From Methanohalobium evestigatum Z-7303 (GTDB taxonomy: Archaea > Halobacteriota > Methanosarcinia > Methanosarcinales > Methanosarcinaceae): a stretch of DNA of 64,000 nt. The DNA lies in assembly GCF_000196655.1 (NCBI RefSeq), contig NC_014253.1, positions 1,691,423 through 1,755,422 of the forward strand. The letters run 5' to 3'. The position numbers and the translations under genes were made by a program. The notes under the pieces were generated by a model, which saw nothing but the letters and a program-made list of their open reading frames with translations, ran no database searches and was not told the DNA's origin. Positions 1 through 64,000 of this stretch are shown here, one piece after another (positions within the stretch are counted from its first letter, which is position 1; every line of letters starts with the position of its first letter).

Positions 1-1055
1 GTGCAGATTGTGTTCTTGTCAATTCTGAAGATGTTGACAAGGTCAGGAAACTGGGTAATATTAATGTTGCAGCGTTTGGTGATTCAACATCAAATGCTGA
101 TATAGTGGTTGTCGGAAAAGGAGGAGAAGGAGACGGTACAAAACCACTACCATCTGATTTTTCCGGTTCATGGGACATAACAACCATAAATCAGCTTAAA
201 GAGAATGGTAAAAAAGTTGCAGGTTATGTGGTAATCAAAAACAAAGATTACGAAAATTTTGCAGTGGAACTGGGAGAAATCTGCGACTATGTTATCACCA
301 TCGGAATAGACTGGCAGGTAATACCGCTTGAAAATCTGATTGCAAAACTTCAGGACAAAGAAGTTCAGATAATATCAGGAGTGAAAACTTCTGAAGAAGC
401 AAATATTGCTCTGGAAACTCTTGAACACGGTTCTGACGGGGTACTTCTTGATTCGGATGATCCGAATACAATCAAAGAAACTGTAGGAATTGCTGAAAAA
501 TCACAAATTTCAAAGACCGAACTTACACCTGCAGTAATAACCCGGATAGAACCGGTTGGCATGGGCGATAGAGTATGTGTGGACACGTGTAACCTGATGC
601 AGAGAGGAGAAGGAATGCTTGTTGGTTCACAATCAAAAGGTCTTTTCCTTGTTCATTCAGAATCTGAAGAGAGTCCCTATGTTGCTTCACGCCCATTCAG
701 GGTTAATGCCGGTGCAGTTCATGCTTATGTACAGGTAGGCGAAAAAACCAGATATCTATCAGAACTTGAATCGGGTGATGAAGTCACTATTGTAGATGCT
801 GACGGGAAACAAAAAACAGGCATTGTCGGCAGAGTAAAAATAGAAAGAAGACCCCTGATGCTTGTAGAAGCTGAAGCAGACGGTGCGGTTATAAGAACAA
901 TTCTGCAAAATGCCGAAACCATAAAACTTGTGAACAGTGATAAAAACCCGGTATCAGTTTCTGACCTGAAAAAAGGTGATGAAATACTTGTACATCTTGA
1001 AAAAGGTGCAAGACATTTTGGTACTAAAGTAAACGAAACTATCATTGAAAAATAA
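1..1055 (+). CDS. aroB': 3-dehydroquinate synthase II (partial, N terminus outside window)
   Basis: This is the archaeal, non-canonical 3-dehydroquinate synthase. It uses NAD to deaminate and cyclise 2-amino-3,7-dideoxy-D-threo-hept-6-ulosonate to dehydroquinate in the shikimate pathway. The open frame runs from base 3 without a stop, giving about 350 visible residues. The family is about 360 long, so only a few N-terminal residues lie outside the window. A GTG at 105 is inside the gene, since conserved protein precedes it. The C-terminal half, from about residue 190 of the visible part, is the family's beta-rich domain (LVHSESEESPYVASRPFRVN). It is followed 18 nt later by aroD and heads an aroD-aroE-tyrA run. 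The matching first enzyme (aroA') is near 29.3 kb, not next to it in the visible sequence. Confidence 0.93.
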   Translation, partial: ADCVLVNSEDVDKVRKLGNINVAAFGDSTSNADIVVVGKGGEGDGTKPLPSDFSGSWDITTINQLKENGKKVAGYVVIKNKDYENFAVELGEICDYVITIGIDWQVIPLENLIAKLQDKEVQIISGVKTSEEANIALETLEHGSDGVLLDSDDPNTIKETVGIAEKSQISKTELTPAVITRIEPVGMGDRVCVDTCNLMQRGEGMLVGSQSKGLFLVHSESEESPYVASRPFRVNAGAVHAYVQVGEKTRYLSELESGDEVTIVDADGKQKTGIVGRVKIERRPLMLVEAEADGAVIRTILQNAETIKLVNSDKNPVSVSDLKKGDEILVHLEKGARHFGTKVNETIIEK

Positions 1056-1073
1056 TACTGTAGTTGGGGTCTA

Positions 1074-1778
1074 ATGAATGGGAAATTTATAGGAGAAATA
1101 AATCTGCTGAATAAAACAGGTGTTGTTGCATCTATAAGCGATGACCCGGTGAATTCATCAATAGCTGCAAATCAACTTGGAGCTGATATACTGGAACTCA
1201 GGTTCGATTTGCTGGGTATTCAAACACCTGAAGACGCATGGAATATTATAGAAAAAATTAGGAACAAAGTAAATTTGCCATTTATCGCAACTCTGAGGTC
1301 TGGACAAGAAGGAGGTGACTGGCAGGGTACAGAAAAGGACAGGATCAAACTTCTTCTGGATATCATCCCGTCTGTAGATGCTGTGGATATTGAGCTGTCA
1401 GCACCCGAAAAAAACTGGATAATAAAAAGTGCCGCAAATACCGATGTAAATGTTATTGTTTCATCTCATTGTTTTACATCCACCCCCTCTGTTAAAGAGA
1501 TGAAATCAATACTTGACAATTGCCATAATAGTGGTGCAGATATTGCTAAACTGGCAGTTATGCCGAAATCATCACAGGATGTTTTAAACCTATTACAAGT
1601 CACCTCTGACTCAACAAAACCTGTATCCACCATTGCCATGGGTGAAATTGGAAAGCATTCAAGGATAATATCTCCTTGTTATGGTTCTGTTTTAACCTAT
1701 GGTTCTGTTACAGGTGCTGTTGCCCCCGGACAATTGAGAGTAGATAAACTAAAAGAATTCATGGAGTTGGTTTTATGA
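1074..1778 (+). CDS. aroD: 3-dehydroquinate dehydratase, type I
   Basis: Class I dehydroquinase forms a Schiff base with dehydroquinate and removes water to give dehydroshikimate. The 234-residue length fits the family. The expected active-site residues are visible: E41 and R43 in ELRFDLL, the general-base H132 in SSHCF, the Schiff-base K159 in IAKLAVMP, and R197 in GKHSRII. The ATG at 1074 follows a short GGGG stretch. The gene ends in an ATGA overlap with aroE, so the two are probably translationally coupled. Confidence 0.96.
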   Translation: MNGKFIGEINLLNKTGVVASISDDPVNSSIAANQLGADILELRFDLLGIQTPEDAWNIIEKIRNKVNLPFIATLRSGQEGGDWQGTEKDRIKLLLDIIPSVDAVDIELSAPEKNWIIKSAANTDVNVIVSSHCFTSTPSVKEMKSILDNCHNSGADIAKLAVMPKSSQDVLNLLQVTSDSTKPVSTIAMGEIGKHSRIISPCYGSVLTYGSVTGAVAPGQLRVDKLKEFMELVL

Positions 1779-2602
1779 AAACTGTTTTTGGTGTTTTTGG
1801 CGACCCTGTGGAACATTCTCTGTCCCCTGACATGCACAATGCTGCATTTTCAGAACTTGGAATGGATAGTATATACCATGCGTTCAGAGTTGACAAAAAA
1901 TCGCTTGAATATGCCCTTAATGGAGCCAATGCTATGGGTTTTGGCGGAGTTAATATTACTGTACCCCTGAAACAGGAAGCGCTTAAATTTGTTAATACCG
2001 ACCCACTGGCTTCAAAAATCGGTGCAGTTAATACAATCGATTTCAGGAATGAAAATGATATGATTGGCTATAACACCGATGGAGTTGGAGCCAGACGTGC
2101 AATTGCAGATGCTGGTGTGGACGTAAAAAACAAAAACATACTAATTCTTGGTGCAGGTGGTGCTTCCAGAGCAATATGTTTCCAGTTTGCAAATGATGGT
2201 GCAGATTTAATAATCGCCAACCGTACAGAAAGTAAAGCCTTAGAACTTGCCGAAGATGTAAAAAGCGTGGGTAATGCCAGGGGGATTGGATTTTCAAATT
2301 TGGAAGAGTTGATTGCAGAATCCGATATCCTCATAAATACAACCACTGTTGGAATGCATCCTAATACTAAAGATACCATCATAACCAGCGAACATATGCA
2401 CTCTGGACTTGTTGTATTTGATATTGTATACAATCCACTGGAAACCCGGCTTTTAAAAGAAGCAAAATCTGCAGGTGCTATACCCGTGAACGGATTGATG
2501 ATGTTTGTATATCAGGGTGCAGAAGCTTTTAAAATCTGGACAGGTGAGAATCCACCGATAGAGGTCATGAAAAATACAGTTTTGGAGGAGCTTAAAAGTT
2601 GA
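1775..2602 (+). CDS. aroE: shikimate dehydrogenase
   Basis: NADP-dependent reduction of 3-dehydroshikimate to shikimate. The protein has 275 residues, normal for AroE. Visible signatures are the substrate-binding SLSPDMHNAAF near residue 15, catalytic K66 (ITVPLKQ) and D102 (YNTDGVGA), and the nucleotide-binding GAGGAS at 126-131 followed by NRTESKA. The start overlaps the aroD stop by four bases. The end overlaps the tyrA TTG start, so aroD, aroE and tyrA form one tight operon. Confidence 0.97.
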   Translation: MKTVFGVFGDPVEHSLSPDMHNAAFSELGMDSIYHAFRVDKKSLEYALNGANAMGFGGVNITVPLKQEALKFVNTDPLASKIGAVNTIDFRNENDMIGYNTDGVGARRAIADAGVDVKNKNILILGAGGASRAICFQFANDGADLIIANRTESKALELAEDVKSVGNARGIGFSNLEELIAESDILINTTTVGMHPNTKDTIITSEHMHSGLVVFDIVYNPLETRLLKEAKSAGAIPVNGLMMFVYQGAEAFKIWTGENPPIEVMKNTVLEELKS

Positions 2603-3930
2603 ACAATAGCATCCTGATAATCGGTGGTACCGGAGAGATGGGGCAATGGTTTGCAAAATTCTTCAAAAGAGAAGGATTTGAAGTTACATTATGGGGTAGT
2701 AGTCAGCGTGTGGATATAGCGGATAAACTTGGAGTGAATTTTGCCTCTGACCTTGACAATGCTATTGAAAAAAGCGATATAGTTATCGTTTCAGTCCCCA
2801 TTGATATCACGGAAAAAGTTATTTCAGAAACTGCTCCAAAAATGAAACCAGGTAGTTTGTTGATGGATTTTACATCCATAAAGACAAAGCCTGTTGAAGC
2901 CATGGAAAAATATGCACCCGAAAATGTCGAAATTCTTGGCACACATCCAATGTTTGGTCCATCCATACCCAGCCTATACGGTCAGATTGTAATAATGACA
3001 CCGATATCCGGAAGATGTGACAATTGGTTTCCGGTTGTTAAATCTGTTTTTGAAAACAACGGTGCTCATATAGAGGTTATCGACCCGAAGGAACATGATA
3101 AATTTGTTTCGGTAGTACAGGGACTTACTCATTTCGCATACATCACCATTGGTTCCACCTTTAAAAGGCTGGATTTTGATGTTTCTGAATCACGTAAATT
3201 CATGAGCCCTGTTTATGACATAATGATCGATTTTGTGGGAAGAATTATCGGTCAAAACCCATACCTTTATGCTCTTATACAAATGGAAAATCCCGAAGTT
3301 TTAAAAGTTCATGACGCTTTCAAAAAAGAATGCAACAATATTTCAGAAATCGTAAGACAGCAGGATGTTGAAAGTTTTGTAGAAAATATGAAATCTGCAG
3401 CATCCCATTTCGGTGATACAACATCTGCTCTACATCGGTCTGACAAACTCATAAATTCAAAACTGCAGGAATTTGACCAGATAGCAAAGCTTGTAGGGAA
3501 AGAATGTGGACTTGTACACAGATATTCAGGCGCCACTCATGTAGGATATGTTGAAAAAGTTAAACCGCGACATGTTGTTTTATCCAAACCATATCAGAAA
3601 AACAAATCCATATCTCTTAAAATAGAAAATGTACGCCTTTTATCCGAAAACGAACTCAGACAATGGAAAATTAACAACCTAAAACACATAACAAGAGACA
3701 TTTCAGTTTTTATCCCTACTAACGCAGTACCCGAAACCATAAGGGATGTAATATCTAATAATGCCAATGTTGTAGATACAGAAATTATAGATATATATTC
3801 AGGATTTGAAAATATAGAAAATCTCAGTGCTACATACAGGATTACAGTTCTTGAAGATAGCAACCCCAACCTGATACAGGATGAAGTAAAAAAATTGCTT
3901 GAAGGACTGGGATGTTATCCAAGAAGTTGA
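2599..3930 (+). CDS. tyrA: prephenate dehydrogenase with extra C-terminal domain
   Basis: Predicted to convert prephenate to 4-hydroxyphenylpyruvate in tyrosine synthesis. The N-terminal Rossmann motif IIGGTGEMG starts at residue 7. The family HPMFGP motif (H116) and an all-helical dehydrogenase domain with LTHFAYI follow. The start is TTG, with a strong GGAGGAG ribosome site 8 nt upstream inside aroE. At 443 residues it is about 150 longer than the catalytic core. The last 75 or so residues (NLSATYRITV near the end, then EVKKLLEGLG) look like a small ferredoxin-fold domain of ACT or anticodon-binding (FDX-ACB) type. I infer that this domain has a regulatory or tRNA/amino-acid sensing role. 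Confidence 0.9.
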   Translation: MNNSILIIGGTGEMGQWFAKFFKREGFEVTLWGSSQRVDIADKLGVNFASDLDNAIEKSDIVIVSVPIDITEKVISETAPKMKPGSLLMDFTSIKTKPVEAMEKYAPENVEILGTHPMFGPSIPSLYGQIVIMTPISGRCDNWFPVVKSVFENNGAHIEVIDPKEHDKFVSVVQGLTHFAYITIGSTFKRLDFDVSESRKFMSPVYDIMIDFVGRIIGQNPYLYALIQMENPEVLKVHDAFKKECNNISEIVRQQDVESFVENMKSAASHFGDTTSALHRSDKLINSKLQEFDQIAKLVGKECGLVHRYSGATHVGYVEKVKPRHVVLSKPYQKNKSISLKIENVRLLSENELRQWKINNLKHITRDISVFIPTNAVPETIRDVISNNANVVDTEIIDIYSGFENIENLSATYRITVLEDSNPNLIQDEVKKLLEGLGCYPRS

Positions 3931-3942
3931 AAAATGAAAATG

Positions 3943-4620
3943 TTAAATCTGGCTTACAAGGTGTTCTAAGGCTTTTTCAGGGTCTTCCGCTTTGACAACA
4001 CCTGATGCCAGTAAAACTCCTGCAGATCCAAGCTCAAGAGCAGCCTGCAAGTCCTCTCCTTTGGATATTCCTGCACCACAGAGTACTTTCACATCTTCAT
4101 TTACATTTTTAACTGCATCTACTGAACCTTTAACCACCTGAGGATCTGCACTTGACACTGGTACCCCAGTACCTATTAGTTCTGGTGGTTCTATTGCTAT
4201 ATAATCGGGTCCAAGGGATGCTGCTGATGCGCTTGTATTTACATTATTAGTACAGACTATAGTAGAAAGACCCGCTTTACCAGCGGCTTTTACCGAAGAA
4301 TCAATATCTGCAAGTGTTAACCGTCGCTCGGAATGATTTACCAGTGTACCGATTGCACCAGCATCTTTTACACATTGAGCCAAAATCTGACCTGTGTGAC
4401 TTCCTCCATCAATTCCATCGATGTGCTGTGAATAAACAGGAACATCCACCTGTGAAGCCACCTGGTATATATCACAGAATTGGGGTGATACACCTATATC
4501 CACATTATATTTTTCTGATACATTTTTGCAGGCTTTTGCAATTGTTACGGCTTTTTCTCCTGTACCCTGTAGATAGGTCTTTAGGTTTACCACTATTAGA
4601 GGTGATTTACTCGAATTCAT
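3943..4620 (-). CDS. tpiA: triosephosphate isomerase
   Basis: Interconverts dihydroxyacetone phosphate and glyceraldehyde 3-phosphate. It is 225 residues, the short archaeal TIM form. Catalytic residues are visible: N12 and K14 (VNLKTY), H96 (NHSERR) and E144 (IAIEPPEL). A phosphate loop follows in CGAGISKG. The start ATG has a good GGAGGG site 6-12 nt upstream. It faces tyrA tail to tail, with a 12-nt gap and no clear terminator. It lies downstream of fae-hps on the same strand with a 53-nt gap and may share its transcript. Confidence 0.97.
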   Translation of the reverse strand: MNSSKSPLIVVNLKTYLQGTGEKAVTIAKACKNVSEKYNVDIGVSPQFCDIYQVASQVDVPVYSQHIDGIDGGSHTGQILAQCVKDAGAIGTLVNHSERRLTLADIDSSVKAAGKAGLSTIVCTNNVNTSASAASLGPDYIAIEPPELIGTGVPVSSADPQVVKGSVDAVKNVNEDVKVLCGAGISKGEDLQAALELGSAGVLLASGVVKAEDPEKALEHLVSQI

Positions 4621-4673
4621 TTATACTCCCTCCAGAATAAATAATAAATGTGGATTTAGATTGAATCCACAAT

Positions 4674-5852
4674 TTAGAAATCGGTCATTACCCTATACTG
4701 GTCGATTTCCGGTTTGTTCAAAACGTCAAGGAATTTTTCAGATACCTGACGGACATCTTTAGCATTGGTAATAGCCCTTCCTGCTACTACTATATCCGCA
4801 CCAGCTTTTAAAGCATCTGGGATGGTATCAACACGTATACCACCGGCAACAGCAACCATTATCTTTGGAGAGAGTTCCTTAATCGCATCAATACTTCCCC
4901 ACGCGTATTCAGTTTCTTCAACATCAATTGCCCGGTGAAGTTCAACCACATCAGGTAACTCATCCAGTTGTTTCAGTATAGACATCGGGTCTGGTTCATT
5001 AAGGGTATCCATTACCACATAGATGCCCGTTTTATGGGCCTCGTTAATTGCTTTGTTAATAGTTGACACAGGAGCAAGGGCGGAAACAACTATTGCATCT
5101 GCTGTGGCATCTGAAACCATACGTGCCTCGAGGTTTCCTGTATCCAGTGTCTTCAAGTCCGCTACTATAAATGCATCAGGTTTGACCTCTCTGAGACGGG
5201 AGACTACGTCCACACCATAACGTTTGATAAGAGGTGTTCCAGCCTCAAGTATGAGATGGTCACTCTGTGGCAGTTGAGAGATTATATTCTTCACTGCATC
5301 AAGGTTTGGATTATCCAGTGCAACCTGTAGATATGGTGGATCCCACAGCCTTGTTACTTTGAAACCCATGATTGCATGCATGCTCTTGTCCTTTTCTTCA
5401 CACATTGTATCAACATCAGGGAACCCGTCCATTGCACGCTTAAGTGCAAGTTTGGTAGCACCGTAATTGTACCTGTAGATTTTATTGTAATCAGATGCTT
5501 TGGGATGTATAAATACACTTGCCACCAGTACAAGTTCCTCTGCTTTATCCTTTGGTATAACACCATCTTCTACTGAATCGGCAACTGCTTTTGCTACAGC
5601 AGCCTGTGCCGGTCCAAATACCTGTTCTGCCTGTTTCATATTTTGCACTGTAACCTTAGGCACAATCAATGTGGATGGTTTGGCGGGCAGATTTGGACGT
5701 ATGACGGACAACATCGGGGTATGTCCTGCAGACAACTGTGTCATACCTGTAGCAAATGCCTGTCCGACTGGTCCATCCTTGTCACCGACCATAAGGTCTA
5801 CATGTGCAAGCTCTGGTTCTTCACCTATTAATGCTTCTCCAACCAATAACAT
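4674..5852 (-). CDS. fae-hps: bifunctional formaldehyde-activating enzyme / 3-hexulose-6-phosphate synthase
   Basis: A 392-residue fusion. Residues 1 to about 160 are Fae, which condenses formaldehyde with tetrahydromethanopterin. The catalytic H17 lies in [10 protein letters not shown], and the region GYGATKLAL-like near residue 145 closes the domain. Residues from about 165 to the end are hexulose-6-phosphate synthase of the OMP-decarboxylase fold, with VADLKTLD supplying the Asp-Lys-Asp active site. In archaea lacking the oxidative pentose pathway, the Hps half runs in reverse to make ribulose 5-phosphate. Fae then captures the formaldehyde released. The neighbours are tpiA (triose metabolism) downstream and nth upstream, all on the minus strand. 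Confidence 0.96.
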
Positions 5853-5904
5853 AATACACCAACATTTTTCTTTTTTTATATAGGTATGTATAAATTAGTT
5901 AATA

Positions 5905-6516
5905 TTAGATTAATTTTGGACACGTATCATTCAAAACACACACATCACATCTGGGAGATACTGGACGGCATGTATTTTGTCCAAAGCGTACAAACAATTC
6001 ATTGATTTTATTCCACAGATTTTCTGGAACTATTTTTTTGAGGTCTTTTTCTGTTTTTTCGGGTGTTTTTGTTTCTACCAATCCGAGACGGTTTGATATT
6101 CTATGGACATGAGTATCTACAGCTATTGCTTTTTTGGAAAATGCATATGTCAGTACACAATTTGCTGTTTTTCTACCAACACCCGGCAGTTTCAATAAAT
6201 CATTAAGATTATCTGGAACCTGTCCATCATACTCGTCCAGAATCATTTCAGATATCTGTTTGATACGCTGGGTCTTTACACGATAAAAGCCTACATTTTT
6301 TATCAAACTTTCTATTTCATCTTCATCTGTATGAACCAGTTCATTAGGAGAATTGTATTTATTAAAAAGGGTTTTTGCTGAAGAATTTGTCACACTGTCA
6401 CGGGTTCTCTGGGAAAGGACAGTGGTTATCAAAACGTAAAACGGGTCATTGTTTTGGTAATAGAAAATTTCTGGATATTCATTTTCAAGGCGGTGTAAAA
6501 CCTCTTCAACATTCAT
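5905..6516 (-). CDS. nth: endonuclease III (DNA glycosylase/AP lyase)
   Basis: Base-excision repair of oxidised pyrimidines. The 203-residue protein has the helix-hairpin-helix LPGVGRKTANC with catalytic K116, the conserved D134 in AVDTHVHRI, and the C-terminal [4Fe-4S] ligands C183, C190, C193 and C199 in the canonical C-x6-C-x2-C-x5-C spacing. The ATG is 15 nt downstream of the geranylgeranyl reductase gene stop, so the two are probably co-transcribed. Confidence 0.97.
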   Translation of the reverse strand: MNVEEVLHRLENEYPEIFYYQNNDPFYVLITTVLSQRTRDSVTNSSAKTLFNKYNSPNELVHTDEDEIESLIKNVGFYRVKTQRIKQISEMILDEYDGQVPDNLNDLLKLPGVGRKTANCVLTYAFSKKAIAVDTHVHRISNRLGLVETKTPEKTEKDLKKIVPENLWNKINELFVRFGQNTCRPVSPRCDVCVLNDTCPKLI

Positions 6517-6531
6517 TGTTCGGGTCTTAAA

Positions 6532-7683
6532 TCACAATGGTATAAAATTCTTTGCTGTATAATAGGGTATTCTTGGTACAAGCCATTTTATAAATGAAGG
6601 ATAACCTGAATTTCCTGTTACCAGATGAATAAACCTGTAAAGCATCTTCTCGTTGGTAGCAAGCATTTTTGCAAATATATCAGGGTGTCGATAAAACACT
6701 TTTGAAACTATATACGAATACTTTAAATCATCACCAAATTCATGCTTACATTTATCCTGATATTTTGAAAGCATAGCTTTTGAAAAATCATTTTTGTAAA
6801 AGGCATCAACAACGGTTTCAGCCGCTAATCTGCCAGACATTAAAGCATAATTTATCCCTTCACCCAGAAACGCATCTACAAATCCTGCAGCATCTCCTGT
6901 AAGTAAAACACGGTTATTGTATGTTTTTCTTTCAACACCACCTATTGGTAAAAAATGTCCACTGGGCTTTATGTAATCAAATCCAAAATTGTTTATGAAT
7001 TCATAATATGATTTAAGAGAATCAGATGATTTCGCTGCATCAATACCTCCTATACCTACTGAAACATAATCATCCTTGGGAAATACCCACCCATAACCCT
7101 TTTTGATTTTATCAAAATGGAATTCCACAATATCTGGATAATTCATATCTATATACTCTTTTGACAATGGAATGTCTGATGCAAGTGAAAATGCCGTTTC
7201 ATCAGGTTTTAATTGTGCTCTTACATATCGAGCACAAACACTGTTTACACCATCAGCACCAATCACAACTTTGGTTTTAAATACACCTGCAGTTGTGTGA
7301 ATTTCAACATGATTGCTTTTAATATCCAATGATTTAACTCTTGTTTTTTGAAGGAGTTTAGTTCCTGAATTGACAGCTTTTGTAGTAAGATAGTTGTCAA
7401 ACTCTTTTCTGGATACCATAGAAGCAATAAGTTCATCAGAACGGGATTCAAGAACTTGATTTCCATACAGTACTCTTGCTCCAAAACACTGTCTTTTTAC
7501 CAGATTAACGGGTACATCATAATCAAGATGTTTTAAGGCTTGGCTGGATATTCCGCCTGCACAGGTCTTATCTCTTGGTAGAGAATCCTTTTCTATAATC
7601 ATTGTGCTCAAACCTGCTTTTGCAGTATATTCTGCGGCTGTTGAACCCGCGGGTCCAGCCCCCACTACTATTACATCCTGCAT
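6532..7683 (-). CDS. geranylgeranyl reductase family flavoprotein
   Basis: FAD-dependent oxidoreductase of the GGR family, which in archaea saturates the isoprenoid chains of membrane lipids or reduces other prenyl compounds. The N-terminal dinucleotide motif VVGAGPAGSTAAEY is at residues 6-19, followed by an acidic strand end in IIEKD. The family PxxKxCxGG-like element is DKTCAGG. The second FAD motif VLLTGDAAGFVDAF has GEGINYALMSG after it. Length 383 is typical. A second family member is at 45.0-46.2 kb, so the substrates probably differ. Which one is the phospholipid saturase cannot be settled from sequence. Confidence 0.88.
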   Translation of the reverse strand: MQDVIVVGAGPAGSTAAEYTAKAGLSTMIIEKDSLPRDKTCAGGISSQALKHLDYDVPVNLVKRQCFGARVLYGNQVLESRSDELIASMVSRKEFDNYLTTKAVNSGTKLLQKTRVKSLDIKSNHVEIHTTAGVFKTKVVIGADGVNSVCARYVRAQLKPDETAFSLASDIPLSKEYIDMNYPDIVEFHFDKIKKGYGWVFPKDDYVSVGIGGIDAAKSSDSLKSYYEFINNFGFDYIKPSGHFLPIGGVERKTYNNRVLLTGDAAGFVDAFLGEGINYALMSGRLAAETVVDAFYKNDFSKAMLSKYQDKCKHEFGDDLKYSYIVSKVFYRHPDIFAKMLATNEKMLYRFIHLVTGNSGYPSFIKWLVPRIPYYTAKNFIPL

Positions 7684-7809
7684 GTTATGAAAAGATAGAA
7701 CAACTAATATTTCAAAATTGGCATATTGTTAAAAGTCATTTTCGCAAACAACCATCTCTTATTTATAACATAAAATAATATTTATTGTAGCTTGGTTGCG
7801 ATTAATCAA
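7684..7809. other. intergenic region between GGR gene and tRNA-Val
   Basis: AT-rich spacer. It should hold the minus-strand promoter of the GGR-nth operon and the plus-strand promoter of the tRNA. An AATATTTATT stretch about 30 nt upstream of the tRNA would serve as its TATA box. No other structure seen. Confidence 0.4.
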
Positions 7810-7883
7810 GGGCCCGTAGTCTAGCAGGTTATGACGTCGCCTTCACACGGCGGAGGTCTCGAGTTCGAATCTCGACGGGCCCA
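7810..7883 (+). tRNA. tRNA-Val (anticodon CAC)
   Basis: Full cloverleaf: acceptor GGGCCCG pairs with CGGGCCC, a D arm with a GTC/GAC stem, an anticodon stem TCGCC/GGCGG around loop TTCACAC giving anticodon CAC, and a T arm TCGAG-TTCGAAT-CTCGA. The discriminator is A, and CCA is not encoded. No intron. Confidence 0.95.
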
Positions 7884-8178
7884 TCTATTTTTGATTTAGT
7901 ATTTTTATCGGACTCCTCTTGAGGATTGAGGTCTCTGAATTCTTGATTTGAGATTCGAGGATTTAAATTTGTATTCCAGCAAGTTTTCGATTTCAAAGTT
8001 TAAACACTCATGGTCTACTACGATTAAAAACACCTGTTTACCATCATGGGAGGTAGGATATATATCTATATTAAATCGATAAATCCTCGATCTTAAAATT
8101 TTATATGCTGTATCAAAATAAACAAATATTTGGAATTCATAAGTATTATTAATATATAAATTGTTTTTATGAGGACTT
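7884..8178. other. gene-poor spacer between tRNA-Val and sensor kinase
   Basis: No convincing gene. A 99-codon minus-strand frame spans it but has composition typical of AT-rich noncoding DNA and would overlap the kinase start. Short imperfect repeats of the type GAGGATTGAGG / GATTCGAGGATT are present at 7921-7965. An AATATATAAA box near 8152 fits the promoter of the kinase. Confidence 0.5.
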
Positions 8179-9975
8179 TTGTGGGGTTTTAAAATATCAG
8201 GCAATGTATTAAATTCTGTTTATGAATCCGTTGGTGATGGGGTTTGTATTAATGAAGTTATCTATAATGATAATGACCATCCTGTAGATTATAGGATAAT
8301 CGATGCGAACCCTGCTTACGAATCCATTACAGGATTCAAAAGAGAAGAAATCGCAGGCCAACGAGCATCAATAGTATATAATAAAGAAAATCCACCACAT
8401 CTTAATATATACGCAAGAGTAGCCGAAACTGGTGAAAAAGCTAATTTTGAAACATATACTCCACAATTGAGGAAACATTTCAATGTATCAGTTATTTCCC
8501 CTGAAAAAGGAAAATTCATCACTATATTAACAGATATTACAAGTCATAGTGAAATTGATGATGAGTTGGAGACAGTTTATGAAAATGTACCAGTAGTCCT
8601 TATGATGGTCGATTCTGACAGAAGAATTCTAAAACTAAATAAAAACGCAGAGCTTTTTGCTGGTAAATCTTCAGAAGAACTGGTAGGTTCAAGAGGTGGT
8701 GAAGCTCTGGGATGTCTGCATTCACTGGATGACCCTGAAGGTTGTGGATTTGGACCGCATTGTAAGGATTGTATAGTAAGAAATACTGTCCTTGATACAT
8801 TTGAAACCGGTAACAACCATTACAATATCGAAGCATCATTACCCTTTATAGTGGATGGCCGTGAAAAGAATCTGACATTTCTACTATCGGCATCACTCAT
8901 CAATACAGAAAATAAATCAAAAGTTCTTGTCAGCATCCAGGACATAACTGAACGCAAGGAGACTGAAAAAGAATTAAAAGAAAGTGAAGAGAGGTTCAGA
9001 ACACTTACAGAAAAAGCGGCTGATGCTATCATAGCACATGATTTTGACGGCAACATCATATATGCAAATGAAACTGCAAGTAAAAATCTTGGGTATCCAA
9101 GAGATGAAATTTTATCACTAAATGTTACTGATATTGATCCTTATGTTGATATCGATGTTTTCAGGGATAAATACTGGAATAAAACATCTTCAGATACTTC
9201 ATATTTTATAGGAACCTATCATAAAAGAAAGGATGGAACTATATTTCCCGTAGAAGTCAGGTTAACTCGTATCAATTTGAATGAAAAACCTGTAATACTG
9301 GCATATATACGGGATATAACTATACGAAAACAAGCAGAAGAACGTATTAAGGAACAAAAGGAACAGGTAATAGAAACTGAAAGAATAAGGCAACTTGAAC
9401 TTCATCACAGGATAAAAAATAATCTTCAGGTAATTTCCAGTTTGCTCAGCCTTCAATCAGAAAAATTCACAGATGATAATGTAAAGGATGCTTTTATAGA
9501 TACACAAAACCGAGTCATTTCAATGTCTCTTGTCCATAACAAATTATATCAAGCCAAAGGTCTGGAGAATGTGAATACAAAGGATTACATAGGTGATATT
9601 GTTGACCACCTTAATGAACTATACAATATACCCAACATAGATATAAACATTGATGTTGAGGATATATATCTTGGAATTGATACCATCATACCGCTTGGGA
9701 TGCTTATTAATGAGATTTTGTCCAATTCTTTAAAATATGCATTTTCTGAAAGTGAAACGGGTAAAATTGAGATAAAACTTTACCAAAATAATAATAATAA
9801 AAATTATACGTTGATTGTTGCCGATAATGGTAAGGGAATGCCTGAGAATGTAGATGTCAAAGATGCAGATACGCTTGGACTACAACTTATAAAAAATCTA
9901 ATAGACCAGATTGGCGGTGATTTTGAGGTAAATAAAGAAAAGGGTACAAAATTTATCATCGAGTTTAGTGGTTAA
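8179..9975 (+). CDS. PAS-domain sensor histidine kinase (HisKA_2 type)
   Basis: Soluble 598-residue kinase with no membrane segments. Residues about 10-120 form a PAS domain. About 128-250 form a second PAS with a Cys-rich insert (CLHSLDD, CGFGPHCKDC), which could bind metal or sense redox. About 265-390 form a third PAS with the typical ITERK/ITIRK ends. Residues from about 397 form the dimerisation/phosphoacceptor region with LHHRIKNNLQ. The HATPase domain follows, with NEILSNSLKYAF, DNGKGMP and GLQLIKNL. The start is TTG at 8179, since stops close the frame just upstream, with GAGGA 4 nt before it. The TATA position suggests a very short leader. No response regulator is next to it, so partner and signal are unknown. 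Confidence 0.87.
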   Translation: MWGFKISGNVLNSVYESVGDGVCINEVIYNDNDHPVDYRIIDANPAYESITGFKREEIAGQRASIVYNKENPPHLNIYARVAETGEKANFETYTPQLRKHFNVSVISPEKGKFITILTDITSHSEIDDELETVYENVPVVLMMVDSDRRILKLNKNAELFAGKSSEELVGSRGGEALGCLHSLDDPEGCGFGPHCKDCIVRNTVLDTFETGNNHYNIEASLPFIVDGREKNLTFLLSASLINTENKSKVLVSIQDITERKETEKELKESEERFRTLTEKAADAIIAHDFDGNIIYANETASKNLGYPRDEILSLNVTDIDPYVDIDVFRDKYWNKTSSDTSYFIGTYHKRKDGTIFPVEVRLTRINLNEKPVILAYIRDITIRKQAEERIKEQKEQVIETERIRQLELHHRIKNNLQVISSLLSLQSEKFTDDNVKDAFIDTQNRVISMSLVHNKLYQAKGLENVNTKDYIGDIVDHLNELYNIPNIDINIDVEDIYLGIDTIIPLGMLINEILSNSLKYAFSESETGKIEIKLYQNNNNKNYTLIVADNGKGMPENVDVKDADTLGLQLIKNLIDQIGGDFEVNKEKGTKFIIEFSG

Positions 9976-10018
9976 TTTTTTGTTATGTAGGAATTTAAAA
10001 ACTAACCTCAAATTAATA

Positions 10019-10185
10019 AGATACCCAACCTGTGCCACCCAAAATCACACAGATTGGGTAGAAAACCATTTTTAACTACTTTTGACCCTGTATCTTGGTT
10101 AACCCCACTCAACCAACAAAAACGCTCGTCCACTAATTTAAGCAGATGTAGGTTTTCATCTATTCTCTACATCCACCTACTATTT
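10019..10185 (-). ncRNA. candidate structured small RNA, copy A
   Basis: Three hairpins lie in order on the minus strand. H1 has arms 10167-10173 and 10145-10151. H2 has arms 10109-10116 and 10095-10102. H3 is a 13-bp terminal stem with arms 10048-10060 and 10022-10034. A homologous set is at 28.9-29.1 kb with the same order and spacing. On the minus strand the H2 and H3 differences between copies appear as G-U versus G-C or as a double A-U to G-C change. H2 and H3 carry G-rich loops. A conserved TATA-like block sits upstream. Ends are estimates: the 5' end is placed about 25 nt from the TATA block and the 3' end after H3. I do not recognise a known RNA family. Confidence 0.6.
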
Positions 10186-10204
10186 CTTTCTAATGCCCCA
10201 TAAA

Positions 10205-10282
10205 TATATATAATAAATGATAATTACAATTTTTTAGTTTTAAATATTAATAAAGCGTTAAAATTTTTAGCGGTGTTATAAA
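10205..10282 (-). promoter_or_regulatory. TATA-like block and distal inverted-repeat block upstream of RNA copy A
   Basis: Positions 10205-10221 (TATATATAATAAATGAT on plus) are identical over 17 nt to 29099-29115 at copy B. Positions 10255-10282 match 29149-29176 at 24 of 28 bases and contain a GTTRAAATTTTTAAC-like inverted repeat. The spacing between the two blocks is the same in both copies to within a base. The arrangement fits an archaeal TATA box plus an upstream binding site reading leftward into the RNA. Confidence 0.5.
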
Positions 10283-10526
10283 ATTGCTATTGCTATATCA
10301 TATAAGTGAATGGATTTTAAAGCAAAATTAATTAATATATGTTACAGAAACGTAATACTTTGTTAAAATGTATCAACCATCCAAAATTATACAACGAAAA
10401 CATAAAATTATTATACCAAAATTTATATTTTTTAATACTAAGAATAATATATTAACAAAGTGCATACTATAAAAATCCATGATTCAAGAGTAGGATAATA
10501 TAATTTAAAGAGGGGAGAGAATTTAA
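10283..10526. other. AT-rich spacer before the orphan ORF
   Basis: No gene seen. It should carry the promoter of the rightward ORF at 10527. TTTATATTTTTTAATAC near 10421 and AATATATTAAC near 10445 are possible TATA boxes. Confidence 0.35.
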
Positions 10527-10841
10527 TTGCCAAAATATAAATTCAAAATATTAATTGAAAGTACACCTGAATATGAGGTTTATGTAAAAATACCTCATAG
10601 ATACATAGAAAAAAATAACCTTGAATTCAAAAATGCAACCACTATTTTAAACGAAATAGGTGGAGATTATTTAATGTTGGATGCGTATTATCAAGGTGTT
10701 TGGGTGCCTAAAAATATAATCCAATTCGAAAAAGTTAAAACTTATTCATTAACCATCATACAGAAAGTTAATACTGCATATTCAGTATCATGTAAAATTA
10801 TTAGTGTATTATTAATAAGAACCAATATCCATCCATCATGA
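10527..10841 (+). CDS. hypothetical protein, 104 residues
   Basis: I do not recognise it. The start is TTG, with a strong purine-rich AGGGGAGAGA ribosome site 7-16 nt upstream, which is the main argument that it is real. The first 70 residues (KYKFKILIEST, EYEVYVKIPHRYIE) look like a small alpha/beta fold. The C terminus becomes hydrophobic (TAYSVSCKIISVLLI) and may be frameshifted or non-native. It is an orphan between the candidate RNA and a hairpin. No domain, signal peptide or partner gene seen. Confidence 0.45.
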   Translation: MPKYKFKILIESTPEYEVYVKIPHRYIEKNNLEFKNATTILNEIGGDYLMLDAYYQGVWVPKNIIQFEKVKTYSLTIIQKVNTAYSVSCKIISVLLIRTNIHPS

Positions 10842-10989
10842 AACAAAACTGTATGTTATTCTGGTACCATGTACATAGATACACTGTTTTATGTTCATAA
10901 TTTGACAATATACCTACATGAAGTTTATTTAAATGTCCATTAATAGAGTAAAAATAAGTCTTTGATGGTATTGGTAACAAAAACAAAGT
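10842..10989. other. spacer after the orphan ORF
   Basis: AT-rich, with no gene. TTTATTTAAATG at about 10923 could be a TATA box for a transcript running into the hairpin element at 10990. Confidence 0.3.
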
Positions 10990-11059
10990 GTGAGGCAATG
11001 AAAAAACATTGATTAAAAACGGAAAAATCTACGGAGGAATGTTTCTATAATTGCCTCAC
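10990..11059. repeat. nested inverted repeat (three-tier hairpin)
   Basis: The outer arms GTGAGGCAAT (10990-10999) and ATTGCCTCAC (11050-11059) are perfect 10-bp complements. Inside them AAACATT (11004-11010) pairs with AATGTTT (11038-11044). Inside that GATT pairs with AATC around an A-rich loop. The loop side also holds ACGGAGG, a ribosome-site-like string. It could be a small RNA, a leader element or the remnant of a hairpin-ended mobile element. No second copy was seen in the window. Confidence 0.5.
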
Positions 11060-11218
11060 TCCATCTGCATATTCCAATTATACATTTGCGATATATAAAA
11101 CATATCATAAAAAACTATTTTTAATTGTTATGAACGCTTGGATATAAAATAATATTTAAAGATAATATTTTTATCTCATTAAATATATTCCTACTTATAG
11201 GAGTGAGGGGTATAAGCA

Positions 11219-14008
11219 ATGAGAGGTAAAAGTTTAACATTTTTATCTTTAGTTATCATCATATTTTTATTTACGACTACAGGAAGCATTGCCAATGATG
11301 ATAATCCAAAAGATGATAATATAAATCCTATTAACAGCAAGAGTGGTACAGACAATACTCAAAAAGTAAATACTGAAACTACAGACGAAGATAAACAGGG
11401 TTTTCAGATTAATATTCCGAGTGTATTTACCAATTACAAAAATGACAAATCAACTGATTCTCTTATTAAAGACTTATTAAACAGTAGCAATGAAGATACA
11501 CGTATCAAGGCCGCAAAATCTCTCGGAGAAAAAAGAGGTCAAAATGCAATAGACTCGTTGATAAAAGCATTCGAAGATGAAAGTGTGTATGTTAAAATCG
11601 CTGCTGCTAATTCACTGGGTAAAATCGGAAATCCTGCAACAGGAGATCTTCTTGAAGTGCTTGACAGCCAGAACGAAGATGTGCGCAAATATTCTGTTAA
11701 AGCACTTGGGAATATCAGAAATGAAAATACTGCAGATGAATTGTCAGATGTTTTGTTAAATGACAAAAGCAGTGATGTTAGAGAAAGTGCCGCAAAAGCC
11801 CTCGGTGATATCGGCGACAAGAGAGCCGCTGAACCACTGATTGATGCTCTTTTAAACGATACTGATGAAGATGTAAGAAGTAAATCTGTTGTTGCTCTTG
11901 GAAAAATTAAAAATGAAAATGTTGTAAAGCCATTGTCTAACGCTCTTTTGAATGATGAAAGCAGTGATGTTAGAGAAAGTGCCGCAAAAGCCCTCGGTGA
12001 TATCGGCGACAAGAGAGCCGCTGAACCACTGATTAATGCTCTTCTAAATGATACTGATGATGATGTACGGTATCAGGTCGTAGAAGTATTCAGCGAAATA
12101 AAAGATAAAAATGCAGTTGACCCATTAGTTAAAATTTTGTTAAACGACAGGGATGTAGATGTCAGGAGTTCCGCCGCCGAAGTTTTGGGTGATATCGAGG
12201 ATGAAAAAGCCGCAGAACCCCTTGTTAAAGCTTTAAACGATGATAGTGAGGAAGTCAGGGAAAACTCTGCTGATGCTATACTTGAAATTGGAGAACCCGC
12301 TACAAGTCCACTGGTAAATGAACTTGATAACAGAAACAAAAATGTTGTAAATACTGCCTCTGACCTACTTGTTGAAATCGGCGACCCTTCTGTTGATCCA
12401 CTTATACAGACGCTAAGCAACAGTAATAGTGATAATGCCAAAATTAAAGCAGCCGATATACTTGGTAAAATCAGAAACGAAAGCAATATAAAACCATTGA
12501 TTAAGACGTTAAATAACGAAAACAGCAGAGATGTTAAACTTAGTGTTGCAGATGCTTTGGTTAATATCGGAAAACCTGCTGTTGACCCGCTCATCAAAAC
12601 ATTGAATAACAACGATGATAAAGAACTGGAAAAATACCTACAACTGGCACTTGTACAGATAGGAGATGAAAAAGCTATAGAGTCACTTACCCGTTCTTTA
12701 AACAAGGAAAAAACTTACACCGCTAACATAGAATCACTCCAGAATGAACAACTGGACGGAGAAATACAGCCGCTTAAAGAAGCCTATAAACAGGAAAACA
12801 AAAATTCAATATCCAATATTGCAAACGCTCTTGATGATATAAATGACAAACATACAAAGTCACTGGCTTGGTCATTAAAATATAATAACAACCCTGCAAG
12901 AAGCTGTGCATCAGCAGCAGGTGTAGATATTAACAGCAAAAATGCACAGGAAAAGCTTGTAAAGGCTCTTAAAGACGAAAAAGGTTATGTTAGAATCAGT
13001 GCCATCATGGCTCTGGCAGAAATCGGAAATGATAAAACAGTAAAGCCTATTGCAGAAGTGATGTTTAAAGACAACCCCGAAATAAGAGCAACTGCCGCCT
13101 ATGCTCTCGGTGAAATCGGCGATATTGATGCAGAAAAACATCTTATAAGGGCTATGCTTCATGATGAATATGAAAATGTAAAGAGCAACGCTGCACTGGC
13201 ACTGGGTAAAATTGGAGATGATGAAACTGCACATTACCTTACAAGAGTGCTGACTGATGGCGAAGAAAAAGACCAGGTAAGAAGTAGCGCAGCTCTGGCA
13301 CTGGGCAAAATAAAAGAATCAAGTTCAGTTTCTCCATTACTAAAGACCGTAAACCATGAAAACAAGGAAATGCGGCACTACTCTGCTCTCGCACTTGGAA
13401 AAATTGGTGATGAAAGAGCGGTTAAATCTCTTATTATACTTCTGCAAAATGAAGATAACAGAGAAGTTAAAAATGGAGCTATTTATGCCCTTGGTGAAAT
13501 CAGGAATGAGAAGGCAGTAGAGCCATTGATTGAATGTCTGGATGATGCTAACAGCAAAATCAGGAAAAACGCTGTGATAGCTCTTGGGAAAATCAATAGT
13601 GATAAAACTGTGTCCCCACTGATTCAGAGATTGAATGATAATGACCCCGAAATTAGAAAATATTCGGCAATTATACTTGGAAAGATAGGGGATAAAAAAG
13701 CAGTCCATCCACTTATAAACACCCTGGATGACAGTAATAAGGATGTAAGAAAGGCTACTACAAATGCACTTGCCAAAATAGGTAAACCCGCAGTCCAGCC
13801 ACTTATCAACTCACTGGATTCCAGAAATCCTGATGTTAAAGAACATGCAACCAATGCGTTGATAAAAATAGGTGAACCCTGTGTACAGCCCCTTATTAAG
13901 GCATTAGACAACGATAAAATCAAAAAACCTGCTACTATTGTCCTTATAGAGATAGGGGACAAAAAAGCAATTGAGCCATTAATCGATGCCTATAATATGG
14001 AAAAATAA
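11219..14008 (+). CDS. secreted HEAT-repeat protein
   Basis: A 929-residue protein. Residues 1-25 form a signal peptide with a hydrophobic core (FLSLVIIIFLFTTTGSIA). An acidic, Asn/Asp/Lys-rich linker of about 50 residues follows. The rest is a long array of about 25 HEAT (PBS-lyase type) repeats of about 31 residues with the pattern VR..AA.ALG.IGD..A..PLI.AL. It should form an extracellular or cell-surface solenoid for protein binding. The ATG has a GGAGTGAGGGG site. Two consecutive repeats (64 residues) were duplicated recently: 75 nt from 11768 recur exactly at 11960. An intrinsic terminator follows the stop. Ligand and role are unknown. Confidence 0.9.
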   Translation: MRGKSLTFLSLVIIIFLFTTTGSIANDDNPKDDNINPINSKSGTDNTQKVNTETTDEDKQGFQINIPSVFTNYKNDKSTDSLIKDLLNSSNEDTRIKAAKSLGEKRGQNAIDSLIKAFEDESVYVKIAAANSLGKIGNPATGDLLEVLDSQNEDVRKYSVKALGNIRNENTADELSDVLLNDKSSDVRESAAKALGDIGDKRAAEPLIDALLNDTDEDVRSKSVVALGKIKNENVVKPLSNALLNDESSDVRESAAKALGDIGDKRAAEPLINALLNDTDDDVRYQVVEVFSEIKDKNAVDPLVKILLNDRDVDVRSSAAEVLGDIEDEKAAEPLVKALNDDSEEVRENSADAILEIGEPATSPLVNELDNRNKNVVNTASDLLVEIGDPSVDPLIQTLSNSNSDNAKIKAADILGKIRNESNIKPLIKTLNNENSRDVKLSVADALVNIGKPAVDPLIKTLNNNDDKELEKYLQLALVQIGDEKAIESLTRSLNKEKTYTANIESLQNEQLDGEIQPLKEAYKQENKNSISNIANALDDINDKHTKSLAWSLKYNNNPARSCASAAGVDINSKNAQEKLVKALKDEKGYVRISAIMALAEIGNDKTVKPIAEVMFKDNPEIRATAAYALGEIGDIDAEKHLIRAMLHDEYENVKSNAALALGKIGDDETAHYLTRVLTDGEEKDQVRSSAALALGKIKESSSVSPLLKTVNHENKEMRHYSALALGKIGDERAVKSLIILLQNEDNREVKNGAIYALGEIRNEKAVEPLIECLDDANSKIRKNAVIALGKINSDKTVSPLIQRLNDNDPEIRKYSAIILGKIGDKKAVHPLINTLDDSNKDVRKATTNALAKIGKPAVQPLINSLDSRNPDVKEHATNALIKIGEPCVQPLIKALDNDKIKKPATIVLIEIGDKKAIEPLIDAYNMEK

Positions 14009-14035
14009 ACGACCTTTAAAGGTCGTCGTTTTATT
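14009..14035 (+). terminator. intrinsic-type terminator after the HEAT-repeat gene
   Basis: ACGACCTTTAAAGGTCGT (14009-14026) is a perfect palindrome, followed by CGTTTTATTTTT. It sits between convergent genes, so it may serve both strands. Confidence 0.7.
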
Positions 14036-14036
14036 T

Positions 14037-14351
14037 TTATTCAAAGGTTATATCCACACTTCCTACATTTTCTGCCAGTCTTTTTGAAAGTAAACCCGCC
14101 TCTATCCTGCATACATGAAGTACACCACACGGGACAAGGCAAATGGATGTACAGTCAGCTTCTTTTGCCTTTTCCATGACATAGTTATCCTTAATGTCAA
14201 ACAATTCCATCATGGGTACTTCCATATGAGATAAATTTTTTATTTTTTCGCAGGGTGTATCAATATCAATGATAACTTTGTCCCCTTCCATTTGACCTTT
14301 TATTTTATGTGTGAATCCACATAATCTTGAATTTACAGTTACTTCTGTCAT
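14037..14351 (-). CDS. small conserved Cys-containing protein of the methyltransferase island
   Basis: A 104-residue protein starting MTEVTVNSRLCGF. The ATG at 14351 is preferred over an in-frame TTG at 14369, since GGTGGGAT lies just upstream of it. Cysteines recur at conserved-looking sites (RLCGF, DTPCEKI, DCTSICLVPCGVLHVC), which suggests metal, Fe-S or corrinoid-related chemistry. I do not know its function. It directly follows the CobW-like GTPase and ends the ramA-like operon. A role in cofactor or metal delivery to the methyltransferase is inference from context only. Confidence 0.75.
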   Translation of the reverse strand: MTEVTVNSRLCGFTHKIKGQMEGDKVIIDIDTPCEKIKNLSHMEVPMMELFDIKDNYVMEKAKEADCTSICLVPCGVLHVCRIEAGLLSKRLAENVGSVDITFE

Positions 14352-14365
14352 TTTTATCCCACCAA

Positions 14366-15439
14366 TCAATTATAACTGGAATCTATTACGTTGGCATCAT
14401 TTTGAGAATGGCAATGGGAATCTTTTTCCTCAACATTCATGTTTTTATTTTCCAGATTTTGTGATATTGTATTTTTTACAATATCTGTTAATTCATCTTC
14501 TGATATACCTGTAACGGCTGCCAAGAATTTTAATCTGGGCAAGGCTATGTTTTCGTTTTCTAAAATTGACTTTTCTACCTGTGGGTCTTCATTAGAAGAT
14601 GTTACACTTGACTTTATTCTTTTGTTTGAAAATTCCATAGAAGTTTTTATATGACCTATAAAATCAGGACTTGTGTTAAGTACTCTATATCGTATATCAT
14701 TGACTATTTCATTAACAATTCTTTCTGATGATTCAGATGTTAGCTGTTTTGAAAATACTGTAAATTCACCTGAAAACATCGAAACCTGTGACATATCGAT
14801 AGAATTCTTGTACTCGAATCCGTCCAGACTATGTTTATTACTATTTTCATCGAGAAGGTTTATAAGGTTCTGGAAATTTTCATCCTTATGCTTGGCTGAA
14901 AAATTGAGGATTTTTGCTTCCGGATTTTTATCTTTTAAGAATTTCCTTGTATTTTCTATATTTTCAGCATCAGCGATATCATTTTTATTAATACCCAGTA
15001 TATCGGCTTCTTCAATCTGGGTCAATATGAATTTGGGAATTTGGTCTACTTCTGCTTTAAACCTGCTACCATCAACAAGGGTTACAATTGGTGCAAAAGA
15101 AAGATTTTTAATGTCCATATTCTCAAGGTCCTGCTTTATTTGATTTGGAAATGCAAGACCTGTGGGTTCTATAATTACAGTATCAGGATTTAATTCATCG
15201 TTTAAGTTTTCAAGTGTATATTCCATATTAATTTTAAGTGTACAGCAAATGCACCCATTGGTTATTTCCTTTGTTACTATCCCGGAATTTGTAATTGTGT
15301 CTCCATCAATTCCGATTTCTCCAATTTCGTTAACTATTATGGCGACCTTTTGACCGTTATCTATTAAATGTTTACCAAGGTTTAGGAGAGAGGTTGTTTT
15401 TCCACTCCCCAGAAATCCACCAACTATTATTATTCTCAT
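14366..15439 (-). CDS. CobW/G3E-family GTPase (metallochaperone-like)
   Basis: P-loop GTPase of the CobW/COG0523 group, which deliver metals or help insert cofactors. Walker A is GGFLGSGKTT at 7-16. The family metal-binding GCICC is at 62-66. Switch/Walker B regions follow, then INKNDIAD as the NKxD guanine motif. The C-terminal tail is hydrophilic and carries a His/Cys pair near the end (KDSHCHSQND). The gene begins 61 nt downstream of the RamA-like gene and overlaps the next small gene. In this setting it may handle cobalt, iron or corrinoid for the methyltransferase, which is inference. Confidence 0.88.
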   Translation of the reverse strand: MRIIIVGGFLGSGKTTSLLNLGKHLIDNGQKVAIIVNEIGEIGIDGDTITNSGIVTKEITNGCICCTLKINMEYTLENLNDELNPDTVIIEPTGLAFPNQIKQDLENMDIKNLSFAPIVTLVDGSRFKAEVDQIPKFILTQIEEADILGINKNDIADAENIENTRKFLKDKNPEAKILNFSAKHKDENFQNLINLLDENSNKHSLDGFEYKNSIDMSQVSMFSGEFTVFSKQLTSESSERIVNEIVNDIRYRVLNTSPDFIGHIKTSMEFSNKRIKSSVTSSNEDPQVEKSILENENIALPRLKFLAAVTGISEDELTDIVKNTISQNLENKNMNVEEKDSHCHSQNDANVIDSSYN

Positions 15440-15500
15440 ACATTCACCTGATGATTATTTGATAAATAAATGAATAAAACAGTACTGAGCTGATAAAAAG

Positions 15501-17153
15501 TTATGCCTGTTCGATTTCAAAAGGTGACTCATGGGCGTTTAACACTTTGACGTTTTTAAATTGTATTGCTTTCTTTGGACATACATCTACACAGCGCTTA
15601 CAGCTTACACCCAGACATCTTTGACTGTCATGTACCTGATATACATCCTCTTTATAACTGACTATTTGTAGCGCTTTTTCTGGACACTTATCTTCACACA
15701 TATAACAAAAACTGCAGTTTTTAATTGGTCTTTCAATAACAATCCCCAGATCCCTTAATACCTGAACACTCTCTTTACCTAAGTCGTTGATATCTTTTGT
15801 TACCTGTTTTTCAATTCTGGGGTTTTCAGCAAGTTTTGGGAGCCCTTGTATATTAAAGCTTTTCAGCATCTGGTCATACATTTCCAGAGGCATACCCTGT
15901 GTCCAGTACGAAAATTCACACGAATATATCAACTTAAACATTTCACTTTTTGCCATCATCAGATGGTCGGTTTCTATTTTATGTGCAAATTCTACAACCT
16001 CATCAAGCTTTGATTCGTTCAGAATCAGTTCTTTTGCCAGTGAAATCGATGTATTACCAAATTGCACTATATTTTTTGCCGAACCGGGACAAATACCCAG
16101 TTTTCTTGCTTTGTCAGCATCTACATAAGTACCTGATGCACCGGTCATATACATGTTTTCAAGGTCTTTAAAATCCAATCCTGCTTCCATTAACATTGTA
16201 AGGTGCGAAGCCCTGATAGCTCCAACCGCCTTTCCTGCTTCTCTGACATCATCCTCAGTTATTTCAATACCACCACCAAGGATCAACCTGCCGTCAGGCA
16301 ACTTAGGCATTGTTTTTATCAAACCTGTTTCAAGAGCTACTGACAACAAAGAAATCATGCCTGTACCTGTTATACCAATTGCTCTGGTTTCCGATTGTTC
16401 TATTACTTCACCAGCAACAGGGTTTACAAGGTCACCTTTTCTTTCTAACATACTGTCATCAAGAACAGTGAGTCTCCAGTAGTTACCTTCAGGGTTTACG
16501 TCAGTTATCGCTCCCGGACCTGCAAGCATTCCACAGTTTATACCCTGACCTTCTATTGCAGGACCTGCAGCCGCACTACCTGTTATAATTCTGTCACCCA
16601 CTTTAAGTGCCATTTCTGCATTTGTACCGTAATCGGTCACCATTGAGGGTTCTCTCTGATTCATAAAATCGGTTTCTATCATCATTGCAAGTGCATCCGC
16701 TCCGACTTCATGTTGTATGGATGGTGGAATAATGATTGTACAGTTTGGTAAATCAAGATTCTTGAAAACCTCATTTGCAGGAACAACTTTTGCATCACGT
16801 TTTACATTTTCAACCCCCAGTTCTTTTTGCATGGATTCCCCTGCATAAGCAAGGTCTCTTATTTCTGTGTCCTGGAAAAGTGAGAGCTGAATAGGATTAC
16901 CGCATACAGATAATTTTTTAATCTCTAAAAGGTCAATATTGAAATTATCTATTATTTCTTCAACTGTATCCTGGATTATCTCGGTTGCAACATCTTCACC
17001 AAGCTGGATTGCAAAATCGAGCTGGTCTATAACGTTACCTCCAGGGAGAGGGTGCCTCATTGTAAGTACAGTTTTTATTGTTTCTTCTGTATCAAGGTCT
17101 ATAAGCTGTGCTCTAATACCACTTGTACCCAAATCCATTGCAATTCCATACAT
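15501..17153 (-). CDS. RamA-like reductive activator of corrinoid methyltransferase
   Basis: 550 residues from the ATG at 17153. A longer frame to 17345 lacks protein-like sequence. The N-terminal half is an ASKHA-type ATPase beginning with MDLGTSGIRAQLIDL, the DUF4445/RACo arrangement. The C terminus carries two ferredoxin-type [4Fe-4S] sites: C480, C483, C486, C490 and C513, C518, C521, C525. RamA of Methanosarcina uses ATP and these clusters to reduce Co(II) corrinoid to active Co(I). Length and domain order match RamA. Its promoter shares a 29-nt element with the fused methyltransferase gene, so it is probably the dedicated activator of that protein. CobW-like and small Cys proteins follow in the operon. 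Confidence 0.9.
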   Translation of the reverse strand: MYGIAMDLGTSGIRAQLIDLDTEETIKTVLTMRHPLPGGNVIDQLDFAIQLGEDVATEIIQDTVEEIIDNFNIDLLEIKKLSVCGNPIQLSLFQDTEIRDLAYAGESMQKELGVENVKRDAKVVPANEVFKNLDLPNCTIIIPPSIQHEVGADALAMMIETDFMNQREPSMVTDYGTNAEMALKVGDRIITGSAAAGPAIEGQGINCGMLAGPGAITDVNPEGNYWRLTVLDDSMLERKGDLVNPVAGEVIEQSETRAIGITGTGMISLLSVALETGLIKTMPKLPDGRLILGGGIEITEDDVREAGKAVGAIRASHLTMLMEAGLDFKDLENMYMTGASGTYVDADKARKLGICPGSAKNIVQFGNTSISLAKELILNESKLDEVVEFAHKIETDHLMMAKSEMFKLIYSCEFSYWTQGMPLEMYDQMLKSFNIQGLPKLAENPRIEKQVTKDINDLGKESVQVLRDLGIVIERPIKNCSFCYMCEDKCPEKALQIVSYKEDVYQVHDSQRCLGVSCKRCVDVCPKKAIQFKNVKVLNAHESPFEIEQA

Positions 17154-17403
17154 TATGAACCCTTCTTTATAACAGAAATTTCGTTTGATTATTTCTACTC
17201 TTATATACGTTTGAAAATTATATAACATAACTTCAAGTAATATATCAAAGTCTTTAATATTAAAAAAAAGCCTGATGATATCAAAGGTATTGATGATATT
17301 AATATCAAAATTTGAATGACAATGGTTAGAGGTAGATTGAATCAAAAATATGGAATCTACTAACAGGATACTTTTTTAAGTGATAATTATAACAATTAAC
17401 AAT
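17154..17403. other. promoter region of the ramA-like operon
   Basis: No gene. It contains the shared 29-nt element at 17220-17248 and several short runs of ATTAATATTAAA-like sequence upstream of it. Confidence 0.5.
17220..17248 (-). promoter_or_regulatory. shared promoter element, ramA-like operon copy
   Basis: On the minus strand this reads from TTTGATATATTACTTGAAG into TTATGTTATAT. It matches 23174-23202 upstream of the fused methyltransferase gene at 27 of 29 bases. It lies 67 nt before the ramA-like ATG. The part nearest the gene (TTATAT) can be the TATA box, and the outer part can be a regulator site. The adjacent Msr-type protein is the obvious candidate to bind it (inference). Confidence 0.65.
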
Positions 17404-17502
17404 TTAAAATTGGGTAAAAATAAAATAGAATACAGTAGCCACTACAAACAGGACGTATAGATACATTACAAATGTATCAGGATTAAAATCTGATTTTTTC
17501 AA
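17404..17502 (-). CDS. predicted small membrane peptide, 32 residues
   Basis: A short frame: TTG start at 17502 with GTGGGGGT 7-14 nt upstream, then KKSDFNPDTF and a single hydrophobic segment (FVMYLYVLFVVATVFYFIF), ending at TAA 17404. This is one transmembrane helix with a short polar N terminus. It lies 39 nt after the chaperonin-like gene on the same strand, so it may be the last gene of that operon. The strong ribosome site and clean single-helix pattern support it. No function is known. Confidence 0.5.
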   Translation of the reverse strand: MKKSDFNPDTFVMYLYVLFVVATVFYFIFTQF

Positions 17503-17541
17503 CTTATACCCCCACTTATTCTATAAAACTTAATTAGAATA

Positions 17542-19167
17542 TTACCTTTTTGGAACTATTTCATCTATCCTTAAGATATTAGTAGCTGTTTCTGTTGCAG
17601 AAATTATAGCCAGTTTTTTAATAGTAACTGAATCATATAACGGTGGATTGTTGTTAACAACCTGACCTGACACATCGATTCTTGAATCAATACCCTTATT
17701 GTAATAAGAATTCATATCTGCAATAGAATCTATTGGGTTCATGCCCATATTGAATGCAAGTATTCTGGGAATCTGTTCCAGTGCTTTTGCATATTCCATC
17801 ACTGCAAGCTGTTCTTTACCATCAATTGTTGATGCATATAGTTTAAGCATTTGTGAAAGTCCAAATTCTATACCCCCTCCTCCAGCAACAACTAATCCAT
17901 TTTTGAGAATAAATGCAGCATTATTCAGTGCATCATCTGCTGCTTCCTCCACTTTTTCAAGATTATATTTAACAGGTTCCCAGATAATAATAGTTGTTAT
18001 CATTTTACTGTTTACTGTTACATATACCAGATGTTCACCGTTTTCCTTTTTAACCTCTATTTTATCGGCATATCCAATTGATTTTGTTAAATCATCTTTT
18101 ATAGATGATATTCCAGCGTCTGTTGCTCTGGAGAGTTTCTCAATATCATTTACCTTCATCTTCTTGAACATCAATATATTATTTTTAGTAAGTAAAAACT
18201 CTATATATGGGTCAACCTCACCCTCACAAAAAACCAAATCAGCACCTGTTTCAAGGATTTTATCAGCATAATTTTTCAAAATAGTCTTGCGACATTCTTC
18301 AAACTGGTAAGCCGTTCCAAATGAATCCATATTTATATTATGTTGCGGATTTAGATATTCACTATCCACTTTAAGGTCATGATTTAATATTAAAACGTTA
18401 GGAGATTCAATATAATCAGGCATTTCAAATCTTGCAGGTTTCTCGTCCAGAATAACTCCATTTAAAGAAACAATTCCAGAAGCTCCTGTCTTTTTAATTA
18501 TTCTTACGTTATCGTTTAAATCCAAATCTGTATTTTCTGACATAGCATTTAATCGTTTGATGGAATCAATCATGATTTTTGCAAGTCTTTCAGCCTGATG
18601 GGTTTCTATACCTTTACTTGAGGCTGCAGCAAAAACCGCAGAATAAGTATCTTCCTGTGATTTAACTGATTTAGTTTCAAATTGAAGGATTTCGTAAGAT
18701 TTGTTAAGTGCTTTCTGGTAACCATCTATTATAATAGTTGGATGGATACCTCTATTTATGAGTGGAATCGCCCTGTTAACCAATGTAGCCGCCAGAAGAA
18801 CCGCTGTTTTGGTACCGTCTCCGCAGGTTTTATCCATAGAACCTGCAAGGTCTTTTAAGGATGTTACCACAGGGTGCAGTATGTCGGTTTCTTCAAGTAT
18901 GGTTTTCCCATCATTGGTTAGATAAATATCGTTGACTGGATTAAGTATAATTTTATTGAAACCTCTGGGTCCAAATGATGAACTCAACAAATCTATTATC
19001 TTACTGCATACACTATCCAGATGGTTTATAAATTCCTGTCCTCCCACTACATTTTCAATCCCCACCTTTTCACGTGCCTGCTCTACTAACCCTTCTAAAC
19101 TGTCTGAACTTATATTTGAATCAGTTTGGCACCTGTGTACCGGTTTTGATACTGTGTTTTCCATCAT
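17542..19167 (-). CDS. divergent group II chaperonin (thermosome-like Hsp60)
   Basis: 541 residues from the ATG at 19167, which has AGGTGA 5 nt upstream. Nucleotide-binding signatures of thermosome/CCT subunits are present: GPRGFNKII, LTNDGKTIL, CGDGTKTAVLLA (one T of GDGTTT replaced by K), the DDAL hydrolysis Asp in EEAADDALNN, and GGGGIEFG for GGGAxE. The end (ATNILRIDEIV) matches the family. It also has an N-terminal extension of about 30-40 residues. It overlaps the HyuA-like gene by 47 nt and is in the methyltransferase operon, not a stress operon. It is probably a specialised folding factor. Unusual Hsp60 forms are known from Methanosarcina acetivorans. Confidence 0.88.
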   Translation of the reverse strand: MMENTVSKPVHRCQTDSNISSDSLEGLVEQAREKVGIENVVGGQEFINHLDSVCSKIIDLLSSSFGPRGFNKIILNPVNDIYLTNDGKTILEETDILHPVVTSLKDLAGSMDKTCGDGTKTAVLLAATLVNRAIPLINRGIHPTIIIDGYQKALNKSYEILQFETKSVKSQEDTYSAVFAAASSKGIETHQAERLAKIMIDSIKRLNAMSENTDLDLNDNVRIIKKTGASGIVSLNGVILDEKPARFEMPDYIESPNVLILNHDLKVDSEYLNPQHNINMDSFGTAYQFEECRKTILKNYADKILETGADLVFCEGEVDPYIEFLLTKNNILMFKKMKVNDIEKLSRATDAGISSIKDDLTKSIGYADKIEVKKENGEHLVYVTVNSKMITTIIIWEPVKYNLEKVEEAADDALNNAAFILKNGLVVAGGGGIEFGLSQMLKLYASTIDGKEQLAVMEYAKALEQIPRILAFNMGMNPIDSIADMNSYYNKGIDSRIDVSGQVVNNNPPLYDSVTIKKLAIISATETATNILRIDEIVPKR

Positions 19168-21112
19168 AATTTTCACCTGTCACTTTATTAATAGGTTTAC
19201 CGACACCAATACCCACCAGTTTTGTTTCTATCGGAGACCCCATACCTTTGCCGATTTCATTTTCATCAAGATTGAACTGGATACTGTCTTCATCCAGATC
19301 ATAGCTTTTCATATACCCAAAAACTATTCTTTTAGTAAGGTCAAGGGCATAATCTTTGGCTTTTTCATAGCTTTCAAAAATTTCTCTACCGGATTCAGAA
19401 AATACCACATATTTACTGCTTCCCAGTTTATAGGGCTTTATAGACGTTTCTGTCCTATAGATAACATTCCCCATTAGTGCACCTACCGCATTTCCTACCT
19501 CAGAATAATCGGGAGCTATAAACTCTGCTTCCAGAAAAGTGTTCAAATCATTCAAGTAGGCTTTAACAGGTGCACCTATCAACACAATAGGCAGGTTCAT
19601 TTTCATATTAAGATATGAGGATTTGTTCAATAATTTGCCTATATCAGATTTTTCGACATCATCTGCAAAAAAGGATACAAGATTTAGTGAAATTGTCCTT
19701 ATAACTTCCTCTTTTATATAGGAACTGAATGAACCTGGATTCATATTAATATGGTATGAAAGTAATTCAGCACCGATTTTAGAGGCTTTTGCATTCCATT
19801 TGGTGTAATCATTAAGAACATGGAGTGCATCAGTCGGAGTGAAACCTATTTGGCTGATATATTTGTTCTGTTCCAGTAACCTTAATATATTCGAAAACAT
19901 CAAAGGATGATCTTGAGACCTATTTGCTATATCAGAAATTGATAAAGGTTCATCGGATTCTGTTATTATATCAAATATTTTTTCCTCATAGCTTCCCAAC
20001 TCATGAGTGGTTTTTACTGAACCATTGTTCATGAAAAACGTGGTTGGCTGTATAACATCATCCATGATTCGTTTGGATATCTTTTTTTTATTGGTTTCCA
20101 ATTTGTCTGTTATCTGGGGATATTCAGATGCCGCCTGACACAAAGGAACAACCCTTTTTGGACCGGTATATGCCTTTTTCTGAATCCATACATGGCTATC
20201 CCCACCCATTGCGGATGTATCCATATTTATGGCTTTAACCATCGTCTTCCAGCCACCCACCACAGCCCCTGTTTCACTTATCTCTGGTATCCCATCTGAC
20301 ATGAAGGAAACGTCAGTACTCGTACCCCCAACATCAATGGTTGCACAGGTATCAAGATTTGTGAGATGTGAAGCTCCTACAAGACTTGCAGCCGGACCAG
20401 AAAAAATCGTTTCAACCGGTTTCTTCAAAGCTTCTTCTATTTTTATAAGGGAACCATCACATTTCATCATCATTAATGTTGCAGTGATGTTTTTTTCGTC
20501 CATAACAGAATGTATTGATTTTATAAACTGATTAGTTTCAGGGATTAACTGGGCATTTAGTAAAGCCGTTACAGACCTTTCATATGCTCCAAGATCCTGG
20601 GACAGTTCATGTCCACAAACAACAGGAAGTTCTGTAAGATTTTGAACCAATTTTTTTACACGCAGTTCATGTTCAGGATTTCTCACTCCAAAATAGGAAG
20701 ATATTGCAAATGAGGACACTTTTGATTTGTTGGCAAGGATAAATTCTTTAAGTGTATCAAGGTCATTTAGTGGTTCGATTTCATCTCCGTTTGCGTCATG
20801 TCCACCACTAACAGATATTACTACATCTGTAGATAATTTTTTATGTATGGAATAACCAATAAGTATTAAACCTGCTTGTCTGCCTTTTCTTTCAAGAATG
20901 GAATTTGTTGCAAGTGTAGTGGACACTGATACAAACTTTACATCTTCCAAATACTTACTGTTTAAACCATTTAGTGCATTTTTAATACCGGTTATCAGTT
21001 CAGGATACGTAGTCAGAGATTTGTTTGTATCCATTACAGTACCAGTTGATATATCCATGATTATAGTGTCTGTATAAGTCCCACCCGTGTCAACGCCCAG
21101 TCCAAAATTCAT
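19121..21112 (-). CDS. HyuA-like hydantoinase/oxoprolinase-family ATPase
   Basis: 663 residues. The N terminus GVDTGGTYTDTIIM is the phosphate-1 motif of the hydantoinase A family. DLGAYERSVTALLNAQL and DVGGTSTDVSFM are further family blocks. TPTDALHVLNDYTKW marks the central domain, preceded by a small helix-turn-helix-like stretch. The family couples ATP hydrolysis to ring opening or activates small molecules, but the activity of methanogen members beside methyltransferases is unknown. It starts 58 nt after the fused methyltransferase stop, with AAGGTG upstream, and overlaps the chaperonin start. A role in activating or repairing the corrinoid protein is inference, based on the related ASKHA fold of the RamA ATPase domain. 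Confidence 0.87.
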   Translation of the reverse strand: MNFGLGVDTGGTYTDTIIMDISTGTVMDTNKSLTTYPELITGIKNALNGLNSKYLEDVKFVSVSTTLATNSILERKGRQAGLILIGYSIHKKLSTDVVISVSGGHDANGDEIEPLNDLDTLKEFILANKSKVSSFAISSYFGVRNPEHELRVKKLVQNLTELPVVCGHELSQDLGAYERSVTALLNAQLIPETNQFIKSIHSVMDEKNITATLMMMKCDGSLIKIEEALKKPVETIFSGPAASLVGASHLTNLDTCATIDVGGTSTDVSFMSDGIPEISETGAVVGGWKTMVKAINMDTSAMGGDSHVWIQKKAYTGPKRVVPLCQAASEYPQITDKLETNKKKISKRIMDDVIQPTTFFMNNGSVKTTHELGSYEEKIFDIITESDEPLSISDIANRSQDHPLMFSNILRLLEQNKYISQIGFTPTDALHVLNDYTKWNAKASKIGAELLSYHINMNPGSFSSYIKEEVIRTISLNLVSFFADDVEKSDIGKLLNKSSYLNMKMNLPIVLIGAPVKAYLNDLNTFLEAEFIAPDYSEVGNAVGALMGNVIYRTETSIKPYKLGSSKYVVFSESGREIFESYEKAKDYALDLTKRIVFGYMKSYDLDEDSIQFNLDENEIGKGMGSPIETKLVGIGVGKPINKVTGENYDGKHSIKTGTQVPN

Positions 21113-21170
21113 TTTTACACCTTTTTTATTTATTCAATTCATAAAAAAATTAGAACAATAGAGGAAAATA

Positions 21171-23093
21171 TCACCCCATTGTCTTTTTCTGAAGCCCTGG
21201 ACCTTTTTCTTTAACAAGGTCTATCATTTCTTTGACACCTGTCAGTGAACCACCCGGTGGTATCTCACAACCTGTGGACACAACATACTTTGACTGCAAA
21301 CCATTTTCATTCAATGTGTTAAGTGCCCCAGTCAGTACATTATCAGTGTCGCTTTTTATCTTGTCAATCGTCTCAGAAGAATTATCCATGAACTGTATAG
21401 GATCCACTTCACCCATCATACAACATTCATGACCATATTTTGGTATAAGATCTGAATAGTTCTTTGAACCCTGTTCTCTTTCATTGGGATAGTATGCATA
21501 ACTGAAGAGGTCTGTTCCGAATTTACTAATCTGGGTGTCATAATGGACTGAATCAGCGCAGCTGTGAATCATGTACGGCTGGTCATATTTTTTAAACAAT
21601 GGTACATGTTTATCCACAATAAATTTACCATCGAATTTCCAGTAGTCATCTTCAGACATTATTTTGTTGTTAGACCAGAGATTATCTATACATAATGCAT
21701 CACATGCATCCTCTTCAAAGAATTTCTCTGTGACCAAATTGACATAATCAGCACATTTATCTACTGCATCACGTACGACCTCTGGATTTGTTTTCATATC
21801 CATCATTACTCTGTCTGCACCCATTAACTGGGTCAGGGTCAAAAGTGGACCTTCATGGAAACCTACAACCGGTTTTCCGATTTCATGCAGTTTCTCTTTT
21901 GCAAGTTTAGTTGCCTGTACAAGTTCGTAAGCACGTGTTCCTTCTTTTACTTCTGGAACCTCTATTTCCTCATAATCTTCAAGATGTCCTTTAGAGGATG
22001 GTGTATCTTCTTCAGGATATGTTATTTCACAACCAAGGTCACCAGCTGTAATCGATAGGTCTATCAGACCTACAAACATATCATAATCCAGATACTTGGC
22101 ACCTGCATAGGCAGACTGTGCAAACATTTCAGGATCGATTGCGTACTGTTTATATGTTGTTGGTACAAACTTTCTTGTTACACCACATGCCAGTGGATAA
22201 ACTGGGAGACGGTCTACCTTTTTATCTGCAAGTGAACTGGTAACTCTTTCTATAGATGTCATCTCCTCTTTTCCTTTCGTACCTACACTTTCAACTTCAT
22301 CTATTATTTCTTTGGCAGTTTCCCTTCCTATATCCACTTCTTCAGAAACCGTCTTCTTTGCAAGTTCTTCTCTGTATTTTACCTTGCTTGTGCTGATTTT
22401 CTCTTCACTCCATCTGCGTTCAGCAGGTTCGAGTTCTTTCACAGCATCTTTTAACCAGTCTGCTGCTGAATCTGCATCAGGTAATGTAGCATCTGCACCT
22501 ATCTCATTAGCATAATCTTCAGATACAGGTGCACCCCCTACCATGACAATTACAGAATCTCTCAATCCCTCTTCTTTGAGCTTATCAATAACAGTTTCCA
22601 TACCACCCATAGTGGTAGTCATCAGAGCACTCATTGATATGGCATCAGCTTTATTCTCTTTAGCCTTTTCAACAAATTCATCAAGTTGAACATCATTTCC
22701 CAGATCAATCGCATTGAATCCGGATGCAGTCAGCATGGTTTTTACAAGGTTTTTACCGATGTCATGGACATCTCCCTGGACTGTTCCGATTATAACTATG
22801 GCTTGTTTTGATGCTTCATCGGTTTTTATATAGGGTGTAAGTTCTTTCATCCCCGCATACATGGCGTTTGAAGCTACCAGAAGATGCGGTACAAATACTT
22901 CTCCGTTCTCATATTTGTCACTCATGATAGACATACCCTTTGCCAGCCCATCGACAATTGCTTCATAGGGATCCACCACACCCCCATTTTCAATCACTTT
23001 TGTTGCCAGTTCTTTAGCAGAATCTTGGTCACCCTGAATAACTGCATTGGTTAATCCGTTTAAAATATCTTCTTTTGATTTGTTTTCTGTCAT
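21171..23093 (-). CDS. fused corrinoid protein / methyltransferase (MtsD/MtsF/MtsH type)
   Basis: 640 residues. Residues 1-90 are the helical corrinoid cap domain. Residues 95-225 are the B12-binding Rossmann domain with D108-x-H110-x-x-G113 (GDVHDIGKN), H110 being the cobalt ligand. A linker of about 60 residues follows. From about 290 to the end is a UroD-fold MtaA/MtbA-like methyltransferase with zinc ligands H510, C512 (MIHSCAD) and C609 (STGCEIPPGG). Such fusions transfer methyl groups from methyl sulfides to coenzyme M or tetrahydrosarcinapterin in Methanosarcina. No pyrrolysine-type substrate methyltransferase is nearby. The exact substrate (dimethyl sulfide, methanethiol, methylmercaptopropionate or other) is not determinable. 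The start has AGGAAG upstream. It is the first gene of the operon. Confidence 0.9.
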   Translation of the reverse strand: MTENKSKEDILNGLTNAVIQGDQDSAKELATKVIENGGVVDPYEAIVDGLAKGMSIMSDKYENGEVFVPHLLVASNAMYAGMKELTPYIKTDEASKQAIVIIGTVQGDVHDIGKNLVKTMLTASGFNAIDLGNDVQLDEFVEKAKENKADAISMSALMTTTMGGMETVIDKLKEEGLRDSVIVMVGGAPVSEDYANEIGADATLPDADSAADWLKDAVKELEPAERRWSEEKISTSKVKYREELAKKTVSEEVDIGRETAKEIIDEVESVGTKGKEEMTSIERVTSSLADKKVDRLPVYPLACGVTRKFVPTTYKQYAIDPEMFAQSAYAGAKYLDYDMFVGLIDLSITAGDLGCEITYPEEDTPSSKGHLEDYEEIEVPEVKEGTRAYELVQATKLAKEKLHEIGKPVVGFHEGPLLTLTQLMGADRVMMDMKTNPEVVRDAVDKCADYVNLVTEKFFEEDACDALCIDNLWSNNKIMSEDDYWKFDGKFIVDKHVPLFKKYDQPYMIHSCADSVHYDTQISKFGTDLFSYAYYPNEREQGSKNYSDLIPKYGHECCMMGEVDPIQFMDNSSETIDKIKSDTDNVLTGALNTLNENGLQSKYVVSTGCEIPPGGSLTGVKEMIDLVKEKGPGLQKKTMG

Positions 23094-23126
23094 CTTCCTG
23101 CCTCACTAAATTATTATTCACTATAA

Positions 23127-23139
23127 GGCGCTAAGCGCC
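23127..23139 (-). promoter_or_regulatory. perfect short hairpin in the methyltransferase leader
   Basis: GGCGCTAAGCGCC is a perfect 6-bp palindrome with a one-base centre. It lies 34-46 nt before the start codon and downstream of the predicted TATA box, so it is in the 5' leader. Its GC content stands out from the AT-rich surroundings. It may be a post-transcriptional element or an operator. Confidence 0.5.
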
Positions 23140-23173
23140 ATAGTATTACATTAACCAATTAAGAGGGCAGAAT

Positions 23174-23202
23174 ATATAACATAACTTAAAGTAATATATT
23201 AA
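23174..23202 (-). promoter_or_regulatory. shared promoter element, methyltransferase operon copy
   Basis: Same element as at 17220-17248, with two mismatches in 29. It lies 81 nt before the ATG. The expected transcription start, about 25 nt further on, leaves a leader of about 55 nt containing the 23127 hairpin. Confidence 0.65.
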
Positions 23203-23354
23203 GCAAATCAATATTATTAAAGTTGAAAACAAAGTTAAAGACTCAAATATTATTAAACACGTTAATTTCATTAACGTACAATTAATATTCACAACAGGAT
23301 TAAAAACCGTTATTGATAACAAATAAAAACAGATACAAGATAAATATTACAATG
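23203..23354. other. spacer between methyltransferase promoter and regulator gene
   Basis: AT-rich, with repeated ATTATTAAA-like words at 23210-23265 that could be further regulator contacts. No gene. Confidence 0.3.
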
Positions 23355-24131
23355 TTACTTTTCTGCTTTGTTTTTATAGTACTCAAACAGTTCCTTTGCC
23401 CATTGTAACGCACATGAGTCAAAACTAATCAGCTTCTTGTGGTCAAATACACCTTCTTCATTAAAAAGTGAAACCAACATCATGTCATCGGTTATAACTA
23501 AGGTAGCTGGTTTTATTATATTGTCGTCACATATGTACAAATATCCGTTGTCAGAACCGGATATAATATGATGTTCTTCTGAAAATTCATCTTTTAACCG
23601 CTCGAAAACTGATTTTGTGAGGATGAGTTCAAAACTGACACCCCTTTTAACCAGATCTGTGAATGTAGTTGGTAATTCTGGGCAGAAAAACGAATAAAAT
23701 GTCATAACATACTGTGTTGATTTTAAACTTTCTACGAGTTCATTTGGAGGCTCAAATAAATGGCTTAAGTCCGGTTCTATCAATCTGCTATGACCTATTT
23801 CTTCAAATCTATCAAGAAGGTTTGAAGGGATTGCTCTTAAATCCCGGGTTTCCCAGTAATGTTTATTTTCACCATAGACATTTAATGTATCCAATAATGG
23901 CTTCATTTTTTTTACTATAACATTTCCTATGGTAGTCAATTCATAAACATCGGCATTATGAGTAACCAATCCCTGATCCATGAGTATTTTCATTTGTGTC
24001 ATTATTGCACTGGTATTGGTTGCAAGTTCATCTTTAATATCATCTATATTCTTGGGTCCATCTAATAAATACATCAAAATATTTTTTCTTTTATCAGACA
24101 GAAACAATGTACCCAATAATGCTGCTTTCAT
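23355..24131 (-). CDS. Msr-type methyltransferase-specific transcription regulator (wHTH-FilR1)
   Basis: 258 residues from the ATG at 24131, with GAGTGA 5 nt upstream (an in-frame GTG lies 9 nt earlier). The N-terminal 70 residues are a winged helix (LSDKRKNILMYLLDGPKN, ATNTSAIMTQMKIL). The C-terminal half is the methanogen-specific DUF1724/FilR1 domain (ETRDLRAIPSNLL, ITDDMMLVSLF). Msr regulators in Methanosarcina acetivorans control the fused methyl sulfide methyltransferase genes they sit beside, which is the arrangement here. It follows the sensor kinase gene by about 16 nt, so kinase and regulator are co-expressed. Confidence 0.88.
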   Translation of the reverse strand: MKAALLGTLFLSDKRKNILMYLLDGPKNIDDIKDELATNTSAIMTQMKILMDQGLVTHNADVYELTTIGNVIVKKMKPLLDTLNVYGENKHYWETRDLRAIPSNLLDRFEEIGHSRLIEPDLSHLFEPPNELVESLKSTQYVMTFYSFFCPELPTTFTDLVKRGVSFELILTKSVFERLKDEFSEEHHIISGSDNGYLYICDDNIIKPATLVITDDMMLVSLFNEEGVFDHKKLISFDSCALQWAKELFEYYKNKAEK

Positions 24132-24147
24132 TTTATTCACTCGCCAA

Positions 24148-26742
24148 TTATTGAACTGAATATCTACCCTTTAAAGGTAAGACTATAGTTACAGTGGTCC
24201 CTATTTCCTCTTTACTATCTACCGAAATTTGACCCCCGTGTGCATTTACAATTTTTTTACATACATAAAGGCTTGACCCCGATTTTTCCAAACCATGAGT
24301 TAATGTATCTTCAGAATGACTAAACCCCTTGAAAAGTGTAGGAACCAAATCTTTCGGGATTCCTTCACCATTGTCATTTACTTTTATATATAAGTTATTT
24401 TCAGATTTAAAAGCACTTATATTAATATTTCCTCCCCTTGGTGTATACTTTAAAGAATTGTCTATTAAATAGGTAAACATGTCCGTTAACTTATTTTTAT
24501 CACCATAAATCTCCGGCAAATTTTCTGGTATATCAATATTTAAGTCAATATCTTTTTCATCAATTGAGAGGGCTAAATTCAGATAGGCACTGTTTATAGG
24601 CTCTTTGATATTTAGCAAAGAAAAGGTATAATCAAGTTTACCAGATTCTTCCATGCTCATATACAGAAGAGAACCTATTAAACTGTTTATCTGTTCTGAA
24701 CTACGTATAATCGTATTGATTGCAATGTCCCTTTGTTCATTGATTGTTTCCAGTGTTTCTCTATCCAACAATTCTTTATAATCAGTTGATGTTGGTTTTC
24801 CGTTTAAAATTTCATTTTTCATCTTTTCAAGTGATTTGAGTTCCGAATTGATATTGGCAATTTCATCCAAATATTTTTTCAATGCTTCTTCGAATTGTTT
24901 TCTCTGAATCAGTCTCCACATTCCCTGCATCAGCAATGTTAACTGGCGAACATCAGACTCATCATATTCTTGCTCTTTATTACCCACTCCTGCAACCAAA
25001 ACAATGTGTTCTCCGTCAAAAATCGGGACATTCATGTGCCTTGTCAATTCTACATGTCCCCCGGGATAACCCTTTTTAAGAGAACTTGGCTCTGTATAGT
25101 TATTGGTAATAATTGGTTTTCGCTGTCTTACAGCCTCCCCCCATAAACCGGTTGTTTTTACAGGATATACAAATGGTTTGTTTTCTACTTTACATTCCTT
25201 CATTGCACCCTCTGACCACGAGTGCATTATAAGTATTGATTCGTCGTAGTTTAGGAAAGCAAGGTAACCAAGTTTACTATTAGTTAACCTTACTGCTTCT
25301 TCACGGGCAAAATCCGTAATTTCCTGCAGTGATGCTCCTGCCATATAATTCAATTTTAAAAGTGTTTCAAGGCGTGACTCCTCAAGCTGTAAGGTTTTCT
25401 CTGCTTTTTTACGCTCAGTTATGTCGATAATTATACCCTGAAGATATTTCACAGCACCCTTTTGGTTACGTATAATCAATGATTTCTCGGTCACCCAGCG
25501 TGTTTCTCCTGTTTTGGTAAGAATCCTGTAATCAGAGGTGAAATAGGAATTTTTGTTTTGTTTTTCATACACTGAAAAATCCGATTTTAATTTATCAACA
25601 TCATCCGGGTGGACGATATCTGCATATGTCAGCTTTCCTGATAAAAACTCGTCTGATTTATATCCAAAATATGTGATGTTTTCAGATACATATTCCACAG
25701 GCCAATCATTTATTGCTTTCCACAAAAACGCTATTACAGGGCTGGTTTCGTAGATTTTTTCTATTTTATGTTTTGCTTCCAGTGTATCACAGATTGACAC
25801 GTCGCTGATTTTTCTTTTTGTTGATGTTGCCTCTTCAACCGTACCAAGTATACCCTGATAATTTCCTGCTTCATTAAAAAGTGGAATTAATACCCCATTA
25901 TGATAACTCATTTTACCATCAGGAGTCAAAAAAGCAAGGGCATTATAAGTCACAGGTTCTCGGGATTTTTTTGTGTGTAAATACAACTCTTCAAGGCGAG
26001 AATCGCCAACAGGTCTCTGTTCAGCAATATAATCCATAAAACTTGTTCCAAGTATCTCCTCTCTTGGAACACCAAAAATTGATTCCATGGTATTGTTAAA
26101 AAAAACTACATTGTCAGAACTATCTACAACCCATACTCCCAACCAGATGCTGTCAAGTATTTTTTCATAAAAGGTATTGTTTAATCTGGAGATTGTATTG
26201 TTATCTGTTTTTGATTTTTCCTCAAGAAACTTCCATTCACCATCTTTTTTCAGTAATGTTCTATCATGGCTGGAAATCAAATCAAGTGTATTACTTTGTG
26301 AACATTTAGTAAGGTCGTAGCTACACAACGACACCATATTTCTATTTTTTATTATTTCATCCAATAGACTTTCATAATTGAGATAATAGGATGGATAATT
26401 CTCAAAAACAGGAGTAAGGTTTTCTATCATCCACAACCCATTGAACCCATTATCTATAGCATTAAGATATTTTTGTTTCCAGAAATTTAAAACGCCTGTA
26501 AAATCAGAAAAACCGAGCTGGTTTTCATGTATTATTTCAAATTTATCGGATTCAATATAAAAATCTACATCAAACCCGGTGTTTTTTAGTGTATTCTTTG
26601 CCCTTTCAACAGTAACAAAATCATAATCGGAAATAACCCAGATACAATACTGGTTGTTTTCAACTCCAGATTTAAAAAAAGATGGTAATAATTCCATCAA
26701 TTCATCAAGGCTGTTATAAAATAGATTTCCATGTGAACCCAA
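24148..26742 (-). CDS. MEDS-PAS-PAS-GAF sensor kinase without visible phosphoacceptor His
   Basis: 864 residues. Residues 1 to about 165 form a MEDS (DcmR-type) sensory domain (GSHGNLFYNSLDEL). PAS domains follow at about 185-310 and 325-440, ending in ITERKKAEK. A GAF domain lies at about 455-610 and a coiled linker at 620-700. The HATPase domain has IDNSLKYTPRGG, NDNGEGIP and GSSLYVCKKIV. The HisKA-like helix pair keeps LEKMKNEIL and TIIRSSEQIN, but the SHELRTP box between them is missing. Similar methyltransferase-associated sensor kinases (MsmS type) occur in M. acetivorans. The start is uncertain: TTG at 26742 lacks a ribosome site, and the frame stays open 60 nt upstream with no ATG. 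The regulator gene follows directly. Confidence 0.85.
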   Translation of the reverse strand: MGSHGNLFYNSLDELMELLPSFFKSGVENNQYCIWVISDYDFVTVERAKNTLKNTGFDVDFYIESDKFEIIHENQLGFSDFTGVLNFWKQKYLNAIDNGFNGLWMIENLTPVFENYPSYYLNYESLLDEIIKNRNMVSLCSYDLTKCSQSNTLDLISSHDRTLLKKDGEWKFLEEKSKTDNNTISRLNNTFYEKILDSIWLGVWVVDSSDNVVFFNNTMESIFGVPREEILGTSFMDYIAEQRPVGDSRLEELYLHTKKSREPVTYNALAFLTPDGKMSYHNGVLIPLFNEAGNYQGILGTVEEATSTKRKISDVSICDTLEAKHKIEKIYETSPVIAFLWKAINDWPVEYVSENITYFGYKSDEFLSGKLTYADIVHPDDVDKLKSDFSVYEKQNKNSYFTSDYRILTKTGETRWVTEKSLIIRNQKGAVKYLQGIIIDITERKKAEKTLQLEESRLETLLKLNYMAGASLQEITDFAREEAVRLTNSKLGYLAFLNYDESILIMHSWSEGAMKECKVENKPFVYPVKTTGLWGEAVRQRKPIITNNYTEPSSLKKGYPGGHVELTRHMNVPIFDGEHIVLVAGVGNKEQEYDESDVRQLTLLMQGMWRLIQRKQFEEALKKYLDEIANINSELKSLEKMKNEILNGKPTSTDYKELLDRETLETINEQRDIAINTIIRSSEQINSLIGSLLYMSMEESGKLDYTFSLLNIKEPINSAYLNLALSIDEKDIDLNIDIPENLPEIYGDKNKLTDMFTYLIDNSLKYTPRGGNINISAFKSENNLYIKVNDNGEGIPKDLVPTLFKGFSHSEDTLTHGLEKSGSSLYVCKKIVNAHGGQISVDSKEEIGTTVTIVLPLKGRYSVQ

Positions 26743-26863
26743 TGGAAAATCAGATGCAAACTGAACATTTATTAGAGAGTTATTAGAATGAATAAGAAAA
26801 CCCCTATACTTTTATTACAATATATAATTATACCTTGATGTATTTACTTCTTTCCACCAATAT
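26743..26863. other. spacer between kinase start and IS right end
   Basis: AT-rich promoter region for the kinase-regulator operon. ATATAATTATACC at about 26821 is TATA-like. No gene. Confidence 0.3.
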
Positions 26864-26935
26864 GTGAACTACCGCTGAGCTAAAGATTCAGAGGCTTCGG
26901 GAGAAGTTTGATTTATCGGCATGTGTTACCGAAAA
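26864..26935 (-). ncRNA. predicted omega (reRNA) 3' end of element 1
   Basis: In IS605 elements the RNA guiding TnpB overlaps the tnpB 3' end and stops at the right-end tip, with the flank acting as guide. Here the minus strand runs from the tnpB stop through the hairpin at 26872-26894 and ends in TAGTTCAC at the tip. Assignment is by position and by the matching structure in element 2. Confidence 0.45.
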
Positions 26936-28157
26936 ACCTTATTCTCTCAGGGGAGTTCACATCCCCACTATCGGTTATCCCTGCGAGAGAATCACCGATT
27001 ACCTTTCTCAAGATGTTCAATGCTCCATTGATATCGGCATTGATCAGTCTACCTGTAGATGACTGGAAGATTCCTCTTTTAGGTCTTTTACCAAGATACT
27101 TTTTATGTCTTCTGATAGGTTCTAATGCCAGTGCATCGACTTTACTGGTATAAGCTTCATCTACTTCTTGATACTTTAGACCATGGTATTCACATTTGGA
27201 GGCCATTTTCTGTTTAAATCTAGCAAACGGTATCGTCTGGAAGTTCTGGGTGTTCTCTTTACCGATGTTTTGTTCTTGTTTTATTTCTTTCAGCTTTCCA
27301 ATCACGACATTACCTATCCGATTTTCCAGACAGTGTTTAACGACGTGATTGACACACTGGTTCATGAGATCATTTATCTTCCAGAACCTTTTATTAAAGA
27401 ATCTATCCATTTTGATACCATTATCTACATCCTGTTTATCGTAGACTGACTGTAACCTACTCTTCTCCTTGTTCCACCAGCGGTTGTAAGATTTGATAAC
27501 CCTGCCGTCTAATATGAAGGCAGTCCCGCCGGTCGTCACGCAGGTTGCAAAGTTGTCCACTCCAAGGTCTATCGATAGATGGCTATTGTAATCCAGTTCA
27601 GCAATCTCTCCATCTTCATGATATACAAATTCTATCTCGAACCATCTACCCTTATATTTCGGGACGATACTGACCTGATTGATGTATTGACCTATTATGT
27701 TGTCAGGTATCCTGAAATACAGATACTTGGTTCCATAAGTTCTGTAATAATCTAAACCCATAGATAATCTGATTTTATCATCGATAACCTTCAGTTGATC
27801 TTTCTTGAAAGTACATATGAAGTTGCCGTCTTTATCCAGATACTTTAGAAGGGAAACAGGTTTATTGTAATCTCCTTTTCTCTTCTTATCCAGAAGTTTG
27901 AAGAACGATTTCATACTACCGTCTACAGTTTCCATAATATTCTGTGCGACCTGAGATGGTAGTAGTTTATAGTTCTCGTTCTCTTTTACTGTGTGATAAG
28001 CAGTATCTTTATTGAGATATTTACCATTATTGAAGAAGTACTGTCTGATATTATACAATATAAAATTGTACAGGTTCTTGGACAGTTTGGTCAACCTCTT
28101 CAAAGTTTCATAGGTCTGCTTATCAGCACGGAGATGATTCTTCTGGGTCAGATACAT
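26913..28157 (-). CDS. tnpB: TnpB-family RNA-guided nuclease, element 1
   Basis: 414 residues. The RuvC-like catalytic triad is visible as D197 (SIDLGVDN), E291 (GKLKEIKQ) and D375 (NADINGALNI). The N-terminal wedge-like region is present (RADKQTYETLKRLT). The zinc ribbon usual between the second and third RuvC motifs is missing: residues 336-366 (EAYTSKVDALALEPI onward) contain no Cys. That pattern occurs in some archaeal TnpB lineages. The gene appears intact. Without tnpA the element would need help in trans to move. Confidence 0.9.
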   Translation of the reverse strand: MYLTQKNHLRADKQTYETLKRLTKLSKNLYNFILYNIRQYFFNNGKYLNKDTAYHTVKENENYKLLPSQVAQNIMETVDGSMKSFFKLLDKKRKGDYNKPVSLLKYLDKDGNFICTFKKDQLKVIDDKIRLSMGLDYYRTYGTKYLYFRIPDNIIGQYINQVSIVPKYKGRWFEIEFVYHEDGEIAELDYNSHLSIDLGVDNFATCVTTGGTAFILDGRVIKSYNRWWNKEKSRLQSVYDKQDVDNGIKMDRFFNKRFWKINDLMNQCVNHVVKHCLENRIGNVVIGKLKEIKQEQNIGKENTQNFQTIPFARFKQKMASKCEYHGLKYQEVDEAYTSKVDALALEPIRRHKKYLGKRPKRGIFQSSTGRLINADINGALNILRKVIGDSLAGITDSGDVNSPERIRFFGNTCR

Positions 28158-28314
28158 GCACTATACAATCGTTTAGCAAATTATTTAAAAATTTTCTACT
28201 AATTGTTTATGCATAACACGATGCTGAAGATATCGGAGTTTTATTTATATTTATAAAAGTTTATTACCTCCAGTTAATGGAAAGAATAATTAAAAACATC
28301 TGGAAAAGGATATT

Positions 28315-28827
28315 ATGACATTGTTATCAGAAAACGAATTAAAGAAAATGATGAGCCAGACTCCACCACTTATGGAAAATTTACAGGACCAAAACACCCA
28401 GATACAGCCAAACGGAATAGAAATGACTCTTAAAGAAATAAGAACAATTAAAGGTACTGGTTCTGTTGATTTTGACAATAAACAACGGGTCATTCCAGAA
28501 GGAGAAACACTGGAATTTGATAGCGAAGGGTGGATTAACCTTCCAAATGGTATCTATAAGGTTATTTTTAATGAAATCGTCAATATGCCAAAAAATATAG
28601 CAGCAATTGCAAAACCAAGATCAAGTCTGATAAGGTGTGGTGTAAGTCTGGAAACTGCAGTATGGGATGCCGGATACAGAGGAAGAAGTGAATCCATGCT
28701 CGTTGTCCACAACTTTTCAGGATTTAGATTAAAGAAAAATGCCAGAATTATGCAGATGTTGTTCTATACACTGGATAGTGAAGTTATTGAAGGATACACA
28801 GGTCAATATCAGAACGAAAATGTCTAA
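28315..28827 (+). CDS. dut: dUTPase of the Dcd/Dut family
   Basis: 170 residues. The shared trimeric dUTPase/dCTP deaminase core is seen in KPRSSLIRCGVSLETAV and WDAGYRGRSESML. The Glu that dCTP deaminases use in the strand after the DAGYRG motif is not evident (SMLVVHN). I therefore prefer dUTP diphosphatase, keeping dUTP out of DNA and making dUMP. Dcd or a bifunctional enzyme remains possible. The ATG has AAAGGA upstream. It stands alone between the IS element and the candidate RNA. Confidence 0.82.
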   Translation: MTLLSENELKKMMSQTPPLMENLQDQNTQIQPNGIEMTLKEIRTIKGTGSVDFDNKQRVIPEGETLEFDSEGWINLPNGIYKVIFNEIVNMPKNIAAIAKPRSSLIRCGVSLETAVWDAGYRGRSESMLVVHNFSGFRLKKNARIMQMLFYTLDSEVIEGYTGQYQNENV

Positions 28828-28912
28828 AACATAATGAACTTAAAAATCAGAAAAACTATATATTTTAGATAATTAAGGTTTGCTGGTTGCGAACAAATAT
28901 AGAAGAAGTTTG

Positions 28913-29080
28913 CTACCCAGCCTGTGATAACCCCCCCAATTATACAGGCTGGGTAGTCGGAACTACATTAAACCACATCTCCCTGATGGTTGAACCCCCA
29001 CTCAACCATAAAATCCGCTCGTCTCTACTTTTAAGCAGATGTAGAACTATTCATCATCCTCTACGTCTGCTGTCAATCAC
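28913..29080 (-). ncRNA. candidate structured small RNA, copy B
   Basis: Homologue of copy A at 10.0-10.2 kb. H1 pairs 29061-29070 with 29035-29044, with one imperfect pair. H2 pairs 29002-29008 with 28987-28993 perfectly. H3 pairs 28944-28956 with 28913-28925 over 13 perfect base pairs. Between copies the H3 stem has a double A-U to G-C exchange and a U-G to C-G exchange. H2 has G-U versus G-C. These keep the fold while the sequence drifts. The linker GACGAGCG between H1 and H2 and the G-rich H2 and H3 loops are conserved. It diverges from aroA'. Ends are estimated. Confidence 0.62.
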
Positions 29081-29098
29081 ATCATTATGAACTATAGA

Positions 29099-29176
29099 TA
29101 TATATAATAAATGATGCTGTTAATTTTTCTGCGTTAAATATTATAAAAGCGTTGAAATTTTTAACGTCGTTATAAA
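29099..29176 (-). promoter_or_regulatory. TATA-like block and distal inverted-repeat block upstream of RNA copy B
   Basis: Counterpart of 10205-10282. The TATA-like 17-mer is identical. The distal block GCGTTGAAATTTTTAACG is a better palindrome here than at copy A. It lies about 50 nt beyond the TATA block, far from the aroA' promoter at about 29205, so it belongs to the leftward transcript. Confidence 0.5.
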
Positions 29177-29260
29177 GGATACAAATTAAGGTATGATGCT
29201 ACTGTTTATATATTAAGATCTTACACAAAAAATATGTAATATTAAACCTTTGCATTCTAC

Positions 29261-30064
29261 ATGAGCGAAATTGGCAAATCAGTAAGAATGGAAAGGATAT
29301 TCAATCGAGACACTGGCAACGCAATAATAATACCGATGGACCATGGTGTTGGTGCCGGACCTATAAAAGGTTTGATTGATATGCCCACTACAGTAAACAG
29401 TGTTGCAGAAGGCGGTGCAAATGCTGTTCTGGGTCATATGGGACTCCCTAAACATGGTCATCGAGGTTACGGACGTGATATAGGGCTTATCATTCATCTG
29501 TCAGCATCGACTTCTCTTGGACCTGACCCTGACCACAAGGTTCTGGTAACTACCATAGAAGAGGCTATCAAAGTCGGTGCTGATACTGTTTCTGTGCATA
29601 TCAATATTGGTGCTGACGATGAAGCGGAAATGCTTCAGGACCTTGGATATATCGGTAAAAAATGTGATGAATGGGGTATACCACTACTTGCCATGATGTA
29701 TCCAAGAGGCGAAAAAATTTCATCAGAACATGATGCCGAATATGTAAAACATGTTGCAAGAGTAGGTGCCGAACTGGGTGCTGACATAGTAAAAACTAAC
29801 TACACTGGAGATATTGATTCATTTTCAGAAGTTGTCAAGGGATGTCCAGTTCCAGTTATAATTGCCGGTGGACCCCATATGGAGGATGAAAGACAGATTC
29901 TTCAGATGGTATATGATTCCATCCAGGCAGGTGGAAAAGGAGTAGCATTGGGAAGAAATGTATTCCAGGCAAATGACCCAACAGCAATGGTCAATGACGT
30001 TGCAAAAATTGTACACGAAGGTATGACTGTTGATGAAGTATTCCAATCCAGAGAAAATGTTTGA
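29261..30064 (+). CDS. aroA': 2-amino-3,7-dideoxy-D-threo-hept-6-ulosonate synthase
   Basis: Class I aldolase-like enzyme that makes the six-deoxy sugar amino acid precursor consumed by 3-dehydroquinate synthase II in archaea. It is 267 residues, close to the M. jannaschii homologue. Family blocks include [11 protein letters not shown] near residue 25, MMYPRGEKI near 145, IVKTNYTGD with the Schiff-base Lys, and VIIAGGP for phosphate binding. It could in principle be a fructose-bisphosphate aldolase of the same fold, but the DHQ synthase II in this window makes the shikimate role more likely. A TTTATATATT box lies about 50 nt upstream. Confidence 0.88.
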
Positions 30065-30065
30065 T

Positions 30066-30393
30066 TCATTTCTGGACGATTTCATACATTTGCCTCAAGT
30101 CTTTGGCTTGTTCAGGAGAAGTCTGTACGAAACTATCTGGAACAACATATCAACATGAGTGCTGCGGATACATCGCAGACACTCATCACCTTTAAAAATC
30201 AAATCAACAATATATTTTAAGTCTTCATCCGATAATTTATTAACTCTTGCTTTAAAATCCTCTTCTGATTTAGCATAAAACTTTGATACCGGTGGCAGGA
30301 TGGATCTGTATTTGGGTGTGTAACCCCTTCATCCAATTCAGGTAAAAGTTTATACAAGATATCAATATCAGTACTGTTTAATTCTCTTGACAT
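30066..30393 (-). pseudogene. small conserved gene broken by two frameshifts
   Basis: Read leftward from the ATG at 30393, frame 1 gives MSRELNSTDIDILYKLLPEL and continues to about 30325. A one-base shift then gives KYRSILPPVSKFYAKSEEDF and on through DLIFKGDECLRCI to about 30130. A second shift gives PEQAKDLRQMYEIVQK and a stop at 30066. Joined, these make about 110 residues of coherent, charged, protein-like sequence with a CxxC, too regular for chance. I do not know the function. It abuts the aroA' stop tail to tail. A sequencing error is an alternative to a real pseudogene. Confidence 0.7.
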
Positions 30394-30548
30394 GTAACCC
30401 CTGCAAAACGAGTTAATCATCACTGGTTTAAGTTAAATTTAAATTCCCTTATTAAATTACCATATTCAGAATATATAATTTATTTGCTTCAGGATACATG
30501 AAACAATCAATTTGTGATAAAAACATCAACAATTTTACGAGGACTATC
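30394..30548. other. promoter region of glyS
   Basis: AT-rich. AATATATAATTT at about 30468 is a likely TATA box. A longer in-frame ATG for glyS at 30498 is not used in my call. Confidence 0.4.
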
Positions 30549-32297
30549 ATGGACAAATATGAACAGGTTTTAGAACTGGCAAAAAGGCGCGGATTTTTGT
30601 GGAACTCATTTGAAATATATGGAGGAACTGCAGGGTTTTATGATTACGGACCACTGGGCAGCACCCTGAAACGCCGGATTGAGCAGATATGGAGAGATAT
30701 GTATGTGGTTCAGGAAGGTTTCATGGAAATCGAAACTCCTACTATAGGTATAGAGGATGTATTCAGGGCTTCAGGTCATATTGGCGGTTTTTCTGACCCT
30801 TTATGTGAATGTGAAGAATGCGGTGAAGCATTCCGGGCTGACCATCTTGTTGAAGACGAACTTGACATAGAATCAGCCGAAGCCATGAGCAACAATATAC
30901 TGGAAGATTCAATAAAAGATAATGAAATCCCATGCCCTGTATGTGGTGGGAAATTTGGAAGTGTCTATTCATTCAATCTTATGTTTAACAGTAATATCGG
31001 TCCCGGTAGCGGTCGACCTGCATATTTGCGTCCTGAAACTGCACAGGGAATGTTTATAAACTTTCTCAGGCTTGCCAGATACTACCGGGAAAAATTACCG
31101 TTTGGTGTCACCCAGATTGGCAAATCCTACCGCAATGAAATTTCACCCAGACAGGGTGTTATAAGGCTCAGAGAATTTACACAGGCTGAAGCAGAGATAT
31201 TCATACCTCCTGAAGATAAAACCCATCCTGAATTTGACAAATATGCTGACACTGTCCTGAATATGTATATAGAAGATGACAATGGCGGAGTTGTCAGACC
31301 TATTCGTCTGGATGATGCTGTTAAAGAAGGATATATAGCACATGAGTATCTTGCATACCATATAGCCCTTACCAAAGACTTTCTGCTTCGCATCGGTATA
31401 AATCCGGACAAATTAAGGTTCAGACAACACAAAAAAGACGAAATGGCACATTATGCCGCTGATTGTTGGGATGCAGAAATTGAATCAGATAGATTCGGAT
31501 GGATAGAAACAGTCGGAATTGCTGATAGAACCAATTACGACCTTAAAGCCCATACCGATACCAGTGGTACAGAACTATCTATATATAGAGAATACGAAGA
31601 ACCCGAGACGGTAAACCAGTTTACAGTCAAACCCGACATGAGTAAACTCGGACCTTCTTATAAAGGCAAAGCAAAAACTATTGCAGAAAAACTTAAACAA
31701 CTCCCACCTGAAGAACTTGAAAAAGACAATATACAGGTTAATGTAGAAGGGGAAGAATATACAGTTCCCTCTGATATGGTTGAGTTTACTGAAGAAACTG
31801 TCAAAGTAAGTGGAGAAACTGTCTTTCCCCATGTTATCGAACCATCCTATGGTATTGACAGGATTATTTATTGTGTACTTGAACATGCCTATAATAAAGA
31901 ACTGATAAATGAAGATGGTGAAGAAGACTACCGGATAATATTGAGGTTTAAAAATGAGGTTTCACCCATACAGGTAGCAGTATTGCCCCTGATGTCAAAA
32001 AGTGATTTAATAAAACCCGCAAGGGATATATCCGCAAGATTCCGCAAAAAGGGATTGATGGTTTCATACGATGACTCCGGTACTATTGGAAGGAGGTATC
32101 GGCGTAATGATGAAATCGGAACACCGTATTCGGTTACCATTGATTACCAGACACTGGAAGACAACACAGTAACAATCCGTGACAGGGACACTATGAAACA
32201 GATTCGTTTATCTAAGGATAACATAGAAGATACGGTATACAATCTCATAAATGGTGAAATGAAATTTGAAGATGCAGGGACTTTAATAGAAGCATAA
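30549..32297 (+). CDS. glyS: glycyl-tRNA synthetase
   Basis: Class II homodimeric GlyRS of the archaeal/eukaryotic type, 582 residues from the ATG at 30549. That start has GAGGA 5-10 nt upstream and begins at the conserved MDKYEQVLELAKRRGF. The N-terminal motif GFLWNSFEIYGGTAGFYDYG, a zinc-type pair CECEECG and CPVCGG, motif 2 (IGKSYRNEISPRQG, FTQAE) and motif 3 (PSYGIDRIIY) are present. The C-terminal anticodon domain follows (QVAVLPLMSK). It is 16 nt upstream of hef. Confidence 0.96.
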   Translation: MDKYEQVLELAKRRGFLWNSFEIYGGTAGFYDYGPLGSTLKRRIEQIWRDMYVVQEGFMEIETPTIGIEDVFRASGHIGGFSDPLCECEECGEAFRADHLVEDELDIESAEAMSNNILEDSIKDNEIPCPVCGGKFGSVYSFNLMFNSNIGPGSGRPAYLRPETAQGMFINFLRLARYYREKLPFGVTQIGKSYRNEISPRQGVIRLREFTQAEAEIFIPPEDKTHPEFDKYADTVLNMYIEDDNGGVVRPIRLDDAVKEGYIAHEYLAYHIALTKDFLLRIGINPDKLRFRQHKKDEMAHYAADCWDAEIESDRFGWIETVGIADRTNYDLKAHTDTSGTELSIYREYEEPETVNQFTVKPDMSKLGPSYKGKAKTIAEKLKQLPPEELEKDNIQVNVEGEEYTVPSDMVEFTEETVKVSGETVFPHVIEPSYGIDRIIYCVLEHAYNKELINEDGEEDYRIILRFKNEVSPIQVAVLPLMSKSDLIKPARDISARFRKKGLMVSYDDSGTIGRRYRRNDEIGTPYSVTIDYQTLEDNTVTIRDRDTMKQIRLSKDNIEDTVYNLINGEMKFEDAGTLIEA

Positions 32298-32313
32298 AAT
32301 CTATATTTTAAAT

Positions 32314-34593
32314 ATGGCAGATTACATCAAGCATCCACTGATAAAAGAAAATACTGTTGAACAGCGACTTTACCAGTTAAATCTTGCTGGTACTTCATTA
32401 AACACTTCCAGTTTAGTGGTACTGCCAACAGGACTTGGTAAAACTACTGTAGCACTTCTTGTCATCGCATCAAGGCTGGAAAAATTCGGCGGCAGGGCAT
32501 TGGTACTGTCACCCACCAAACCTCTTGTAGAACAGCATGCTCATTTCCTCAAAAGTACTCTGGCAATACCAGAAAACAATATACAGGCTTTTACTGGAAA
32601 CACATCACCTGAAAAACGTGCAGAATTGTGGGAAAATTCCAGTGTTATAGTATCAACTCCACAGGTTATTGAAAATGACCTTCTTGCAAAAAGAATCGAC
32701 CTGAATGATGTATCACACATAACGTTTGACGAAGCACATCGTGCTGTAGGGAACTATTCCTATACCTACATTGCAGAAAAGTATTATGAAAATGGCAAAA
32801 ATCCTCTATGTCTGGGTATTACTGCAAGTCCCGGAAGTGACGATGAAAAAATAAATGAAGTCTGTGAATGCCTCCAAATCCAGTCCGTTGCTGTCAAAAC
32901 CGAAACCGACAGTGATGTATCACCCTATATCCAGAAAAAACAAATCGACTGGAAATATGTCAAACTTCCAGATGAAATAAAAAAACTCAAACAATTACTG
33001 GAAAAAATCCTTGATGACAGATTCGCCAAATTATCCGACACCGGATACACAGTTCCAAAAAAGAAGAAAGCTACAAAGAAAGATTTACTGTCACTTCAAA
33101 GCAGACTACATGCACAGCTGCGCAATGACCCTGACCCGAATATCTATAATGCTCTGTCGCTACTGGCTGAAATCCTTAAAGTAAACCATGCTCTTGAAGT
33201 TCTTGAAACACAGGGTGTGGATGCCCTTACCAAATACTACGACAGACTTGACAGAGAAGCAGGGCTAAAGAGCGGAAGTAAGGCTTCCAAAAGGCTGGCT
33301 GAAGACCCTTATATGCAGCAGATTTCTCACAGATTAAAGGAGTGCAGTTCAGAACATCCGAAACTGGAAATGACCAGAGAAATTGTATCTAAACAGCTGG
33401 AAGAAAATCCCGATTCCAGAGCTATTGTATTTACCAACTACAGGGACACTGCTGAGATGCTTGCAAATCTGTTATCTGAAATGGATGGTGTGTATCCCAT
33501 ACGATTCGTTGGACAGAGCTCAAAATACAACGACAAGGGTTTGACACAGAAACAACAGGTTGAGATTATTGATAAATTCAAAACTGGAGAATACAATGTT
33601 ATAGTTTCAACATCTGTAGCTGAAGAAGGGCTTGATATACCTTCAACCGACCTTGTACTTTTCTATGAACCTGTACCATCCGAAATCAGAAGTATACAAA
33701 GAAAAGGTAGAACTGCCAGAAAACAGGAAGGAAGAGTTGTTGTACTGGTCACCAAGGAGACAAGGGATGAAGCATATTACTGGAGTAGTGTTTCAAAAGA
33801 ACGCAAGATGCAAGATAATATGAAATATCTACAAGATATTATGTCCCAGAATAATGAAAACACATCTGGTTCTGGAAAAAGTGAAAACAACCAGAAGAAA
33901 CTTTTTGATTTCGAGTCTGAAACCAATGTTGATACTGGACAACCTCCCGACTTCCTGAACGTCCTTGTCGACCAGCGAGAGACAAAGAGCACTGTTGTAC
34001 GTTCTCTTGAAAAACTGGATGTTGATTTTACAATCAAAACCCTTGAAATCGCGGATTATATTGTTAGCGACCGTATAGCAATTGAGCGTAAAAGCTCAGT
34101 AGATTTTGTAAATTCATTGATAGATAAAACACTGTTTGAACAGGTATCCAACCTTTCCCGAATGTATAAAAAACCCTGTTTGATACTGGAAGGTGATGGT
34201 ATGTTTTCTGCCAGACAGATTAATCCGAATGCTGTCTATGGCACACTTATCTCACTGGAACTTGATTTTGGTGTATCAATATATTATACCCGGGATGAAA
34301 AGGACACTGCATCTGTTATCAGGCTGCTGGCAAAACGTGAGCAAAAAGATGAAAATCGAGACGTCAGTATGCACGGAAAAAAATCCGCACCACTGCTTTC
34401 AGAACAGCAGGAATATGTAGTATCTGCAATTTCTGATATTGGTCCAAGGGCAGCCCGCAGTCTGCTAAAATATTTCGGGTCTGTTGAAAATATAATGAAG
34501 GCAAACTATGAAGAACTGCAGGAAGCAGAACTTATAGGACCAAAGACCGCTTCAAAAATCAGAGAAATTGTAGGAAGTAAATATAAATCCTAA
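32314..34593 (+). CDS. hef: Hef-type helicase/XPF-family nuclease
   Basis: 759 residues. The superfamily 2 helicase core has the Walker A motif LPTGLGKTT at 37-45, DEAHRAVG, and motif VI QRKGRTARKQEG. A linker carries a PCNA-interacting motif QKKLFDF near residue 527. The ERCC4 nuclease follows, with VDQRETKS and the catalytic core DRIAIERKSSVD. Two helix-hairpin-helix repeats close the protein (ISDIGPRAARSLL, LIGPKTASKI). Hef cleaves and remodels stalled replication forks. Length and architecture are complete. It follows glyS closely and is probably in its transcript. Confidence 0.96.
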   Translation: MADYIKHPLIKENTVEQRLYQLNLAGTSLNTSSLVVLPTGLGKTTVALLVIASRLEKFGGRALVLSPTKPLVEQHAHFLKSTLAIPENNIQAFTGNTSPEKRAELWENSSVIVSTPQVIENDLLAKRIDLNDVSHITFDEAHRAVGNYSYTYIAEKYYENGKNPLCLGITASPGSDDEKINEVCECLQIQSVAVKTETDSDVSPYIQKKQIDWKYVKLPDEIKKLKQLLEKILDDRFAKLSDTGYTVPKKKKATKKDLLSLQSRLHAQLRNDPDPNIYNALSLLAEILKVNHALEVLETQGVDALTKYYDRLDREAGLKSGSKASKRLAEDPYMQQISHRLKECSSEHPKLEMTREIVSKQLEENPDSRAIVFTNYRDTAEMLANLLSEMDGVYPIRFVGQSSKYNDKGLTQKQQVEIIDKFKTGEYNVIVSTSVAEEGLDIPSTDLVLFYEPVPSEIRSIQRKGRTARKQEGRVVVLVTKETRDEAYYWSSVSKERKMQDNMKYLQDIMSQNNENTSGSGKSENNQKKLFDFESETNVDTGQPPDFLNVLVDQRETKSTVVRSLEKLDVDFTIKTLEIADYIVSDRIAIERKSSVDFVNSLIDKTLFEQVSNLSRMYKKPCLILEGDGMFSARQINPNAVYGTLISLELDFGVSIYYTRDEKDTASVIRLLAKREQKDENRDVSMHGKKSAPLLSEQQEYVVSAISDIGPRAARSLLKYFGSVENIMKANYEELQEAELIGPKTASKIREIVGSKYKS

Positions 34594-34600
34594 ACACAGG

Positions 34601-35029
34601 TTATCTATTCCTGTCGATTTTTTCGACCAGTTCCATCCCACGCTCGATTATATCAAAATATTCAAACACTCTTCTGGTGTCATTTTCCTCCTGCATCATC
34701 TGTGCAACACTGTTTACTTTTTTCAACACAAGGTCTCTTGTTAATTCTACATCTGAATCCTTGGATATTGTTGTAGTTTCTGGTTTTCCATTTTCAACTG
34801 AAACCTGTTCTGATTCTTCATTTGAATTTTGATATCCCTCATCCGTTGGATATTGTGGTTGAGAAGTTTCATTAATTGGTTCTTCCCTGTCCTGACATAC
34901 TGGACAAATTATTTCCCCCTGATATCTAAAAAGGGGAGAACCACAGCTTTGACAGTGCTGGGATAGCATTGTCGCTCCACATTCCAACATTTTTGATATT
35001 TTGTCCAGTTCCTGGTCTTCAGTACTCAT
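34601..35029 (-). CDS. UPF0148 / SSSCA1-like zinc-ribbon protein
   Basis: 142 residues. A single zinc ribbon near residues 25-50 (HCQSCGSPLF, IICPVC) follows a helix starting LDKISKMLECGATML. The rest is an acidic Glu/Ser-rich linker and a C-terminal helical region. This matches the archaeal relatives of the human autoantigen p27 (SSSCA1). The function in archaea is unknown. It is convergent with hef, with a 7-nt gap. Confidence 0.85.
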   Translation of the reverse strand: MSTEDQELDKISKMLECGATMLSQHCQSCGSPLFRYQGEIICPVCQDREEPINETSQPQYPTDEGYQNSNEESEQVSVENGKPETTTISKDSDVELTRDLVLKKVNSVAQMMQEENDTRRVFEYFDIIERGMELVEKIDRNR

Positions 35030-35392
35030 ATAATCATCTCTTTTCTGTTATATGTAAATTATACTTGCATTTCCTAAATAGTTAATTCCACATCATAACC
35101 GGTTTGACAGTTACTTAAGGATGAGGTTATTTAATGGTTATGAAAACATAAATTTTAAAAATCTACTAAATCATCTCAATCCAGGTTATAAACAGGATAA
35201 TATAGAAAATATGAATATTATAACTAATATCATTATTCCGCTTGGTATTTGTTGATGGGTTGTAGTAATCAATTCAATAATATGATAAATTTATATGAAT
35301 GAAAGTATTTATATAACAACAACGATGTAGAAATACTTAACTATAGCTTATTTTATATTTTAGGTTAAGAGAGTTAATCCAAGGTGATAGAT
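35030..35392. other. intergenic region between UPF0148 and UPF0147 genes
   Basis: AT-rich divergent promoter region. TATTTATATAAC at about 35306 is a likely TATA box for the rightward gene. Nothing else convincing. Confidence 0.4.
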
Positions 35393-35668
35393 ATGTCGGA
35401 TGAAGTTAATGTTGACGAAGTTATAAATCAGTGTGTTCAGATTCTGGAACAAATAGCCAATGATAATTCTGTACCGCGAAACATAAGACGGTCTGCAAGT
35501 GAAGTTGTGGACAAACTGCAAAATGGTGACGAACAGCTATTCCTGAGGGCTTCATCCAGCATTTCCATACTGGAAGATGTAAGCAATGACCCGAATATAC
35601 CATTGCATACAAGAACATTGATATGGAATGTTGTGAGCCAACTTGAAACAATACCTACCGATAAATAA
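35393..35668 (+). CDS. UPF0147 family protein
   Basis: 91 residues starting [20 protein letters not shown]. The ATG at 35393 has AAGGTGA 6 nt upstream and is chosen over an in-frame GTG at 35384. It is all-helical with a repeated pattern ([34 protein letters not shown]), the UPF0147 signature seen throughout Euryarchaeota. No known function. It stands alone. Confidence 0.88.
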
Positions 35669-35854
35669 GTAGATAAAAAGCAGAGGAATATCTGCTTTTA
35701 CCATACTTATACTACTTACTATTTTATAGGCACAACTGTATATTGAATTCATTTTGGATTAACATTTTCCTTTTTCAGGATATATTCCAGCCTAAAATAA
35801 CTACTAATTAAGTCACCAATACTATTAAAATCTTGTAAATTTTAAAGGTTAATA

Positions 35855-36487
35855 ATGATTAACGATATTACAGCCAAAATTCTGGAAGACTTTGATTCAA
35901 AGGATAAGGCACGAGAAAAAGGTCTCACTCTTTCAAGGGACGTGGTGCGCATCTGTAGGAGTGTTATGTACAACATCCACAACAAAAAATTTGACAAAGC
36001 ACACAAGATGTTAAATGATGCACATGAATCCCTTGAGCAAATAAATACAGAACTAGGAATTTATCCTGATATATATTATGGCGGGTTTGTAGGGCACGCA
36101 CAGCAGGAATATGTAGAATGTGTTGTTGTATATCATCTGCTTTACAATGAAGGGGACATAAACAAAATACCATCTCCAGATGATTTAAATGTAGGGTATG
36201 CAGCATATCTGAACGGAATGGCTGACGCCGGTGGTGAATTAAGAAGACACATTCTTGATCTGATAAGGCAGGACAAACCTGAAAAAGGTGAAACGTATTT
36301 GGACATAATGGAATCCATGTTCTCAAATCTGATGATGTTTGATTATCCAGATGCCATAACACACAATCTCAGACAAAAAACTGACAGACTGCGTTCTATT
36401 GTTGAACGCACACGCGGAGACCTAACTAACGCCCTGCGCCAGCAAAAACTTGAAGAGACAATGAAAAAATTCGAGTCGAAGTTATAA
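35855..36487 (+). CDS. translin-family protein
   Basis: 210 residues, all-helical. The sequence LEQINTELGIYPDIYYGGF, QEYVECVVVY and the C-terminal VERTRGDLTNALRQ match archaeal translin homologues. These bind single-stranded nucleic acid and, in complex form, can have RNase activity through acidic residues such as the E-x-x-E in this family. The start is an ATG with AAAGGT upstream. It is 20 nt before sepS, so it is possibly co-transcribed. Confidence 0.85.
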   Translation: MINDITAKILEDFDSKDKAREKGLTLSRDVVRICRSVMYNIHNKKFDKAHKMLNDAHESLEQINTELGIYPDIYYGGFVGHAQQEYVECVVVYHLLYNEGDINKIPSPDDLNVGYAAYLNGMADAGGELRRHILDLIRQDKPEKGETYLDIMESMFSNLMMFDYPDAITHNLRQKTDRLRSIVERTRGDLTNALRQQKLEETMKKFESKL

Positions 36488-36507
36488 TTCATGATTGAGG
36501 ACATAGT

Positions 36508-38127
36508 ATGAAATTTGACCCAGAAAGTTTCAAACAACTGGCTAAAGAGGACTTTGATGCTGCATGGAACAGTGGAAATGATGTAGTTAAACAACCCGCA
36601 CTTAACGAACAATACCCCCACATCTCACTAAAATATGGCAAACCTCATCCTGTTTATGATACCATCAATAAACTCAGGGAAGCATATCTTCGTATGGGTT
36701 TTGATGAAATGATGAACCCTCTGATTGTGGATGAGCAGGAGATACATCGACAATTTGGACACGAGGCACTTACTGTACTTGACCGTTGTTTCTATCTGGC
36801 GGGTCTAGCACGTCCAAATGTAGGTATCCCAGAAGAAAGAATCAATTCAATAAAAGGTATCCTTGGTGACATAGGGGATGAAGGAATAGAAACTATCAGA
36901 AAAATCCTTCATTCATATAAAAAAGGAGATATTGAAGGCGACGACCTTGTAATCGAGATATCAGAACAACTGGGAGTTTCGGATACTCATGTAGTTGAAA
37001 TGATAGATAAAGTATTCCCGGAATTTAAAGAACTTGTACCTCAATCCACAAGGAAAACATTAAGAAGCCACATGACAAGTGGATGGTTTATCAGCCTCAG
37101 TTCACTGCTGGAAAGGGAATATCCACCGTTCCACTTTTTTTCAATCGACAGGTGTTTCAGAAGAGAACAGCAGGAAGATGCTGCACGGCTTATGACATAT
37201 TATTCTGCTTCCTGTGTAATTATGGCTGAAGATGTAAGCGTTGATTATGGAAAAGCCGTTGCTGAAGGATTGTTATCACAATTTGGATTTGAAAAATTTA
37301 AATTTAAACCTGATGAAAAACGCAGCAAATACTATGTTCCGGATACACAGATAGAAGTATTTGCCTATCATCCAAAACTTGTCGGCTCAAATACCAGTTA
37401 TTCCGATGGATGGATAGAAATCGCAACATTTGGTATCTATTCTCCTGTAGCTCTTGCCCAGTATGATATACCATATCCTGTTATGAATCTTGGTATGGGT
37501 GTGGAAAGACTTGCCATGATATTAAACCTTGCTGAAGATGTTCGTGCCATGACATATCCACAACTTACAAAATACAGCAATTGGGTCATGAAAGACAGAG
37601 ACCTTGCAAAAAAGGTATTTGTGGACAAAACCCCTCTGACTGATGAAGGGAGAAAAATCTGTAAAAATATTGTGGAACAATGCGAATTACATGGTTCTGA
37701 ACCAAGCCCCTGCGAATGTTTTGTATGGGAAGGAACAATTGAAGGCAGATATGTTAAGGTATGGGTCGTCGAACCGGAAGAAGATACTAAATTATGCGGA
37801 CCTGCTGCATTTAATGAAGTCGTGGCATACTATAATGATATACTTGGCATACCAAACAATAAAAAATGGCAGAAAGCGTTTGAAAACGATTCGGCACGTA
37901 CAGGTATCAGGTTTATAGATGCTTTTGCCTCAAAGGCGGCTTTTGACATCGAAGAAGCGGTTGCAAGCGGTGAAACAGAGACTGAAACCAGAGTCAGGAT
38001 CGTAAAAGTTCCTTCTGAAATCAATATCAAACTCGACCCACTTGCTCAAAAATATATAACCGGTAAAAATAAAAACATAGAAGTCCGGGGACCCGTCTTC
38101 ACCACTGTGAGGGCTAAGATTGAATAA
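36508..38127 (+). CDS. sepS: O-phosphoseryl-tRNA(Cys) synthetase
   Basis: 539 residues, the alpha4 class II synthetase that charges tRNA-Cys with phosphoserine in methanogens. SepCysS then converts it to Cys-tRNA. The N terminus (KFDPESFKQLAKEDFDAAW), motif 2 (FSIDRCFRREQQ) and motif 3 (NLGMGVERLAMIL) are visible. GAGGACATAGT precedes the ATG. SepCysS is not in the window, but the cognate tRNA-Cys(GCA) is, in the rRNA operon. The gene overlaps endonuclease V by 8 nt. Confidence 0.97.
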   Translation: MKFDPESFKQLAKEDFDAAWNSGNDVVKQPALNEQYPHISLKYGKPHPVYDTINKLREAYLRMGFDEMMNPLIVDEQEIHRQFGHEALTVLDRCFYLAGLARPNVGIPEERINSIKGILGDIGDEGIETIRKILHSYKKGDIEGDDLVIEISEQLGVSDTHVVEMIDKVFPEFKELVPQSTRKTLRSHMTSGWFISLSSLLEREYPPFHFFSIDRCFRREQQEDAARLMTYYSASCVIMAEDVSVDYGKAVAEGLLSQFGFEKFKFKPDEKRSKYYVPDTQIEVFAYHPKLVGSNTSYSDGWIEIATFGIYSPVALAQYDIPYPVMNLGMGVERLAMILNLAEDVRAMTYPQLTKYSNWVMKDRDLAKKVFVDKTPLTDEGRKICKNIVEQCELHGSEPSPCECFVWEGTIEGRYVKVWVVEPEEDTKLCGPAAFNEVVAYYNDILGIPNNKKWQKAFENDSARTGIRFIDAFASKAAFDIEEAVASGETETETRVRIVKVPSEINIKLDPLAQKYITGKNKNIEVRGPVFTTVRAKIE

Positions 38128-38878
38128 AAATTATTCTGAAAAATTGTTCAACCCTGATACCTATGACAGAGACAATCTCATACAGATTCAATCAAAAATC
38201 GCCTCAAGTATATCATATGAAGATGATTTTGAACCTCTTGAAATCATTGGTGGATCGGATTGTGCATTTGTGGATGATTTGATTATCTGTGGTATTGTTG
38301 TACTTAACTACAATACAATGGATGTAATTGAAAAAACGCATATTATCCAGAAGGTAACATTTCCCTATATTTCGACCTTCCTTTCATTCAGAGAAGGCGA
38401 TGCCATTGCATCTGCACTTTTTAAACTGGATAATATTCCCGACTTGCTCATGTTTGATGGGTGTGGTATCAATCATCCTCGAAAGGTGGGTATTGCGTCG
38501 CATGTGGGTGCTGTCCTTGACATACCTACTATAGGTGTTGCCAAAAAAATCCTTTGCGGAAATACTCAATCCGGTACTCCAGAATCAGTAGGTGTTTCTA
38601 AACCCCTTGTTTATAAAAGTAAAACAATAGGTTATCTTTACAAATCCAAAAAAGGGACAAATCCCATTATAATAGCTCCGGGTCATCGTGTATCACTTGA
38701 GAGTTCACTGGCGATTGTGAAAGATTGTATCAAAAACCATAAACTGCCTGAACCAACACGACTTGCCCACAACCATGTAAACGATGTGAAAAAACAACTC
38801 CAATATAGGTCTAACAATGAAAACATCAACAAATGGACAGGATATAAAAATTCCAAACATAAAGGAACTGATGGATGA
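38120..38878 (+). CDS. nfi: endonuclease V
   Basis: 252 residues. It cleaves DNA (or RNA) near deaminated bases such as hypoxanthine. The core motifs are recognisable though drifted: IIGGSDCAFV for the first catalytic Asp, FPYISTFLSFRE for YxPGxLxFRE, and DGCGINHPRKVGIASHVG for DGxGxxHPRxxGxAxxxG. The start is TTG, overlapping sepS, with GAGG 9 nt upstream. About 40 C-terminal residues beyond the core are basic and overlap the next gene by 62 nt. Confidence 0.88.
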   Translation: MNKNYSEKLFNPDTYDRDNLIQIQSKIASSISYEDDFEPLEIIGGSDCAFVDDLIICGIVVLNYNTMDVIEKTHIIQKVTFPYISTFLSFREGDAIASALFKLDNIPDLLMFDGCGINHPRKVGIASHVGAVLDIPTIGVAKKILCGNTQSGTPESVGVSKPLVYKSKTIGYLYKSKKGTNPIIIAPGHRVSLESSLAIVKDCIKNHKLPEPTRLAHNHVNDVKKQLQYRSNNENINKWTGYKNSKHKGTDG

Positions 38879-39476
38879 TGGTGAACCGGTATGTGTTACA
38901 TTTATAGATTCTAAAACTGGTAATCAAATATCAGAAAATACACAATTTCTTTTTTGTGAAATGGTGCAAAAAGCTCGGTATGGGGAAACATTCAATGTAG
39001 AAAAAGACAGGTGTCCTGTCGGCAATTATGTTCTGGGTATAAATGATAAAAAACCGTTTGAGTATTACCTAAAATCTGGAAGATATAAAGACAGGGATGC
39101 AGCCTACAATGCATCTGTATTATTACCCAGAATAAAAAAAATATATAATTATATTCGAATCGAACCTCTGTCCAGAAACAAAAAACAGTTTGATGTTTTA
39201 ATTCTTTTTTTAAAACCCGCGTCTGCAATGCGAATTATACAGGCATTTTCTTACCAAGAAGGAAAACAGGTCAATATAAACACTCTCGGTGCGGCATCAG
39301 TATGTGGAGACTGTACAGCAGTCCCAATTTCTGATGGTATTGGTGTATCATTTGGGTGTAAAGGTTCCCGGAAACACAGTAATTATAGAAATACGGAAGT
39401 TCCGCTGGGGATCGGTTTTGAAATGATTGAAAGAATTGAAAAAGGGCTGGTAAATACCCCAAAAACACGGAATTAA
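38817..39476 (+). CDS. DUF169 family protein
   Basis: 219 residues with the DUF169 pattern: PVCVTFID, FCEMVQKARYGE, CPVGNYVLGI, a central GRYKD block, and late Cys residues (ASVCGDCTAVP, FGCKGSRKHS). The Cys pattern suggests metal or Fe-S binding, though the function is unknown. Its first 20 codons overlap the endonuclease V gene in another frame. The alternative of a later start is limited by the conserved segment beginning near residue 14. Confidence 0.82.
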   Translation: MKTSTNGQDIKIPNIKELMDDGEPVCVTFIDSKTGNQISENTQFLFCEMVQKARYGETFNVEKDRCPVGNYVLGINDKKPFEYYLKSGRYKDRDAAYNASVLLPRIKKIYNYIRIEPLSRNKKQFDVLILFLKPASAMRIIQAFSYQEGKQVNINTLGAASVCGDCTAVPISDGIGVSFGCKGSRKHSNYRNTEVPLGIGFEMIERIEKGLVNTPKTRN

Positions 39477-39527
39477 AATAAAAACTAAAAATAAAAAAGA
39501 TTATGGTTGGTTAGCAACCCTATTAAT

Positions 39528-39917
39528 TTATCTTGCCTCATAACATGATAACAGTTCAGCCTCTACTCTTGTAATTTCTCCGATATCATTGGAATGTACT
39601 TTACGTACCCTTGCTGATGCTCTTGGGTCCAGTTGAATTCTTGCTGTTGTTGTTTCACGTTCTTCATAAAACGTTTCGGTACTACTAAAAGTTCGATGAG
39701 TAGATATTTGATGTTTCATTATACGTGCAACAACTCCTGTAGTACCGGATGTTAAGTCCTGTATACTTGTATGGGTAAGAAAAACAAAGTCACCCACATT
39801 GAGTTTTAGTGCAGTAAAAAAGTTATGAGGACTTCGAATCTCCACTGTTCTCAGTGTATCATTTTTTAGTTCTCTCATCACATTTTCAGCAATACCAGTT
39901 AATGCGACATATTCCAT
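39528..39917 (-). CDS. DUF473 family protein
   Basis: 129 residues starting MEYVALTGIAENVMRELKN, a methanogen-restricted family of unknown function. It is predominantly beta (KLNVGDFVFLTHT, TGVVARIMKH). It lies 29 nt downstream of the PAC2 gene on the same strand with GAGGTG upstream, so the two form an operon. Confidence 0.8.
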   Translation of the reverse strand: MEYVALTGIAENVMRELKNDTLRTVEIRSPHNFFTALKLNVGDFVFLTHTSIQDLTSGTTGVVARIMKHQISTHRTFSSTETFYEERETTTARIQLDPRASARVRKVHSNDIGEITRVEAELLSCYEAR

Positions 39918-39945
39918 AGTTTTTCACCTCTAAAATTAAAGCCGC

Positions 39946-40695
39946 TTACCCATACATCGGGAATTCTCTTCTGTAACCCGGCTGTTGTTCTGAGGACTTG
40001 ACATCTTCTGCAAGCCTCTGCATCTCTGATTCGATTTTTTCTGCCTGTTCAAAGAGCTCTTCTGTATTGATGGAAAGACCATATAAGGAATTCAATACTT
40101 CCAGAACCGCTGCCGCCGCTCTCGGATCTGGATTCTGGGTCTGTGTCGAACCAAGCAAACTCACAGCCGGCAAGTCCCGCATCAGACATTCTGACATTAC
40201 ACTTCCTGATATACCCGAGATAGTACCCATGTTGAATACTTCTATATGGTCCCTGATTTTGTCAAGCATTTCACTGTTTGTCGCTGCACCAAATACATGT
40301 GTTTCTTCGGATTCTTCCATGGTTGTAATACCTGCTATAGAAACAACCTCTTTTACATTGATGGACTTTGACCAGCCAACAAGTGCCTTGCTTATATCAT
40401 AGGATACTGACGGATTGATTGGTACATCAGACACCACAAGCAATAAATTGTATTCTTTACTTTCATAAACCCTAACTGGCATTGTAACCAGTCCCTGATA
40501 CAACACCACTATCGGTGGGAAATATTTTGATTCGATAGAACCTTTATAGGTCATATTTATTTTATCTATTATCTGCTGACTCGCAATATTCCCGACAAGA
40601 CCGATCCCAGGAAATCCTTCTATAAGTACTGGATTTTCAGTTTCGATTGGTTCTGTAACAATACGCACATTGTCATCTTCATATACATTCGACAA
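39946..40695 (-). CDS. PAC2-family proteasome assembly chaperone-like protein
   Basis: The family signature (PVLIEGFPGIGLVGNIAS near the N terminus, then GTISGISGSVMSECL) belongs to the ATP-grasp-like PAC2 group, archaeal relatives of proteasome assembly chaperones. Long frames extend to 40737, but GGTGAT lies 6 nt before the TTG at 40695, giving 249 residues beginning with SNVYEDDNV. The C terminus has a coiled helix (AEKIESEMQRLAEDV). Role in proteasome assembly is family knowledge, not shown here. Confidence 0.82.
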   Translation of the reverse strand: MSNVYEDDNVRIVTEPIETENPVLIEGFPGIGLVGNIASQQIIDKINMTYKGSIESKYFPPIVVLYQGLVTMPVRVYESKEYNLLLVVSDVPINPSVSYDISKALVGWSKSINVKEVVSIAGITTMEESEETHVFGAATNSEMLDKIRDHIEVFNMGTISGISGSVMSECLMRDLPAVSLLGSTQTQNPDPRAAAAVLEVLNSLYGLSINTEELFEQAEKIESEMQRLAEDVKSSEQQPGYRREFPMYG

Positions 40696-40848
40696 AATAA
40701 TCACCATCCTGATTATGTCTATAAATCTGAGCCACACTCAACTCCCAGATTAATCATTATACAGTAGTATCTTATATATCTACTATCATATAAGAAACCA
40801 CTTGTAGAAAAATATCCAGTTTTGATTAGTTTAAAAATAGTAAATCAT

Positions 40849-41004
40849 TTATCTGGATTTGTCGGTTTCATCATCTGTTCTATATTCCTGCGATGGTGTA
40901 GTATTTTGTTTAAGTTCAAACCCCATTTTCAAAAAGGCTGCCGTAAAAGCAACAACTACAAGAAATATTATAATACCTATTGTAAAAGCAATTAAAATGT
41001 CCAT
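40849..41004 (-). CDS. small single-pass membrane protein, 51 residues
   Basis: ATG at 41004, then MDILIAFTIGIIIFLVVVAF and TAAFLKMGFELKQ, ending with an acidic tail (TDDETDKSR) at TAA 40849. One transmembrane helix with a cytoplasmic charged tail. It is 42 nt downstream of the mtd stop on the same strand, so it may be in the mtd transcript. Too short for homology by eye. Coherent hydrophobic-then-charged structure supports it. Confidence 0.6.
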   Translation of the reverse strand: MDILIAFTIGIIIFLVVVAFTAAFLKMGFELKQNTTPSQEYRTDDETDKSR

Positions 41005-41046
41005 ATATTAAAAAATAAAAGAGAAAAGTAGATATTAACTTTTCGT

Positions 41047-41880
41047 TTATTGTGGTTTTTCATACAGTTTTGTCTTGCTAAGAACTTTGCCTTTCTTGGA
41101 GTGAGGTTTCCTGAGAACAGTATCGTTTGTTTTCTCGATTTCTCTTGCCTCTACAGCAAGTTCTGCTGCAGCTCTTATCATTTCATGCCCTGTTGCTGCA
41201 GTAAAAGCAACCTCTTCAAGATCCTTTAACATGAAGCATGCAGGGAGATTGATCTGGGATACTTTTTCAGCCATGTGCAGAGCAGCAAGTGCCTTTGCTT
41301 TTGCATAGGGGTTGCTGAATCCAGACCTTTCTATACATGTCTGTGGTTTGGCATAGATATGTGGCATCTCTATTTCATCACCAGATTTACCTTCATCTAC
41401 CTGTGATGTCAACTTATCCAGTTCTTCCTGGACAAGGCGTACTGCTCCACATGTGGATAGTACTTTCATTACATCAGAATTAAAGGATGCCATTTCTTCA
41501 GGGTCAAGGAACTCGGTCTTTGCACCGATTAACGGGTCGACAGGTAAAATTATATAACCGAAACCTTCATCTTCAATAGCCTGTCTGTCATCCTTTTTGG
41601 TTGGTCCATCAGAAATTATCAGACAGGGTTTATCCTTCCATAGTTGACGTGCTTCTGTTGGTCCTGGTGTACTAGCATTTGGACTGATGATGATTACAAA
41701 ATCAGGGTCAAATTCTTCTTTAAATGCTTCAGTATCAGCAGCATCTTCCTTTGACATCTTGGGACCTGTACCATACACACGGGTAGTAATTCCTTCTCTT
41801 GCTGCTATTTCGTCTTCAAGAAGGTCTACTACCTGGCTCATTCCTAAATTACCTAATTTGATGAATCCTACTTTTACCAT
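41047..41880 (-). CDS. mtd: F420-dependent methylene-tetrahydromethanopterin dehydrogenase
   Basis: Reversibly oxidises methylene- to methenyl-H4(S)PT with coenzyme F420, a central C1 step in methylotrophic methanogenesis. 277 residues from the ATG at 41880, which has a perfect GGAGG site. The longer frame to 41913 is not needed. Family blocks are KVGFIKLGNLGMSQVVDLL at the N terminus, IISPNASTPGPTEARQ, and FTAATGHEMIRAAAELA. A single gene, followed only by a small membrane peptide. Confidence 0.97.
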   Translation of the reverse strand: MVKVGFIKLGNLGMSQVVDLLEDEIAAREGITTRVYGTGPKMSKEDAADTEAFKEEFDPDFVIIISPNASTPGPTEARQLWKDKPCLIISDGPTKKDDRQAIEDEGFGYIILPVDPLIGAKTEFLDPEEMASFNSDVMKVLSTCGAVRLVQEELDKLTSQVDEGKSGDEIEMPHIYAKPQTCIERSGFSNPYAKAKALAALHMAEKVSQINLPACFMLKDLEEVAFTAATGHEMIRAAAELAVEAREIEKTNDTVLRKPHSKKGKVLSKTKLYEKPQ

Positions 41881-42234
41881 ATAACGTCCTCCTTTGAGAT
41901 TTATATTAAACACAATATTCCAGAGTTTGCTGGATTTATTCTTATAACTGTTTTTGTATTAATATATATTTTATCAAATTTTCTTTGCATGCCCCTGCAA
42001 GCAAAAATAATTTATTATAAGCAACCATTACATGATATTTAAAAGATACGGATTTTTTCCAGTTTATTGGTTTCATATCTATATATTTCAATGAATATAA
42101 TTAATTATCAAAGAGTTATATTAATTGTTGAAACCAAATTATCCGAAAAAATTAAATGCATTGTAATCTATGTAAGTTTCAATCCTAGTAATAAGAGCTA
42201 TTTCCTCATTAGAATTTTCTCTGGGTTTGATCAA

Positions 42235-42915
42235 GTGAACTCCACTGATAGTAATTTTAATAACGATAAGGGACGTAAAAAATTGATTGTTTTCGATATG
42301 GACAGTACCCTTATAGATGCTGAATGTATAGATAAACTTGCAGAAGCAGCTGGTGCTGGAGAAGAAGTATCTGAAATCACTGAGCAGGCAATGGAAGGAG
42401 ATATAGATTACAAAGAATCACTTGTTAAACGGGTGCAACTTCTTGAAGGTACAGAAATTGAAACTGCACAGGAAGTGATACATAGTCTCCCCATCATGCC
42501 AGGTGCCAAAGAATTGGTCTATTACGTCAAATCATTAGGTTATAAAACCGCAATGATATCAAGTGGATTCACATTGGCCACTGATTATATTGGAAGTTTA
42601 CTTGATATAGAGCATGTAGTTTCCAATGAACTTGTTATAGATAATGGATATATAACAGGTGAAGTAAGAGGACCCCTAACAGAGCAGGATTCCAAGAAAT
42701 ATGTTTTTGAACAGATAGCCCAGATGAATGGTGTACATCCAGAAAATTGCATAGCAGTTGGGGATGGAGCAAATGATATATGTGTCTTTAAAAAAGCAGG
42801 CTACTCCATAGCATTTAATTCCAAACCCATACTGCAGGAGTATGCAGATGTGGTCATTACACGTAAAGATTTGAGAGCGATCATACCTGTTATCGAGGCG
42901 CTGAATATGGAATGA
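42235..42915 (+). CDS. serB: phosphoserine phosphatase
   Basis: HAD-family hydrolase making serine from phosphoserine. Motif I is VFDMDSTLID, motif II SSGFT, and motif IV GDGANDICVFKKAG. It is about 226 residues from GTG 42235. The open frame reaches 42067, but its first 55 residues look like translated noncoding AT-rich DNA. No convincing ribosome site marks any start, so the N terminus is uncertain. It lies 57 nt before the coiled-coil gene. Confidence 0.87.
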   Translation: MNSTDSNFNNDKGRKKLIVFDMDSTLIDAECIDKLAEAAGAGEEVSEITEQAMEGDIDYKESLVKRVQLLEGTEIETAQEVIHSLPIMPGAKELVYYVKSLGYKTAMISSGFTLATDYIGSLLDIEHVVSNELVIDNGYITGEVRGPLTEQDSKKYVFEQIAQMNGVHPENCIAVGDGANDICVFKKAGYSIAFNSKPILQEYADVVITRKDLRAIIPVIEALNME

Positions 42916-42972
42916 GGCTATAGATAATATAAAAAATTCCAGCTTTTGCTGGTTCGGGAGGATCAACGAAAC

Positions 42973-43839
42973 ATGCTTAAAGAACTGAATGAAAGAAAAA
43001 ATGAATTAAAAAAACTAGCTGAACAATACAAAGAAAAACGTAATGAGCTCAATACCCAGGCAAGTGAACTCGCTTCAAAACGAAATGAATTAAACAAAAA
43101 AACAAAAGACCTGATAAATGAGGCACAGGAATACAAAAAACTCCGAGATGAAAATAACAAACTGGTACAGGAGAACAAGGACAAACGTGATGAATTAAAT
43201 TCTGAAGCAAATAAACTGTACTCAAAAATCGAACAAATTCGGAGTAAAAACAACATCGATGGTCCTTCCCTGAAAGAAATTGAAAAAGAGATACAACGTC
43301 TGGAGTTCACCCAGCAAACAGAAGTCCTTACACCCCAGAAGGAAAAAGAACTGGTAAACAAAATTCAAGACCTTAAAAAACAATACGAAAACAAAAAACA
43401 ACAGCTTGAAAACAACACAGAAATCCAGAAATTGTCTGAGGAAGCTCAAAAATACAGAGACGAAGCTTCCCAATACCACAATGCACTTGCCGAGTATGCA
43501 CAAAAGGCTCAGGAATACCACAATAAAATGGTTGAAACATTCAAAAAAGCTGACCAGGTCAGAGAAGAAGCGGATGAAACCCATAAACAATTCGTGGAAT
43601 ACCAAGATGCTGCGGACGAGCAACACAAAAAGTTCATTGCCGTCCAGAAAGATATACGCGATATAGAAAAAGAAATCCGTAATGTGAAAAAATCCGAAAC
43701 CAGTAGTAAGAAAGCCGAAGAAGAAACTACTGATAGAGATGCAGAAACTATTTTCTCACAGTTCAAAAGTGGTGAAAAGAAACTTACCACAGAAACTTTG
43801 CTTACTCTGCAAAAGTCAGGTTTTATGAAAAATAAATAA
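42973..43839 (+). CDS. coiled-coil protein of unknown function
   Basis: 288 residues from the ATG at 42973, with GGGAGG 11 nt upstream. Nearly the whole protein is long heptad coiled coil rich in Glu, Lys, Gln and Asn (ELNERKNELKKLAEQYKEKR, KKADQVREEADETHKQF). A short C-terminal globular tail (TIFSQFKSGEKKLTTETLL, ending FMKNK) is typical of an archaeal family found beside serB. It may be a structural or nucleoid/SMC-like accessory protein, function unknown. A terminator follows. Confidence 0.83.
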   Translation: MLKELNERKNELKKLAEQYKEKRNELNTQASELASKRNELNKKTKDLINEAQEYKKLRDENNKLVQENKDKRDELNSEANKLYSKIEQIRSKNNIDGPSLKEIEKEIQRLEFTQQTEVLTPQKEKELVNKIQDLKKQYENKKQQLENNTEIQKLSEEAQKYRDEASQYHNALAEYAQKAQEYHNKMVETFKKADQVREEADETHKQFVEYQDAADEQHKKFIAVQKDIRDIEKEIRNVKKSETSSKKAEEETTDRDAETIFSQFKSGEKKLTTETLLTLQKSGFMKNK

Positions 43840-43862
43840 GAGGTTTTTCACCTCTTTTTTTA
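43839..43862 (+). terminator. bidirectional terminator hairpin
   Basis: AGAGGT (43839-43844) pairs with ACCTCT (43850-43855), followed by a T run. It sits between convergent genes. On the minus strand the hairpin is followed by TTATTT. Confidence 0.7.
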
Positions 43863-43865
43863 AAT

Positions 43866-45014
43866 TTACTTTTTTGGTTCTAAAATACCGAGATAGTTTT
43901 CTCTAAATTCAGAATCTCTCATTAAACAGTAATCGGCATCAAACACAGTTTCTTTTTGAATCCTGCCCCAGAGTTCTTTAATTGTATTTTTGTATATATT
44001 TCCATAGGACAGAGGCATACATGCACAGGGATATACATCTCCTTCCGGGGTAAAATGCAACCATTTTTTACCTGCAAAACAGCCGGTCATTTCCAGTATA
44101 TGAGGCACAGAAAAAATTCTTGGACCTTTTATAGAATTGGCATACTTTACAAATCTATCAAATCTTTCATAATCCATGTGAGACAATGTTTCTGCTTCAT
44201 GGTCTATCCAGCGACCTGTTGGTACTACTTCAAAAAAGGATAGTTCATGAACACCCATTTCATATGCAAGTTCATAGAAATCGTACAACTCATCGATGTT
44301 GCGTTTTGTGAGCACTACATACATGTTTACAAGTAATCCTGCATCAAGGGAATTTTTTATAGCAGACATAGCCTCTTTAAAAACCCCTTCCCGACCTCTC
44401 ATCATATCATGATTGTATTCTTTTGCACTATCCAGACTTACAGTCAACATGTCCAATCCTGCTTTTTTTAAATCCTCTGCCTTCTGCCGGTTCAACCCGA
44501 CACCGGATGTGAACAAACCTGATATTGCCCGTGTAGAATCCACATAACTTACCAGATTTTCCAGCCCATCATATACAAGAGGTTCTCCCCCGTCAAATAT
44601 TACAAAAGTAGAACCCATATCAAGGCACTGGTCAATTATGTCCTTCACAGTGTCAGGTTCAAGGCTTTTTTTATTATTGGTATCAGGTAATGCACAGTGG
44701 ACACAATTGTTTGGACACTGTTCTGTTATTGATATTGTTATCTGTTCAGGTGTATATCTACCAATACGAGCATTTATCTGGGAAGATACTAAGCGGGAAA
44801 ATGGTTTGCTTGGTATCGGAGGTATCCATGTGGAAAAAATCAGGTAATCATTTTCCACTTTTGCAGGTTTTACTCCATCAAAATATTCAAGCATATTTGA
44901 AACAAAAGGTCGCAAAACTGGAGATGCTACACCATCTGTCTTTATTTTTACATATCCGTTATCTACAACCGCATAAACTTTAAAAAACGGATTTTTATAA
45001 AGGGTATATTTCAT
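43866..45014 (-). CDS. radical SAM protein with SPASM-like C terminus
   Basis: 382 residues from the ATG at 45014. The radical SAM cluster motif CPNNCVHC is preceded by about 90 residues of N-terminal domain. IFDGGEPLVY is the GGE motif, and SLDSAKEYNHDMMRG follows. The C terminus has extra Cys (EMTGCFAGKKW, DVYPCACMP, DADYCLMRD) typical of SPASM auxiliary clusters. Some SPASM proteins act on peptides or lipids. It is last in a tgtA-ubiA-ggr-rSAM run with gaps of only 45, 22 and 17 nt. The substrate is not known, but lipid or quinone-like modification is suggested by the neighbours. Confidence 0.84.
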   Translation of the reverse strand: MKYTLYKNPFFKVYAVVDNGYVKIKTDGVASPVLRPFVSNMLEYFDGVKPAKVENDYLIFSTWIPPIPSKPFSRLVSSQINARIGRYTPEQITISITEQCPNNCVHCALPDTNNKKSLEPDTVKDIIDQCLDMGSTFVIFDGGEPLVYDGLENLVSYVDSTRAISGLFTSGVGLNRQKAEDLKKAGLDMLTVSLDSAKEYNHDMMRGREGVFKEAMSAIKNSLDAGLLVNMYVVLTKRNIDELYDFYELAYEMGVHELSFFEVVPTGRWIDHEAETLSHMDYERFDRFVKYANSIKGPRIFSVPHILEMTGCFAGKKWLHFTPEGDVYPCACMPLSYGNIYKNTIKELWGRIQKETVFDADYCLMRDSEFRENYLGILEPKK

Positions 45015-45031
45015 ATTATAAACCAACTGGA

Positions 45032-46189
45032 TTATCTATTTCTTAACAATGCTCTATATGATAGTAATGATTTCGGATTATTCCTTAGCAAATACATACC
45101 TATCTGCATTGCCTGATTTAAGGGATTTCCTTTAATAAAAGATAAATCCTTACCCTCGAAACTTTTCATCATATCATCGATTTCATCATCATTCATTTTA
45201 CGAAGAGTTTCAAGAGCTATTCGACCAAGGTAATACTCGGCCCTGAATTCTTTATTCCATATTTTCCTGTATTGTGAAAGTACACTCTTAGATACATCAT
45301 TTTTGGACAGCGCTTCAGCTGCAACATCACCTGCTATTTGACCCGCACGCATGCCGTATCCGATACCGGATTGACCCGCCGCACCACCAACGACCATAAT
45401 TCCATCCGAAACTATTTCATCAGGAATACAGGCTATCGGGTCACCACCTGTTTTTGTATCAAGAATCTTTAAGTCATTCAGACCTTTGGATTTTTTAAAG
45501 TTTTCTACCCAGTTATTAAAAAATCCAGAAACATCTCTACCATGTCTTCTTACATAAACACCAAGTGTAGCTCTATTACCACCACAGGGTGAATAGGTGG
45601 ATTTCCAGCCGGGTGCTACATTACCCAGATAATATTCAAACATATCAGGTTTACCTATACCCTCAGATTCAATTTCTGCTTCCATTGCCCATGCTATATC
45701 ATCTGGATATTTTACCGGGTTAAGACCAAGAAGTCTTGCTATATAGGATTTGATACCATCTGCTACAACGACAACCTTTGCTCGAAATGTACCCTGTGAA
45801 GTACTTACTACAAAAAAATCCCCGCTTTTAATTACATTATAAGCTTCAACATCTGTACGTATGTCAACTCCTGTATTTCTGACCTGTTCAGCGTAATAGG
45901 TATCAAATTTAGACCGGTCAATAAAAAAACCAGCTGATTTAACTGATACATAATTTCCGGATGGTGATATAATATGTGCGCCATTCAGTTTTTTTATGAC
46001 ATAGCTCTGGTCTACTTCCTCACCTGTTTTGTCAATCATTGATTTAAAAAAAGTATTTGCAGGATGGGTAGATGTTCCAATCTCTGGTTTTTTATCTAAA
46101 AGTTTTACGTCTGCACCACCTGATGATGCATTTCTGGCTGCCATCAATCCGGCAGGTGAAGCTCCGATTACAAGCACATCAGCATTCAT
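45032..46189 (-). CDS. geranylgeranyl reductase family flavoprotein (second copy)
   Basis: 385 residues with VLVIGASPAGLMAARN near the N terminus and MVVGGAAGQSGIGYGMRAG as the second FAD site. It differs from the copy at 6.5 kb in the region after the first motif (no CAGG element). A UbiA prenyltransferase is directly upstream and a radical SAM protein is directly downstream. This is a likely prenyl saturase for the UbiA product, possibly in ether lipid or methanophenazine synthesis. That is inference from order. The ATG has AAGAGGAAA upstream. Confidence 0.85.
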   Translation of the reverse strand: MNADVLVIGASPAGLMAARNASSGGADVKLLDKKPEIGTSTHPANTFFKSMIDKTGEEVDQSYVIKKLNGAHIISPSGNYVSVKSAGFFIDRSKFDTYYAEQVRNTGVDIRTDVEAYNVIKSGDFFVVSTSQGTFRAKVVVVADGIKSYIARLLGLNPVKYPDDIAWAMEAEIESEGIGKPDMFEYYLGNVAPGWKSTYSPCGGNRATLGVYVRRHGRDVSGFFNNWVENFKKSKGLNDLKILDTKTGGDPIACIPDEIVSDGIMVVGGAAGQSGIGYGMRAGQIAGDVAAEALSKNDVSKSVLSQYRKIWNKEFRAEYYLGRIALETLRKMNDDEIDDMMKSFEGKDLSFIKGNPLNQAMQIGMYLLRNNPKSLLSYRALLRNR

Positions 46190-46211
46190 ATTATCAATTT
46201 CCTCTTATTAA

Positions 46212-47153
46212 TCACCATAATATTGCAGTATAACCACCTACCAGTGTGGAAAGAAGGACATCTAATATAAGTGAACCAAACATTATGCCCCTATATCTTG
46301 ACCCCTGAAGGAATAGGTCTCCCCCTCTTTCAGGAGTGGATTTTTTTATAAAATCAAACGACTGCATAATTATCCACAGACCACCTATAACAGACCCTAT
46401 GAAAAATACAGGACCCAATCTGGCAGTCAAGCCTATAATCAACGAGGCTAATACACCAATAACCCAACATGCAGTAACAAATTTTGCGGTTGCTGTAACT
46501 CCAAAAACTACTGGAAAAGTGGGTTTGTTTTTCTCGCGGTCACCATCAACATCTCTTGCAACTCCTGAGAGGGTAAAACCCCAATCAGTTACACACATCA
46601 TAATTCCCAGAAATATACCTGGAATTGGGAGAATTACCTCATCAGCACCCATTAAAATTCCTGCCGGATCAAACGCCAGCCAGATACCTATAGGCACAAG
46701 TCCATAGGCAATTCCAACAGGTACAAAACTGAAAAAAGTTTCACTTTTAGCAAATTTTGAATAAATGCTGATTGTGGCTACTGCCAGTATAAGCACTACA
46801 AATGATTCGGGGTTTAAATATAAGGCAGCAACAGAAGCAACTACCACCAAAAAAAGTGAATACATCAGTGCTTTTTTAACCGATAGCTGGGATGAAGCAA
46901 GGGGACGGTCAGGAAGGTTTATTTTATCTACATCTACATCACAACAATCATTATACACATACGAACTTGTTATCGCTGCGTATCCACCTATGACTGCTAT
47001 TATAAAAGGGATAACTGGTGGCAGTGATCCCATTGCCAAATAAGATGCAAGTAAAGCACTTGCTGCCGGCAATGCTAAATCCATATCCGCTATTTCTGGT
47101 CTCAGCAATTCAATGTATGGATGTAGCGTTTTTGCTTTTTTTGAGGATACCAA
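46212..47153 (-). CDS. UbiA-family prenyltransferase
   Basis: 313 residues, a membrane protein of about nine helices. The first Asp-rich motif is NDCCDVDVDKINLPDRP, and the second is VARDVDGDREKNKPTFP, the Mg-diphosphate binding sites of UbiA enzymes. Family members in archaea include DGGGP synthase (lipid) and methanophenazine-forming enzymes. The motifs do not discriminate. It is in a run with tgtA upstream and a geranylgeranyl reductase family gene downstream. Confidence 0.87.
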   Translation of the reverse strand: MVSSKKAKTLHPYIELLRPEIADMDLALPAASALLASYLAMGSLPPVIPFIIAVIGGYAAITSSYVYNDCCDVDVDKINLPDRPLASSQLSVKKALMYSLFLVVVASVAALYLNPESFVVLILAVATISIYSKFAKSETFFSFVPVGIAYGLVPIGIWLAFDPAGILMGADEVILPIPGIFLGIMMCVTDWGFTLSGVARDVDGDREKNKPTFPVVFGVTATAKFVTACWVIGVLASLIIGLTARLGPVFFIGSVIGGLWIIMQSFDFIKKSTPERGGDLFLQGSRYRGIMFGSLILDVLLSTLVGGYTAILW

Positions 47154-47198
47154 TATATCACCGGTTACAAAGGCATAATTTTGGTTTAGTTATAATTA

Positions 47199-48659
47199 TT
47201 ACTCATATTTTCTTACAAGATTTGCCATTTCAGAAATTTTATCAAGCAATGGATGGTACAAATCATATTCATAAACAAAAGTAAAATTTGCTTCTGGATT
47301 CTGTTCAATAAGTTTTATAGTATTTAAAAGTGCCACTTCAATCGATTCATAATCAGGACTGGATATTGTCTCTATATTGAAAGGATAGGTTTCCAACAAC
47401 TCGACAGGAAAAGTTCCGAGTGGAGGTTTAAACATTAATATATTATCAAACTCATCATCCTGTTTTGTGGAATTACTACGAATAATAGCTGAACCGTTTA
47501 CAGTAAAACGTTCAATTCGTTTTGAAAAATGCAACACTTCCGGTCTTTTGGATGATTCAGGCCCACAGTAAAAAATTGTCGATTTTGTAACAGGATTATA
47601 TTTTTCTAACCAGTCAGAATACTTGTACATCGTTTTTAACGCTTCAAGAAGTCTTGGATGCGACCTACAGCGCTGTTCTACCAGTTCAAGCAAATCCCCT
47701 TCTTTTATTGATTGTTTAATCAAATTCATTTCTTCAAATGTTACATAGAGATTGTGTTTTGCAAGGAGTTCAACATTGTTTTCTGCGCTTTTAAGTTCCT
47801 GTGCAGTATAATTTGCACATACGGGGCAAGAGCAGGGCAAATAATGTAGATTTTCAAGATGGTAAGTTCCATAGACTGTTATATATCGTTTATTCTTTGC
47901 ATACAATGCATAAGCTGCTGAATCGAATAAATCGCAACCAAGTGCTACCTCAAGTGCAAACCCCATTGGATGCCCTGCTCCAAAAAGATGCACAGGTGAA
48001 GAGGGTTTTAGTCCTTTTTTGGATGAAACTATTACATCAACAAGTTTACTATATCGATAATCTTCCATTAAAGGCACGACCGCCCCTATGGGATAGACAT
48101 CAAAATCAAGTTCTGTTAATTCCTGTGCACATTTTTCTCTAAGATCTGAATATGTTGAACCCTGTACAGGACCCGCAAGTAACATGTCATCTGTAAATTT
48201 TTCACGTGCTTTTTTTAAACGTTCTACTGTTGTATTGATTTCAGAACTTGCTTTCTCATAGGAAACATCAGGAGGTGTTGGAATATCAAGAGGTACTGCT
48301 ATGTCAGAACCTATCTTTTTCTGGAAATCGATTATTTCTTCATTTGTGATTTCTACATCTCCGTAAACAGATAACTGGAAAGAACCCGAATCTGTCATTA
48401 TGGGACCGTCAAAACCAATAAGTTCGTGAAGTCCTTCATTGAGGGCTTTATCATGCAGTTTTTCGGAGCGATAGATAATATATGAATTGGTTATCAAAAT
48501 TTGTGCACCGATATCTTTCATTTCATCAATATCAATTAATGGAATATTTGGATTGATAACAGGCATAATTGTAGGGGTCTCTATTGTACCATGCCTGGTT
48601 ACAAGTTTACCTATTCGCCCTGATGCATCTTTTTGGGTAATTTCAAATATGGATGACAT
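47199..48659 (-). CDS. tgtA: archaeal tRNA-guanine transglycosylase (archaeosine)
   Basis: 486 residues. It exchanges G15 of tRNA for preQ0, the first committed step to archaeosine. Catalytic elements: MTDSGSFQLSVYG with the general acid/base Asp, VPLDIPTPPD with the nucleophile, and AGPVQGSTY. The zinc site is CSCPVCANYT with a distal His. The C-terminal 150 residues are the archaeal linker domain. A PUA domain is not obvious within this polypeptide and is probably encoded elsewhere. Confidence 0.95.
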   Translation of the reverse strand: MSSIFEITQKDASGRIGKLVTRHGTIETPTIMPVINPNIPLIDIDEMKDIGAQILITNSYIIYRSEKLHDKALNEGLHELIGFDGPIMTDSGSFQLSVYGDVEITNEEIIDFQKKIGSDIAVPLDIPTPPDVSYEKASSEINTTVERLKKAREKFTDDMLLAGPVQGSTYSDLREKCAQELTELDFDVYPIGAVVPLMEDYRYSKLVDVIVSSKKGLKPSSPVHLFGAGHPMGFALEVALGCDLFDSAAYALYAKNKRYITVYGTYHLENLHYLPCSCPVCANYTAQELKSAENNVELLAKHNLYVTFEEMNLIKQSIKEGDLLELVEQRCRSHPRLLEALKTMYKYSDWLEKYNPVTKSTIFYCGPESSKRPEVLHFSKRIERFTVNGSAIIRSNSTKQDDEFDNILMFKPPLGTFPVELLETYPFNIETISSPDYESIEVALLNTIKLIEQNPEANFTFVYEYDLYHPLLDKISEMANLVRKYE

Positions 48660-48819
48660 GATTACTCTGGTATGAATTGTTTATTACACTTAAGATTATT
48701 CATGGATACCAATATGAAAATATAACAGCTTCAGATGTACTAATAAATGGAACGTTATAAAATAAGTAACATCAGTTGTAAACAAGAAGAAGTAGTGTGT
48801 ATGTGAATGATAAGGTAAA
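48660..48819. other. spacer between tgtA and 5S rRNA
   Basis: No gene. It should include the end of the rRNA transcript, arriving from the right, and the tgtA promoter. Confidence 0.35.
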
Positions 48820-48950
48820 GTGAGTATGGCAACTATCCGCAGTTCCCAAAGGCTCGCGCACTTTAGTACCGTACGGAACGCGGGCGGGCTTATCTGCTGT
48901 GTTCGGGATGGGTACAGGAGTTTCCCCGCCGCTGTGGCCGCCATGCTCAC
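48820..48950 (-). rRNA. rrf: 5S rRNA
   Basis: The minus strand has the archaeal 5S core (CCCATCCCGAACAC, then the GGGAACTGCG-type 3' half). The two ends pair as GTGAGCATGGC with GCCATACTCAC, which sets the approximate ends, about 131 nt. It closes the rRNA operon. Confidence 0.93.
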
Positions 48951-48967
48951 TGTGAATGTGAGTCCAG

Positions 48968-49040
48968 AGCCAAGGCCCGGATTCGAACCGGGGTCACATC
49001 GCTCTGCAGGCGATTGCGTAAGCCACTCCGCCACCTTGGC
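48968..49040 (-). tRNA. tRNA-Cys (anticodon GCA)
   Basis: Cloverleaf on the minus strand: acceptor GCCAAGG/CCTTGGC, anticodon stem ATCGC/GCGAT with loop CTGCAGA giving GCA, T arm CCCGG-TTCGAAT-CCGGG, discriminator U. It lies between 23S and 5S. It is the substrate of SepRS, whose gene is in this window. Confidence 0.93.
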
Positions 49041-49167
49041 TGGATGTATTCTTATGTCTATGCTACGCAATCGTCTGCATCGTATTTGAATCTTTCTGTA
49101 CTAATACGATGGCGTGATTGGTAATAATGATGGATTAGTAGTATCGTGTGATTGCCATGACTGCACT

Positions 49168-52192
<3,025 letters not shown>

Positions 52193-52344
52193 TTGTCTGT
52201 AAAATATTACAGACACAGACATGGCTTACACACGATTTCATATCCGCACCGACGTGTCCACCGGTGCAGAATCCATCCTTCCCGGACAATGTAACTTGCC
52301 CGGTGCACTGAAAGATAAGAATATGATATTAAACAATCATAAGT

Positions 52345-52416
52345 GGACTTGCTGGGACTCGAACCCAGGGCCTCTGCCTTGCAAAGGCAGCGATCTTCCA
52401 TCTGATCTACAAGCCC
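52345..52416 (-). tRNA. tRNA-Ala (anticodon TGC)
   Basis: In the 16S-23S spacer, the usual archaeal position. Acceptor GGGCTTG/CAAGTCC (one G-U), anticodon loop TTTGCAA giving UGC, T arm CTGGG-TTCGAGT-CCCAG, discriminator A, no encoded CCA. Confidence 0.95.
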
Positions 52417-52447
52417 TCAGAGTTGAGGCAGCCCAACAACTCCTGGA

Positions 52448-54164
<1,717 letters not shown>

Positions 54165-54260
54165 GTCAGACAGGAAAAAACTCCTATCTCCACTTATGGA
54201 GGTGATAATAATGTATCAATGATATCCCGGTTTTCGTCCGGAGTACATACATAGGAATTT

Positions 54261-54276
54261 ATGATATATAAACCTT
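54261..54276 (-). promoter_or_regulatory. rRNA promoter P2 (BRE/TATA)
   Basis: On minus, AAGGTTTATATATCAT: a strong B-recognition element plus TATA box. The expected start is about 54243, giving a leader of about 265 nt that includes the 16S processing arm. Confidence 0.65.
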
Positions 54277-54316
54277 ATTGTTAATTAGTTTGTCTATATA
54301 TTTGGTTATATATTTT

Positions 54317-54337
54317 GCAACATATATTATATGTTGC
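54317..54337. promoter_or_regulatory. perfect 21-nt palindrome at the rRNA promoters
   Basis: GCAACATATA-T-TATATGTTGC, perfectly self-complementary. It covers the position where transcription from the distal rRNA promoter should begin and lies upstream of P2. It looks like an operator for a dimeric regulator. Confidence 0.6.
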
Positions 54338-54340
54338 CAA

Positions 54341-54354
54341 CATATTTAAACCTT
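54341..54354 (-). promoter_or_regulatory. rRNA promoter P1 (BRE/TATA)
   Basis: On minus, AAGGTTTAAATATG, sharing AAGGTTTA and ATAT with P2, 80 nt further upstream. The predicted start at about 54321 lies inside the palindrome. Confidence 0.55.
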
Positions 54355-54587
54355 CTCATTTACAAGATTTTAATCAACGAAACAGTTGAGTGCAAACCAT
54401 TCGCGGGTTTGCTAATGTTCATCTTGCAACTCCCCCAAAATGAGAGTTATATTATATAAAATTATCGTAATTAAATGATTTTATAGGTCACAATAAAGAA
54501 ACAATCAGGGAAAAAATTAAAACTACGCAACCTTTAACATATCCTGCTACATATTTAAAATAAACAGCAAATTAATGAGGTGTTAAC

Positions 54588-54917
54588 CTGGAAAATAAAG
54601 ATTCAAATCCAAATCAAAATGAAACAGAAGAACAAGTTAGCAGAGTAAGGACACCAAACAAAAAGAAAGGAGAAATACTTGCAATAGTAGATAGTAGACT
54701 TGGAGCCAACAGATTAAGGTTAAGATCTATGGATGGTGTAGTACGAATGGGTCGTATTCCCGGTTCCATGAAAAAGAAAATATGGATAAGAGAAGGAGAT
54801 ATAGTCATTGCTGTACCATGGGATTTTCAGGATTCAAAAGCCGATGTGATCTGGAAATATACCAGACCCCAGGTAAACTGGCTTGAAAAGAAAGGATACT
54901 TGAAAGGGAGAGTATGA
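54588..54917 (+). CDS. eif1A: translation initiation factor aIF1A with apparent CTG start
   Basis: 109 residues if read from CTG 54588: [15 protein letters not shown], then [20 protein letters not shown] and the OB-fold core ([52 protein letters not shown]). The factor binds the ribosomal A site and helps place initiator tRNA. The only in-frame ATG (54729) lies inside the OB fold, and a TGA at 54576 closes the frame upstream. No in-frame GTG or TTG lies between. GAGGTG sits 6 nt before the CTG. The TATA box at about 54552 predicts a short or nearly absent leader. The stop overlaps the rio1 ATG. Confidence 0.9.
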
Positions 54918-55693
54918 GTAAAGATTACTCCAAAAAGATTAAAAGTATCGATGATAAGCTTGAAAAAATGCGCATAAAGCGCAAAGATTCAGATTACACC
55001 AAAGTCAAAGAAGACGTATTTGACACTCCAACATTAATATCATTATACAACCTTTCAAATAAAGACATACTTTATGCATTAGGTGGAGCTATAAGTACAG
55101 GGAAAGAGGCAAATATCTTTTTTGCTGAATCCAGTGATAAGCCCATTGCCCTCAAAATTTACCGAATAACAACAAGTACTTTCAGAGCAATGGAAGAATA
55201 TATTCTTGGTGACCCCAGATTCAAAAACATAAGGCATGAAAAACGTGATATCATAATGGCATGGACGCGTAAAGAATACAGGAATTTAATACGCGCCCAA
55301 AACGCCGGAATAAGAGTACCATCACCAATTACAACTGAAAAGAACATACTGGTAATGGATTTTCTGGGCGAAAATGAGGTATCATACCCACTGCTTAAAG
55401 AAGTTAAACTTGACACAGAACAAGCGCACCAGATATATGAAACCATTAAAAGTTACATGAGAAAGCTTTATAAACATGGCAACTTGGTACATGGTGACCT
55501 AAGTGAATATAACATAATGATTGACCCAAATAATATTGAACCTATATTCATAGACATGGGGCAATCAGTTACCTTAGACCATCCAAGAGCAGAGTATTTT
55601 TTAAATCGGGATATCAAAAACATCACCAGGTTTTTTAAGCGTTTTAAAATCTCTGATTCCCCCGAAGATTTATCTGCTTTTGTAAGAAACTAA
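54914..55693 (+). CDS. rio1: RIO1-type serine kinase/ATPase
   Basis: 259 residues. It has the RIO signature: [13 protein letters not shown] (flexible P loop), ALKIYRI with the ATP-binding Lys, [12 protein letters not shown] catalytic loop, and FIDMGQSV metal-binding Asp. RIO1 acts in late 40S/30S maturation. ATGA overlap with aIF1A and close spacing to the KH gene make a small-subunit biogenesis operon. Confidence 0.95.
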
Positions 55694-55728
55694 ATAATTA
55701 TATAACTAAATAAACAAGGCGATTAATC

Positions 55729-56286
55729 ATGGTGCATATCAAAGTACCCCAAGATAGAATTGGTGCTATAATAGGCCCAGAAGGTAGTGTCAAGGAAACT
55801 ATTGAGCAAAAATCAGCATCCAAACTCGAAATTGATAGCGATAGTGGTTCAGTAGAAATAACTCCAGGAAATGACCCAGTATCCGGAATGAGAGCATCCG
55901 AAACAATAAGAGCAATCGGTCGCGGATTTAATCCCGAAAAAGCGATTCAGTTACTTGATGATGATATGCTGATGCTTGATGTTATAGACATTTCTGATGT
56001 GACCAGTACTTCCAAAGAGCTTAAACGTATCAAAGGAAGAATTATTGGCAAAAATGGAAAAACCAGGGAAATCGCAGAAAGTCTGATTAACGTGCATATA
56101 TCTGTTTACGGCAAAACTGTAAGTGTAATTGGAAAACCCGAGCAGATACAGGCTATAAGAACCGCAATTGACATGCTGGTAGGTGGAGCAAACCACGGAA
56201 CTGTGTATAGCTATCTTGAGAAAAAACGCCAAGACCTCATACAGGAAGAACTTGAATTTCAGCCTTCAGACATTGATATAGAATAA
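55729..56286 (+). CDS. KH-domain protein, Dim2/Pno1-like
   Basis: 185 residues with two KH domains. GPEGSVKETIEQKS near residue 18 is a degenerate GxxG loop. IIGKNGKTREIAES near residue 105 is canonical. Archaeal Dim2 binds the 3' end of 16S precursor and interacts with aIF2alpha. It is 35 nt after rio1, matching the yeast partnership of Dim2 and Rio1. Confidence 0.92.
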   Translation: MVHIKVPQDRIGAIIGPEGSVKETIEQKSASKLEIDSDSGSVEITPGNDPVSGMRASETIRAIGRGFNPEKAIQLLDDDMLMLDVIDISDVTSTSKELKRIKGRIIGKNGKTREIAESLINVHISVYGKTVSVIGKPEQIQAIRTAIDMLVGGANHGTVYSYLEKKRQDLIQEELEFQPSDIDIE

Positions 56287-56328
56287 CTGAATATATTTTT
56301 ATATAAAGAATTTAATTAATAATTGTAT

Positions 56329-57021
56329 ATGCGAGGATACATCAACAGGTCTGAAGTTAAAACATTTTCAATTTTTGGCATCACATTACTGGCAATCGCT
56401 GTATTATGCTATCAGGGAAAACTGTCAATTGGAAATATTTCTTCACTGCCTCTCTTTATATTTTTGCTCCTTATGCTTGCTGCAAATAATCTGGAAATAC
56501 CCATTAAAACTGTGCGTACCAAAAAAATAAAGAATATATCCAACAACGCCCAAATCCTTGAACAGCTGTTCTCAGTTCCTGTATTAAAAGAACTGGAAAC
56601 CAGAAAAGAACTTGTATTTAACACTAAATTAACATTAAATCTCGGCGGATTTGTTATACCCGCTTCCATGATAATATATTTATTATTTACACAGTTCAAT
56701 GTTGCTGCAATAGAGATTTTCCTTGTCATGCTGGTAGCCACAGTACTACTTGCAGAAATGGTTAATGGTGTAGGTATAGTTGTCCCCGATTATATCGGAC
56801 TTATATCGGTACCAATGGCGCTTATACTTGCACCAGAAAACGTTGCATATGTTATATTTGTATCAAGTATTTCTGGAATCCTTATTGGCACAGTTATATC
56901 GTTTTTTACAATCGACAGAGAGAAAAACGGAAGTGCATACATTAATTTCGGTGGTGTAGGTAGTTTTAAAGCCGTTTACATTATAACTTTAATTGCAGGA
57001 TTAATGTCGTATTTTAATTAA
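56329..57021 (+). CDS. DUF1614-type membrane protein
   Basis: 230 residues from the ATG at 56329. TTTTTATATAAAG about 30 nt upstream suggests a leaderless message. About six hydrophobic helices with loops MVNGVGIVVPDYIGLISVP and LAPENVAYVIFVSS, which are the DUF1614 pattern. GGVGSFKAVYIITL near the C terminus. Function unknown. It converges with the KaiC-like gene, stops 1 nt apart, with no terminator seen. Confidence 0.8.
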   Translation: MRGYINRSEVKTFSIFGITLLAIAVLCYQGKLSIGNISSLPLFIFLLLMLAANNLEIPIKTVRTKKIKNISNNAQILEQLFSVPVLKELETRKELVFNTKLTLNLGGFVIPASMIIYLLFTQFNVAAIEIFLVMLVATVLLAEMVNGVGIVVPDYIGLISVPMALILAPENVAYVIFVSSISGILIGTVISFFTIDREKNGSAYINFGGVGSFKAVYIITLIAGLMSYFN

Positions 57022-57022
57022 A

Positions 57023-57910
57023 TCATTCTTTCTGGTTGTTATTTTTCTGTAATCTGTCACGCAATATTTTGGATGATGCATTCATCGAACCATAACTATG
57101 GATGCCAGTTTCTGTAAACGTAAACGGTTGAGGCGAAGTATCGATTTTAGTAGAACGCATTTTTTGAACTACCATAACAGACATAGGGGTTGGGTTTATA
57201 TCATTAGTTGGCACAGTATCTAAAAAGATAATACCGTCCCCAAGAAAATCATAATCATCAAACTGTTTTGTTTCAAGTCCATGTTTTTTTTCTGTAACCA
57301 TTAATGAAGTGATTTTTTTTCGTTTCAAGCTCCTGTGTACATTCCTCCATGTACCCGCTGTTCTAAATTCTTCAGGATTAGAAAATACATTCAATGAATC
57401 AAAGACTACCACATCAGGTCTGTAAGAATCCACAATCTGGGTCATCTCTTCTGAGGTGATTATTGACATTCCAAAAATCTCAAGATATCCTTTATCGATT
57501 GCTTCTCCTATATCCCAACCATAACGCATAAACTGTTGTACCAGATGTTCAGCATCCTCTTCAAAGGAAAAAAACACGCATTTTTCATTGTTGCGGATTC
57601 GTTCCATAAGAATTTGGACACAGAAAGTAGTTTTTCCGGTTCCCGGTGGACCAGTTACAATAACAGAAAATCCTTTGGGAATACCGCCTTCAAGAGAATC
57701 ATCAAGGCTTGGTATCCCGGTGCCCATCCTTTTAATATTAACATCTATATTATTCACATCGTGTTTAGCTTTAAAACGGCTGTTGTCCAGATTAAGAAGT
57801 GCCTTTTCAAGTACCAGGTTTTTTGCACCCAATTCTTTTTCATACCGTTCAAGAACACGTGATGCATTTTCACTTAAAGTTGTATGAACAGCGAGCTTGT
57901 TACGCGTCAT
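57023..57910 (-). CDS. KaiC/RecA-superfamily ATPase (single domain)
   Basis: 295 residues. GTGIPSLDDSLEGGIPKG precedes Walker A (GPPGTGKTT), FFSFEEDAEHLVQQF matches KaiC, and VVVFDSLNVF is Walker B. About 60 N-terminal residues are helical (SENASRVLERYEKELG). Such archaeal single-domain KaiC proteins are signalling ATPases of unknown target. They are often near sensors, but none is adjacent here. Confidence 0.87.
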   Translation of the reverse strand: MTRNKLAVHTTLSENASRVLERYEKELGAKNLVLEKALLNLDNSRFKAKHDVNNIDVNIKRMGTGIPSLDDSLEGGIPKGFSVIVTGPPGTGKTTFCVQILMERIRNNEKCVFFSFEEDAEHLVQQFMRYGWDIGEAIDKGYLEIFGMSIITSEEMTQIVDSYRPDVVVFDSLNVFSNPEEFRTAGTWRNVHRSLKRKKITSLMVTEKKHGLETKQFDDYDFLGDGIIFLDTVPTNDINPTPMSVMVVQKMRSTKIDTSPQPFTFTETGIHSYGSMNASSKILRDRLQKNNNQKE

Positions 57911-57979
57911 ATTAAAAAATGGTTCTTTAAAAATATATATAATTTATTATTTTTATGTACATAACCACTTGATTTTTGT

Positions 57980-59347
57980 TCATTCTGTGTCCATGAGATA
58001 TCCCCGACCTTTAAGGAAATTACCCCTTCCTCTGGTGGCTGTTATCTCTCCATCCCAGATAATATCTCCCCGGGAGATAGTCAATTGCGGAAAAATTCCA
58101 TATAATCCGCTATATGGTGTCCAGCCTGCTTTGCTGTGTAAAAAGTCAGAGGAAATTTTTCTCATATCCTGAGGATTTACAAGTATTAAATCAGCATCAA
58201 ATCCTTCCTTAAATAATCCTTTGTAATTACTATCAAGTCCAAACCTTTTCGCAGGATTTTTACTGGTTACATCAATTACCTTACCCAGCGGGAAAAGATT
58301 CTTTTTAACACCTGCCAGCATAAGAGGTAATAATGTTTCTACTCCCGGCACACCTGAAGGGGTGTTTTTAATATCCATGTCTTTTTCAAATTCACGATGA
58401 GGGGCATGGTCTGACGCCACCATATCAACTGTACCTTCATTTATGGCATTAACAAGCGCCTGTACACTTTTTCGGGTTCTCAAAGGAGGGTTCATTTTGC
58501 CAAAAGAACCCAAATCATCCCATGATTTGTCTGATAAAAACAGGTGATGTGGCGCGGACTCGCAGGTAATACTGGATTTTCTATTTCCTTTATAGGCCAT
58601 ATACTTCTGATTCCTGATAATTCCGAGTGCTTCCGAGGTACTGATATGACAAAAATGTGACTGTGTATCAAAAGAAGATATCATATCAACCGCCTTTTGG
58701 ACTGCTGTAGACTCACATATATTTGGACGAGCTCTTGAATGTGATTGTGGAGACATATCATTTTTTAATAGCGATTCATTCTTCAGGCGGATATCTTCAT
58801 CTTCAGCATGAATACAGGCTACAGCCCCAAGTTCTTTAATTTCTGATAATGCCTGATTAAAAGATTCTTCAGAAATATTTAATTCGCCTGTTGATTCAGC
58901 CATAAATATTTCACCAAAAGCGGTCGCACCAAGCTCCCATAATCTGGACAAATTATCAAAATTATTCGTAACTCCTCCATTAATCCCGAAATCAACAATT
59001 GATTTTTTGGATGCAAGATTCAATTTTTTGTTGAATGATTTTTCATCAATTGTTGGAGGTGCTGTATTTGGATGGTCTATTACTGTTGTAATACCTCCTG
59101 CAGCAGCAGAACATGAACCTGTATACCAGTCCTCTTTACGAGTTTGACCTGGTTCTCTAAAATGTACATGGGCGTCAATACCTGCAGGAAGTGTAAGTGC
59201 ATTATCCGCATCTATCTCCCTGTCCACATGAGATATACGGATATCTTTGGCTATTTTAGATATCTTTCCGTTATCTATCAATACCTCTGCCGGCTGAAGA
59301 CGATTATTATAGAAAATTCTCGTGTTTTTTATCAGGATATTAGACAT
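57980..59347 (-). CDS. pyrC: dihydroorotase
   Basis: 455 residues, zinc amidohydrolase of pyrimidine synthesis. Metal ligands in DAHVHFREPGQTRKED, CIHAEDED, HFCHIST and the catalytic DHAPH. LPAGIDAHVH precedes the metal site. Typical class I length. It stands alone on the minus strand between the KaiC-like gene and IS element 2. Confidence 0.95.
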   Translation of the reverse strand: MSNILIKNTRIFYNNRLQPAEVLIDNGKISKIAKDIRISHVDREIDADNALTLPAGIDAHVHFREPGQTRKEDWYTGSCSAAAGGITTVIDHPNTAPPTIDEKSFNKKLNLASKKSIVDFGINGGVTNNFDNLSRLWELGATAFGEIFMAESTGELNISEESFNQALSEIKELGAVACIHAEDEDIRLKNESLLKNDMSPQSHSRARPNICESTAVQKAVDMISSFDTQSHFCHISTSEALGIIRNQKYMAYKGNRKSSITCESAPHHLFLSDKSWDDLGSFGKMNPPLRTRKSVQALVNAINEGTVDMVASDHAPHREFEKDMDIKNTPSGVPGVETLLPLMLAGVKKNLFPLGKVIDVTSKNPAKRFGLDSNYKGLFKEGFDADLILVNPQDMRKISSDFLHSKAGWTPYSGLYGIFPQLTISRGDIIWDGEITATRGRGNFLKGRGYLMDTE

Positions 59348-59420
59348 ACCAGGAAATAATCTTGACAGTGATATATGTATTTAATTATCCAGTTAAAAAT
59401 GCAAGAAATTAATTCATAGA

Positions 59421-59503
59421 GTGAACTACCACTTGGCTAAAGACCAAGTGGCTTCCTGTTTCATCCTTTTCCCTTATGGGAACAAGTCCACAGGCACTAC
59501 CCC
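59421..59503 (-). ncRNA. predicted omega (reRNA) 3' end of element 2
   Basis: The minus strand after the tnpB stop runs through the hairpin CCACTTGG-TCTTTAG-CCAAGTGG and ends TAGTTCAC at the right tip. The flank beyond (from 59420 leftward) would act as guide. Structure and tip are the same as in element 1. Confidence 0.5.
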
Positions 59504-60631
59504 TCATCCCGAAGGTGAATTGATGCCTATTAGATTCTGTCTATCCAACGCGAATTTTTTAATGTTAACTGATGCGTTGATGTCCCTATCATGTATCGTT
59601 TTACAGTCAGGACATTCCCATTCTCTGTCTTTAAGTTCTAAATCCTGATGATAATATCCACATACATGACAGATTTTGCTTGATGGGTCGAATCGTCCTA
59701 TCTTGATAATATTTTTACCGTACCATTCTGCTTTATACTCTAATTTCTGAACAAAACTACCCCATGAAGCATCAGTTATATGCTGTGCCAGATTATGATT
59801 TTTCAGCAGTCCTTTTACATTCAAAGTTTCCAATGTTACAGCTTGGTTCTCGCTTATCAGTTTATTACTTAATTTATGCTGGAAATCTTCTCTCTGATTA
59901 GCAATTTTCTCATGATATTTTGCTATCTGATGTTTCAGTTTCCTGTAATTGTTAGAACCCTTCTTTTTTCTGCTGAGCCTTTTCTGTAATACCTTCAATC
60001 TTTCAATTGTATTTTTCAGGTATCTTGGATTATCGATTTTTTCACCGTCGGATGTGACAGCGAAATCCTTGATTCCTACATCGACTCCTACTGTATTAAC
60101 TTCGTAGAATGTCTGTTTTTGTGGTAATTGTTTGTCGTCATCGACTAAAATACTGATATAATATTTTCCTGTCGGTGTTCTTGTTATAGTCGCAGTCCTT
60201 TGTTTACCATCAAAACTTCTATGCAGCCTGGTTTTTATCCAGCCGATTTTAGGTATGTATACTTTATTATTACCAAAATCGACTTTATAATACTGAGGAA
60301 CAGAAAACGATTGTACTGGGTTTTTCTTGGATTTAAACTTTGGAAAACCTGATTTTTCTCTGAAAAACTTGGTAAAAGCATTTTCCAGGTTAAGAGTAGC
60401 TCCCTGTAATGATTGAGAGTTGATCTCTTTCAACCATTCATGATCTTGTTTTAATACCCTTATCTGTTTGTTCAATTCAAATCTTGATATTGCTTTACCA
60501 TCCTGCTCATAAGATTTGAGTTTGTTCTCCAATGCCCAGTTGTATATGAACCTACAAGCTCCTATATGTTTTGCGATTAACTCCTGTTGGATTTGGTTTG
60601 GATACATACGATACTTGTAAGCTTTTAACAT
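59504..60631 (-). CDS. tnpB: TnpB-family RNA-guided nuclease, element 2
   Basis: 375 residues from the ATG at 60631 (MLKAYKYRMYP, the family N terminus). A frame extension of 8 residues is not needed. RuvC triad in TVGVDVGIKD, VTLETLNVKGL and HDRDINASVNI. An intact zinc ribbon CHVCGYYH...CPDC lies between motifs II and III. It belongs to a different branch from element 1, which lacks the ribbon. Complete and possibly active as a nuclease. Confidence 0.93.
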   Translation of the reverse strand: MLKAYKYRMYPNQIQQELIAKHIGACRFIYNWALENKLKSYEQDGKAISRFELNKQIRVLKQDHEWLKEINSQSLQGATLNLENAFTKFFREKSGFPKFKSKKNPVQSFSVPQYYKVDFGNNKVYIPKIGWIKTRLHRSFDGKQRTATITRTPTGKYYISILVDDDKQLPQKQTFYEVNTVGVDVGIKDFAVTSDGEKIDNPRYLKNTIERLKVLQKRLSRKKKGSNNYRKLKHQIAKYHEKIANQREDFQHKLSNKLISENQAVTLETLNVKGLLKNHNLAQHITDASWGSFVQKLEYKAEWYGKNIIKIGRFDPSSKICHVCGYYHQDLELKDREWECPDCKTIHDRDINASVNIKKFALDRQNLIGINSPSG

Positions 60632-60853
60632 ACCATAATTATTATGATTTAACATTATTTATATGTTAAGTTATATATTGGACGGTATTCAGCCCTGATG
60701 CTGAAGACATCAGGGTTTTCTACCTTCCATTATTATAAAATAGTATCCAAATATAAAATATTAAAAAACAAAAGAGATAAAAAACATTTTTAAAATATCA
60801 ATTTAAATATACTACCCATAGATACACATCAATGGCAGGGTTTGGTTGGTTAA

Positions 60854-61504
60854 ATGGTCAGAAATGAATACAATAGAAGATTAAGCACACTAAAACAAAA
60901 CATCTTGAACATGGGAGATACATCCCAAAAAGTTATCATTGATTCCACAAAAGCACTGAGAGATTTAGACCTCGAACTTGCTGATGAGACAATTGAAATG
61001 GATAATAATATAGACGACAGTGCTGAAGACATTGAAAAAAGTGCGACTCATTTATTGGCTCTACAGCATCCTCTGGCAGGCGATTTGAGACTCATAATTG
61101 CATCCATAAAAGTTGCAACTGATCTTGAAAGAATTAGCGATTTGGGAATCAATATTGCAGAAATCGCAAAAAGTATAGAAGGAGAGCATGTCAAACCCCT
61201 GATTGATATACCAAAAATGGCAGAAATTACCGAAGACATGTTGCAAAAATCACTTCAGGCATTTGAAAATCTTGATGTTGAACTGGCAAAAGAAGCCGCT
61301 GCCAGAGATGATGAAGTAGATAAACTGTTTTATGGCACATGGATGGAACTTATCAACATGATGGTAGAAGACCCGACACTCATTACCAATGCCACACATC
61401 TGCTATTTGTACTACGTTATCTTGAACGTATAGGAGATCATGTAAGCAATATCTGCGAAAGTGTGGTGTATATTGCAAACGGAGAGAGGGTGAAATTAAA
61501 CTAA
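60854..61504 (+). CDS. PhoU-like protein
   Basis: 216 residues, two three-helix-bundle PhoU repeats with the acidic metal-binding DE.IEMD-like motif (ADETIEMDNNID) in the first and ARDDEVDKLFY in the second. LERISDLGINIAEIA and LERIGDHVSNICESVVY are the paired signature helices. PhoU proteins tune phosphate uptake or histidine kinases. No Pst transporter is visible here. It converges with polB, with stops 4 nt apart. Confidence 0.9.
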   Translation: MVRNEYNRRLSTLKQNILNMGDTSQKVIIDSTKALRDLDLELADETIEMDNNIDDSAEDIEKSATHLLALQHPLAGDLRLIIASIKVATDLERISDLGINIAEIAKSIEGEHVKPLIDIPKMAEITEDMLQKSLQAFENLDVELAKEAAARDDEVDKLFYGTWMELINMMVEDPTLITNATHLLFVLRYLERIGDHVSNICESVVYIANGERVKLN

Positions 61505-61508
61505 AAGA

Positions 61509-64000
61509 TTAAAAATCAAAGAGTGAACTCTGAGATTTTGACCCATTTTTGGATTGGTTTTTCAATCCGTTATCCTCTTCATCTGTTGTTTCTTTATTAG
61601 CGTTGTTAAATGATTCAGTTTCAGATGTTTTTGAAAAATCAAACAATCCTTTCTGACGGGAATCATAATCCAGTGTCGCTGAATCAACCCCAAATACGCC
61701 AAGTATTCTTTCAACCGGTGGCAATATCTGCTTTTTTATATAATAATCTACATCCAGAGTAAGGTTATTTTCACGGACATATTCTGGGTCTTCAGCACGA
61801 TTCACAAACAAATCATTACCTGCCACAATTACAAAAGGAACTCTTTCACCGATAGGCGGTGATATACCTGTCCTTTTTTTGGTTTTTTCAATCACAGTCA
61901 GATGCGGCTGTTTGCTCTTATAACTATCCTTTTTCTTGGAATAGAGCCTTGTCATTGTAAGGTCATCAATAACATCTTTATCTTTTTGCACATCGATGTT
62001 TCTTACCCTGTTTACTACACTTTTTACATATTCAACTGCTTTATCTACATCACCCTCTTTTAATACAAGTTCAAGAACCCTGTTCAATGTCTTTGATGTA
62101 AGTTCACACCAGTCCCTTCGGACTGTCTCCATTCCCTTGACCTTTATACTATCTTCCCATTCATCATTTTCCTGTTCAAAAACCCATAGAGCATATCGCT
62201 TTTTTGCAAGGAACAGTCCACGTTTTGCAATAGATTCAAATTCAAGTTCCATAGGGTCAGGAAGGGATTGAGATACTTTTTCTGCTATCCTTGTACCCAC
62301 GCATTCAGCGTCTTCAAGAGATATGTCATTATTATATTCCGGTGAACAATGTATAAAAACACTATCAGTATCCCCGTAAACTACAGACAGATTGATAACA
62401 TCCTCTGACTCATCCTCAGGTGATATTTCATCTGGGAGGTATGCCTGATTATCTTTAAGAACCACCTTACGGATATTATTATTTATAAGATCACGGGTAT
62501 TCTGGATGTTTTCCCTACCATAGCTTGTTACCGCGTTGGCAAGAGTTAGACTATAAAGCCGTGCACGTGCATAACCTGAATAACCATAAAAACTGTTTAA
62601 CAGGATTTTTAATGCAAGTTGTGTCGCATCATACATCCTGTAGGTGTCTCCGTCGGAGATGGATTTCATTTTCTTTTTAACTTCAGACCTCTGGTTCAGT
62701 AAAGTTTCCAGAATTGAGGGGACGATTCCTTTTAATACATCTGGATTAACAAACTCTCCACCCGATGGAGGATTTATTGTCTCACCATTAGGATGGTCAT
62801 TAACAACAACAGTAGTATAACAGAGGTTGTGAGCCATCATTATAGTGGGATACAGGGATTTGTAGTCAAGTATTACAACATTATCCAGCAAGCCTTTTTT
62901 CGGCTCAAGAACTTCTCCTCCTTTTATTTCCTCTCCCTGTTCATTATCATCTGGTCTGTTATCGGGTTTTGGTGGAATTACCCTCCCCTGTTTACCAAAT
63001 TCACGAAACAGTAGGTTTTCCACCATAGAACTCTGTCCGCCATCGACTACATCCTGTAAAACAGAACCACTTACCTGAGACAATGCTATATATTTATCAA
63101 GCAGTTGTAATTTGGTAACAAGTTCCAGTGCAAGTTCTGAATCACGTCTGGCATAATCTATAAACTTTTTAGTTTTCTCACCGCCATCGTTCCAGTATTC
63201 CACCATCTGATGGGGTTCAACATCGAGTTTTTCTCTTCCAAGCAGTTCTTTGGATACATTGCGAAGTGTATAGCGTTTTAGACTAAACTGCTGTCTTATG
63301 AGAGGCAATGTATCCATTACTATCCTGCCGGTCATGGATACCATTGTTCTTGTACCCAGCCGTCGATATGTCATCAGCCTGCCATCACGCCCCACTCTGG
63401 GAACTATACTGGCTCCTTTATTATTCAAATAATCTGCTCTGTCCTTGATATAGGGTATATCAAAGTCATTCATGTTGTATCCGACAACAACATCAGGGTC
63501 ATATTCCTGAAAGATATCAAAAAACCGGGTTAACATATCTTCCTCTTCATCAAATATTTCTATATCTGATTCAACATCTTTCAGGTTTTTACATACAAGA
63601 ACCAGTGTATTGTTACCTTTATATTCCGGCTCAAAAGAAAGACTTATCATAATTATGGGCGAACTTTCAGGTTCAGGCATGCCTCCCTCAGGTGGCAGGC
63701 ATTCTATATCAAAAGCCAGATATTTTAATCCAATGTTTGGGATTTTATTTATTTCCTCCACATTGTAGGAGGTTATTATATTGTCACATTTTACATCTCT
63801 ATCATTGATAGATTCTGATGTAGAAGCAGGTTCAGCAGAAACCAGAGCCATTCCATGTAAACCCTTATCTATCATAAAACGGTTTTTAAACAGGATATCG
63901 GTTTCATATACGTCTTCAATACCTTCAAGACCCTGTACATCATCCCTTATTTCTGGAACATTTTTTGGATAAAATGTGGTAATTTTTAACATCGGTTTTT
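61509..64000 (-). CDS. polB: DNA polymerase B (partial, N terminus outside window)
   Basis: Replicative/repair family B polymerase. Exonuclease motifs: LAFDIECLPPEGG, GYNMNDFDIPYI. Polymerase motifs: DYKSLYPTIMMAHN, LLNSFYGYSGYARARLYS and VVYGDTDSVFI. The frame stays open to the window edge past the internal ATG at 63992, and the family N-terminal domain is largely absent. About 100 residues therefore lie outside. The C terminus ends QSSLFDF, a PCNA-interacting peptide, with a similar QKGLFDF about 50 residues earlier. Confidence 0.95.
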   Translation of the reverse strand, partial: KPMLKITTFYPKNVPEIRDDVQGLEGIEDVYETDILFKNRFMIDKGLHGMALVSAEPASTSESINDRDVKCDNIITSYNVEEINKIPNIGLKYLAFDIECLPPEGGMPEPESSPIIMISLSFEPEYKGNNTLVLVCKNLKDVESDIEIFDEEEDMLTRFFDIFQEYDPDVVVGYNMNDFDIPYIKDRADYLNNKGASIVPRVGRDGRLMTYRRLGTRTMVSMTGRIVMDTLPLIRQQFSLKRYTLRNVSKELLGREKLDVEPHQMVEYWNDGGEKTKKFIDYARRDSELALELVTKLQLLDKYIALSQVSGSVLQDVVDGGQSSMVENLLFREFGKQGRVIPPKPDNRPDDNEQGEEIKGGEVLEPKKGLLDNVVILDYKSLYPTIMMAHNLCYTTVVVNDHPNGETINPPSGGEFVNPDVLKGIVPSILETLLNQRSEVKKKMKSISDGDTYRMYDATQLALKILLNSFYGYSGYARARLYSLTLANAVTSYGRENIQNTRDLINNNIRKVVLKDNQAYLPDEISPEDESEDVINLSVVYGDTDSVFIHCSPEYNNDISLEDAECVGTRIAEKVSQSLPDPMELEFESIAKRGLFLAKKRYALWVFEQENDEWEDSIKVKGMETVRRDWCELTSKTLNRVLELVLKEGDVDKAVEYVKSVVNRVRNIDVQKDKDVIDDLTMTRLYSKKKDSYKSKQPHLTVIEKTKKRTGISPPIGERVPFVIVAGNDLFVNRAEDPEYVRENNLTLDVDYYIKKQILPPVERILGVFGVDSATLDYDSRQKGLFDFSKTSETESFNNANKETTDEEDNGLKNQSKNGSKSQSSLFDF

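Follow-up and report, generated by a model that had tools for sequence, protein, structure and literature searches.

A sensor kinase of the MsmS/RdmS clade without an H-box, encoded next to a receiver-less Msr-type regulator in Methanohalobium evestigatum

Results

Organization of the kinase locus

The window, i.e., the whole stretch of M. evestigatum Z-7303 DNA analysed here (64,000 nucleotides), carries an open reading frame at positions 24148-26742 of the minus strand, which encodes a sensor kinase of 864 aa and has TTG as the first codon. Pfam domains are arranged in the order MEDS-PAS-PAS-GAF-DHp-HATPase, i.e., MEDS (residues 4-159), two PAS domains (191-302 and 351-438), GAF (470-613), a DHp remnant (about 601-703) and HATPase_c (747-858). 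A 92%-identical sibling kinase is present in a MAG named Methanohalobium sp. Comparison with the sibling species gave a dN/dS of 0.20 for the whole gene, with values of 0.16 for DHp, 0.24 for the ATPase (CA) domain and 0.09 for GAF. These values show that purifying selection acts on the gene and that it is not decaying. The 23 codons between a TAA and the TTG start (26743-26811, minus strand) contain no in-frame ATG or GTG. Since they too are conserved in comparison with the sibling (dN/dS 0.16), translation may use a non-standard start codon farther upstream. Next to the kinase gene on its upstream side, an IS605 OrfB/TnpB-type gene lies on the same strand (26913-28157, minus strand; OrfB_IS605 and Cas12f1-like TNB domains).

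Three further genes follow the kinase on the minus strand. The first (23355-24140) begins 7 bp beyond the stop codon of the kinase gene and encodes an Msr-type regulator, which the earlier note had described as lacking a receiver domain. This was borne out, as only an ArsR-like HTH_5 and FilR1_middle were found; with this composition, the pair does not qualify as a two-component system. None of the 11 receivers encoded in the genome is located within 100 kb of the kinase. The second gene (21171-23093) encodes a fused corrinoid protein/methyltransferase resembling MtsD/F/H (B12-binding and URO-D domains) and is the likely target of regulation. The third (19121-21112) is a hydantoinase/oxoprolinase-like gene, a companion of mts in relatives. 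The order kinase, Msr, fused Mts, hydantoinase-like gene is also found at rdmS and in many relatives, and the methyltransferase of the window is 67% identical to that of the rdmS locus.

Absence of the H-box

According to the earlier note, the H-box segment is missing between the two DHp helices, and the alignments agree. The closest intact paralogue in the same genome, L152, reads DEFL-SNVSHELKTPLTSIKG-YSNII where the window kinase reads NEIL-NGKPTSTD-YKELL. The 16-residue H-box segment SNVSHELKTPLTSIKG is thus replaced by 8 residues (NGKPTSTD, residues 647-654; 24781-24804, minus strand), a net difference of -8, and these are flanked by the helix stretches ELKSLEKMKNEIL and YKELLDRETLE. The Pfam HisKA profile gave the same picture: on the window kinase the match starts only at profile position 25 and stays below the cutoff (E=0.024), with positions 1-24 unmatched, compared to positions 1-66 (E=1.5e-18) on L152. 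Among the kinases of this genome aligned over the region, the window kinase is the only one to have lost the H-box.

A histidine elsewhere in the dimerisation helices had been named as the observation that would overturn this reading; residues 601-703 contain none. A replacement acceptor was also sought by conservation. Tyr694, Tyr705, Tyr826 and His835 are conserved, but equally so in kinases with an H-box (H-plus). Conservation restricted to H-box-less (H-less) kinases was seen at two residues, Ser625 (replaced by Leu in the window kinase) and Ser823 (in the lid), and neither is a clear acceptor.

In an AlphaFold2 model of moderate confidence (mean pLDDT 70), two long helices (602-647 and 654-699) are joined by a turn at the former H-box site, the ATPase domain appears normal and the DHp-CA fold is predicted to be retained. 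The best structural matches of the DHp-CA model are DHp-CA pieces of histidine kinases, including DivL (4q20). This match is one reason to consider a reversed flow of information as in DivL, with the kinase sensing whether a stand-alone receiver protein is phosphorylated. Several receivers of REC-only size are encoded in the genome, and DivL works without kinase activity (PMC4211667). Such a role is nevertheless very unlikely, as DivL keeps all histidine kinase motifs save for the His to Tyr change, whereas the window kinase has lost the H-box, to which receivers mainly dock, and has no receiver gene nearby.

The paralogue L152, with 41% identity in DHp-CA, could instead be the other half of a heterodimer in which the window kinase is the sensor and the histidine of the partner is phosphorylated, as with the ChrS pseudokinase and HrrS; such heterodimers of a pseudokinase and a paralogue are known (PMC9491836). 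The DHp helix of the window kinase is 8 residues shorter than that of L152, so the two hairpins should be out of register, and the partner regulator has no receiver. We consider this arrangement unlikely.

A single clade of H-less kinases

Whole genomes of the family and the phylum were searched for homologues, and 60 regions were fetched. A tree was built from 80 DHp-CA sequences (40 H-less and 40 H-plus) after removal of the H-box and lid (G2) columns. All 40 H-less kinases, among them the window kinase, RdmS and MsmS, fell into one clade (97/86), and 99% of bootstrap trees required a single change. The trees of this analysis are unrooted, and the direction of the change, a loss, was inferred from H-plus outgroups.

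In this sample the H-less clade is confined to Methanosarcinaceae. The 23 best matches from 16 genomes of other families all have an H-box; it was confirmed by eye in L214 (SHEIRTP) and checked in L208 and L223. Given that the nearest kinases of other families in the phylum possess the H-box, its loss most simply occurred once, within Methanosarcinaceae. On the sequences compared, this loss is ancestral to the whole clade. The earlier description of a deleted box in the window kinase was correct as to the absence of the segment, but what it described is the ancestral state of the clade rather than an event in this gene. A recent deletion in a MEDS kinase of the same architecture (L157, L163) was considered separately and rejected, because the AU test ruled against a common clade with these kinases (p=0.001).

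Kinases without an H-box were designated MA_type 2, including RdmS and MsmS, in a 2025 survey of M. acetivorans kinases (PMC11784639). The window kinase is a member of this published type. Its input part, MEDS-PAS-PAS-GAF, departs from the alternating PAS/GAF domains of RdmS and MsmS. This does not affect its membership, since it is the H-box region that defines the type, and clade members differ in their input domains.

Decay of the gene, or an artefact of sequencing, could be invoked to explain the loss of two motifs. The probability of either is negligible: the same state is found in 40 kinases and has a single old origin, and the same gap is present in the independent genome of the 92%-identical sibling, which excludes a sequencing error. 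The pseudogene reading was rejected on the dN/dS of 0.20.

Erosion of the ATP-site motifs

The earlier note also held that the N and G motifs are kept. This is true of the N-box (LIDNSLK, residues 759-765, with the catalytic Asn762; 24448-24468, minus strand; LIDNSLKY in the alignment) and of the G1 box (DNGEG, residues 790-794; 24361-24375, minus strand), but not of G2, since the ATP lid (residues 817-825; 24268-24294, minus strand) has LEKSGSSL in place of GTGLGL. Of the features of a classical HisKA histidine kinase, the phosphoacceptor histidine and G2 are absent and N and G1 are present.

The same pattern extends over the clade. G1 is present and G2 is lost in all 40 H-less kinases (the lid of L116, for example, reads GLESSLY), while GxGx[GAS] was matched in 38 of the 40 H-plus kinases, the remaining two having STGLGL and RTGLGL. 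Loss of the N-box Asn, by three separate changes on the tree, affects 12/40 H-less kinases (MsmS and members of the Methanohalophilus/Methanolobus type among them) and 0/40 H-plus kinases.

These observations bear on the suggestion of the RdmS authors that the protein is a working ATP-dependent kinase, phosphorylating Msr or another partner on Ser, Thr, Tyr or His. RdmS binds TNP-ATP and forms ADP in an ADP-Glo assay, and it is not an autokinase (PMC11784639). As RdmS keeps the N-box Asn, its published ATP binding is compatible with motif erosion in the clade; the window protein, too, has an intact N-box Asn and G1. On the other side, G2 is lost throughout, no substrate has been found, and with three independent losses of the Asn, the clade as a whole cannot share such an activity. 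Judging from these motifs, kinase activity is improbable for MsmS and the 11 other members devoid of the Asn, and it is possible for those that keep it, the window protein included. Taken over all members, we regard a working kinase as a doubtful though serious alternative. Autophosphorylation on Tyr, a possibility that the check proposed in the earlier note allowed for, has lost its support, because the laboratory that described it for RdmS has re-examined it and now attributes it to an unspecific, cysteine-dependent phenomenon (PMC11784639).

Coupling of H-less kinases to Msr

The window Msr was used as BLAST query for Msr genes (E<=1e-10). An Msr gene was found at most 3.5 kb from 40/40 H-less kinases compared to 0/19 H-plus relatives, where the 40 are members of one clade and not independent, and some of the H-plus loci end at contig ends. 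In 32 of the 40 H-less loci the Msr gene is the next one downstream, with the same orientation, and in the other 8 it lies 2.3-2.6 kb upstream. In L111 and L117, the upstream Msr gene and the H-less kinase are separated by a RACo/RamA-like corrinoid activator gene; this assignment is based on RACo_C_ter and ferredoxin domains in L117 and on resemblance only in L111. Broken pieces of HATPase/PAS kinases with in-frame stops were also observed (G000:C1:723865-724140 and C2:159083-161140), the former approximately 2 kb from another FilR1_middle gene.

Kinases of the window type form a subclade of seven loci (95/81; L146, L150, L115, L161, L168, L159, L165). The Msr proteins of these loci group in an Msr clade of their own, apart from 25 encoded beside RdmS/MsmS-type kinases. 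As the two subclades hold the same seven adjacent pairs, kinase and Msr have travelled as pairs. The RdmS- and MsmS-associated Msr proteins belong to another clade, and the window Msr is not their direct counterpart. The mts and hydantoinase-like genes of the window operon resemble those of the rdmS locus and the Msr clade differs, as if the regulator pair had been swapped at the same operon.

The haem cysteine

Cys517 in the GAF domain (25192-25194, minus strand) aligns with Cys656 of MsmS (counted from the first Met), reported as the covalent haem ligand of that protein; the residue number fits the MsmS sequence exactly. The cysteine of the last GAF domain is conserved in 39/40 H-less kinases and also occurs in several H-plus relatives, so it is not exclusive to the clade. 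Its presence in the window kinase suggests that a haem/redox or methyl-sulfur signal is likely. Covalent haem has been described in RdmS (PMC7542351), and haem/redox and methyl-sulfur signals have been reviewed (PMC6944256). Phylogeny, synteny and the conserved cysteine thus support the earlier proposal of an MsmS-type kinase signalling to the adjoining Msr.

Several loci contain in-frame TAG codons that probably encode pyrrolysine: in the PAS domain of H-less kinases (L131-L138, L144, L145), in an H-plus kinase (L154) and in the GAF domain of L159, L165 and L168. One PAS-domain site, CT[TAG]EYRVLTKSG, is conserved across three genera and recurs in one H-plus kinase; the window kinase has Ser at this position. 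In L159 and L165, the TAG occupies the Trp position of the MHSW motif in the haem GAF. Pyrrolysine O216 of RdmS is in print (PMC7542351).

Discussion

The earlier note left a choice between phosphorylation of another residue and a signal passed by conformation. Both are possible, and the loss of G2 in all 40 H-less kinases, together with that of the Asn in 12, favours conformation. The best explanation, with a probability of roughly 0.55, is that the window kinase is a haem/redox pseudo-histidine-kinase of the MsmS/RdmS clade, acting on the adjacent receiver-less Msr mainly by conformation. The GAF haem/thiol site (Cys517), with MEDS and PAS, would sense the redox state or methylated sulfur compounds, MEDS being an additional input with no ligand assigned. 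Through the HATPase domain and the shortened DHp hairpin, the signal would then reach the co-expressed Msr as a conformational change, by direct contact, and Msr, once contacted, would set transcription of the downstream methyltransferase gene. ATP, where its binding is kept, would have a structural or modulating role and would not be the phosphate donor to the protein's own histidine.

This pseudokinase reading draws on the H-box and G2 being absent from all 40 members, the loss of the Asn in 12, the Msr gene near every one of them and the low dN/dS. Against it stand the ATP hydrolysis reported for RdmS (PMC11784639), which a pure pseudokinase would not need, the intact N-box and G1 of the window kinase, the 8 of 40 loci in which Msr is upstream and not the next gene, and the moderate quality of the supporting model, the contact between kinase and Msr being one that we infer.

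More tentatively, we suggest a single conversion of a two-component system into a phosphate-free relay, at about the ancestor of methylotrophic Methanosarcinaceae. In this relay, H-box and G2 would have been lost from the kinase, the regulator would have no receiver, and the haem/redox state would be passed by contact. ATP binding would have become dispensable, eroding at least three times, including in MsmS.

As far as the literature at hand shows, the single origin and family-wide spread of H-less kinases, the G2 loss and repeated N-box Asn loss in the clade, Msr coupling as a rule, and the MEDS-fused member in Methanohalobium are new; the kind of kinase itself was already known. How MsmS and RdmS signal has become a question again since the laboratory that had described autophosphorylation of RdmS withdrew it. 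The clade pattern, with G2 lost wherever the H-box is lost, Asn lost repeatedly and Msr found with H-less kinases only, gives this question a testable shape and predicts contact signalling with Msr. In the natural members without the N-box Asn (MsmS and those of L137, L144 and L115), the phosphorylation model should fail outright.

Several known systems can be set beside the window pair. In FilI/FilR1 of Methanosaeta harundinacea, after which the FilR1_middle family found in the window Msr is named, a regulator with an ArsR-related DNA-binding part controls methanogenesis genes; FilI is a true autokinase and FilR1 has a receiver, whereas the window pair is devoid of both phosphorelay sites. 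DivL of Caulobacter likewise has a histidine kinase fold that signals without a phosphohistidine of its own (PMC4211667). There, His is changed to Tyr in an intact helix, the other motifs are kept and the partner is a receiver, while in the window kinase the segment is deleted and G2 is lost.

Among archaeal relatives, L157 and L163 have the full-length domain order of the window kinase (38-39% identity), but with intact H-box (SHEFKTP) and G2 (GTGLGL) and no Msr neighbour. MsmS of M. acetivorans (MA4561, L113; 42% identity in DHp-CA) shares the loss of the H-box and G2, the downstream Msr and the cysteine, and differs in its PAS/GAF architecture and in lacking the N-box Asn (LIDHAIKF). RdmS of Methanosarcina acetivorans (MA0863, L131) is 46% identical in DHp-CA; it has a GAF-PAS-GAF arrangement preceded by a TAG read as pyrrolysine, in contrast to the TAG-free MEDS-PAS-PAS-GAF of the window kinase. 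The two kinases share the same H-box gap, the loss of G2 with N and G1 kept, and the haem-GAF cysteine, and both adjoin genes for Msr, a fused Mts and a hydantoinase-like protein.
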